Shown here piece by piece: positions 1 to 44,482 of a DNA stretch of 44,482 nucleotides. Under the pieces are notes generated by a model, which was not told where the DNA came from, made no database searches, and worked only from the letters and a program-made list of their open reading frames with translations. This stretch comes from an uncultured Clostridia bacterium (lineage in GTDB: Bacteria > Bacillota > Clostridia > Oscillospirales > Acutalibacteraceae): contig CANRMW010000002.1 in NCBI GenBank assembly GCA_947631835.1, positions 1-44,482 on the forward strand, in the 5' to 3' direction. Position 1 is the first letter of the stretch, and every line of letters begins with the position of its first letter. Both the position numbers and the translations under genes were made by a program.

Positions 1-1
1 C

Positions 2-583
2 TTCAACACCCCGCTCGCATGGCGCTTCCAGCAAAAGCTGACCGGCTCGGGCGCTTTGGGCGATCTGGGCAGCCACGCGCTGGACCTTGTCCGGTTCGTC
101 ACCGGGCAGGAGTACACGAAGCTCGTCGGCCATACCGGGACGTTCACCCACGAGCGCCGGCTGCTCGACGGGAGCGGGATGGGCAAGGTGGACGTGGACG
201 ATTTCTCCAACTACATGGCGGAAATGTCCGGCGGTACCGTGGCGACCTTCCGCATCACGCGGTTCGCTTCCGGGCGCGGCAACTACCAGACCATGGAGGT
301 CTATGGCAGCCGCGGCGCGCTCCAGTATGAGCTCGACCACGCCGCCCCGGATGTGGACGAGATCTCGGTGTGCATCGGCGAGTTCGACATGAGCCACCAC
401 ATCTTCTCGAAGCTGCCGATCCCGGCGCAGTACAAGGTGGACCAGATGCAGAGCTTTGCGGATATCCTGCTCGGCAAGGAGGACGGCAAGGCGGCGACCG
501 TGGAAGACGGCCGGATCAACCAGCACGCGGTGGACGCCGTGATCCGTTCGGCGCAGACCGGCGTCTGGGAAAGCGCGCTGTGA
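2..583 (+). CDS. Gfo/Idh/MocA family oxidoreductase, C-terminal part (gene starts before window)
   Basis: Open frame from nt 2 ([35 protein letters not shown]) with GDLGSHALD motif typical of the family. Confidence 0.85.
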
Positions 584-596
584 GAGGAGGACGGTC

Positions 597-1370
597 ATGT
601 CGATTCGAGTAACGGTTTGGAACGAATTTCTGCATGAGGTGCAGTTCCCCGAGGTAGCCGAGGTCTACCCGAAGGGGATCCACGGCTGCATCGCGGACTT
701 CCTGAACGCGCAGCCGGACATCACCGCGCGCACCGCGACGCTCCGCGAGCCGGAGCACGGCCTCACGCAGGAGGTCTTGGATGCGACGGACGTCCTGCTC
801 TGGTGGGGACACATGGCGCACGGCGAGGTCTCCGATGAGGTCGTCGAGCGGGTGTACCGCCGCGTGATGGACGGCATGGGGCTGATCGTGCTCCACTCCG
901 GCCACGCCTCGAAGATCTTCCGCAAGCTCTGCGGCACCGATTCCTATATGCTCAAGTGGCGCGAGGACGGCGAGCAGGAGATCCTTTGGGTCATCGATCC
1001 GACGCATCCCATCGCGCAGGGCATCGGGGAAAAGGTGATGATCCCCCACGAGGAAATGTACGGGGAGAATTTCAATATCCCGAAGCCGGATACGCTCGTG
1101 TTCATCGGGTGGTTCGAGGGCGGAGAGGTCTTCCGCAGCGGATGCTGCTGGCAGAAGGGCCTGGGCAAGCTGTTCTATTTCCAGCCCGGCCACGAGACCT
1201 TCCCGATCTATCACGATCCCGAGATCCAGAAGATCCTGACGAACGCCGTCCGCTGGGCAGCGCCCGTTGCGATCCCGCCCGTCACGCACGGGAATCCGGA
1301 TCCGATCATGCCGGTGCGGGTCGGCACGGCGAAGACCATCGCGGGCCTGCACGAGGAAAAGCACGTCTAA
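597..1370 (+). CDS. ThuA-domain (trehalose utilisation-like) protein
   Basis: [11 protein letters not shown]...[12 protein letters not shown]...[12 protein letters not shown]; GATase1-like ThuA pattern. Confidence 0.85.
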
Positions 1371-1388
1371 TACAGAAAGAAAAACAAG

Positions 1389-1437
1389 GAGGCTCCCCGC
1401 CGGCATCGGCTGTGCGGGAAGCCTCTTTCTTTTTTCT
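1389..1437 (+). terminator. Rho-independent terminator after ThuA gene
   Basis: gaggctccccgc...gcgggaagcctc followed by tttctttttt. Confidence 0.75.
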
Positions 1438-1449
1438 GCTTGGGGGCGG

Positions 1450-2736
1450 TCAGCCGTCGATCACTTCGGTGATCGGCAACTCGCCGGAGAGGAGCGCGGT
1501 GAAATCGAGGACCTTGCCGTTCGCGGAGACCGGTTCCCCGCCCGCGTAGACCTCGAGCGCGTAGAGCCGCATGTCCGCCGCCTCAAAGAACGAGCGGAAC
1601 GTCTTTGCGAGCGCCTCGGCGAGCGCGAGCGTCGGGGTTTCGGAGATCTCCTGCTGGAGCGCTTCGGAGAAGTACAGGCGCACCTGGAGCTGGTCGCCCG
1701 AGCGGACGCTCTCGATCTCTTCGCCGTCCTTCAGGTAGGCGACGCGTTCGAGCGTCACGCCGTCCCCAAAAGCGCCGCGCGCCGCCATTTCCTGCACGAT
1801 GCAGCCCGCGTCCGCCGGGACGTTCCGCGCGTTGTACTGCGTGAGGCCCGTCTCGTTCGGGAGGAAGATCGCAACGTCAAACCGCGCGATGTTCTCCGGG
1901 AGCTGGGAAGAAGCCTCGCCGGAGGGATCGGATCTCTGCGGCGCGCTTTCCGGCTGCGTTTCGGAGGAAACGGACGGGGAGGAAGGCGCGTCCGGCGCGG
2001 GAGCGGTCTCCGTTTCGGAGGGAGACGGCGCCGGGGGCGTGAGGCGGAACCAGTTCAGCCGGACGGCGAGCGCCGCCGTGAGCGCGAGGGCGAGGACCCC
2101 GAGCGCGAGGAACGGGGCGACCCGGCGGAATCCCCGCTGGAAGGACGCCGCGCCTTTCTGCACGGCAAAGTGCGGGTCCGCCGCGTCCTTTTGGGCGTCC
2201 ACCAAAAGGCGGGAGAGGAGGTAATCCGGCAGGGTGACGGTCGCCAGCCACTCGCGCATCTCGTGCCTCGGAAGGCCGGACTTTTCGAGCGCGGCTTTCA
2301 GGCGGCGCTTCGTGAGGCCGAGCGGCCGGCCCGTGACCTTCGCTATGACCTCGGGCTTTTCCCCGCAGCCGTAGCAGAGCGCCGCCGGGGTGAGCAGCGG
2401 ATAGTGGAGCAGAAGGACGGCGGCGAGCTCCTCCGAGACCTCGAAGGGGAAGGACTCGCCCCAGCGCCGGACTGTGGCGCTCGAAGGATTGCGCCGGTAT
2501 TTTTTTGCGTAGTAATCCATCGCGGCGCGGTGGGCGGCTTTGTAGAGCCAGACGCGCCGTTCGCGGTCGGAGGAGAAGGGCTGCCTGTGCGCGCCGAGCG
2601 CCCAGAAGACCTCGCGCATGAGCGCGACCGTTTCCTCCTCGCGCTTCGCGTGGAGATAACAGATCAGGAAAACGGCGTCGCCGTCCTGAAAGAGGGCGTT
2701 CCGGACGGTTTCCTCGAAGGAGGCGGGATTTGACAT
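1450..2736 (-). CDS. Sigma-70-like N-terminal region fused to TM segment and extracytoplasmic domain
   Basis: MSNPASFEETVRNALFQDGDAVFLICYLHAKREEETVALMREVFWAL... then FLALGVLALALTAALAV TM then Pro/Ser/Glu linker. Confidence 0.55.
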   Translation of the reverse strand: MSNPASFEETVRNALFQDGDAVFLICYLHAKREEETVALMREVFWALGAHRQPFSSDRERRVWLYKAAHRAAMDYYAKKYRRNPSSATVRRWGESFPFEVSEELAAVLLLHYPLLTPAALCYGCGEKPEVIAKVTGRPLGLTKRRLKAALEKSGLPRHEMREWLATVTLPDYLLSRLLVDAQKDAADPHFAVQKGAASFQRGFRRVAPFLALGVLALALTAALAVRLNWFRLTPPAPSPSETETAPAPDAPSSPSVSSETQPESAPQRSDPSGEASSQLPENIARFDVAIFLPNETGLTQYNARNVPADAGCIVQEMAARGAFGDGVTLERVAYLKDGEEIESVRSGDQLQVRLYFSEALQQEISETPTLALAEALAKTFRSFFEAADMRLYALEVYAGGEPVSANGKVLDFTALLSGELPITEVIDG

Positions 2737-3379
2737 AAGGATCTCCTTTCCGAAAGCGGCTTTGCCGCTGCGGCTATTATACCATGGATTCGGGGAATTT
2801 TCCAGAGAAAATGCGGGAAACCGGCAAAATGACGGGAGGAGAGGGGAAGACGAAGCGAATTTTGCAGCTTTGGAGGGGGAGAGTTGCAATTTGGGCGCGG
2901 GAAAGGGGAAGAAGAATGGGAGGCGGTGCGGAGGGCGCGGGGATTGGGGCGCAGCGCGGAGGCGCGGAGGTTTCATTTCTGCTTCTTTTTGAGTGTAAAA
3001 AGATTCTTCTAAAAGGGAGGCAAAAAGGCCGGTTTTTCGGCTTTGGGGGAGGGCTGGAGGCGAGGGAGAACGCAACAAACGTTACAAAAATGAAACCGAA
3101 TCGTCACACAAATGCACGGGATTTGTCGGAAAACCGGTAATCTTCACAAATTCGAAACAAATCACCCGGAATCTTTTTTGGCTTTGTCGATTGCATTCCG
3201 GCGGGATTTGGAGTATCATATATGCAACGTGAATTTTCGCTCCTTAGAAAATTCATAAATTTTCATTTTTCAGCGCGGCACATCACACAAAAGGCGGCTT
3301 ATGAGGGCGCGGAGACTCGTCTGCGGCCGGCAGAGAGGTGAAAGTGCGGCGCGAAAAGCATTACTTAGGAGGAATAAGA

Positions 3380-5164
3380 ATGAAACTGAGAAAGGTTCTT
3401 GCTTTCGTTCTCGTTCTGGCGCTTGTCCTCACTTCCTTAGCGGCTTGCAGCAGCGGGGAAACGACGACGTCCACCACGAATGAAAGCTCTGCCTCTACCC
3501 AGGAAAGCACTGCCGGAGAGAGCAGCGCCGAAGAAACCGGCGCCGCCGAAGACGACTTTGTCCGCGGCAGCGGCGCGGTCGTTCCGGAAAAGAAGGATCT
3601 TGATCCGAACAACACCCTGAATATCCGCATCGGCATGGAGCCGACCTCGATGAACACGCTGCAGGCGACCTACGCTGACGAGTTCACGATGCTCAACAAC
3701 ATCTATGAGCCGCTTCTTCGCATCAACGAGGAAGACAAGACCGAAGGCGCCGCGGCCGAGTCCTGGGATATTTCCGAGGACGGCCTCGTCTACACCTTCC
3801 ATCTCCGCAAGGACAGCAAGTGGACGAACGGCGACACCGTGACCGCGGAGGACTTCGCGTTCGCGTGGGAGCGCCTGCTTGCCCCGGAGACCGCCGCCGA
3901 GTATGCCTACTTCCTCTTCTTCGTGAAGGGCGCTCAGGACTACAACGCGGGTAAGTGCGAGTGGGAAGACGTCGGCATCAAGGTGCTCGACGACTTCACG
4001 CTCGAGGTTACGCTGCACACCCCGGTCCCGTATGCCGAGGAACTGTTCCGCCACGGCTGCCTCATGCCGGTCAACAAGTCCTTCTATGAGGCGGTCGGCG
4101 CAGACAAGTACGGCACCGAGCCGGAGTACTACTGCTCCAACGGTCCGTTCGCGCTGGTCGAATGGTCTCACGGCGAAAAGCTCGTCTGCCAGAAGAACGA
4201 GGGCTATCATGACGCGGACCGCGTTTCCGTGGACGGCGTCGTCTACAAGATCATCACGGACGCGAACGCCGTCATCTCCTCCTTCATCGCGGGCGACATC
4301 GACTATTCCAGCACGCTGAGCACCGGCGAGGCCATCGACATGGTCCAGAATGCGGGCTTTGACACCACGCAGTACCTCGCTTCCACCGTCTATTATCTGA
4401 ACGTCAATACCGAGAACGAGTACCTCTCGAACGTCAATCTCCGTAAGGCCATCGGCCTCGCGTTCGACAAGGAAGTTGCGATCAACAGCGCCCTCAACAA
4501 CGGCTCTATCCCGATGAAGACCTTCGTCGCTTCCACCACCCTGATGGCCGGCTCCGGCGCGAACCTGCAGGATGCCGTGATCGAGGCGAACGGCGGTGAG
4601 CCGCTCTACCCGGTGAACGGCGACAAGGAGGCCGCGAAGGAGTACTTCGCGAAGGCCCTTGAAGAGCTCGGCGTCACCGTGGAAGACCTGAACGGCAAGA
4701 TCGGCATCGACGTTTCCAACGCGCCGGACCGCATCGCGCTCTGCTCCGTCATCCAGGAAGAGCTCCGTCAGACGCTCGGTCTTGAGATCACCGTCAACAC
4801 GAAGGAATCCACGCAGGTCGCGGAGGACCGCAAGAACGGCAACTACACGCTGAGCTTTGGCGGCTGGGGTCCGGACTACAACGACCCGGTCTCCGACCTC
4901 GACCTGTGGGTCAAGGGCGGCGGCAACAACGACACCCGCTGGAGCAACGAGGAATATGACGCGCTGATCGCCGATTCCCGCATCGCCACCGATCCGCAGA
5001 AGCGCCTTGAGGACTTTGTCCGCTGCGAGCAGATCCTTGCCGAGGAATATCCGATCATGCCGATCTTCAACAACATGGCCACGATGGCGATCTCCCCGCG
5101 TGTCAAGAGCGGCTTCATCGTCACCACGAACCAGACGACCTACCGCTTCGCGGTCCTGAACTAA
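3380..5164 (+). CDS. oppA: Oligopeptide ABC transporter substrate-binding lipoprotein
   Basis: RBS taggagga; lipobox LTSLAACSS; SBP family 5 sequence; followed by permease/ATPase genes. Confidence 0.93.
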   Translation: MKLRKVLAFVLVLALVLTSLAACSSGETTTSTTNESSASTQESTAGESSAEETGAAEDDFVRGSGAVVPEKKDLDPNNTLNIRIGMEPTSMNTLQATYADEFTMLNNIYEPLLRINEEDKTEGAAAESWDISEDGLVYTFHLRKDSKWTNGDTVTAEDFAFAWERLLAPETAAEYAYFLFFVKGAQDYNAGKCEWEDVGIKVLDDFTLEVTLHTPVPYAEELFRHGCLMPVNKSFYEAVGADKYGTEPEYYCSNGPFALVEWSHGEKLVCQKNEGYHDADRVSVDGVVYKIITDANAVISSFIAGDIDYSSTLSTGEAIDMVQNAGFDTTQYLASTVYYLNVNTENEYLSNVNLRKAIGLAFDKEVAINSALNNGSIPMKTFVASTTLMAGSGANLQDAVIEANGGEPLYPVNGDKEAAKEYFAKALEELGVTVEDLNGKIGIDVSNAPDRIALCSVIQEELRQTLGLEITVNTKESTQVAEDRKNGNYTLSFGGWGPDYNDPVSDLDLWVKGGGNNDTRWSNEEYDALIADSRIATDPQKRLEDFVRCEQILAEEYPIMPIFNNMATMAISPRVKSGFIVTTNQTTYRFAVLN

Positions 5165-5181
5165 ACCGAATACGCCTTTCT

Positions 5182-5206
5182 CCTTCGCCCCTTATAAGGG
5201 CGAAGG
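5182..5206 (+). promoter_or_regulatory. Intercistronic stem-loop between oppA and oppB (attenuator or mRNA stabiliser)
   Basis: ccttcgccc cttataa gggcgaagg perfect stem, no following T tract. Confidence 0.5.
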
Positions 5207-5557
5207 GGGAAGACAAAGCAGGAACATGATGTGCGGCTTCGCGGCGTACCCGGGAAGGTTGCGCCGCGGGGCCGCATTCGTTTCTCAAAACCGTCCGCCC
5301 GGCGCGGGCGGTGTGTCCGTGAGAAACGGACAGAAAAAGGAAAAGAAAGGGAAACAGGGGGAAGGTTTCCGGCGCGAACGGCGGCCGTGCGGCGCCGTTT
5401 CCGGCATATTGTCTCCTTGGCCGGCGCAGCGCAGAGCGGGGCAGAAAGCAGCGCTTCCCGCCTTCCCGAAAGCGGGCAAGTCCGCGGATGCTTTTATCCG
5501 TGGAGAGCACCCGTGGATTTGTCCGTAAAACATACTGAAAAGAAGGAGGGAGCTTAT

Positions 5558-6493
5558 ATGGCACGGTATATTTTAAAGCGTGTCATCTATTCTCTGCTTA
5601 CACTCTTTGTCCTCTTTACGCTGACATTCTTTCTGATGCAGCTTCTCCCCGGCGACCCGTTCACCGGAGAAAAACAGATTTCCGAACAGATCATGGCGAA
5701 TATGCGGGCGAAATACGGCCTCGATAAGCCGGTCTGGCAGCAGTATCTCATCTATCTCGGCAACGCCGTGCAGGGCGACCTCGGCCTTTCGATCTCCTAC
5801 AACCGGCCCATCACCCGCATGATCGGCGAATCCTTCGCCGTTTCCGCGAGCCTCGGCATCCGCTCGGTCATCTTCGCGCTGATCGGCGGCATCCTGATCG
5901 GCACCTTCGCGGCGCTGCACCGCGGCAAGATCGCGGACTCCGTCGCGATGCTCATCGCCATCATCGGCGTTTCCGTGCCGTCGTTCGTCGTGGCCTCTCT
6001 GCTGCAGTACGCGCTCGGCCTCAAGCTGTTTCAGGCGACGGGGATGCGCATGTTCGCCATCTCCGGCTGGGGCGCGCTCAATCAGGAAATCTTGCCTGTT
6101 TTTGCGCTCGGGCTCGGTTCCCTCGCGTCTCTGTCGCGTCTGACGCGCACCAGCATGCTGGACGTGCTCGGGCAGGACTACATCAAGACGGCGAGGGCCA
6201 AGGGCCTCGGACAGGCGGCGATTATATGGAAGCACGCGCTGCGCAACGCGGTGCTCCCGGTCGTGACCGTGCTCGGACCGATCATCGCCGGCGTTTTGAC
6301 GGGCGGCTTCGTTGTGGAAAACGTGTTCTCCATTCCCGGCCTCGGGCGGTACTTCGTCCAGAGCGTGCAGGGCAACGACTACACGATGATCAGCGGCACC
6401 ACGATCTTCTACGGCGCGTTCCTCATCCTGATGAACCTGATCGTGGACATCGCCTATGTGTTTATTGATCCGCGTGTGAGACTGGAGGATTGA
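5558..6493 (+). CDS. oppB: Oligopeptide ABC transporter permease
   Basis: MARYILKRVIYSLLTLFVLFTLTFFLMQLLPGDPF; DppB/OppB family; RBS aaggagg. Confidence 0.93.
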   Translation: MARYILKRVIYSLLTLFVLFTLTFFLMQLLPGDPFTGEKQISEQIMANMRAKYGLDKPVWQQYLIYLGNAVQGDLGLSISYNRPITRMIGESFAVSASLGIRSVIFALIGGILIGTFAALHRGKIADSVAMLIAIIGVSVPSFVVASLLQYALGLKLFQATGMRMFAISGWGALNQEILPVFALGLGSLASLSRLTRTSMLDVLGQDYIKTARAKGLGQAAIIWKHALRNAVLPVVTVLGPIIAGVLTGGFVVENVFSIPGLGRYFVQSVQGNDYTMISGTTIFYGAFLILMNLIVDIAYVFIDPRVRLED

Positions 6494-6495
6494 GC

Positions 6496-7449
6496 ATGGC
6501 AACGATTGATAAAAACAGATTCCAGTGGGTCGGCGCGGACCCGGAAAACCGGGAAGGCATCTCCCGGCCCAGCATCACCTATTGGAAGGACGCGGTCAAC
6601 CGCCTGAAGAAAAACAAGGTGGCGACGGTCTGCTTCTTCGTGATCTGTCTTCTCATCCTCTCCTGCATCGTTCTGCCGTTTTTCTCGCCCTTTGAGAGCC
6701 GCGAGCAGCATGTGACGGAGAACAACTGCGGGTTCTTCACGCCCTGCACGGACGCGCGCTACGAGGGACAGGGACATATCCACATCTTCGGCACCGACAA
6801 GCTCGGCCGCGACCTCTTTGTGCGCGCCTTTGAAGGCGGCAGAGTTTCGCTGATCATCGCCTTCGCGGCGGTGTTCGTGAACCTCTTCATCGGGCTCATC
6901 TACGGCGGCATCTCCGGGTATTTCGGCGGCACGCTGGACGTGGTCCTGATGCGCATCGTGGAGATCATCAACGGCATCCCGTATATGATCGTCGTCATCC
7001 TGCTTCTGATCGTCATGAAGCCGGGCATCTTCACCATGGTCGTCGCTTACGGCATCACTTCGTGGACCGGCATGGCGCGGCTCGTGCGCGGGCAGATCCT
7101 ACAGCTCAAGGGACAGGAGTTCATCGTCGCGGCGGAGGCCATGGGCGCGAAGAGCGCGCGCATCATCTCCCGCCACCTGATCCCGAACGCGCTTTCCGTC
7201 ATCATCGTCAACGTCACCATGGCCATCCCCAGCGCGATCTTCACGGAATCGTTCCTCTCGTATCTGGGCCTTGGCGTGCAGGTGCCGAACCCCTCCTGGG
7301 GCGTGCTTGCGGCGGACGGGCAGCAGTCGTTCATCACCTATCCGTACCAGCTCATTATCCCGGCTGCGCTCATCAGCCTGACGATGCTCTCGTTCAACTT
7401 GTTTGGCGACGGTCTGCGCGACGCGCTCGACCCGCGTCTGAGGAGATAA
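6496..7449 (+). CDS. oppC: Oligopeptide ABC transporter permease
   Basis: FGTDKLGRDLFVRAFEGGRVSL motif of DppC/OppC. Confidence 0.93.
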   Translation: MATIDKNRFQWVGADPENREGISRPSITYWKDAVNRLKKNKVATVCFFVICLLILSCIVLPFFSPFESREQHVTENNCGFFTPCTDARYEGQGHIHIFGTDKLGRDLFVRAFEGGRVSLIIAFAAVFVNLFIGLIYGGISGYFGGTLDVVLMRIVEIINGIPYMIVVILLLIVMKPGIFTMVVAYGITSWTGMARLVRGQILQLKGQEFIVAAEAMGAKSARIISRHLIPNALSVIIVNVTMAIPSAIFTESFLSYLGLGVQVPNPSWGVLAADGQQSFITYPYQLIIPAALISLTMLSFNLFGDGLRDALDPRLRR

Positions 7450-7453
7450 TAAC

Positions 7454-8467
7454 ATGGCAAAAGTTTTGGATGTGCAGAATTTGCACGTTTCCTTCGATAC
7501 CTACGCCGGCGAAGTGCAGGCGGTGCGCGGCGCGTCCTTCTCCCTGGAGGAGGGCGAGGTGCTCGCGATCGTCGGCGAATCCGGCTGCGGGAAGTCCGTT
7601 TCCGCACAGACCATCATGAAGCTGAACCCCATGCCTCCGGCACGCATCAAGGAGGGCACGGTCCAGCTCGGCGAGCACGACATCGTCGCGGCGAGCGAAA
7701 AAGAAATGCAGAAGATCCGCGGCAAGGAAGTCTCCATGATCTTCCAGGACCCGATGACCTGCCTCAACCCGACGAAGACCGTCGGCAAGCAGATCGTCGA
7801 GGCGATCCGGCACCACCGCGGGCTTTCGGCGAGCGAGGCGAAGGCGGAGGCCATCAAGTACCTCACCATGGTCAACATCCCGAACCCGGAGGAGCGCGCG
7901 AAGCAGTATCCGCACGAGTTCTCCGGCGGCATGCGCCAGAGAGCCATGATCGCCATGGCGCTCTCCTGCAACCCGAAGCTGCTCATCGCCGACGAGCCGA
8001 CCACCGCGCTGGACGTGACGATCCAGGCGCAGATCATGGACCTGCTCGCGGAGATCAAGGAGAAGACCAACACGGCGATCATCCTGATCACGCACGACCT
8101 CGGCGTCGTGGCGTCCATGGCGGACCGCGTTTCCGTGATGTACGCCGGCAAGATCGTGGAGACCGGCTCCTGCGAGGACATCTTCTATCGGAACAAGCAC
8201 CCGTATACCGAGGCGCTTCTGCGCTCGCTTCCTTCGGTCGATACGACGAAGGAGGAGCGGCTGGTGTCCATCCCCGGCACGCCGCCGGATCTGCTGGCGC
8301 CGCCGGCGGGCTGCGGCTTCGCCGCGCGCTGTGCGCACTGCATGAAGATCTGCCAGGAGGAGCAGCCGCCTGTTTTCGATCTCGGAGACGGGCACGAGGC
8401 GTCCTGCTGGCTGCTGCACCCGGACTGCCCGGGCGCCGCGGAAAGGGGAGATCCCGATGGCGAATAA
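7454..8467 (+). CDS. oppD: Oligopeptide ABC transporter ATP-binding protein
   Basis: Walker [24 protein letters not shown] signature, Cys-rich OppD C-terminus. Confidence 0.93.
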   Translation: MAKVLDVQNLHVSFDTYAGEVQAVRGASFSLEEGEVLAIVGESGCGKSVSAQTIMKLNPMPPARIKEGTVQLGEHDIVAASEKEMQKIRGKEVSMIFQDPMTCLNPTKTVGKQIVEAIRHHRGLSASEAKAEAIKYLTMVNIPNPEERAKQYPHEFSGGMRQRAMIAMALSCNPKLLIADEPTTALDVTIQAQIMDLLAEIKEKTNTAIILITHDLGVVASMADRVSVMYAGKIVETGSCEDIFYRNKHPYTEALLRSLPSVDTTKEERLVSIPGTPPDLLAPPAGCGFAARCAHCMKICQEEQPPVFDLGDGHEASCWLLHPDCPGAAERGDPDGE

Positions 8468-9419
8468 CAAGGAGAAGCTCATCGTCCTCGACGATGTGTG
8501 CAAGTATTTCAAAGTTTCCGGCGGCACGCTGAAGGCGGTCGATCACGTTTCGCTCTTCGTCAACAAGGGCGAGACGCTGGGCCTCGTCGGGGAATCCGGC
8601 TGCGGAAAGTCCACGCTCGGGCGCACCGCCATGGGCATCTATCCGCCGACGTCCGGAAAGCTCTTCTACGACGGCGCGGAGATCGATCTGCAGAACGCCG
8701 CGGAGCGCTTCAAGTACGCGAAGAAAGCGCAGATCATTTTCCAGGATCCGTATGCCTCTCTGGACCCCCGCATGACGGTCGGTTCCATCATTGAAGAGGG
8801 CATGATCATCCACAATATGTACGACGCGAAACGGAGGCAGGAGCGCGTTTACGAGCTTCTGGAGCTCGTCGGGCTGAACCGCGAGCACGCGAACCGCTTC
8901 CCGCACGAGTTTTCCGGCGGCCAGCGGCAGCGCATCGGCATCGCCCGCGCGCTTGCGATCGAGCCGGAGTTCATCGTCTGCGACGAGCCGATCTCCGCGC
9001 TGGACGTTTCGATCCAGTCGCAGATCATCAACCTGCTGCACGACCTGCAGGAGAAGTTCGGGCTGACCTTCCTCTTCATCGCGCACGACCTCAACATCGT
9101 GAAGTACATCTCCGACCGCATCGCCGTGATGTACCTGGGCAATCTGGTCGAGCTTGCCACCTCCGACGACCTCTACGCGGAAACGCTGCACCCGTATTCC
9201 AAGGCGCTGCTCTCGGCGGTCCCGATCCCGGACCCGAACTCCGAGGCGGCAAAGCAGCGGCAGATCCTTTCCGGCGACGTGCCGAGCCCGATCAACACGC
9301 CTCCCGGCTGCAATTTTGCGGGCCGCTGCCCGGTGGCCTGCGACAAGTGCAGAGAGTTCAAACCGGAGCTGAAGGAAGTCCGGCCCGGCCACTTCGTCGC
9401 GTGCCATCTGGTCGATTGA
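8457..9419 (+). CDS. oppF: Oligopeptide ABC transporter ATP-binding protein
   Basis: [27 protein letters not shown]; start overlaps end of oppD. Confidence 0.93.
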
Positions 9420-9453
9420 TCGCACAGGTGTTTTCCCAAGGGCAATAGACAGA

Positions 9454-9486
9454 AAAAAAGGCGCTTCACAGAAGCGTCCTTTTTGT
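9454..9486 (+). terminator. Rho-independent terminator of opp operon
   Basis: aaaaaaaggcgcttcacagaagcgtcctttttg. Confidence 0.65.
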
Positions 9487-9489
9487 CGT

Positions 9490-9715
9490 GCTGTCCATTT
9501 AAGCGGCGAGCATCGAGCAAAGCGAGGAAGGGAACCTGCGCGTTCGCCATTACGAAACACCCACACGGAAACAGGAATTGCCTAGTTATGGGCGACAGGA
9601 CGAGCGAAGCAAGTGTTGAGACATTCCATGCGTCTTTAGATGCGTGCCGGCAGCAGGCCCTTTCGGGGCCTGCACAGGCCACCGGCTTCGTCAGTGGCCT
9701 TGACTTTTGAGCAGG
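9490..9715. repeat. Non-coding structured intergenic block, candidate dispersed repeat
   Basis: No credible ORF; hairpins gcaggccc-tttc-ggggcctgc and aggccac-cggcttcgtca-gtggcct. Confidence 0.35.
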
Positions 9716-9754
9716 GTGACGCGGGTCTCCCGGTGCCGGGATGCGGGGCGGCAC

Positions 9755-10419
9755 TCATTCCGCCGCACTTCCGAACAAGCGCTGTTCGATATTTGCGCAG
9801 AGGAAATGATAGACGGGCAGGTGCAGCTCTTGGACGAGGAAGGTCTCGCGCTCCGGCACGGCGACGCAGACGTCGCTCAGCGGGGCGAGTTTCCCGCCGC
9901 CGGCGCCGGTCAGCGAGACGACGGAGAGGCCGAGTCCCGCGCCGTTTTTGCGGCTTGCACCACGTTTTCGGAGTTCCCGGAGGTGCTGATGCACAGCAGC
10001 GCGTCGCCGGGGCCGCCAAGCGCCAGAACGCCCTGCGCGAAGACGTATTCCGGCGCGGCGTCGTTGGAAAAGGCGGTGGAGAGCGCCGTCATGCCGCAGA
10101 GGGAGACGGCGGGAAGGCCCCGCTGCAGGCTGTCGAGGTCCTGCGCCGTGAGCGCTGGGCAGCGGCGGCGCATCGCGGCGCGAAGGTCATCCGGGAGCGG
10201 ACGCTCGAGGAGGAAGCCTTTCATCAGCTCGCCGGTGATGTGGTCGCAGTCTGCGGCGCTGCCGCCGTTCCCGCAGAGCAGGAGCTTGTTCCCGGCGGCA
10301 AAGACGCCCGCGAGAAGCGACGCGGCGTTTTCGATCTCCCCGGCGCACGGCTCGAGTTTTGGGTATCGCGCGAGGAGCGCGGCGAGCGACGCTTCGGGAC
10401 GCGGTGTGTTTTGTTCCAT
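9755..10419 (-). pseudogene. SIS-domain (phosphoheptose isomerase/GmhA-like) protein with a frameshift
   Basis: LLLCGNGGSAADCDHITGELMKGF...CISTSGNSENVVQAAK, then continuation KNGAGLGLSVVSLTGAGGGKLAPLSDVCVAVP in another frame. Confidence 0.7.
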
Positions 10420-10457
10420 TTTTGTTTTCCTCCGTATTCTATGGAATCCTGCGCGGC

Positions 10458-11405
10458 TCAGAGCGCCGTGAGGACCGCGGCGTAGTCCCCGAGCGCGTCT
10501 CCGAGCGCGGCGGGGACCACCGTGCAGACCTCGGCCGCGCCGGGCAGCGCCTCCCGCCGGATCGCTTCTTCCATGGAAGGCGCGAGCAGGCGGCCGCTTC
10601 GGGCAAAGACGCTCCCGATCACGATGCGCTCCGGGTTCAAAAGGTCGATGAGGACGGCGAGCCCGCGCCCGAGCATCTCGCCGCTTTTCCGAAATACTTT
10701 GCGCGCGAAAGCGTCTCCGCGTTCGGCGGCCTCGGCGAGCGTTTTCGCGGTGCAGTCTGCGGGCAGATCCGCCCGTGCGTTGTCCTGTGCCATCTGGCGA
10801 GCGAGCCGGACAAGTCCGCCGCCGCTGCAAAAGCCCTCGAAGGAGCCGGCCTTGCCGTAGCCTTCCGGCCCGGTCTCCGCGAGGCGGATGTGGCCGCACT
10901 CTCCCGCAAAATCGTTCGTTCCGGTGTAGAGCCTGCCGCCGAGGATCAGTCCCGCGCCAAGGCCCGTGCCGAAGGTGAGAAAGAGCATGTTTTCCGTGCC
11001 GCGCCCCGCGCCGAACCGCCACTCCGCGAGCGCGCAGGCGTTCGCGTCGTTCTGCAGCTTCGCGGGCACGCCGAAGCGCTCCCGGAGCATCGCGGCGATG
11101 GGGACGCGGTCCCATCCGGGAAGGTTCGGCGGGGAAAGAACCAATCCCTCCCGGCTGTTGAGCGGGCCGCCGCAGGAGACGCCGATGCGCGCGGGCGGCG
11201 GAAAATGCGCGGCGGCCAAAAGCAGGCGGTCGAGCATTTCCTCCGGGGAGATCGAGATGTCCGTCGGGACGGTCACTTTATCTGTGATCTCGATGTGCGC
11301 CGCGCTGCCCCGCGCGGAGACGGCGGCGCATTTCGTCCCGCCGATATCGATGCCGAGAAGCTGCATCTCTTCGCGGCCATCGGAAAGCGATGTGCCCAGC
11401 GCCAT
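10458..11405 (-). CDS. ROK family sugar kinase/regulator
   Basis: LLGIDIGGTKCAAV, LFLTFGTGLGAGLILGG, GECGHIRL. Confidence 0.88.
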   Translation of the reverse strand: MALGTSLSDGREEMQLLGIDIGGTKCAAVSARGSAAHIEITDKVTVPTDISISPEEMLDRLLLAAAHFPPPARIGVSCGGPLNSREGLVLSPPNLPGWDRVPIAAMLRERFGVPAKLQNDANACALAEWRFGAGRGTENMLFLTFGTGLGAGLILGGRLYTGTNDFAGECGHIRLAETGPEGYGKAGSFEGFCSGGGLVRLARQMAQDNARADLPADCTAKTLAEAAERGDAFARKVFRKSGEMLGRGLAVLIDLLNPERIVIGSVFARSGRLLAPSMEEAIRREALPGAAEVCTVVPAALGDALGDYAAVLTAL

Positions 11406-13720
11406 CAGAAGCCCTCCCATTCATCCCAGCCGAGCGCGGAGAGCGCGGCGAGATAGCGGTCAAAGTCGATGTCGCGGATGTCCGTGAAATAGTGGTTGCG
11501 CTGTACTTCGCCGCCGTCCGCGCGCCACTCGATGAGATAGAAATGCTTCGGCTCGAGACGGAGCGAGGCGAGGACGCGGTTGTCGTCCGGCAGGAGTGCC
11601 GCTTCACCGGACAAAATCTCCGGCGCGGTAGGGTCGGCGTAGAGGTCCCGCCCCGTGTATTCGATGCGCACGGGGCGCTGCAGGTCGTTTACCGCGTGCA
11701 GGGCCGAAAGCCCTTCGCCGTCCGGTTCATCGAAGAGCAGGCAAAGCGGGGCCTGCGAGCGGCGGATATAGTGGTAGGCGAGTTTTTTGCGGAAGTAGTA
11801 GTCCGTGACGGCGTCCGAGACCTCCGGCCAGCCGTCGATCAGGTTCCACCAGATGATGCCCGTCCGCTGGGGCTTTTTGACCCGGAAGCGCTCGATGAAG
11901 TATTTCATGGCCTCCGCCTGCGAGATCTGGCTCTGCATACAGTAGCGCGAAAGATCGGTCTCGGTCTTTTGGAACAGCACCTCCACCTGGCTGTGCAGCA
12001 GCCGCATCCGAAACGCGTAGGGCGAATCCTGTTTCGTATCCATGTTGGTGCTGTGGAGCAGGTAGTCGTCGTTTACGTTCCGGTCCGCATCCATAAAGGG
12101 CCAGAGCAGAGAGGGGGCGATGAAAGCGCGGAGGGAGGCCGGGGACGGCATGCCGAAATACCCGGTCTCTGAGGCGAACACCGCCGGGCTGTCCCGGTAA
12201 AACGCGCTTTTGAAATAGTCGCGCGGACCCCAGAGGTGGTTTTCCGGCAGCCGCGCGTCCGCCCCGTCCGCCACATACGGAGAGGAGGGGAGATACGGGA
12301 TCTCCGGGGCGAAAGCGCGCACGGCCTTTGGCAGGACCTCGCGGGTGAGCATGTTTTCCCCGGGATCGCCGTGGGTTCCGCTCCAGTCGCGCAGGGCGAG
12401 GTCGCATTCGTTGTCTCCGGCGAAAAGCGCGACGGAGGGGTGGTTCCGCAGTCGCTTCACGGTGTATTCTGCTTCCCGCCGCAGGTCTTCGCAGAACGCC
12501 GCGTCGCGCGGGTATACGCCGCAGGCCATCGCAAAGTCCTGCCAGACCAGAACGCCGTTTCGGTCGCAGAGGTCGTAGAACAGGTCGCTCTCATAGACGT
12601 TCCCGCCCCAGCAGCGCACGATGTTGCAGTTCAGGTCGCACAGAAGCGCGACCGCGCGCTCGGTCCGGGCGAGGTCCTCGGTGTGCATGGCGTCGAGCGG
12701 GACCCAGTTCGTGCCGTTTAAAAACACGCGCCGCCCGTTCACGAGGAAGCAGAAATCGCCCTCGGGATGCTCGGGAGAGGCTTTTGCGGAAAACGCGAGC
12801 GACACCGTGCGGACGCCGAAGTCCGTTTCGAGTGCGGCGGTCGTCTCGCCGCGTTCCCCCTCAAAGCGCAGCGCCGCGCGGTAAAGATGCGGCTCCCCGT
12901 AGTTTTTCGGCCACCAGAGCTTCGGCTGTGCGATCTCCACCCGCGCGGCGGCCTCGGCGCAAAACGGCGCGCCGCCCGCGACGGGCGTCAGGCGCATCTC
13001 CGTTTGCGCAACTGCTTGGCCGCCGTCGAAGATCTCCAGCATCGCCCGGCGGCAAAGGCTGGCAGCGTCCGCTTCCACCCGGGCCGAGGCCGAAAGCAGC
13101 GCGCCGTCCGGCCCGATGCTCTCGGTGAAAATGTGCAGGTCCGCCGGGCGGCATGCGGCGGGCTTTACGACCGACACGGGCTTCCACAGCCCCGAGGTGA
13201 CGATGCGCGGCAGGATGTCCCAGCCGTACATGTGCGGCGCTTTTCGGACGCTGAGGCTTTCCCAGTTGTACGGACTCGCATGGCAGTAGGCGGGGAGATC
13301 TTCCCGCGCCGTGCCCGCCGAAACAGCGGGAAAGATGTGGACGACCGCCTCGTTTTCCCCCTGCAAAAGCGCGGTCGGGGCCGTCTGCGGGACGAACATG
13401 TTCCGCGACGCGAAGGAAAAGCTGCCATTCAGGAAGACCTCTGCGACGGTGTCGATGCCCTCAAAATGCAGCCAGTCGCCCGCTTCGGCGGAGAACCGCG
13501 CGGCGTACCAGACGTGATGCGCTTCATACGCCTGCGCGCGAAGGATGTTCGAGCTGACGTAGAGATCCGGCTCCACGCCGTTTCGGACCAGGTCCCGCTG
13601 AAAGCAGCCGGGGACCGACGCGGGCATCGAAGGGATGCCGGCGCTTTCCAGTTCCCGAACGCTCCGGTACGCCCGGATGCGCGCGGGATCGTCCGTGTAA
13701 TAGATCTTCCAGTTCATCAT
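11405..13720 (-). CDS. Glycoside hydrolase family 2, beta-mannosidase-like
   Basis: WLHFEGIDTVAEVFLNG, CNIVRCWGGNVYESDLFYDLCDRNGVLVWQDFAMAC, LFAGDNECD. Confidence 0.88.
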   Translation of the reverse strand: MMNWKIYYTDDPARIRAYRSVRELESAGIPSMPASVPGCFQRDLVRNGVEPDLYVSSNILRAQAYEAHHVWYAARFSAEAGDWLHFEGIDTVAEVFLNGSFSFASRNMFVPQTAPTALLQGENEAVVHIFPAVSAGTAREDLPAYCHASPYNWESLSVRKAPHMYGWDILPRIVTSGLWKPVSVVKPAACRPADLHIFTESIGPDGALLSASARVEADAASLCRRAMLEIFDGGQAVAQTEMRLTPVAGGAPFCAEAAARVEIAQPKLWWPKNYGEPHLYRAALRFEGERGETTAALETDFGVRTVSLAFSAKASPEHPEGDFCFLVNGRRVFLNGTNWVPLDAMHTEDLARTERAVALLCDLNCNIVRCWGGNVYESDLFYDLCDRNGVLVWQDFAMACGVYPRDAAFCEDLRREAEYTVKRLRNHPSVALFAGDNECDLALRDWSGTHGDPGENMLTREVLPKAVRAFAPEIPYLPSSPYVADGADARLPENHLWGPRDYFKSAFYRDSPAVFASETGYFGMPSPASLRAFIAPSLLWPFMDADRNVNDDYLLHSTNMDTKQDSPYAFRMRLLHSQVEVLFQKTETDLSRYCMQSQISQAEAMKYFIERFRVKKPQRTGIIWWNLIDGWPEVSDAVTDYYFRKKLAYHYIRRSQAPLCLLFDEPDGEGLSALHAVNDLQRPVRIEYTGRDLYADPTAPEILSGEAALLPDDNRVLASLRLEPKHFYLIEWRADGGEVQRNHYFTDIRDIDFDRYLAALSALGWDEWEGF

Positions 13721-13822
13721 TTTGTACTCCTCCCGTTTCCGGCAAAGCCGGTCCATTCTTTTTCCGCCGCGCTCCGCGCGGCCGGACAACGCGAAACCGC
13801 CCGTGCAGAGCGTTTTTTCGCG

Positions 13823-14101
13823 TTACTGACGATCTGTTCCCCTCGCCCACTGGATGCACTGCGCGATCCTCGCGCCGTGCGGCGTATCTCCGTGAACCGG
13901 GTCGCAGGAATACCGCATCAGGAGCTCGCAGGGGATCCCCCCGCACTCGCCGCAGTGCACGATGCCTTTGTTCTGGCAGCACACGGCGACGGGGCATTCC
14001 CCGTGGAACGGGTGTCCGTTTGTTTCAATGCAGCCGCCGCAGCCACAGGTCTCTTTGTATGCACATCCGGTACAGTGCAGTCCGCATCTTGAATCGATCA
14101 T
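13823..14101 (-). CDS. Cys-rich DUF3795-like protein
   Basis: MIDSRCGLHCTGCAYKETCGCGGCIETNGHPFHGECPVAVCCQNKG. Confidence 0.65.
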   Translation of the reverse strand: MIDSRCGLHCTGCAYKETCGCGGCIETNGHPFHGECPVAVCCQNKGIVHCGECGGIPCELLMRYSCDPVHGDTPHGARIAQCIQWARGTDRQ

Positions 14102-14157
14102 TAGAAAAACCTCCGTTTTTTCTTACAGTGTATCGCTTCAAACCGGACATCTGTGCG

Positions 14158-15060
14158 TCATGTTTCGTATAAATTTTTCATCGCGTCCAGGGTGGACTTC
14201 ATGCGTTCCACCATTTCCGGCGGCCCGAGAACGCGCGCCTTCTCCCCGAAGCTCAAAAACCACGCCGCTGCGTTTTCCGGCGTTGTAAATCCCCACTCCG
14301 TGTACAGCCTGCCGTCTTCCTGTTCCGTAAAAGAGTTTGGCCCGTATTCTTCGACCAGCCGGTATTTCACGCTAGGCTCGTAAACGGCGGGGACCACATA
14401 GTCGTCCGTCATGTGCGAGCCGAACCGCAGTTTCTCCTCCGGAATGTCCCGCGCGGTAAAGGACTCCTCCGTGATCCGCAAGTCCCACATCCGGCGGAGC
14501 TTGTACATCCGAAAATCCTGCCGTTCCCTGCAAAACCCGAACACATACCAGTCGGACCATTTGAAAACGGACAGATACGGCTCGATCCGCTTTTCCGCTT
14601 CGCCTTTTTCGTAGCAGTAGCGGAAGGCGATGCACTTCGTCTCCTGGACGGCGCGTCGGATCCGATCGAGCTTCCCGGTGAGATCGTCCTTATAAAACGA
14701 GGAGAGGTCGATCACCGTGTGATCTGCCAGCCGGACCGCCGCGCTGCCGCCGATCTTCTGAACGAGCCGTTCCGCGAGGGCGGAGCTGGAAACGCTGTCC
14801 AGCGATCGAAGACCCGTAAAAATGGCCGCGAGCTCCTGTTCGGTGAACACGGTCGTATCGAGGGAAAAGCCTTCCATGATGGAAATGCCGCCGCCCACGC
14901 CCTGCGTCGTGACGATCGGGATGCCGGCCTTGCAGATGTCGTTGATGTCGCGCTGGATGGTGCGCCGCGACACCTCGAATTTCTCCGCGAGGTACGGCGC
15001 GGTCACGCGCTTTTTCTGCTGCAGCGTCGTGATGATGCCGATGAGCCGGTCGATTTTCAC
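14158..15060 (-). CDS. HTH + WYL domain transcriptional regulator
   Basis: MKIDRLIGIITTLQQKKRVTAPYLAEKFEVSRRTIQRDINDICKAGIPIVT. Confidence 0.9.
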   Translation of the reverse strand: MKIDRLIGIITTLQQKKRVTAPYLAEKFEVSRRTIQRDINDICKAGIPIVTTQGVGGGISIMEGFSLDTTVFTEQELAAIFTGLRSLDSVSSSALAERLVQKIGGSAAVRLADHTVIDLSSFYKDDLTGKLDRIRRAVQETKCIAFRYCYEKGEAEKRIEPYLSVFKWSDWYVFGFCRERQDFRMYKLRRMWDLRITEESFTARDIPEEKLRFGSHMTDDYVVPAVYEPSVKYRLVEEYGPNSFTEQEDGRLYTEWGFTTPENAAAWFLSFGEKARVLGPPEMVERMKSTLDAMKNLYET

Positions 15061-16421
15061 GGGTTCACCTCCTGCGAAAGACGGACCACCGTCTCCACAT
15101 GCGCCGTCCGCGGGAACATATCGACCGGGGCAGCTTTTTCCGCGCGGTAGCCGAGGGCGGCGAAGCGCGCTAGGTCGCGCGCGAGCGTCGCGGGGTCGCA
15201 GGAGACGTACACGACGCGGGAGGGCTGCATCTCCGCCACGGTCCCGACGAGCGCCTCGGCGCAGCCCTTGCGCGGCGGGTCGAGGATCACGACGTCCGGC
15301 CGCTCTCCGCGCGCGAGGAGCGTCGAGGCGGCCTCGGCGGCGTCCGCGCAGAGGAACTCCGCGTTTTCGATCCCGTTGCGCCGCGCGTTCTCCCGCGCGT
15401 TCCCGACGGCCTCCGGGACGACCTCCACCCCGATGACCTTCTTCACGCGGTCCGCCATGGAAAGGCCGATGGTCCCCGCGCCGCAGTACAGGTCAAGGAG
15501 CGTTTCACCGCCGGTGAGCCCCGCGTATTCGGCGGCCTTTTGATAGAGCCGCTCGGCCTGCGCGCGGTTCACCTGGAAAAAGGCGTGCGGCCCGATCTCA
15601 AATTCCAGCCCGCAGAGCGCGGCGCGAACGGATGCCTTCCCCCAGAGCACGCGGTCCTTTTGACCGAGGATGACGTTTGTGTTCGCGGTGTTGGTGTTCA
15701 GCGCCACGCCGGTCAGGCCAGGCACGGCTTCGCGCAGCCGCGCGACGAGGCGGGCTTCGGCGCGGAGCTTTTCCGCGTTCGCGACGACGCAGACCGCGAC
15801 CTCGCCCGCCGGCTCGCCGATGCGGAGAAAAAGATGCCGGAGCGCGCCGGTGTGCGTGCGCTCGTCGTAGACGCTTTCTCCGGATTCCGCGAACCACGCG
15901 CGGAACGCCTCGGCGGCGCAGTCGAAGACCTCCGGCTGCAGGAGGCAGGAGGCGGCGTTCACGATGCGGTGGGAATGCACCGCGTAAAACCCGAGAGTCA
16001 GGCGGCCGTCGCGGTCCAGACCGATGGGAAACTGGCATTTGTTCCGATAGCGCTCGGGAGAGGACGCGGCAAGGATCGGCTCGAGGGGCAGATCCGGCGT
16101 CCCGGCGATGCGGTCCAGCGCGTCGCGCACGCGCTGCGTCTTCACGCGGAGCTCTTCTTCGTAGGAGAGGTGCTGAAACACGCAGCCGCCGCACTGCGTC
16201 GAGACGGGACACCGCGGCGCCGCCCGGCACGGCGCGGGGGAGAGGAGGCGTTCCAGCCGCCCGAACGCGTAATTTCTGAGTACTTTGACGATCCGGATCT
16301 CGCATTCGTCCCCGACGGCCGTGCCGGGGACGAAAACGGCCATGCCGTCCACGCGGCAGAGACCGGCTCCCTCGGCGGTCATGGCTGCGATTATGGTGTG
16401 AAATACTTCATTTTTTTGCAT
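15057..16421 (-). CDS. rlmD: 23S rRNA (uracil-5-)-methyltransferase, RlmD/RumA-like
   Basis: CGGCVFQHLSYEEELRVKTQRV, LLDLYCGAGTIGLSMA, VILDPPRKGC, VYVSCDPATLARDL. Confidence 0.9.
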   Translation of the reverse strand: MQKNEVFHTIIAAMTAEGAGLCRVDGMAVFVPGTAVGDECEIRIVKVLRNYAFGRLERLLSPAPCRAAPRCPVSTQCGGCVFQHLSYEEELRVKTQRVRDALDRIAGTPDLPLEPILAASSPERYRNKCQFPIGLDRDGRLTLGFYAVHSHRIVNAASCLLQPEVFDCAAEAFRAWFAESGESVYDERTHTGALRHLFLRIGEPAGEVAVCVVANAEKLRAEARLVARLREAVPGLTGVALNTNTANTNVILGQKDRVLWGKASVRAALCGLEFEIGPHAFFQVNRAQAERLYQKAAEYAGLTGGETLLDLYCGAGTIGLSMADRVKKVIGVEVVPEAVGNARENARRNGIENAEFLCADAAEAASTLLARGERPDVVILDPPRKGCAEALVGTVAEMQPSRVVYVSCDPATLARDLARFAALGYRAEKAAPVDMFPRTAHVETVVRLSQEVNP

Positions 16422-16572
16422 AATGTGCCTCCGAACCCTGCGTTTTGCGTGCGAAAAAGGGCGGAAAAGTTCCCTATCTGGAAAATGGTCAAACTGCTGT
16501 GTGAAAACTGCACAGAAAAAATGCTCCGGTTTGAATTTCAAACTGCGAAAGGTAGATTCTGTTTCCAACCGG

Positions 16573-16601
16573 TTGACAACCGGATTCGGAGCCGCTATAA
16601 T
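16573..16601 (+). promoter_or_regulatory. Consensus sigma-A promoter with overlapping inverted repeat
   Basis: TTGACA-17-TATAAT; ccggttg-a-caaccgg across the -35. Confidence 0.75.
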
Positions 16602-16607
16602 AGAATC

Positions 16608-16736
16608 ACAACAAGGCGAGAGACAGCCGGTTCCGATCGATTACGAGTCCCCGCGGTAACGGTTTACCGCGACTTTTCAATACAACTCCTCCCCAAAAGA
16701 GAGCAAAAGGCGAGTTTATCTCGCCTTTTGCTCTTT
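16608..16736 (+). ncRNA. Candidate small RNA of about 130 nt
   Basis: Consensus promoter, hairpin cgcggtaa-cggt-ttaccgcg, C-rich stretch CUCCUCCCC, strong terminator; no ORF. Confidence 0.5.
16701..16736. terminator. Bidirectional terminator
   Basis: gagcaaaaggcgag-tttat-ctcgccttttgctc (14 bp). Confidence 0.8.
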
Positions 16737-16748
16737 TCAGCGTGTGGA

Positions 16749-17699
16749 TCAGACCGTGTTCTGCGGTTTTCCGGCGAGGAAAGCGGCGAGATTTTCCGCG
16801 ACGATCTTCACGAGCCGCACGCGCGCGTCTCTGGACGCCCAGGCGATGTGCGGCGTGATCACGCAGTTTTTGGCGGTGAGCAGCGGGCAGTTGGACTTGG
16901 GCGGTTCGTCGGTGAGGACATCGACCCCCGCGCCCGCGATGACGCCTTCGTTCAGCGCCGATGCAAGCGCGGCCTCGTCCACCACCGCGCCGCGCGCTGT
17001 GTTGAGAAGGAACGCTGTCGGCTTCATCAGGCGCAGCACGCGTTCGTTTACAATGCCGCGCGTTTCGCCGTTCAGCGGGCAGTGCAGGGAGACGACGTCG
17101 CTCTCCGCAAAGAGCGTGTCGAAATCCACCCATTCGCAGCCGGCCGGCATGGGGCGTTTCGTGCGCGAATGCACCAGCACGCGCATCCCGAGATCGACGC
17201 CGAGCGAGGCGACGGTCTGCCCGATGTGGCCGAAGCCGAGGATGCCGAGCGTCTTGCCGGTGAGTTCAAAAATGTCGTGCGTCGTCCAGCTCATGCGGAT
17301 CGCGTCGTTCCAGCCGCCGCCCGTGCGGACCGTTTCGCTGAGCGCGGAGACGTGGTTCGTCAGCTCCAACAGAAGCGCGAACGCGAGCTGCGCGACGGTT
17401 TTGTCGCAGTAGAGCGGCACGTTGCAGACGGTGATCCCGAGCTCGTGCGCGGCGGCGGTGTCGATCGTGTTGTAGCCGGTCGCGAGCGCGCCGACGAATC
17501 TCAGCTTGGGTAGCGCTTCCATCACCGCGCGGGTGATCGGCGCGCGGTTCATGATGATCGCTTCGCAGCCGGCCGCGCGCGAAACGATGTCCTCCGGCGC
17601 GGTATAGTCGTATGCCGTGACCTCGCCGAGCGCTTCGAGCGGCGCCCAGGAGATGTCGCCGGGGTTTGTGGTCTTTCCGTCGAGAATGACGATCTTCAT
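16749..17699 (-). CDS. D-2-hydroxyacid dehydrogenase
   Basis: GKTLGILGFGHIGQTVASLGVDLGMRVLVHSRT, LNTARGAVVDEAAL. Confidence 0.9.
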   Translation of the reverse strand: MKIVILDGKTTNPGDISWAPLEALGEVTAYDYTAPEDIVSRAAGCEAIIMNRAPITRAVMEALPKLRFVGALATGYNTIDTAAAHELGITVCNVPLYCDKTVAQLAFALLLELTNHVSALSETVRTGGGWNDAIRMSWTTHDIFELTGKTLGILGFGHIGQTVASLGVDLGMRVLVHSRTKRPMPAGCEWVDFDTLFAESDVVSLHCPLNGETRGIVNERVLRLMKPTAFLLNTARGAVVDEAALASALNEGVIAGAGVDVLTDEPPKSNCPLLTAKNCVITPHIAWASRDARVRLVKIVAENLAAFLAGKPQNTV

Positions 17700-17921
17700 T
17701 TTTCTCCCTCTTTTCGGAATGTACTTTTGCGGTTTTCCCTATTATACTCCAAAACCGGACGCTGCGCAAGCCCGCCTCGCGCGCATTCGTTCGCGCGCCG
17801 CGAACCGTTGGGCGGGCGTTTTGGGGCGCGGGAGGGCCTTGGCCTTGGCGTTTTTCAAAAGGGGAATGTTTCCCCGCACCGGCGTGAGAAAAAACTTTCT
17901 AAAAAAATTTTTCAAAGCCTA

Positions 17922-17978
17922 TTGACAAATGCGGGGGAGCGGCATATAATAGAACCAACAAATGAACAAATGCTCATT
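17922..17978 (+). promoter_or_regulatory. Consensus promoter plus ArsR/SmtB-type operator
   Basis: TTGACA-17-TATAAT, then AATGA-acaaatgc-TCATT upstream of the ArsR gene. Confidence 0.75.
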
Positions 17979-18003
17979 CGTTAAGAAAGAAGGAGGGGAC
18001 GGT

Positions 18004-18399
18004 ATGGCGAACGAACGGCACGAACACGGCGTCCAGCATGTGCGCGTGAAGCCGCAGGAGGAATTTTGCCCCGGCGAGCACGAGCACTCCGGCCTTGCCG
18101 CCGTGAAGGAAGCGCTGCCCCCCCTCGATACGCTTTTCCAGCTCGCCGAGCTTTTCAAAATGTTCGGGGACTCCACCCGCATCCGCATCATGTGCGTGCT
18201 GTTCCAAAAGGAGCTCTGCGTCTGCGAGATCGCCGATCTGCTCGAGATGGGGCAGTCCGCGATCTCCCACCAGCTCCGCTTGCTGCGCAGCGCGCACCTG
18301 GTCAAGGTCCGGCGCGACGGCAAGCAGTCGTATTATTCGCTGGACGACGCCCATGTGCGGGAGATCTACCTCCTCGGGCTCGAGCACGTCAACGAATAA
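18004..18399 (+). CDS. ArsR/SmtB family metal-responsive repressor
   Basis: ELFKMFGDSTRIRIMCVLFQKELCVCEIADLLEMGQSAISHQLRLLRSAHLVKVRRDGKQSYYSL; ELCVCEIAD metal motif; His-rich N terminus. Confidence 0.92.
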   Translation: MANERHEHGVQHVRVKPQEEFCPGEHEHSGLAAVKEALPPLDTLFQLAELFKMFGDSTRIRIMCVLFQKELCVCEIADLLEMGQSAISHQLRLLRSAHLVKVRRDGKQSYYSLDDAHVREIYLLGLEHVNE

Positions 18400-18505
18400 G
18401 CGCGGGAAGGAAAGCCCGAAGCGCTTTTTTTGCGCCGAACGTGTGAACGTTTGAGCATTTGAACATCAGCAAAACCAAATCCAAACGGGAAAGGGACGGT
18501 TTGTT

Positions 18506-18724
18506 ATGACAAAGAAATTCAAGATGCAGGACCTCGACTGCGCGAACTGCGCCGCGAAGATGGAAATGCTCATCAAGAAGATCCCCGGCGTTGAGGACGC
18601 CTCCATGAACTTCATGATGCAGAAGCTCACGCTCACCGCTCCCGACGACCGCTTTGAGGAGATCGTCCGCGAGGCGCAGAAGGTCTGCACCAAAGTGGAC
18701 GACGGCTGCCTCATTCTCCGCTGA
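18506..18724 (+). CDS. Stand-alone heavy-metal-associated (HMA) domain protein
   Basis: MTKKFKMQDLDCANCAAKMEMLIKKIPGVEDASMNFMMQKLTL. Confidence 0.88.
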   Translation: MTKKFKMQDLDCANCAAKMEMLIKKIPGVEDASMNFMMQKLTLTAPDDRFEEIVREAQKVCTKVDDGCLILR

Positions 18725-18740
18725 CCCGCAGATCCCTTCG

Positions 18741-18768
18741 GAAAGTCTTCCCGCCCGGGAAGACTTTC
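18741..18768 (+). promoter_or_regulatory. Intercistronic 12-bp stem-loop between HMA gene and ATPase
   Basis: gaaagtcttccc-gccc-gggaagactttc. Confidence 0.55.
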
Positions 18769-18794
18769 GTATACCGCAAACTGGAGGTCCCCGT

Positions 18795-20669
18795 ATGACC
18801 AAAAAGCAGAAAAAGACGCTTGTGCGCATCCTCATCACCGGCGCGGTGTTCGCGGTGCTCTTCGTGCTCGAACACGCCGGCGCGTTCGCTTCGCTCCCGC
18901 CGCTTCTCACGGTCTGGTTTTACCTTGCGCCGTATCTTCTCATCAGCTACGATGTGATTTTGAAGGCTGTGAAGAACATTTCCCACGGCACGGTCTTTGA
19001 CGAAAACCTGCTGATGCTCGTCGCGACGGTCGCGGCGTTCGCCGTCGGGGAGTTTTCGGAGGCGCTCGCCGTCATGCTGTTCTATCAGGTCGGCGAGCTG
19101 TTCCAGAGCTACGCGGTCGGCAAGTCCCGCCGCTCCATCACCGATATGCTCGACATCGTGCCGGAGTACGCGAATATCGAGGCGGACGGCCAGCTCACGC
19201 AGGTCGATCCGGACGAGGTCGCGGTCGGGACGGAAATCGTGGTTCTCCCCGGGGAGCGCATTCCGCTGGACGGCGTCGTGACGGACGGCAGCTCCTTTCT
19301 CGATACGAAGGCCCTTACCGGTGAGCCGGTGCCGCGCAGCGTGAACGCCGGAGACGAGATCGTCAGCGGCTGCGTCAACGGCGCGGGGACGCTCCGTGTG
19401 CGGACCACGAAAGCGTTTGAAAATTCCACGGTCACGCGCATTTTGGAGCTCGTCGAAAACGCCGGGAACCGCAAGGCGAAGGTCGAGAACTTCATCACGC
19501 GGTTCGCGCGCGTCTACACGCCTTTCGTAACGTGCTGCGCGCTGCTCCTCGCGGTGATCCCGCCGCTCTTTTTCGGCGGCGCGTGGACGGACTGGCTCCG
19601 CCGCGCGTGCATCTTCCTCGTCATCTCCTGCCCGTGCGCGCTCGTGATCTCTGTCCCGCTCGGCTTCTTCGGCGGGATCGGCGCCTCCTCGCGGCTCGGC
19701 GTGCTCGTGAAGGGCAGCAACTTCCTTGAAGCGCTCTCCCAGACGGACACCCTCGTGTTCGATAAGACCGGCACGCTGACGAAGGGCGAGTTCCGCGTCA
19801 CGGCGGTCTGCCCGGAAAGCGGGAGCGAAGCAGAGCTGCTTGAATTTGCCGCGCTCGGCGAGGGCTTCTCCACCCACCCGATCGCCCACTCCATCCGCGA
19901 GGCTTACGGCAAGCCCGCCGACCTCTCCCGCGTCGCGGACGTGGAGGAGCAGCCTGGGCTCGGCATTCGCGCGAAGATCGACGGGAAGCCCGCGCTCCTT
20001 GGCAGCGGCCGGCTGCTGGACGCGGAGAACGTCGCCTATCTGGAAAACCCCGCCGCCGGGACGGTGGTCTATCTCGCGGCGGAGGGACGGTTCCTTGGTT
20101 CCCTCGTTATCTCGGACACGGCAAAGCCCGGCGCAAAGGAAGCCGTCGCGCTGGCCAAGCGCCTCGGCGTCTCCCGCACCGTGATGCTGACCGGCGACCG
20201 CCGGCGGGCCGCCGAAGCCGCCGCGCGGGAACTCGGCGTGGACGAGGTCCGCGCGGAACTTCTGCCCGCCGGAAAGGTCGAGGCGGTGGAAAGCCTCCTT
20301 CAGGCGGAAACCGGCCGGGGGAAGCTCGCATACGTCGGCGACGGCATCAACGACGCGCCGGTGCTCGCGCGCGCGGACGTCGGCGTCGCGATGGGCTCGA
20401 TGGGTTCGGACGCGGCGATCGAGGCAGCGGACATCGTGATCCTCGACGACGACCTTCGGAAGATCCCGGCGACGGTGCGCATCGCCCGCAGGACGATGGG
20501 CATCGTGCGGGCGAACATCGTGCTCGCGCTCGCCGTAAAAGCGCTCGTGATGGTGCTCGGCGCGCTCGGCCTCGCGAATATGTGGATGGCGGTCTTCGCG
20601 GACGTCGGCGTCGCGATCCTCGCGATCCTCAACTCCATGCGCACGCTGCGCCTCGGGAAAACCGAATAA
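18795..20669 (+). CDS. Heavy metal P1B-type ATPase (Cd/Zn/Pb type)
   Basis: SCPCALVISVPLGFFGGIG, DKTGTLTKG, GDGINDAPVLARADVG. Confidence 0.93.
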   Translation: MTKKQKKTLVRILITGAVFAVLFVLEHAGAFASLPPLLTVWFYLAPYLLISYDVILKAVKNISHGTVFDENLLMLVATVAAFAVGEFSEALAVMLFYQVGELFQSYAVGKSRRSITDMLDIVPEYANIEADGQLTQVDPDEVAVGTEIVVLPGERIPLDGVVTDGSSFLDTKALTGEPVPRSVNAGDEIVSGCVNGAGTLRVRTTKAFENSTVTRILELVENAGNRKAKVENFITRFARVYTPFVTCCALLLAVIPPLFFGGAWTDWLRRACIFLVISCPCALVISVPLGFFGGIGASSRLGVLVKGSNFLEALSQTDTLVFDKTGTLTKGEFRVTAVCPESGSEAELLEFAALGEGFSTHPIAHSIREAYGKPADLSRVADVEEQPGLGIRAKIDGKPALLGSGRLLDAENVAYLENPAAGTVVYLAAEGRFLGSLVISDTAKPGAKEAVALAKRLGVSRTVMLTGDRRRAAEAAARELGVDEVRAELLPAGKVEAVESLLQAETGRGKLAYVGDGINDAPVLARADVGVAMGSMGSDAAIEAADIVILDDDLRKIPATVRIARRTMGIVRANIVLALAVKALVMVLGALGLANMWMAVFADVGVAILAILNSMRTLRLGKTE

Positions 20670-20686
20670 TTCGAAACAAAAAGCCA

Positions 20687-20719
20687 GCGGTGCGGGGGTT
20701 TGCCTCCCGCACCGCTTTT
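20687..20719 (+). terminator. Rho-independent terminator after P-type ATPase
   Basis: gcggtgcggg...cccgcaccgc tttt. Confidence 0.75.
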
Positions 20720-20968
20720 CCATGCCGTTCTTTTCTACCGTTTCGTTCAGCGCCCGCGCCCTTCCCGCCGAAGCGTCCGGTAAGACCTGAGGCGCTTCAG
20801 GTCGAGCAGCGCGGGGAGGTTTTCGCCTCCGGCCAACCGAAAAAACGCGTTTTTCCCTGTTTCGAGATTTCCCCTTGCGCCTCGGCCTGTTTCGTGCTAT
20901 AATCTTTGCGTATGCCCTGCGGGTGAAGGGATACCGCGGGGAAACCCGGAAAGGAAGCAGAAAACAGT

Positions 20969-22795
20969 ATGGGTATTCGGGAAGATCTCCGAAATATTGC
21001 GATCATTGCGCACGTTGACCACGGCAAGACGACGCTGGTCGATCAACTCCTGCGTCAGAGCGGCGTGTTCCGCCAAAACGAGGCGGTCGCCGAGCGCGTC
21101 ATGGATTCCAATGATCTCGAGCGGGAGCGCGGGATCACGATCCTCTCCAAAAACACCGCCGTCCTCTACAACGGCGTGAAGATCAACATTGTCGATACCC
21201 CCGGACACGCCGATTTCGGCGGCGAGGTGGAGCGCATCCTGATGATGGTGGACGGCGTTCTGCTGCTGGTGGACGCATTCGAGGGCTGCATGCCGCAGAC
21301 GCGCTTCGTGCTGAAAAAAGCGCTGGGCCTTGGGAAAAAACCGGTCGTCGTCGTGAACAAGATCGACCGCCCGGGCGCGCGCCCGCTCGAGGTCGTGGAC
21401 GAGGTGCTGGACCTCTTCATCGAGCTCGGCGCGGACGAGAGCCAGCTCGATTTTCCCGTCGTTTACGCCTCCGCGCGCGACGGCTACGCCACGCTCGACC
21501 CCGCGGTCCCCGGCACCGACATGAAGCCGCTCTTTGATATGATCATCCGCGAGGTCCCCGCGCCCGAGGGCAATCTCTCCGGCCCGACGCAGGTGCTCTT
21601 TTCGAACGTGGACCACGACGACTACGTCGGGCGCATCGGCATCGGCCGCGTGGAGCGCGGCACCATCCGCGTGGGGCAGACCGTCACCATCACCAATTCC
21701 GAGGGCGGGGACGCCCGAAACGCGCGGATCGTCAAGCTCTACCAGTTCGAAGGGCTCAAGCGCGTGGACGCGGAGAGCGCATCGCTCGGGGACATCGTCG
21801 CGGTGTCCGGACTTGCCGATCTCAACATCGGCGAGACGGCCTGCGACCCGGAAAATGTTGAGCCGCTGCCGTTCGTGAAGATCGACGAGCCGACCGTCTC
21901 CATGCTCTTCATGGTGAACAGCTCGCCGTTTGCGGGCAGAGAGGGCAAATACGTCACCTCCCGGAACATCCGGGACCGCCTCTTCAAGGAGGTGGAGACG
22001 AACGTCGCCATGCGCGTGGAGGAGACGGACTCCGCCGACACCTTCAAGGTCTCCGGCCGGGGCGAGCTGCACCTCTCGATCCTCATCGAGCAGATGCGCC
22101 GCCAAAACTACGAATTTCAGGTCTCCCGCCCGAATGTCATCTATAAAGAGGAGAACGGCGTGAAACTCGAACCGATGGAGCTTCTCATGATCGAGGTGCC
22201 GGAGGAATACGTCGGCGCGGTCATGGAAAAGCTCGGCACGCGCAAGGCGGAGCTGCTCAACATGGGCTCGAGAGAGAGCGGCACGACCCACCTCGAGTTC
22301 CGCATCCCCTCGCGCGGCATCATGGGCTACCGCTCCGAGTTTCTGACCGATACGAACGGGAACGGCATCATGAACCATGTCTTTGACGGGTACGAGCCGT
22401 ATAAGGGAGACATCCCGAGCCGGACGACGGGTTCCATCGTCGCGTTTGAGGCGGGGGAGACCACGGCCTACGGCCTTTTCTCCGCGCAGGACCGGGGCAG
22501 GCTCTTTGTGGGGCCGGGCGTTCCGGTGTATGAGGGCATGATCGTCGGGTCGAGCCCGAAGGGAGAGGACCTTGTCATCAATGTGTGCCGCAAGAAGCAC
22601 GCCACGAATACCCGCGCCGCCGGCTCCGACGAGGCGCTCAAGCTGACGCCGCACACGGTGCTGTCCCTCGAGCAGTCTTTGGAATTTATCGCCGACGACG
22701 AGTACCTGGAGGTCACGCCGAAAAACATCCGGATGCGCAAGGCGGAGCTCTCCCACGAGCAGCGCATGAAGATCGCCGCAAGAAACAAGAAGTAA
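20969..22795 (+). CDS. typA: Translational GTPase TypA/BipA
   Basis: [24 protein letters not shown]...[14 protein letters not shown]...[16 protein letters not shown]. Confidence 0.95.
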
Positions 22796-22854
22796 AGCCC
22801 GTTTGAAGGATAAAGAAGACCCGCCCGACCCGTTTTTCGGGGAAAGGATGATTT

Positions 22855-24543
22855 ATGCCTGACCTTGTCATTCTCGATCTGGAATGGAACAGCGTTTTCA
22901 GCCGACGCAAAAAGGGATACATCAATGAGATCATCGAGTTCGGCGCGGTCCGCGTGGACGACGGGATGCACGTCATCGACCGCTTTTCGTGCTTTGTGCG
23001 GCCGCAGGTGACGAAGCGCCTCAACTCCGTGACGACCGGCCTCACGCACATCACCGACGACGCGCTGACGGAGGCCGCCACCTTCATGCGGGTGGTGAGC
23101 CGGTTCCGCCGCTGGGCGGGGGAGAGCGTCATCGGGACATGGGGCTCGGGAGACATCCTGACGCTCATTGAGAATTGCCGCTATTTCGCCGGGGACGGCA
23201 GGGTGCCGTTCCTCTTCCGCTATGCCGACATCCAGGCTTATACGGAGTCCATGCTGCAAAAGGGAGGCTCGGAACAGCTCGGCCTCACCGCGGCGGCGGA
23301 GCTCCTCGGGATCGACCCTGCGGACTTCGACCACCACCGCGCGCTGGACGACAGCGTGCTTTCGGCGGCGGTCCTCGAAAAATTTTATACGCTGGAGAGC
23401 TTCGAGCCCTTTGTGCAGGTCTGCGACGAGGAGTTTTACCGCCGCATCACCTTCAAGACCGCCTATATCAACGATCCCGCGAACCCGCTGGTAAAGCCGG
23501 AGTATCTGCGCTTCACCTGCGAGCGGTGCGGCGCGGAGGCGAAGCGCACGGGAAGGTGGAACTCCCTTGGCCGCACCATGCGTGCCTCGTTCCTCTGCCC
23601 GCGCTGCGGGTACCGGTTCAGCGCGCAGGTGCGGGTGAAGCTGCGCTATGAGGGCGTCTCCGTGAACCGGAAGACCGCCCCGCTTCCCGTGATCGAGCCC
23701 CCGCGCGAGGCCGCGCCCGGCCCGGTCGGGGGGATGGAGCTGGAGATCACGGACGGCGTCGGGCTGCTGCGCTTTCCCGCGTGGAAGTCCCTGCCCGTGG
23801 TCCACTGCTTTTCCACACGGCTCGGCGGCGTGAGCCGAAACGAATTTGCCGCGATGAACCTCGGCTTCAACCGGGGCGACGGCGACGCGAACGTGACGGA
23901 GAACTTCTCGCGCTTTGCCGCGGCGCTCGGCGTCCCGATGGAGAAGATCACCGCCGGGAAGCAGGACCACCGCACGGTCGTGCTGCGCGTGACGGAGGCG
24001 GACGCCGGGGCGGGGCTTTGGAAGGCACCGCTTGCCGAGAGCGTGGACGGCCTTGTCACCGACGCACCCGGCCTGCCGCTGCTCGTCTATGCGGCGGACT
24101 GCGTGCCGCTCTATTTCTACGACCCCGCGCACCGCGCGATCGGGCTCTCCCACGCGGGCTGGCGCGGAACGGCGGCGGGCATGGCGAAGGCTACCGTCGA
24201 GAAAATGAAAGAAGAATTTGGGACGGATCCGAGAGAGCTCTTCGCGGCGATCGGCCCGTCGATCGGGCCGGAATGCTTCGAGGTGGACGCGCCCTGCGCC
24301 GAGGAGTTCCTGCGGCTGCCCGGGAGCGAGGATTTCGTCTTTCCAAAAGAGGGCGGAAAGTATCTGGTGGACCTCTGGGCCTGCAACCGCGCGTTCCTGC
24401 TCTCTTCCGGCGTGCTGCCGGAGCACATCACGCTCGGGAACGTCTGCACCTCGAAGAACAGCGACCTCGTCTTTTCCCACCGCGTCACGCGCGGCAAGCG
24501 CGGCTCGAACTGCGCCGTGCTGATGCTGCCCGAGGCGAAGTGA
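22855..24543 (+). CDS. DEDDh 3'-5' exonuclease domain + Zn ribbon fused to YfiH/laccase-domain (PgeF-like)
   Basis: LVILDLEWN...HHRALDD (exonuclease); CERCGAE...CPRCGYRF (ribbon); HCFSTRLGGVS...KQDHRTVV...ADCVPLYFYDP...SHAGWRGTAAG (YfiH), one continuous frame. Confidence 0.85.
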   Translation: MPDLVILDLEWNSVFSRRKKGYINEIIEFGAVRVDDGMHVIDRFSCFVRPQVTKRLNSVTTGLTHITDDALTEAATFMRVVSRFRRWAGESVIGTWGSGDILTLIENCRYFAGDGRVPFLFRYADIQAYTESMLQKGGSEQLGLTAAAELLGIDPADFDHHRALDDSVLSAAVLEKFYTLESFEPFVQVCDEEFYRRITFKTAYINDPANPLVKPEYLRFTCERCGAEAKRTGRWNSLGRTMRASFLCPRCGYRFSAQVRVKLRYEGVSVNRKTAPLPVIEPPREAAPGPVGGMELEITDGVGLLRFPAWKSLPVVHCFSTRLGGVSRNEFAAMNLGFNRGDGDANVTENFSRFAAALGVPMEKITAGKQDHRTVVLRVTEADAGAGLWKAPLAESVDGLVTDAPGLPLLVYAADCVPLYFYDPAHRAIGLSHAGWRGTAAGMAKATVEKMKEEFGTDPRELFAAIGPSIGPECFEVDAPCAEEFLRLPGSEDFVFPKEGGKYLVDLWACNRAFLLSSGVLPEHITLGNVCTSKNSDLVFSHRVTRGKRGSNCAVLMLPEAK

Positions 24544-25433
24544 TGCGCTGCACGCTCTGCCCGCGGCGCTGCGCTGTCGATCGATCGGCCGGGACGGGCT
24601 TTTGCGGCGCGGGGGATTCCATGCGCGTCGCCCGTGCGATGCTCCATTTCGGCGAGGAGCCCCCGATCTCCGGAACGCGCGGCAGCGGCGCGGTGTTTTT
24701 CACCGGCTGCTCCCTGCGCTGCGTTTTTTGTCAGAACAGCACGATCTCCGCGCCGGGCGCGGCCCACGGGCGCACGTTTACCGAAACGGGATTCATCGAG
24801 GTCCTCGATGGCCTTGTGCGCGCCGGCGCGCACAACATCAATCTCGTGACGCCGACGCACTTCGCGTATCCGATCGCGCGGGCGCTCGAAAAATACCGGC
24901 CTCCCGTGCCGGTCGTCTGGAACTCGGGCGGCTATGAAAGCGTCGAGACCCTGCGGATGCTCGAGGGCCTCGTCGATGTCTTTCTGCCGGATTTCAAATA
25001 CGCCGAGGCCGCGCTTGCCGAACGGCTCTCCTCGGCGCCCGATTACCCGGAAACGGCGCTCGCCGCGCTCCGGGAGATGCGCCGCCAGCAGCCGGAAAAC
25101 ATCCTGGACGCGGACGGCATTTTGCAAAAGGGCGTGTTGATCCGCCATCTGATCCTGCCGGGGCACACGAAGAACTCCGTCGCCGCGCTCGAGCTGCTGC
25201 ACCGGGAGTTCCCAGATACGCCGGTGAGCCTCATGGCGCAGTACACGCCGATGGGCCGCGTGTGTACGGACGACCGCTTCGCCGACCTGCGGCGGCCGAT
25301 CACCGCGCGGGAGCGGAACAAGGTGCTCGATGTGATGCTCGCGCTCGATATGCCCGGCTATTACCAATCCAGAAAAAGCGCCGGGGATGCGCTCATCCCC
25401 GATTTTACCCAATTTGACGGCAAAGACTCCTGA
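24543..25433 (+). CDS. Radical SAM protein, PflA/PflX-like
   Basis: MRCTLCPRRCAVDRSAGTGFCGAG... FFTGCSLRCVFCQN (CxxxCxxC variant), overlaps preceding stop by 1 nt. Confidence 0.88.
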   Translation: MRCTLCPRRCAVDRSAGTGFCGAGDSMRVARAMLHFGEEPPISGTRGSGAVFFTGCSLRCVFCQNSTISAPGAAHGRTFTETGFIEVLDGLVRAGAHNINLVTPTHFAYPIARALEKYRPPVPVVWNSGGYESVETLRMLEGLVDVFLPDFKYAEAALAERLSSAPDYPETALAALREMRRQQPENILDADGILQKGVLIRHLILPGHTKNSVAALELLHREFPDTPVSLMAQYTPMGRVCTDDRFADLRRPITARERNKVLDVMLALDMPGYYQSRKSAGDALIPDFTQFDGKDS

Positions 25434-25445
25434 AAGGAGAACCGC

Positions 25446-27062
25446 ATGAAGCCCGCTCTTCGCCTTTTTTCTCCCCTTGAAAAGCTGCGCCTCTCCGACC
25501 GCGCGGAACGGCTCCCGGAATACACCGGCTGCTCCGCGCTCTGGAACGAGGAGACCGCGTTTCAGTGCGCCGTCCACGGCGACGGCGCGTTCCCGGTGCG
25601 GATCAACGCGCCGCCGGGCGTCGTCCCGACGGTGTACCGCGTCGGGGAGGTCCCGTGCGGCCTGCCCTGCTACCCGGAGCCGGATCGCCATGACGCGGAA
25701 TATCTCTCGACCGAACCCGGCCTGTTCCCGGACGTGCTTTTCCCCTTGGAGGACGGCACGCTCACCGTCGGGAAGCGCGCGACGCTCTGGGTCTCGCTTT
25801 TCGTCGGGCCGGGCGCGCCCGCCGGTCCACACCCCGTCACGCTTTCCGTCGGCGGGGAGGAAGCGCGGTTTACCCTCACGGTCGTCCCCGTTTCCCTGCC
25901 GGAGCAGGCGCTGACCGTGACGCAGTGGTTCCACACGGACTGCATCGCGTCGCTCCACCGCGTCCCGGTCTACTCCGAGGCGCACTGGGCGCTGCTCGAA
26001 AAATATATGCGCTGCGCGGCGGCGCACGGGATCAATATGCTCCTCACGCCCGTGCTCACCCCCGCGCTCGACACCGCCGTCGGCGGGGAGCGGCCCTGCA
26101 CGCAGCTCACGGAGATCGAGGTCCTGCCGGACGGCGGGTACGCGTTCGATTTTTCGAAGCTCGAGCGCTGGGTCCGGCTCGCGCGGTCGTGCGGGATCGA
26201 AAAGTTTGAGATCTCGCATCTCTTCTCCCAGTGGGGCGCGAAGTGCGCGCCGAACATCTATGCCTCGGTGAACGGCGTGCGCCGCCGCATTTTCGGCTGG
26301 GACACGCCCTCCGTCTCGCCCGCCTACACGCGCTTTCTCGGCGCGTTTCTCCCGGCGCTGCGAGGGGAGCTCGAGCGGCTCGGCGTTTCGAGCGGGAACG
26401 TGATGTTCCACATCTCCGACGAGCCGGGGGAAAAGGACCTCGAAACGTACCGCGCCGCGAAAGCCGCGGCGATGCCATACCTTGCTGGCTGCACCGTGCG
26501 GGACGCGCTCTCGTCCTTCGCGCTTTACGAATCCGGCACGGTGGAGCATCCCATCGTTTCGAACGATCACATCGCGCCGTTTCTCGCGCGCGGCGTGCCC
26601 GATCTGTGGACCTATACCTGCTGCGGCCAGTGCGTGGACGTCTCCAACCGGTTCCTCGCGCTGCCGTCGTGGCGGAACCGCATCCTCGGCGCGCAGATGT
26701 GGCTGCACGGCGTGACCGGATTCCTGCACTGGGGGTTCAATTTCTGGTATACGCAGTATTCCCTCGCGGTGATCGATCCCTTCACGACGACCGACGCGGG
26801 CGGCGCGTTTCCCGGCGGGGACGCGTTCTCCGTCTATCCCGGAGAGAACGGCCCGCTGCCGTCGCTCCGCCTCAAAGTGTTTCAGTCCGCGCTGTTCGAC
26901 CACCGCGCGCTGTCCCTGCTGGAATCGCATATCGGGCGGGAGAAAACGGGGGCTCTGCTCGGCGAAGGCGCGCAGATGACGTTTTCCTCGTACCCGCGCG
27001 GTGCGTCGTACATTCTCGGCCTGCGCGAGCGGGTCGATCGGGCGCTCGCCGAGAGCCTGTGA
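25446..27062 (+). CDS. DUF4091 / glycoside hydrolase-like protein
   Basis: HISDEPGEKDLETYRAAK...LGAQMWLHGVTGFLHWGFNFWYTQYS. Confidence 0.7.
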   Translation: MKPALRLFSPLEKLRLSDRAERLPEYTGCSALWNEETAFQCAVHGDGAFPVRINAPPGVVPTVYRVGEVPCGLPCYPEPDRHDAEYLSTEPGLFPDVLFPLEDGTLTVGKRATLWVSLFVGPGAPAGPHPVTLSVGGEEARFTLTVVPVSLPEQALTVTQWFHTDCIASLHRVPVYSEAHWALLEKYMRCAAAHGINMLLTPVLTPALDTAVGGERPCTQLTEIEVLPDGGYAFDFSKLERWVRLARSCGIEKFEISHLFSQWGAKCAPNIYASVNGVRRRIFGWDTPSVSPAYTRFLGAFLPALRGELERLGVSSGNVMFHISDEPGEKDLETYRAAKAAAMPYLAGCTVRDALSSFALYESGTVEHPIVSNDHIAPFLARGVPDLWTYTCCGQCVDVSNRFLALPSWRNRILGAQMWLHGVTGFLHWGFNFWYTQYSLAVIDPFTTTDAGGAFPGGDAFSVYPGENGPLPSLRLKVFQSALFDHRALSLLESHIGREKTGALLGEGAQMTFSSYPRGASYILGLRERVDRALAESL

Positions 27063-27113
27063 CACGCCGTGCGCGGCGGGTCAAAAACGATTTGAATTGG
27101 AGGACCCAAGACA

Positions 27114-28043
27114 ATGTGGTTTTTATTTTCGCTGATCGCGATCCTCTGCTGGGGCGGGAGCGATTTCTTCTCGAAGCTCGGCGCCGACCCGAAGGATAAG
27201 TTCAGCCATGTGCGCATGGTGACGGTCGTGGGCGTCGTGATGGGCCTGCACGCGGTCTTCACCATGATCTATGAGTATGCGGTGAACGGCACGGTGTACG
27301 ACCCGATGAGCTTCATCACCTACCTGCCGGTGGCTTTCCTTTATATTCTGGCGATGGTACTCGGCTACGCCGGGCTGCGGTACATCGAGCTTTCCGTCTC
27401 CTCGCCGATCTGCAACTCCTCCGGCGCGGTCGCGGTGCTGCTCTGCGCGGTGTTTCTGCACCAGACGATGGAGGTCCCGCAGATGGTCGCCGTCGCGCTC
27501 ATCATCCTCGGCATCTTCCTGCTCTCCATTGCGGAAAAGCGCGGGGAGGACCGCGAGCGCTATTACCGGGGCGAGGTCGTGGACCGGAAATATCAGGTGG
27601 GCTTCATCGCGTTCCTGCTGCCCGTGCTCTACTGCATCATCGACGGCCTCGGCACCTTCGCCGATACCTTCGTCCTCGAGAACATGGAGGCGATCTACGG
27701 GGAAAGCGCGGAGTTTCAGGCCAACACCTCTTACGAGCTGATGTTCCTGCTCTGTGCCGCGGCCGCGTTCGTCTATCTGACCGTGATCCGCCGCGAGAAG
27801 TTCCTCGTCAAAAAGCAGGGGGAGAAGGCGCTCGGCGCGCTTTGCGAGACGGCCGGACAGTTCTTCTACATCTACGCCATCGCCGACAACGCCATCGTCG
27901 CCGCGCCGATGATCTCCAGCTATTGCGTCTTCTCCGCGATCCTCGCGCGCATCTTCATGAAGGAAAAGCTCACGAAGCTCCAATATGTCTTTGTCGCCGC
28001 CGTCGTTGCCGGTATCGTGATCCTCGGCATTTACGACGCGTGA
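27114..28043 (+). CDS. EamA/DMT family transporter
   Basis: Ten-TM-like hydrophobic profile; MWFLFSLIAILCWGGSDFFSKLGAD. Confidence 0.8.
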   Translation: MWFLFSLIAILCWGGSDFFSKLGADPKDKFSHVRMVTVVGVVMGLHAVFTMIYEYAVNGTVYDPMSFITYLPVAFLYILAMVLGYAGLRYIELSVSSPICNSSGAVAVLLCAVFLHQTMEVPQMVAVALIILGIFLLSIAEKRGEDRERYYRGEVVDRKYQVGFIAFLLPVLYCIIDGLGTFADTFVLENMEAIYGESAEFQANTSYELMFLLCAAAAFVYLTVIRREKFLVKKQGEKALGALCETAGQFFYIYAIADNAIVAAPMISSYCVFSAILARIFMKEKLTKLQYVFVAAVVAGIVILGIYDA

Positions 28044-28104
28044 CGTTCCCTTCCAAAAGCCGCCGGGCAGGATTTCACCGGCGGCGTCCCCAAAACGGGT
28101 CTTC

Positions 28105-28150
28105 GGAAAACGAAAAAGAGGCTGCCTTGCGGGCGGCCTCTTTCCGTTTG
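28105..28150 (+). terminator. Terminator after DMT transporter
   Basis: aaaaagaggctgccttgcgggcggcctctttccg. Confidence 0.6.
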
Positions 28151-28183
28151 AGTCTTTTTCGAAGTTTCCTTTTTCGGTTCGTT

Positions 28184-28939
28184 TCAGTGGACTGGCTCCA
28201 ACACGACGGCCTGCCGGAACAGCGCGTCGTAGGAGATCTCTACCTGCTCCTTCGGGTAACGGACGGCAGTGCCCGCGAGGGGATCGTTGAAGAGATAGCC
28301 GGTCCGGTCACAGCCGATGAGCAGCGCGCAGTGCATGGGATAGACCCATGTTCTCTTCTCTCCCGTTGCCTCCACCGTCCAGCTCGTGGTCTCCCGGGGC
28401 GCTTCCATCCCGATGGTGATCCACACGATCGCCGGCGCCCCGCTGCCGACGGTCTCGCGGGCGAGCGTCTCGAGGTCCTTTCCGCGGACCGCCTTTGCGC
28501 GGTATCCGCTGCCCTCGATGTAAGCGGAGAGCGCGGGCGCGAGCGCCGTGGAGTAGCAGCCCCAGCCGTCTTCGCTGCGCGGATCCCCGAGGAACGCCTC
28601 CCACATATCGCCGCCGACCCAAACGCCGTCCTCCTCATGCGGGACGTCCTCCTTTGGAAGATACGATTCCACGAACGTTTCCGTGTCGAACGGAATGCCG
28701 AAGAAATCGCAGAGCATCGCCGCGCTGACGGCCTCGCAGCCCGTGGGGTAATCCGGGAGCTGGGAACGGCTTTGGACGGACAGGGACGGCGCGGGGGAAG
28801 CCTCGCCGCCCGCGGGGTCCTTCGGGAGCGGTTCCGGATCCGTGGCCCGACAGAGGAGCGCCGCAGAGACCGCCGCAGCGGCGGACAGTGCCAAGAGCTT
28901 TAGGAATCTTTTGCGCTTTTTCCGCTTCGGACGCTTCAT
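28184..28939 (-). CDS. C39-like peptidase family protein, secreted (paralogue 1)
   Basis: SQLPDYPTGCEAVSAAMLCDFFGIPFD...YPMHCALLIGCDRTGYLFNDPLAG; N-terminal TM. Confidence 0.8.
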   Translation of the reverse strand: MKRPKRKKRKRFLKLLALSAAAAVSAALLCRATDPEPLPKDPAGGEASPAPSLSVQSRSQLPDYPTGCEAVSAAMLCDFFGIPFDTETFVESYLPKEDVPHEEDGVWVGGDMWEAFLGDPRSEDGWGCYSTALAPALSAYIEGSGYRAKAVRGKDLETLARETVGSGAPAIVWITIGMEAPRETTSWTVEATGEKRTWVYPMHCALLIGCDRTGYLFNDPLAGTAVRYPKEQVEISYDALFRQAVVLEPVH

Positions 28940-29144
28940 GGCGATCTCTCCTTCCGGTCCCGTTTATGGAGACGACGGCGTCCGGGTGAAACATTACAGC
29001 CGCGTTCCGTGTTTTTCTCCACGGTTTCAGTGTATCACGTTCTTTTCGAAAAGTCCGCAGGAAACCGAAAAAGTTCTGCAAAAGAAACGCAAAAAAATCG
29101 GGAGGCCAAACCCTCCCGATCTCTCTTTCGTCTTTCATGCGTTT

Positions 29145-29975
29145 TCAGTCCGCCGGGACGAGCCGCAACGCCTGCTTGCTCAAGGCGGCGTAAGCGTCTT
29201 CCGTATCCTTTTTGGGATAGGAGACGGTCTCCCCCTCCATGGGGTCGTTGAAAAAGTAGCTTTCCCGATCATACCCCACGAGCAGCAGACAGTGCATGGG
29301 GTAGATCCACGCGCGCGTTTCGTTCGTCCCGCGCACCGTCCAAACATGACGGACGGTCCCCTCCTGCATGCCGAGCGTGCCCCAGATCAGGACCGGTTCT
29401 CCGTGATCGAGCGTTTTCTGGACGATCTCCGAAAGCTCTCTCCCGACGACCGCCTCCGCGCGGTACCCGCTGCCTTCGATGTACGCGGAGAGCGCGGGCG
29501 CGAGCGCCGTGGAATAGCAGCCCCAGCCGTCCTCCCTGCGGGGGTCGCCGAGGAACGCCTCCCACATATCGCCGCCGACCAAAGCGCCGCCTTCCTCGTG
29601 CGGGGTCTCCTCCATGGGCAGGAAGGCTGAGACGAAGTCCGCGAGATCGAGCGGGACATTGAAGAAATCGCAGAGCATCGCCGCACTGACGGCTTCGCAG
29701 CCCGTGGGGTAATCCGGGAGCTGCGAGCGGCACGGCGCGTTCAGCAGCACCGCGTCTCCCCGCTCCGTGTAAACGGCGTCCTCCGCCGTTTCGGGGGCCG
29801 CGCTTTTCGGCGCGGGGGTTTCGGTTTTGGCGGCCGCCGGTTCGGCGGCGCGCGTTTCGGGATTTGCGCGGCGGGAAAAGGCGGGGCCGAGGAGCGATAC
29901 AAGGAGCACGGCGCAGAGAAGGACCGCGCCCGCCGCGCAGACGGTCCCCCGGCGCAGATCACCGCTGAACTTCAT
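29145..29975 (-). CDS. C39-like peptidase family protein, secreted (paralogue 2)
   Basis: SQLPDYPTGCEAVSAAMLCDFFNVPLD...YPMHCLLLVGYDRESYFFNDPMEG. Confidence 0.8.
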   Translation of the reverse strand: MKFSGDLRRGTVCAAGAVLLCAVLLVSLLGPAFSRRANPETRAAEPAAAKTETPAPKSAAPETAEDAVYTERGDAVLLNAPCRSQLPDYPTGCEAVSAAMLCDFFNVPLDLADFVSAFLPMEETPHEEGGALVGGDMWEAFLGDPRREDGWGCYSTALAPALSAYIEGSGYRAEAVVGRELSEIVQKTLDHGEPVLIWGTLGMQEGTVRHVWTVRGTNETRAWIYPMHCLLLVGYDRESYFFNDPMEGETVSYPKKDTEDAYAALSKQALRLVPAD

Positions 29976-30068
29976 TCCGTCGTCACCTCCCGCGTTTCTT
30001 CCCTTTTCATTATACGCACCTTTTCCGCAAAAGTCGATACGCTTTGGAAAAGTTCGTCAAATTTTCAC

Positions 30069-30097
30069 TTTACATTGGCGGGAACGCGTTGTATAAT
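30069..30097 (+). promoter_or_regulatory. Near-consensus promoter
   Basis: TTTACA-17-TATAAT. Confidence 0.65.
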
Positions 30098-30161
30098 GCA
30101 GATAAGAAATAAGGGATGGACGCGGGGAAGCCCCGCGCACTTTGGAAAGGAAGCGTGATTT

Positions 30162-30674
30162 ATGGCATTTTGTAAGAATTGCGGCGCACAGATCCCGGAG
30201 GGCGGCGCCTTCTGCCCGTCCTGCGGCGCACCCGTCGGCGCGCCCCAGCCGCCCCAGCAGCAGCCCCCGCAGCCGCAGGGCGTTCCGTATCCGGGCGGGT
30301 ATCCGCCCGTGCAGCAGGTCCCGCAGAGGAAAAAGGATTTCACGGCGGACTTTGACGCGCAGGATATTTCGGAGAACAAGGTGGTCGCCATGGCGGCGTA
30401 CATCCTCGGCGTGCTCGGCGTCATCGTCGCGCTGCTCGGGGCGCGGGACTCCAAATACGCCGCGTTCCACGCGCGTCAGGCGTTGAAGCTCGAGATCCTC
30501 TCCTCGCTCCTGGTGGTCGTCGGGCTCTTCCTCGTCTGGACGATCGCAGTCCCGGCCGTCGCAGCGATCTGCGAGGTCATCCTCTTTGTCGTGCGCGTCA
30601 TCTGCTTCGTGCAGGTGTGCATGGGCAAGGCAAAGGAAGCGCCGCTTGTCGGCGAGCTTCCCTTCCTGCGCTGA
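30162..30674 (+). CDS. Zinc-ribbon + multi-TM (DUF4870-like) protein
   Basis: MAFCKNCGAQIPEGGAFCPSCGAPVG...KYAAFHARQALKLEI. Confidence 0.8.
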   Translation: MAFCKNCGAQIPEGGAFCPSCGAPVGAPQPPQQQPPQPQGVPYPGGYPPVQQVPQRKKDFTADFDAQDISENKVVAMAAYILGVLGVIVALLGARDSKYAAFHARQALKLEILSSLLVVVGLFLVWTIAVPAVAAICEVILFVVRVICFVQVCMGKAKEAPLVGELPFLR

Positions 30675-30749
30675 ATTGTGTTTTGTTGAAAGATCCCCGT
30701 CTCCCGGGCGCGCGGCGCGCCGGAGGACGGGGTTTTTCTGTGCCGTGTC

Positions 30750-31331
30750 TCACGCGAAAAGGAAAAAGACCGCGTCCAGCACGCCAAGGTGCTCGAGCAG
30801 GATCTTCACGCCGATGAGGATCAGGACGACGCCCCCGAGCAGCTCCGCGCCCGACTTGTACTTTGCCCCGAACGCGTGCCCGATGCGGATGCCGACCGCC
30901 GAAAGCGCGCAGGTGACGACGCCGATGAACGTGACCGCCGGGAGGATCTGAACGCGGAGGAAAGCGAAGGTCACGCCCACGGCGAGCGCGTCGATGGAGG
31001 TGGCGACGGCGAGCGGCAGCATCGCGCGGGGGGAAAAGGAGTCGTCGAGGGAATCCGCCTCGCCGCGCGACTCGCGGATCATGGAGAGGCCGATCAGCGT
31101 GAGGAGCGCGAAGGCGATCCAGTGGTCGAACTCCTGGATCAGCGATTGGAACTGCACGCCGAGGAAAAAGCCGAGCAGGGGCATCAACGCCTGAAAGCCC
31201 CCGAAATACAGCCCGACGCAAACCGCATGTTTTGTTTTCAGCTCCCGCACGGAGAGCCCTTTGCAGACCGAAACGGCGAAGGCGTCCATCGAAAGACCCA
31301 CCGCCAGAATGAAAAGTTCCCAGAGGCTCAA
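30750..31331 (-). CDS. mntP: Manganese efflux pump MntP
   Basis: MSLWELFILAVGLSMDAFAVSVCKGLSVRELK... ATSIDALAVGVTFAFL. Confidence 0.92.
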   Translation of the reverse strand: MSLWELFILAVGLSMDAFAVSVCKGLSVRELKTKHAVCVGLYFGGFQALMPLLGFFLGVQFQSLIQEFDHWIAFALLTLIGLSMIRESRGEADSLDDSFSPRAMLPLAVATSIDALAVGVTFAFLRVQILPAVTFIGVVTCALSAVGIRIGHAFGAKYKSGAELLGGVVLILIGVKILLEHLGVLDAVFFLFA

Positions 31332-31428
31332 AATCGTTTCCCACCTTCATTTGCGCAGAAAAAGGACGCCCCGAAGCGGCGCGAACGCCCTCCCGGAATC
31401 CTATGCGCCTTGCGGCGACGCTATGCCG

Positions 31429-31848
31429 TCACAGCGCCATGACGAGCGTCCCCGCGAGCAGCAGCGCGGAGCCGACGAGCGACTTCGCGGTAAATTCCTC
31501 GTGGAGGAAAATGAACGCCAGCACGAGCGTCAGCACGCCGCTCATCTTGTCGATCGGCGCGACCTTCGAGACTTCGCCGATCTGCAGCGCGTGGTAGTAG
31601 CAGAGCCACGACGCGCCGGTGGCAAGGCCGGAGAGGATCAGGAAGATCCAGCTTTTCCGGCTGATCTGTGAAATGCCGTGCTGCCCGTTTGTGAGGAAGA
31701 CCATGCCCCACGCGAGCGCCAGCACCACGCAGGTGCGGATCGCCGTCGCGAGATTCGAGCCGACGCCCTCGATGCCGACCTTCGCGAGGATCGAAGTCAG
31801 CGCCGCGAAGACCGCGGAAAGCACCGCAAATACAGCCCACATACCCAT
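31429..31848 (-). CDS. EamA-family transporter (single EamA domain)
   Basis: MGMWAVFAVLSAVFAALTSILAKVGIEGVGSNLATAIRT...PIDKMSGVLTLVLAFIFLHE. Confidence 0.85.
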   Translation of the reverse strand: MGMWAVFAVLSAVFAALTSILAKVGIEGVGSNLATAIRTCVVLALAWGMVFLTNGQHGISQISRKSWIFLILSGLATGASWLCYYHALQIGEVSKVAPIDKMSGVLTLVLAFIFLHEEFTAKSLVGSALLLAGTLVMAL

Positions 31849-32240
31849 CGCCCTTTCCCTTTCGAGCGGAAGCGGATCCGCTCGCAGTACGTTTTTTATT
31901 ATAGCGCGGCGCAGGCGCATTGTCAACGGGAGGGCGGCGGACGAAAAAGCCGTTTTTCTGGAAGTTTTACAAGTTTATCATCTCCTGAGACATACCACAG
32001 CATATAGTGATTTGAGCCGATAATACATCCGTATGTTGTGGAAACACGAACGGCCATGTTGATTTACTAAAAATTTACTAAAAACGAAATAGAGCCACAA
32101 GGCAGTATGTAAAGGGGCGAGGATGAAATTCCACGCCCCTTTTACCATATATTACTACCGAAATTCTCGAACACAAAAGTGGCAAACGTCAGCGTCCACA
32201 TCCAATGAAAATTTTTCTAGCTTTATCTGTCGAAGTGTGA

Positions 32241-32246
32241 TATAAT
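32241..32246 (+). promoter_or_regulatory. Extended -10 of candidate toxin promoter (TGaTATAAT)
   Basis: tgtgatataat about 50 nt upstream of 28-aa ORF. Confidence 0.55.
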
Positions 32247-32296
32247 ACCATTGTGCCGCGTGCTCCTTCCTGTGTTATGGGAGGGAGGTGAATCCT

Positions 32297-32383
32297 ATGG
32301 AAGGTGTGCTAACGTTCGTGCTTTCTATTGCGGCAGGTGTAATCGTACATATCATCTGCAAGTGGCTGGATAGAAAGAGGTAG
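32297..32383 (+). CDS. Candidate 28-aa type I toxin (Fst/Ldr-like hydrophobic peptide)
   Basis: MEGVLTFVLSIAAGVIVHIICKWLDRKR with RBS gggaggtg; TM then basic tail. Confidence 0.7.
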   Translation: MEGVLTFVLSIAAGVIVHIICKWLDRKR

Positions 32384-32401
32384 GCGGCACCAGCCCAAAT
32401 G

Positions 32402-32433
32402 AAAACCCCCAGAGTCGCACCTCTGGGGGTTTT
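32402..32433. terminator. Bidirectional terminator shared by toxin mRNA and antisense RNA
   Basis: aaaacccccagag-tcgcac-ctctgggggtttt (13 bp). Confidence 0.85.
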
Positions 32434-32467
32434 CGCTGCCCTATGGAAGGCATGCTTACGTTCGTCT
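32405..32467 (-). ncRNA. Candidate antitoxin RNA (RNAII-like)
   Basis: Minus-strand TTGACA (32497-32502)-17-TATAAT (32474-32479); transcript covers 25-nt direct repeat and terminator. Confidence 0.65.
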
Positions 32468-32473
32468 GATATT

Positions 32474-32502
32474 ATTATACTCGTCTTGCTTGGCTTTGTC
32501 AA
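32474..32502 (-). promoter_or_regulatory. Exact-consensus sigma-A promoter for antitoxin RNA
   Basis: TTGACA-17 nt-TATAAT on minus strand. Confidence 0.85.
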
Positions 32503-32711
32503 GCATTTTTTGTTGGAGAATTTTGTACGGTAGAAGTCATCACAAACTCCCATAGTACACACCCATAGCTTCCTTGGAAATCACCGCCAACGACCACGCT
32601 TGACTATAATAGCACAGCTTTTGTAGCTTCCACGTACTCATGCTTCCGAGCTGGTGTAAAACATACCGGGCGACGTTGAAGATGGTGGCCACGCTTTACC
32701 ACTCCTTCATT

Positions 32712-33122
32712 TTACACATACAAATGGAACTTCTTGCTGATGGCATGAGCCTGTTCGTCCGGTAACGGGCAGAACCACATACCCGTCAGCGTAGTCCCGT
32801 CTTCCTCTTCCGGCTCAAGCTCCGTCAAACACTTGTCGTATATCAACCCGTAATGCTCTCCTTCTATAAGGCCGAGCTCTTCGGCGATTGCCTTCGCCTT
32901 GAGAAGATGGTTCTTGTTTCTGGCCTCACACACTGTCTTGGTGAAGATGCCGCAAACGTACTGCTCAAAAATATCTTTTGGAATCGTGACTTGCACTTCA
33001 TAGGCGTTTCCATCCTCCGAGAGGCTGTATTGCTCACGAAGTCTTCTCGTCCAGTATGCCTCTGCACAGTGACAAGTTTGTGCCAGCAGCTTTCCCACAG
33101 ACATGTGCAAGTCCTTTCTCAT
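32712..33122 (-). CDS. Pth2-like peptidyl-tRNA hydrolase family protein
   Basis: MRKDLHMSVGKLLAQTCHCAEAY...NKNHLLKAKAIAEELGLIEGEHYGLIYDKCLTEL, matches Pth2 RxDLxMxxGKxxAQxxHA signature. Confidence 0.6.
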   Translation of the reverse strand: MRKDLHMSVGKLLAQTCHCAEAYWTRRLREQYSLSEDGNAYEVQVTIPKDIFEQYVCGIFTKTVCEARNKNHLLKAKAIAEELGLIEGEHYGLIYDKCLTELEPEEEDGTTLTGMWFCPLPDEQAHAISKKFHLYV

Positions 33123-33171
33123 AATAAACAGTCTTCGTATAGAACTTCTCTCCTTTCTCTTATACTCAATC

Positions 33172-33200
33172 TTGACAAAACTTATCGAATCCTGTATAAT
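33172..33200 (+). promoter_or_regulatory. Exact-consensus sigma-A promoter (toxin locus 2)
   Basis: TTGACA-17 nt-TATAAT. Confidence 0.85.
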
Positions 33201-33366
33201 ATAGCTGTGGAACCCACTGTCGGTGTCGAGTCCTGTGTTCGTTTTCGACTCAGCACTTGACAGCCAACGGTTAAAAAGACGGTTGCCCCGTATCCCGCGA
33301 GAGCGGAAAGGGGGTGATATGTATAGCCTCGGGGAAATTTATTTCTCATGGAGGTGGATACATAGA

Positions 33367-33453
33367 ATGCTTGAATTTATTGAATGCTTTTGTAGCGTTG
33401 CTGGACTGATTCTTTCGGTCTACTTGGCCTACAAAGCCAATAAAGAGAAGTGA
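33367..33453 (+). CDS. Candidate 28-aa type I toxin (alternative 44-aa form from ATG 33319)
   Basis: MLEFIECFCSVAGLILSVYLAYKANKEK, RBS ggaggtgg; TM + basic tail. Confidence 0.65.
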   Translation: MLEFIECFCSVAGLILSVYLAYKANKEK

Positions 33454-33480
33454 GCCGTCTGTTACCGGCAGACGGCTCAC
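33450..33480. terminator. 12-bp stem-loop containing toxin stop codon
   Basis: gtgagccgtctg-ttaccgg-cagacggctcac. Confidence 0.6.
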
Positions 33481-33591
33481 CATGTGTTGAGGGATTCGTC
33501 CCTCGGCCATGGGTGTTAGCCTGAAGTCCAGTGGCAACCGTCCGGGTCGCCACCACGGGGAGGCATCTGTTACCAGCGGATGTCTCCTTGT
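33450..33591 (-). ncRNA. Candidate antisense antitoxin RNA, locus 2
   Basis: Minus-strand TTGACA-17-TATAAT at 33598-33626 firing toward toxin gene. Confidence 0.55.
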
Positions 33592-33597
33592 GCTTTT

Positions 33598-33626
33598 ATT
33601 ATACATCATCGAATCTGGTTTGTCAA
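33598..33626 (-). promoter_or_regulatory. Exact-consensus sigma-A promoter for antisense RNA 2
   Basis: TTGACA-17 nt-TATAAT on minus strand. Confidence 0.85.
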
Positions 33627-33660
33627 CAGATTTTCAGTCAGTAGCAGTATATGTAATAGG

Positions 33661-33695
33661 AGAGAGCCGCCTGCCGCAACAGACAGCTCTCTTTT
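33661..33695. terminator. Terminator at end of phage late operon
   Basis: agagagc...gctctct then tttttt. Confidence 0.65.
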
Positions 33696-34118
33696 TTACG
33701 CATCCGCAGTCGTGACAGTAATCGGAATAGTAGACTGGTCGTCCATCGTGGCCGTACCGCCAGTGATAGCGCCAGCCTTGGTGACTTCCAGCGTAATGCC
33801 GGTAATGCTCTTGCCATTCACGCCCGAAGTGCCCTTCAGCGATTCCAGCCACCCGTCGAGGTCGCCAACCTCAGGGTCGCTTGCTTTAGCGAGCTCATAA
33901 GCGCTCGCACCCGGCGTACCGTCTTTACCGGTTATCTGCACAGTCACCCACTTGCCGTCGAGCCCCTTCTGCTTCACCTTGGACTGTCCGGCATTGTAGA
34001 TAAACATACCCGGACGAGCATAGGGGATGGCCGCGTCAATCACCTCGTCAGAAGCGTCGATGATGTCGTCCGTGACAAGAGCCTCTTCCTGATTATAAAT
34101 CTTCATGTAATCACTCAT
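33696..34118 (-). CDS. Phage tail fibre-like accessory protein
   Basis: GKDGTPGASAYELAKASDPEVGDLDGWLESLKGTSGVNGKSI, typical phage 'AYE...W..SLKG' collagen-like module. Confidence 0.6.
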   Translation of the reverse strand: MSDYMKIYNQEEALVTDDIIDASDEVIDAAIPYARPGMFIYNAGQSKVKQKGLDGKWVTVQITGKDGTPGASAYELAKASDPEVGDLDGWLESLKGTSGVNGKSITGITLEVTKAGAITGGTATMDDQSTIPITVTTADA

Positions 34119-34129
34119 TATGATTCACC

Positions 34130-34363
34130 TCACTCTTGGTCGCTGTAATTGCTGGCCTCAACATCATAATCGACGACCTGTACGATGATGAAGTCAGACT
34201 TGGCATACCCGCCATTGTTCAGCATATCCTCGACCTTGGCGTCCAAGGCGGCATTGTCCTCAAGCTCAAGCGGCTTGGTGACGCCCTCGGTAGTCGTGGT
34301 CATGAACTGATACAGGGATGAGTAGTTATCCTTTTTCGACTTCATAAGCATGATTCGGTACAT
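34130..34363 (-). CDS. Small phage protein, unknown
   Basis: ORF in tight minus-strand array. Confidence 0.6.
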   Translation of the reverse strand: MYRIMLMKSKKDNYSSLYQFMTTTTEGVTKPLELEDNAALDAKVEDMLNNGGYAKSDFIIVQVVDYDVEASNYSDQE

Positions 34364-34379
34364 ATTACACCTCCATGAA

Positions 34380-34820
34380 TTACAGAAAATCGTTTTTGTC
34401 CATACACTCCGCGTATGTACTCAGAATGATTTCCGTCGCGGCGACAGCCTTACTGTTTTTGAAATCCGCGTGGTTCTCACAGTAGCGCTTATAGGAATCG
34501 ATGTCGTCAAGAATCTGGTCGAAGCTTTCTTTGGAATGCCGTATACCCACGCGCATCTCATCCGCATAGCGTAAAATCCGAACGCGACAATTTACAGCGT
34601 CTCGCTTCGAGTTGGAGCTTTCAATGCTGTCCATCTTCTTTTCAAGAACATCGACACGCTCAATGACATCCTTGTTAATCTTCTCCCCAAGCCAACGTAA
34701 AAATGAGGACACGGGGTTGAGCTTGATGGGGGTAATCTCGATGAAAATAGATAAGAGAATGACTACCCCCGCCGCGCCGCCGAAAATCTCGGCGATTGTC
34801 AGGTTCATCAGCGTCTCCAT
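34380..34820 (-). CDS. Phage membrane protein (possible holin/spanin-related)
   Basis: N-terminal TM IFGGAAGVVILLSIFIEITPIKLNPVSSFLRWLG + coiled region. Confidence 0.55.
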   Translation of the reverse strand: METLMNLTIAEIFGGAAGVVILLSIFIEITPIKLNPVSSFLRWLGEKINKDVIERVDVLEKKMDSIESSNSKRDAVNCRVRILRYADEMRVGIRHSKESFDQILDDIDSYKRYCENHADFKNSKAVAATEIILSTYAECMDKNDFL

Positions 34821-34840
34821 CTCATGCCTCCGTGTTGCGA

Positions 34841-35197
34841 TTAGTTCTTGATATTCGTATCAGTCTTGCCGGTGATTGCGGCGTTCATTTCCTCGACGGC
34901 GGCCTCGATGAGCAGACGAAGCTGAGATTCGGACACTGTGATGCCCTTCTCGTTCAGAATCTGAGATACATTCTCAAGGCACTTGGCGAGCTTCTCTTCG
35001 CCGTGGATGTCCTTGTAAATCTGCTCGACAGCACGCACGCAAGTTTTGACTACATTGGAAACGGTCTCGTTGTTGAGCAACTCACCGAAGATGCGCCTGA
35101 TGAACAAGACGACGTAACCTGTAATCGCGGTCACAAGTGCGCTAAGGATGGTCTCACCATAGTTAGTAAGAAATTCAGTAAAGATATTCATAATCAA
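34841..35197 (-). CDS. Phage holin (LLH-like)
   Basis: MIMNIFTEFLTNYGETILSALVTAITGYVVLFIRRIFGELLNNETVSNVVKTCVRAVEQIYKDIHGEEK. Confidence 0.75.
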   Translation of the reverse strand: MIMNIFTEFLTNYGETILSALVTAITGYVVLFIRRIFGELLNNETVSNVVKTCVRAVEQIYKDIHGEEKLAKCLENVSQILNEKGITVSESQLRLLIEAAVEEMNAAITGKTDTNIKN

Positions 35198-35264
35198 ACT
35201 CTCCTTTTATATTGACCCGCCACAGAGGTTGTCCGTGGCGGGATGATGTGTTACTTCCGAGCCA

Positions 35265-36950
35265 TCAGTGCTTCTGGAGAAGTTTTAAGTCCTTCCGATT
35301 CACCGGGCTCATAATGGCGTACACGCCATCGGTGCTCTTGTTGATGACGACGCGGTCGCTTCCAGCGGTTGACTCGTAGACAATCCACTTCTCGTCGCGG
35401 ATGAACGACGGGATGCTCGTGCCGTCATAATACTTCGTGCCGGTAATCTGCACGATGTCGCCAGTCTCAATGACGGGGGTCGGAGCCGGAGTGGGCGTCG
35501 GCGTAGGCTTGTCCTCCTCGGGAGGGACGGACTGCGGAATCAGAATCTTCTGACCAACATAAATCATATCCGGGTTCGAGATGTTGTTGTACAACGCCAG
35601 AGCCTCGCGGGTGGTGTTATACGCCTTGGCGATGCTTTCCAGCGTGTCACCCTTGACGGTGTACTCGACGTCCTTCGACTTTTCCGCCGGAGTATCCGGC
35701 ACGGTCGGAGCAGTCTCGCCGGAGAATCCGTTCAGCTTCGCGTTGCGAATGATGGTCGGATAGTCCATGTACGCAGTATCTCTATCGACGTTGCCGTTGA
35801 TGCCGTTCACCTTGCCAGTGGACGAATACTGCCAGAGTCCGAACGTGCCATCGTAACTCGGCGCAGAAGCCCACTGCGCAAGCCAGTGGTCGAACCGCGC
35901 AAGCTTCGCGTCGTCCAGATAGTTGCGGAGCCAGTTCAGGTTGCTGTACACCGTGGCATAGAACCCGGCCTTCTCCACAGCGTCGCAGAACTCAATCACC
36001 ATGTTCGTCGCAACCGTCTTGCCGAGCTTCGCCTGCGAATCGTTCTCAATGTCGAACGCGACCGGGTAGGTGAACACCCCCGGATACTTCCTCAGAACGC
36101 CAGTGACGAACGCGGCCTCCTTCTTCGCCGCCGCGACAGACATCGCGTAGGAGTAGAAGTAGCATCCGATGTCCACGCCAGCCTTGACAGCATTCTGCAC
36201 GTTCTTCTCGAAGTGCGAATCCAGACCGCATTCTGTGCCGTCGGACGAGCCGTAGCCGAGACGAATCATAGCGAAATCGATGCCGTCTGCCTTGACACGC
36301 TTCCAATCGATGTCACCCTGCCAGAACGAAACATCGATACCGTTGCGCTCCACAGTGCCCGTCTCTTCGCCTGTGTGAGGCTCTGTGGGCGTTGTAACAG
36401 GCGCTTCGACAACTTCCTCGGGGTCGTAGTCAGGACGCCCATAGCCCACGATATAGCTATCTGTGAGCGAATACGTTCTGCGTGCGACCATGTCGGAGGT
36501 GTTGCCCTCAATCGTGTACACCTTGTTCGCGTCTACCTTCTCGACGATGCCCGTATGGTCAACGTCGCTCTGAGACGAGCCGAAGAAGATTTGGTCGCCC
36601 GGCTTCGGGTTCTTCGTGTACAGCTTGCCCTTTGCCTTGTAATATCCAAGGGAGAAGGTGCAGCCCGCGCCGAGAGAACGCTCCGGCTGGCAGAGCAGAC
36701 GAAGCGCGTCGTCATAGCCGTATGTAGTCACGAAGCACCAGTCCACGAACACGTCGCAATAGGCATAGCCATTCTTCGCACCGTTGTACCAGCGCGGCCA
36801 CTTGGTGTCAAAATCGCGTGCATACTTCGTAAAGTTGCCAGTACCGGCATTGGCGGTCTTGTCGTCAAGCTGACTGTTCGTCTTTTTCTCCAGATAGCCG
36901 ACCTCTTTGGCTGCTGTTTTCAGAACGGCAGAGGCATAACATTTACTCAT
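35265..36950 (-). CDS. Phage endolysin: CHAP-like + GH25 lysozyme + LysM + C-terminal SH3-like domain
   Basis: YAYCDVFVDWCF...DHTGIVEKV (CHAP-like); GIDVSFWQGDIDWKRVKADGIDFAMIRLGYG (GH25); YTVKGDTLESIAKAYNTT...NPDMIYVGQKILIP (LysM). Confidence 0.9.
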   Translation of the reverse strand: MSKCYASAVLKTAAKEVGYLEKKTNSQLDDKTANAGTGNFTKYARDFDTKWPRWYNGAKNGYAYCDVFVDWCFVTTYGYDDALRLLCQPERSLGAGCTFSLGYYKAKGKLYTKNPKPGDQIFFGSSQSDVDHTGIVEKVDANKVYTIEGNTSDMVARRTYSLTDSYIVGYGRPDYDPEEVVEAPVTTPTEPHTGEETGTVERNGIDVSFWQGDIDWKRVKADGIDFAMIRLGYGSSDGTECGLDSHFEKNVQNAVKAGVDIGCYFYSYAMSVAAAKKEAAFVTGVLRKYPGVFTYPVAFDIENDSQAKLGKTVATNMVIEFCDAVEKAGFYATVYSNLNWLRNYLDDAKLARFDHWLAQWASAPSYDGTFGLWQYSSTGKVNGINGNVDRDTAYMDYPTIIRNAKLNGFSGETAPTVPDTPAEKSKDVEYTVKGDTLESIAKAYNTTREALALYNNISNPDMIYVGQKILIPQSVPPEEDKPTPTPTPAPTPVIETGDIVQITGTKYYDGTSIPSFIRDEKWIVYESTAGSDRVVINKSTDGVYAIMSPVNRKDLKLLQKH

Positions 36951-37001
36951 GCAAATCTTCCTTTCTTCGTGTAAATATTTGTGTTGTTTGCGGTTTGTGG
37001 A

Positions 37002-37229
37002 TTACCCGATGCTGGGGCTCTCCATCTGAGCGTCCTCGGCTGCGTACTGTTCGTACTCTTCCGTGACCTTCCTCTTGACTTCCTCCGCGAACTCATAGAA
37101 CGCCTGATATTCCTCGGGCTTCTCGTCCTTCTGGCGGAGCAGAGCAATCTGGTCGTTGATGCTGTACTTCGCGCTGATGACGTTTCCAATCATTTCCTCG
37201 CGGGTGATTCTCGATTTTCCGTTTTCCAT
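37002..37229 (-). CDS. Small phage protein, unknown
   Basis: MENGKSRITREEMIGNVISAKYSINDQIALLRQKDEKPEEYQAFYEFAEEVKRKV; overlaps 3' end of RT gene. Confidence 0.65.
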   Translation of the reverse strand: MENGKSRITREEMIGNVISAKYSINDQIALLRQKDEKPEEYQAFYEFAEEVKRKVTEEYEQYAAEDAQMESPSIG

Positions 37230-38491
37230 TCTGGATACCTCCACTTCTTTTCCAGTTTGCATTTCGGTGGGTCGCAGTTATACAGAGAGCGGTAAAGCTC
37301 GTCCATATTTGCGACTGTTTTATACGCCCAACGCTGCAGGGCATGGCCTTTCCAAGAACTGTATGCCTTTTCGATGTCCTCCATCTGAATCCTCCCCTGC
37401 TCACGGAGCTTGAGAAGCTTCTTCATCTTGCGTCTCTGTTTCGTGACGCAATCCCGGGACAGACATCGTAAAACCTTACCCGTTTTCGTCAGACGGTGTT
37501 TGACTTTAAGATAGGTGAACCCGTGGGAGAGCTTGACAATGTGCGTCTTGCGCTCATTGACACGAATCCCATACGGTTCGCAGAATTTTTGAATCATCTT
37601 GTACGCTGTCTTTGCCTCGGACTTTGTGCGGAACAGCAGATAGCCGTCGTCCGTGTAACGCCCATAGAACCGGGCGTGCAGCGTTTGCTTGATGAAATGG
37701 TCGAGCGCGTCCGCGTAACTCACGGCTGTGATTTGAGATACCTGACTTCCAAGCCCAAGGCTCATCCCGCTGTTCTCCGCTTCGGAGAAGTTCGGCTTCT
37801 CCCTGTGCCAGTTACTACGCATGAACGGAAATCCGAACGGATGCACGAACCCGTGCAGCAACTCAAGGATACGCTTGTCGTTGAATACGTTTTCGTACAT
37901 CTTGTAGCAGATGTCGTGCAGGATGGAGTCGAAGTAACCGCTGAAGTCGAACTGCAGCACATAGCCCTCGTTGGTGCATCCGTTTTGACGGTAGAACTGC
38001 GCGAGATGCGTGTCCAGACGGTTGAGCGACCTGTCCACGCCTTTGCCCTTGATGCACGCCCCGTTGTCGTAAATCAGACCTTTGGAGAGCATAGGGACGA
38101 GGGCGTTGTCACACAGACTGCGCTGTACGACGCGCTCGGAGAAATGGACGCTGCGGATGTGGCGCTCCTTGCCGCGCTCCTGTGCGACAAATTCCACGAA
38201 CCCCTTCGATTTGTATTTTCCCGCTTCGAGACTCTTTTTCGTTGCCAAGAGATTTCGCAGCAGATTCATTTGATACCTTTGAACGCTTGCTTTCCAGCAG
38301 ACGTTCTTCCGAGACTTCTTGTTCGCAAGATACAACGCCTGTGCGCTTATGATTTCGTCGTAACAGTCATACTGCGCGTACAGGGCTTGTTTGTGCTCTT
38401 CGCGTTTCGCCTTTCTCCGCTGATACTTTTGCAGCCTGCGTCGTTCGGTCGAAGTCATCGGACGATGGATTGTTGTTTCTGAATTAACCAT
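37190..38491 (-). CDS. DGR reverse transcriptase
   Basis: RT motifs LQFDFSGYFDSILHD, SGMSLGLGSQVSQITAVSYADALDHF (DGR-type SQ motif), YTDDGYLLFR catalytic motif; next to TR/VR pair. Confidence 0.95.
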   Translation of the reverse strand: MVNSETTIHRPMTSTERRRLQKYQRRKAKREEHKQALYAQYDCYDEIISAQALYLANKKSRKNVCWKASVQRYQMNLLRNLLATKKSLEAGKYKSKGFVEFVAQERGKERHIRSVHFSERVVQRSLCDNALVPMLSKGLIYDNGACIKGKGVDRSLNRLDTHLAQFYRQNGCTNEGYVLQFDFSGYFDSILHDICYKMYENVFNDKRILELLHGFVHPFGFPFMRSNWHREKPNFSEAENSGMSLGLGSQVSQITAVSYADALDHFIKQTLHARFYGRYTDDGYLLFRTKSEAKTAYKMIQKFCEPYGIRVNERKTHIVKLSHGFTYLKVKHRLTKTGKVLRCLSRDCVTKQRRKMKKLLKLREQGRIQMEDIEKAYSSWKGHALQRWAYKTVANMDELYRSLYNCDPPKCKLEKKWRYPEWKTENRESPARK

Positions 38492-38913
38492 GATACTCCT
38501 TTCCTGAAATGAGAGCCCCGTACAGAGAGCCACGCGAGAGGTTGGTTAGGTCTCCGCGAGGCGCGTCTTTCGGAATTATCTGCGTAGTATTACCTGACCT
38601 GAAATAGACAAGGACACGCAAACTTGTCTACGAGGCACGAAAGCGTTCGTCAGAATACATCGAGGCTCCGAATTCACCTGTGGATTTCACACAGGACGGT
38701 CATGCGCTCCTTCCAAATGAAGGCATTGCGTTCGCCCACGAGGGGTTACTAGGTCGAGCCCAGCCCTTTTGGGACTGCATTGGAATCAGAGCGGCGCACG
38801 GATGTTGGTGTTCGCAGCCGAGTTGTTGTTCGCATTGCCATTGTTGTTGACATTACAAACATTCGTCGCCGACCCGTGGTGGACTGAAAGCTCCCACCAG
38901 TTCGTGCGAGCAC
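38492..38913 (-). ncRNA. DGR template RNA: TR plus structured TR-RT spacer
   Basis: TR followed (minus strand) by spacer with hairpins cctgtg/cacagg (38677-38695) and agacaag/cttgtct (38606-38629). Confidence 0.75.
38782..38913 (-). repeat. DGR template repeat (TR)
   Basis: 132-nt ungapped match to VR 39650-39781 with 12 differences, all at sense-strand A of TR. Confidence 0.95.
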
Positions 38914-38980
38914 GCCGAGAATATTAACAGCGCATAACCTTTAATTTATTTAATCATCGCTTTTTATCGCGTTGATTACC

Positions 38981-39463
38981 TTATGCTGGCGGATTGCCAT
39001 CCGAGGGCGGATTACCGTCTGCCGTCGGACTGCCGTTCTCTGAAGGATTGCCGTTTGCGGGCATGACTTTGTTGTTGCCGCTTTTACGCCATCCTTTGAG
39101 AAGACGCTCCTCGTCTAAGAGCAGTTTCGTTATGGGCATGAGTTTGTCTGCGTTCAGCTCAAGCGTCGTCAGCAAATACTGGAGCAACTGCAAAAGCTGG
39201 TTCACGTTGCCGATGGCGAGATTCTGAAAATCTCGCCTGAATTCAAGCTCGTGTTCCGTAGTGGGGTAAACCGTATTCGCCATCGTGATATTGTCGAACA
39301 ACTCACAGACCTTTGCGATAATTGGAAACGAGAAGACTGGACGCCAACGTTTCGGGACATTGTTTTCGTTCATAACGAACCTCGTCAGTTCTGCGCGGAG
39401 CGCAACGGCGTTGTTGTAGAACTCAAGCTCGCTCAAACTGCGTTTGTTTTTGAGTACGCTCAT
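38981..39463 (-). CDS. avd: Avd-like DGR accessory protein (four-helix bundle) with low-complexity Asn/Gly/Pro tail
   Basis: LSELEFYNNAVALRAELTRF...FRRDFQNLAIGNVNQLLQLLQYLLTTLE...LLLDEERLLKGWRKS, located between VR gene and TR. Confidence 0.75.
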   Translation of the reverse strand: MSVLKNKRSLSELEFYNNAVALRAELTRFVMNENNVPKRWRPVFSFPIIAKVCELFDNITMANTVYPTTEHELEFRRDFQNLAIGNVNQLLQLLQYLLTTLELNADKLMPITKLLLDEERLLKGWRKSGNNKVMPANGNPSENGSPTADGNPPSDGNPPA

Positions 39464-39599
39464 TTTGTACAGCTCCTTTCACTGCATTAAATTTATTATG
39501 CAAAGCACTTTCCTTGTGTTGCACCTCTAACCGCAGGGGTGGTCTGTGTGAAAATGCTCCACTGTTTTGGTTCTTTGGTTAATGTGTATACTCGGCGGC

Positions 39600-39618
39600 G
39601 CACCCCATAAAGGGGTGC
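39600..39618. other. Hairpin/cruciform downstream of VR (DGR target-site structure)
   Basis: gcacccc-ataaa-ggggtgc, 7 bp, 32 nt past VR end, no T tract on either side. Confidence 0.6.
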
Positions 39619-39638
39619 TTGCCTCGTGTTAGCCTAGA

Positions 39639-40418
39639 TTAACCGATTCGGAAGCAGAGCGGCGCACGGATGGGGGTGTACGCAGCCGAGATGGTGGCCG
39701 CATTGCCATTGGTGCTGACATAACAAACATTCGTCGCCGACCCGTGGTGGACTGAAAGCTCCCACCAGTCCGTGCGAGCACCACCGTTTCCATCACCCTT
39801 GATGAGGTGCTTAGAACCGCCAATGAAAATCGGATACTGAATCGCCTTGCCGGAATAGGTGTCGCTCTCGTTGACGAGAACATCCGCGCTCTTCAGCTTG
39901 CGCTTATACTGCACGATGATTTCCTGACCGGCCTGAACGTCCTCGCTGAACTCAAGCTCCTTGGTGAGCGGGTCGTACTTGAACTTGCCCTGCTCCGCAG
40001 ACTCGTCCTGCTCCAGCGCCTTGTCCGGCGTACCGTCTTTCGCCTTGAGACGGAGAGAGACAATCTCAGCGCCCGTAGTGCCGACAGCCTTAAAGCGGGT
40101 ATTGGCCTTGTGAGACTCGTCCACCTCAAGGTAATCCGTCCACATGACGTCGGTAGCCTTCGTCTCAAACTTGCTGCCGGTCTGGGACTCCATCAGACCG
40201 CCGGAGATAATGCCGCTCGCACCGCTGATGGTGACGCCCTTGTTACGCTTCAGGTTCGCAAGCTTTCTGCCCTGCTTACCAGTAATCTCAGAAGTCTCCT
40301 GCGTGTTTGCAATCGAGACGTTCTGCAGCTCGTCAAGCGTGTACAGATAGTCACCAGTAGCAACATCAAACGCAGTAAGAGTCTCAATACTGGTGATGAG
40401 GATATCACTAATGTTCAT
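39639..40418 (-). CDS. DGR target: phage structural-like N-terminus with C-terminal CLec-like variable domain
   Basis: RBS GGAGG before MNISDILITS; C-term GGARTDWWELSVHHGSATNVCYVSTNGNAATISAAYTPIRAPLCFRIG encoded by VR. Confidence 0.88.
   Translation of the reverse strand: MNISDILITSIETLTAFDVATGDYLYTLDELQNVSIANTQETSEITGKQGRKLANLKRNKGVTISGASGIISGGLMESQTGSKFETKATDVMWTDYLEVDESHKANTRFKAVGTTGAEIVSLRLKAKDGTPDKALEQDESAEQGKFKYDPLTKELEFSEDVQAGQEIIVQYKRKLKSADVLVNESDTYSGKAIQYPIFIGGSKHLIKGDGNGGARTDWWELSVHHGSATNVCYVSTNGNAATISAAYTPIRAPLCFRIG
39650..39781 (-). repeat. DGR variable repeat (VR)
   Basis: See TR; codes for last residues of target protein. Confidence 0.95.
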
Positions 40419-40441
40419 AGACTTTTCCTCCATTTTTATAC

Positions 40442-40669
40442 TCGTTCGACTCTGAAGTCGCTGTTTACCTCTTTGAAAGAGAAGAGGACGCAGTAAAGTT
40501 CCTGTTCGATTCCTATTCCGAGGAACTGCGGATTGATTTGTACGAGAACGGATGGAACTCTGTTGGCGAGATTTCGCCGGACGGATTGTACGCGAAAATC
40601 ACAACGTCCTTCCCGGACGGCGAAGACGTTACCGAGATGTACGTTGGCACGATTTACAGCAGAGAGTAA
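40442..40669 (+). pseudogene. ORF fragment lacking a start codon
   Basis: SFDSEVAVYLFEREEDAVKFLFDSYSEELRIDLYENGWNSVGEISPDGLYAKITTSFPDGEDVTEMYVGTIYSRE*; no ATG/GTG upstream before in-frame stop. Confidence 0.35.
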
Positions 40670-40754
40670 ATGTGTTAGACTTTTGTGATGATGCGGTACG
40701 AAATGTGCTGGATTTCTGTGAGGAATTCTTCGATTGGAGGTGACCCGAGTGCTT

Positions 40755-41282
40755 ATGGAGACAAAAGACATGGCTGATATGTACTTTAAGGTGCATAAGC
40801 TTGTTTATCTAACGTGGGTTGGAGATATTCCAGACGGAATGCAAATCAACCATCTGGATGACGATAAGAATAATAACTGCGTGTCTAACCTTTACGCCGG
40901 GACGCAAACGGAGAATATTTCGGACTGTGTTGCCAACTCACATAGAGTTGGGCACATACAGTCGTTGACCGTTCTTGATATGTCTACTGGAGAAATTATT
41001 GAATTTCCATCTGTTGTAGACTTCATCAAGTATACTGGACATCCGTCTCAAAACGGTTCTTTGAGCAAGATGATGCATAGAAAGTGGTTCACAGAGAGGT
41101 TTGAAATTATTGAGCGGAAAGGTGTAACGACTATCGAAAGCTATAAATCCATAAGAGCTCGATATGCGAGCGGGGTTGAAAATAAGGCTATGCACGAAGC
41201 GAGTAGAGTAGGACAGAGTTTGTCACTGTCCGAAGCGCAAGGGACGTGCGAAAGCGCGTCAAGAGATAGTCTGCGCGGGTAG
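40755..41282 (+). CDS. HNH endonuclease (intron/homing type)
   Basis: VHKLVYLTWVGDIPDGMQINHLDDDKNNNCVSNLYAGTQTENISDCVANSHRVG; RBS ggaggtga. Confidence 0.75.
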   Translation: METKDMADMYFKVHKLVYLTWVGDIPDGMQINHLDDDKNNNCVSNLYAGTQTENISDCVANSHRVGHIQSLTVLDMSTGEIIEFPSVVDFIKYTGHPSQNGSLSKMMHRKWFTERFEIIERKGVTTIESYKSIRARYASGVENKAMHEASRVGQSLSLSEAQGTCESASRDSLRG

Positions 41283-41295
41283 GAATATCCGTGTG
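41120..41295 (+). ncRNA. Candidate group I intron 3' core
   Basis: GACGUGC-GAAA-GCGCGUC then AAGAGAUAGUCU (S-element/P7-like), P9-like GCGCGG/CCGUGU, ends ...GUGUG before TCAATCAG (nrdD FNQG codons). Confidence 0.5.
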
Positions 41296-42212
41296 TCAAT
41301 CAGGGGGTTGTAACTATCAATCTCCCGGACGTTGGCCTCTCAGCCAACAAGGATTTTGACCTGTTCTGGAAAATCTTTGATGAACGTTTGGAGCTCTGTC
41401 ATAGAGCGCTGCGTCTCCGTCACGAGCGTCTCCTTGGAACGCTCTCGGACGCCTCTCCGATTCACTGGCAGTATGGTGCTCTTGCCAGATTGAAGAAGGG
41501 TGAGACGATTGACAAGCTGCTATACGGCGGGTACTCCACACTCTCGCTCGGCTATGCTGGGCTGTATGAGTGCGTCAAAGCCATGACGGGTAGGAGCCAT
41601 ACGGAAGATGGCGGCAAGGAGTTTGCGCTTGACGTTATGAGATATATGAACGACAAGTGTAAGCAGTGGAAGGCCGCTGAGAACATCGACTACTCCCTTT
41701 ATGGAACGCCAATCGAATCGACGACATACAAGTTTGCGAAGTGTCTCCAGAAACGATTCGGTGTGATTGAGGGGATTACCGATAAGGGTTACATCACGAA
41801 CTCCTATCATGTCCATGTAACCGAAAAGATTGATGCGTTCGATAAGTTGAATTTTGAAGCTGAGTTCCAGCTTCTCAGTCCGGGCGGTGCAATCTCGTAC
41901 ATTGAAACCGCGAACCTGACAAACAACGTAGAGGCGGTTTTGGCTGTCATCCAGTACATTTACGAGCACATTATGTACGCGGAACTCAATACCAAATCGG
42001 ACTTTTGTCAAGAGTGCGGATACGATGGAGAAATCCAAATCGTAGAAAATGAAGACGGGAAGCTCATCTGGGAATGCCCGAATTGCGGGAACAGAAACAA
42101 ATCCAAGATGAATATCGCCCGTCGCACTTGTGGTTATATTGGTACAAACGATTGGAACCAAGGACGCACGCAAGAAATCAAGGAACGGTATGTACACTTA
42201 GGCGGTGATTGA
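41296..42212 (+). CDS. nrdD: Anaerobic ribonucleoside-triphosphate reductase, C-terminal part (5' exon not in window)
   Basis: NQGVVTINLPDVGLSANKDFDLFWKIFDERLELCHRAL...SYHVHVTEKIDAFDKL...CQECGYDGEI...CPNCGNRN...CGYIGTNDWNQGRTQEIKERY. Confidence 0.85.
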
Positions 42213-42728
42213 TTGTATTACGGCAAGATTCGAGAAAGGGATATTGCAAACGGCGAGGGCGTTCGTGTAAGTCTGTTCGTCTCGGGATGCAGACTGCACT
42301 GCAAGAACTGCTTCCAGCCGGAAACATGGGACTTCTGTTTCGGGGAACCGTTCACAGAAGAAACCGAGCAATATATAATCGATTCTCTGTCTAAGCCGTA
42401 CATCCGTGGGCTGACTGTGCTCGGGGGAGAACCTATGGAGCCTGAAAATCAACAGGTGCTCGTAGGACTCCTCCGGGACGTCAGACGAATATATCCGCAA
42501 AAAGACATCTGGGTCTACACCGGGTATACCTTGGAACGCTTGCGGCGAGAAGGAGAACACTGTAGGTGTGACGTGACGGATGAGATGCTGTCTTATATTG
42601 ATGTGCTGGTGGATGGGCAGTTTGTGGACGAGCTGCGAGACATTTCTCTGCAGTTCCGAGGCTCGTCGAACCAAAGAATCATCCGTCTGCGTCCAGAAAA
42701 AGAAACGGCAACGAATGCCGATAATTGA
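42213..42728 (+). CDS. nrdG: Anaerobic RNR-activating protein
   Basis: GVRVSLFVSGCRLHCKNCFQPETWDF (CxxxCxxC-type radical SAM), VLGGEPMEPEN. Confidence 0.9.
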   Translation: MYYGKIRERDIANGEGVRVSLFVSGCRLHCKNCFQPETWDFCFGEPFTEETEQYIIDSLSKPYIRGLTVLGGEPMEPENQQVLVGLLRDVRRIYPQKDIWVYTGYTLERLRREGEHCRCDVTDEMLSYIDVLVDGQFVDELRDISLQFRGSSNQRIIRLRPEKETATNADN

Positions 42729-42748
42729 TATAAAAAGGAGTACATAAT

Positions 42749-43063
42749 ATGGCAAAAGAAAATACTGGTAAAAGCGTATACGGCAAGGAAGAATATATGG
42801 AAATGAAGCCGGAGGATTACAATTTTGCGACGATTGGCTTCAAGTTGAAAGCCCCGTTCGGCAAAACGAAGTGCGAGTCCACATTCGTTTTCTGTAACGA
42901 TGCGGAGGACTTATACGAAATGGGCTGCTATTTCAATATGTTTTTGGAACAGTGTGGCTACCCCAGGAAGCAGCGGTATATGCTGATGGAGGATGTCACG
43001 GAGTCAGAAATGTACGCACTGAGCGACTATCTGCATAAGACACTGAGAAAAGGAAAGGACTAA
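42749..43063 (+). CDS. Phage hypothetical protein
   Basis: Intact ORF in compact phage gene array with RBS aaaaggag. Confidence 0.6.
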   Translation: MAKENTGKSVYGKEEYMEMKPEDYNFATIGFKLKAPFGKTKCESTFVFCNDAEDLYEMGCYFNMFLEQCGYPRKQRYMLMEDVTESEMYALSDYLHKTLRKGKD

Positions 43064-43067
43064 GCAA

Positions 43068-43661
43068 ATGGCAAATGTCGGAACGCACAACACGTTTATG
43101 ATGATTGGAGCGACAAATCACTCGAAGTCTGAACGCCAGACGGATGACTACTACGCGACAGACCCACACGCGATGGAGCTTCTGCTGGACGAGGAAGAGT
43201 TCTCGCATCACGTTTGGGAATGCGCGTGCGGTAAGGGACATCTCAGCAACGTGCTCGAACAGAGAGGGTACGACGTGTGTTCTACCGACCTCGTGGACAG
43301 AGGGTACGGCGAATCCGGCATTGACTTCCTGAAAAGTGATGATGAGTTCGACGGAGACATCATCACAAACCCTCCGTTCAAATACGCGCAGGAGTTCGTA
43401 GAACACGCGCTCGAAGTTGTCGCTCCGGGACATAAGGTTGCGATGCTGCTTCGGCTGCAGTTTTTGGAGGGCGTGCGCAGAAGAGAGCTGTTTGATGCGC
43501 ACCCTCCCAGAACGATTTACATACCGTCTCACAGAATTACCTGTGTGAAGAACGCGACGGAAGAGCAGAACTTCAACGACAACAGAGGCGCTCAAGCGTA
43601 TGCGTGGTTCGTATGGGATAAGGAGTTCAGCGGTAGTCCAACAGTGAAATGGATTAACTGA
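43068..43661 (+). CDS. Class I SAM-dependent (DNA adenine-type) methyltransferase
   Basis: VWECACGKGHLSNVLEQRGYDVCSTDLVDRG...DGDIITNPPFKYAQEFVEHAL (NPPF). Confidence 0.8.
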   Translation: MANVGTHNTFMMIGATNHSKSERQTDDYYATDPHAMELLLDEEEFSHHVWECACGKGHLSNVLEQRGYDVCSTDLVDRGYGESGIDFLKSDDEFDGDIITNPPFKYAQEFVEHALEVVAPGHKVAMLLRLQFLEGVRRRELFDAHPPRTIYIPSHRITCVKNATEEQNFNDNRGAQAYAWFVWDKEFSGSPTVKWIN

Positions 43662-43716
43662 CGGTGAAGAGATTCACCCGCAGTAAAAGGAATTAACGCA
43701 GAGAAAGGATTTGAAA

Positions 43717-43878
43717 ATGTTATTATCTATTTTAGCCTTCTGGGTGCTTGTGAAACTGTCCGCACCGTTCTGGTGCTACATAATCGCAGCGCTCTCGGTG
43801 CTCGTGAGTATGTTCAGGTTTGCCTTTGATGTCGGCAGGGCACTTCACATCTTAAATAAAGGAGAAGACGAAGAATGA
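43717..43878 (+). CDS. 53-aa membrane protein
   Basis: MLLSILAFWVLVKLSAPFWCYIIAALSVLVSMFRFAFDVGRALHILNKGEDEE; ATGA overlap with dut. Confidence 0.6.
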   Translation: MLLSILAFWVLVKLSAPFWCYIIAALSVLVSMFRFAFDVGRALHILNKGEDEE

Positions 43879-44357
43879 ATGTAAAGAAACTCACAGAGAA
43901 TGCTTGTATCCCCACGAAGGGGTCTCAGGATGCGGCGGGGATGGACTTGTACGCCTGCCCGCCGGATGGGTGGTGCAGAATCCCGGCTGGGAAGACGAAA
44001 AAGGTGGGCACAGGCATCGCCGTAGAGCTTCCGCCCGGAACGTTCGGAGCCGTCTTCGCAAGAAGCGGGTTGGCGACCAAGAGCGGACTTCGCCCGGCGA
44101 ACTGTGTAGGCGTGATTGACTCCGATTATCGCGGTGAAATCATTGTGGCGCTGCATAACGATTCCAGCAGCGACGCGACGATTAACCATGGGGATAGAAT
44201 CGCGCAGCTCGTAGTTATCCCGTTTGTATCCGTCGAGCTCCAAGAAGTAACCGAGCTTTCGGAGACAGACAGGGGTGACGGCGGATTCGGAAGCACTGGC
44301 GTTGGCTTGAACGATGCCAAGGCCGAAGTGAGTGGACAGACGCAGTTATCCATGTGA
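43875..44357 (+). CDS. dut: dUTPase
   Basis: AAGMDLYA, FARSGLATKSGL, GVIDSDYRGEI, GDRIAQLVV, RGDGGFGSTG. Confidence 0.93.
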   Translation: MNVKKLTENACIPTKGSQDAAGMDLYACPPDGWCRIPAGKTKKVGTGIAVELPPGTFGAVFARSGLATKSGLRPANCVGVIDSDYRGEIIVALHNDSSSDATINHGDRIAQLVVIPFVSVELQEVTELSETDRGDGGFGSTGVGLNDAKAEVSGQTQLSM

Positions 44358-44419
44358 CGGTAAAAAAGCGTGGGCTGTCCGTCGAGACAGTCCACGCACC
44401 ATAAGAAAGAAGGGGTTGT

Positions 44420-44482
44420 GTGAATAGTATTCCTTCGTACCAGAGACTTTGTATGACGATTGAAGAAGCAGCCGAGTATTCG
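44420..44482 (+). CDS. Possible excisionase (Tn916 Xis-like) start, truncated by window edge
   Basis: MNSIPSYQRLCMTIEEAAEYS... Confidence 0.4.
   Translation, partial: MNSIPSYQRLCMTIEEAAEYS

Follow-up and report, generated by a model that had tools for sequence, protein, structure and literature searches.

A diversity-generating retroelement with a chimeric target gene, probably in a damaged prophage, of an uncultured Clostridia bacterium

Described systems and how this locus compares

Diversity-generating retroelements (DGRs) are well known in gut phages, and the finding of another one is therefore routine. In the normal process, as it may be pictured from Bordetella phage BPP-1, the RNA containing the repeat TR would be bound by the accessory protein Avd and the reverse transcriptase (RT) and copied with errors at adenines; the cDNA would then replace the repeat VR beside a hairpin, changing the receptor-contacting residues of a tail protein. 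We infer from BPP-1 that mutagenic homing follows the same course at the locus described here, which lies toward the end of the window, the whole 44,482-nt stretch of DNA that was analyzed. The locus shares with BPP-1 the arrangement of its parts (target, avd, TR and RT, all on one strand), TR/VR differences that are directed to adenines, and a hairpin after VR. However, the two RTs are only ~27% identical, the hairpin loop is GAAA in BPP-1 and a 5-nt TTTAT in the window, and the window target, unlike that of BPP-1, is broken.

Roseburia phage Shimadzu (LR596903) has an RT that is 40% and an Avd that is 39% identical to those of the window, and shares the RT-2 RNA and the module at the VR end of the target; its target is intact, a 431-aa tail fibre with a DUF6273 domain, whereas the window target is broken. 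In gut prophages of Faecalibacterium, too, VR lies at the C-terminal end of a DUF6273 domain of the DGR target (PMC11792537); there the domain is whole, whereas the window keeps the domain end alone. The closest DGRs with a readable target are loci L092-L094 and L173-L183, from IMG/VR and GTDB. Their RTs are 52-59% identical to the window RT, and they have the same VR module, RT-2 RNA and hairpin, but their targets are intact at ~295 aa and their VR varies between samples. For the surrounding phage genes the useful comparison is G572 (IMGVR_UViG_2921473944_000002), a 117-kb sequence with an integrase at one end, whose products are 63% (tail-tube-like protein), 72% (nrdG), 70% (PTH2) and 70% (dUTPase) identical to those of the window. 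Its lysis genes adjoin a DGR, as they do in the window; it differs in having an intact nrdD, an intact DGR target of 310 aa and an RT that is only 33% identical.

The DGR cassette

The cassette consists of the following features.

37190-38491, minus strand: DGR reverse transcriptase, 433 aa (phrog_1423, Pfam RVT_1, tree placement)
38493-38763, minus strand: RT-2 RNA (Rfam RF03077) between TR and RT, 78.2 bits
38782-38913, minus strand: TR, with 33 adenines in 132 nt
38981-39463, minus strand: Avd accessory protein, 160 aa (phrog_3206)
39600-39618, minus strand: GC-rich hairpin GCACCCC-TTTAT-GGGGTGC, 7-bp stem, 31 nt after VR
39650-39781, minus strand: VR, 3'-terminal in the target ORF; it differs from TR at 12 positions, each of them an A in TR
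40418-39639, minus strand: target ORF, starting with ATG at 40418 and with GGAGGA upstream

The minus-strand order VR target, Avd-like gene, TR, RT that an earlier note had proposed from the letters is thus the order found (40418-39639, 39463-38981, TR, 38491-37190), and its coordinates for a gapless, adenine-only TR/VR pair hold as well: over 132 nt there are no gaps and 12 substitutions (A>C 6, A>G 3, A>T 3), all 12 at sense-strand adenines of TR, with a hypergeometric probability of 1.0e-8 given 33 adenines in 132 nt. A third copy of TR was sought across the genome assembly and not found. TR and VR have CCGTGCGCCGCTCTG in common at the 3' end of VR, an IMH-like candidate that is not purely G/C. 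The adenine signature by itself is no proof of a working DGR system.

The RT matches phrog_1423 (E 9.5e-77), Pfam RVT_1 and the solved DGR-type RT 8ub7, whose chain is named 'Reverse transcriptase' (E 5.9e-20). The motifs LGLGSQVSQ (of the GxxxSQ type) and YTDD, both named in the earlier note, are seen in it. In a 22-row tree it falls inside the DGR clade, nine rows (support 100/100) that include the RT of phage Shimadzu and several other DGR RTs; an RT placed outside this clade, which the earlier note would have taken as a refutation, is thus not what the tree gives. Its start is more likely the ATG at 38491 than the GTG upstream at 38533. Avd matches phrog_3206, 'Avd protein of DGR' (E 2.2e-6). 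The RT-2 RNA scores well above the Rfam gathering score of 40 and is found also in Shimadzu, in L031 and L005, and in all 11 further RT-relative loci scanned; scans of G572, L004 and L006 gave no match. It lies between TR and RT in L034, L031, L005, L172, L173, L177, L179, L180, L182-L185, L092 and L093, and because it has this position in nearly all DGRs of the clade, the RT-2 family probably represents the structured 3' portion of the DGR RNA. The hairpin at 39600-39618 may form a DNA cruciform at the target site. The RT clade, Avd, the adenine-only differences, the RT-2 RNA and the hairpin after VR agree, and the element is a real DGR, as had been claimed. Since RT, Avd, TR, RT-2 RNA, VR and hairpin are intact, VR may still be rewritten.

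With all cassette parts present and in the order of BPP-1, one might take the locus for a common DGR, complete as the earlier note had it, whose target is a common tail fibre. Residues 1-190 of the target do not, however, come from a canonical target, and the comparison of targets that follows contradicts this reading and leaves it hardly credible.

A target gene of two parts

The target ORF divides into two segments.

39639-39848, minus strand: end module, which holds VR and corresponds to the final 70 residues of canonical DGR targets
39849-40418, minus strand: tail-tube-like N-part, the first 190 residues, fused in frame to the end module

A Pfam search with the whole target ORF gave no match. 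Its last 70 residues match residues 225-294 of the ~295-aa canonical targets (43 of 70 identical to that of L092); among 15 DGR-relative loci the canonical targets are ~295 aa long, and in the seven of them that were aligned the match to the window ORF is limited to this end stretch. Five IMG/VR phages and one genome have a protein of 262-269 aa to which the N-part is 56-64% identical, and a further genome, G515, has a homologue (E 3.5e-70). The seven homologues are full-length proteins of 262-272 aa with a conserved C-terminus, none of them with a VR. By sequence comparison, the predicted product of the target ORF is thus a chimera of the N-terminus of a tail-tube-like protein and the C-terminus of a canonical DGR target, joined in frame at residue 190 (~39848).

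What the N-part is can be stated less firmly. Its PHROG family bears the name 'virion structural protein'. The best PDB fold matches are tail-tube proteins, although these are weak and come from a low-confidence model; the AlphaFold models were built from few aligned sequences and reach a mean pLDDT of 44-49, so that no firm claim about the fold is made. A tail-tube gene usually lies after the connector genes and before the tape measure. In L035, L036 and L040 the tube-like gene follows the capsid and connector genes and precedes the tape measure. The source of the N-part is a tail protein of 264 residues, probably the tail tube.

The target gene looks like two unrelated phage tail genes joined by accident, whether in a prophage that has been damaged or in a contig that was misjoined. 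Both parts of the fusion were sought together in the loci gathered for the target comparison and were found in none, and GTDB genomes scanned with the fused protein yielded no relative. The C-type-lectin-like variable domain is not whole in the window target, which keeps the last 70 residues of the canonical one. Because it is missing the tube protein's C-terminal part as well as ~225 residues of the target, the fused product is probably not a working receptor-binding protein.

The notion that the fusion is functional, the N-part of a tail-tube protein having been captured as a virion anchor that displays a short hypervariable tail, has in its favour that the ORF is in frame, has its own ribosome-binding site and adjoins an intact DGR, with VR-TR differences confined to adenines. 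But half of each source protein is gone, the C-type-lectin-like domain (the DUF6273 domain in Shimadzu, residues 266-429) is reduced to its last part, no other sampled locus has the fusion, and the tail genes are absent; we regard it as very improbable. If it were true, it would constitute a target type not found in the literature examined: a tail-tube DGR target was sought there, and the paper found describes targets of other kinds. An automatic DGR finder would present this fused tail gene as a target of a new class, but it is most likely the product of a deletion or of the assembly.

Deletion or misassembly

The DGR is flanked by phage genes on both sides.

35197-34841, minus strand: holin, downstream of the DGR
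36950-35265, minus strand: CHAP-GH25-LysM endolysin, downstream of the DGR
40734-41282, plus strand: HNH endonuclease (Pfam HNH_3, E 2.6e-10)
41286-42212, plus strand: C-terminal half of nrdD, residues 417-740 of its G572 relative

Host synteny with a same-genus genome stops at 31930 and phage lysis, DGR and nucleotide-metabolism genes come after it, which supports the earlier assignment to a prophage, although no integrase was found on the contig up to its end at 44482. The description of the DGR as complete is not borne out, the target being chimeric, the prophage core missing from the contig and nrdD truncated. The HNH gene sits in what looks like the 3' portion of a group I intron, whose 'AAGAGATAGTC' core was read by eye, and the gene together with this likely 3' end (40734-41290) directly precedes the C-terminal half of nrdD. 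That fragment is ~84-85% identical to residues 417-740 of G572 NrdD. The first 416 residues of NrdD are present in 33 of 33 relatives among the matches listed; across the window's own assembly these 416 residues have no phage-like match, the matches being to other reductases at 27-31% identity, and a search of the whole assembly for a 5' exon of the intron found none. Capsid protein, tape measure and the tail-protein C-terminus were likewise sought in the genome and not found, with a relative's proteins as queries, which diverged genes may escape. Between the target ORF and the HNH gene lies a plus-strand frame (40436-40666, 77 residues) that is protein-like, has no early start codon and sets in where the tail-protein fragment stops; it may be a truncated gene, but no homologue of it was found. 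The terminase on G000 contig C83 was considered as a piece of this phage and rejected, none of the contig's frames matching the DNA of relatives. In L276, a relative, nrdD has a gap of ~1.1 kb close to the same residue.

In G572 the tube-like gene and the DGR target are on one strand, ~21 kb apart; the order is lysis genes, DGR, tail genes, tube-like gene, with nrdD, nrdG, PTH2 and dUTPase at the opposite end. The window resembles the two arms of such a phage joined, with the intervening part gone. The most likely cause would be the loss of ~20 kb of tail genes between the tube-like gene and the target, and another loss that extends as far as mid-nrdD; loss of the prophage core by internal deletion would account at once for the chimeric target, the truncated nrdD and the missing structural genes. 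We consider it probable that this is a real, recently active DGR in a damaged prophage, its target broken by large internal deletions. To be counted against deletion are the joint, which is in frame, and the RT, Avd, lysis genes, nrdG and dUTPase, which are without decay.

The main rival to deletion, a misassembled contig, also accounts for the observations. Pieces of one or more phages would have been joined near 39848, near 40433 and to the left of 40734, and the real phage would have an intact canonical target and an ordinary, complete DGR. Three discontinuities inside ~900 bp of a 218-contig assembly, among coding genes that look undamaged, speak for it, and the VR of the DGR contig L031, of the same genus, is likewise interrupted by an assembly gap. 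Yet several joints in one short stretch would need several independent errors, repeats sought at the joints were not found, and the tail-protein part is single-copy in the genome. On balance misassembly is the somewhat unlikely explanation and internal deletion the preferred one.

Hairpin loops after VR

The published hairpin loop of phage DGRs is a 4-nt GRNA (PMC3240598), from which the TTTAT of the window departs. Among 91 distinct TR/VR pairs of loci L092-L251, surveyed for a stem of at least 7 bp no farther than 70 nt after VR, 69 have a hairpin after VR; five were found after TR and four before VR. Loops of 5 nt make up 48 of the 69 (CTTGT 24, TTTAT 7, CATGT 5, TATAT 3), on stems that vary. 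This loop class may already be in the literature on DGR cruciforms. For this large gut clade two facts are of use: the loop after VR is mostly of 5 nt, and the RT-2 RNA is a regular part of the cassette.

Activity in relatives

The DGR lineage is active in relatives of the window element. The phage sequences L173, L175 and L176, each from a different sample, are nearly identical: ~5.3 kb outside VR holds no differences, whereas VR has 16-18, of which at most one is not at a TR adenine. L092 and L094 differ at 23 positions of VR, all adenines, and nowhere outside VR; L180 and L181 have 15 of 16 VR differences at TR adenines, and the VRs of L177 and L178 are identical. When viral contigs were scanned with the RT as a single protein and with an exact pattern of the TR core, no close copy turned up; an alignment scan did recover relatives.

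Several of these relatives have properties of their own. L092 and L094, whose DGR regions are identical except in VR, come from water deer, in MAGs labelled Mailhella and Selenomonas; they are probably one phage binned into two hosts. The closest relative by RT (64%), L172:1-4566, has two tandem Avd-RT pairs, each with its own RT-2 RNA. L031, on contig C4 of the same-genus genome G201, is a second DGR, from another species of the genus and with a different target N-part. Downstream of the DGR of L180, at 10315-10720, lie two type II hammerhead ribozymes ~340 nt apart.
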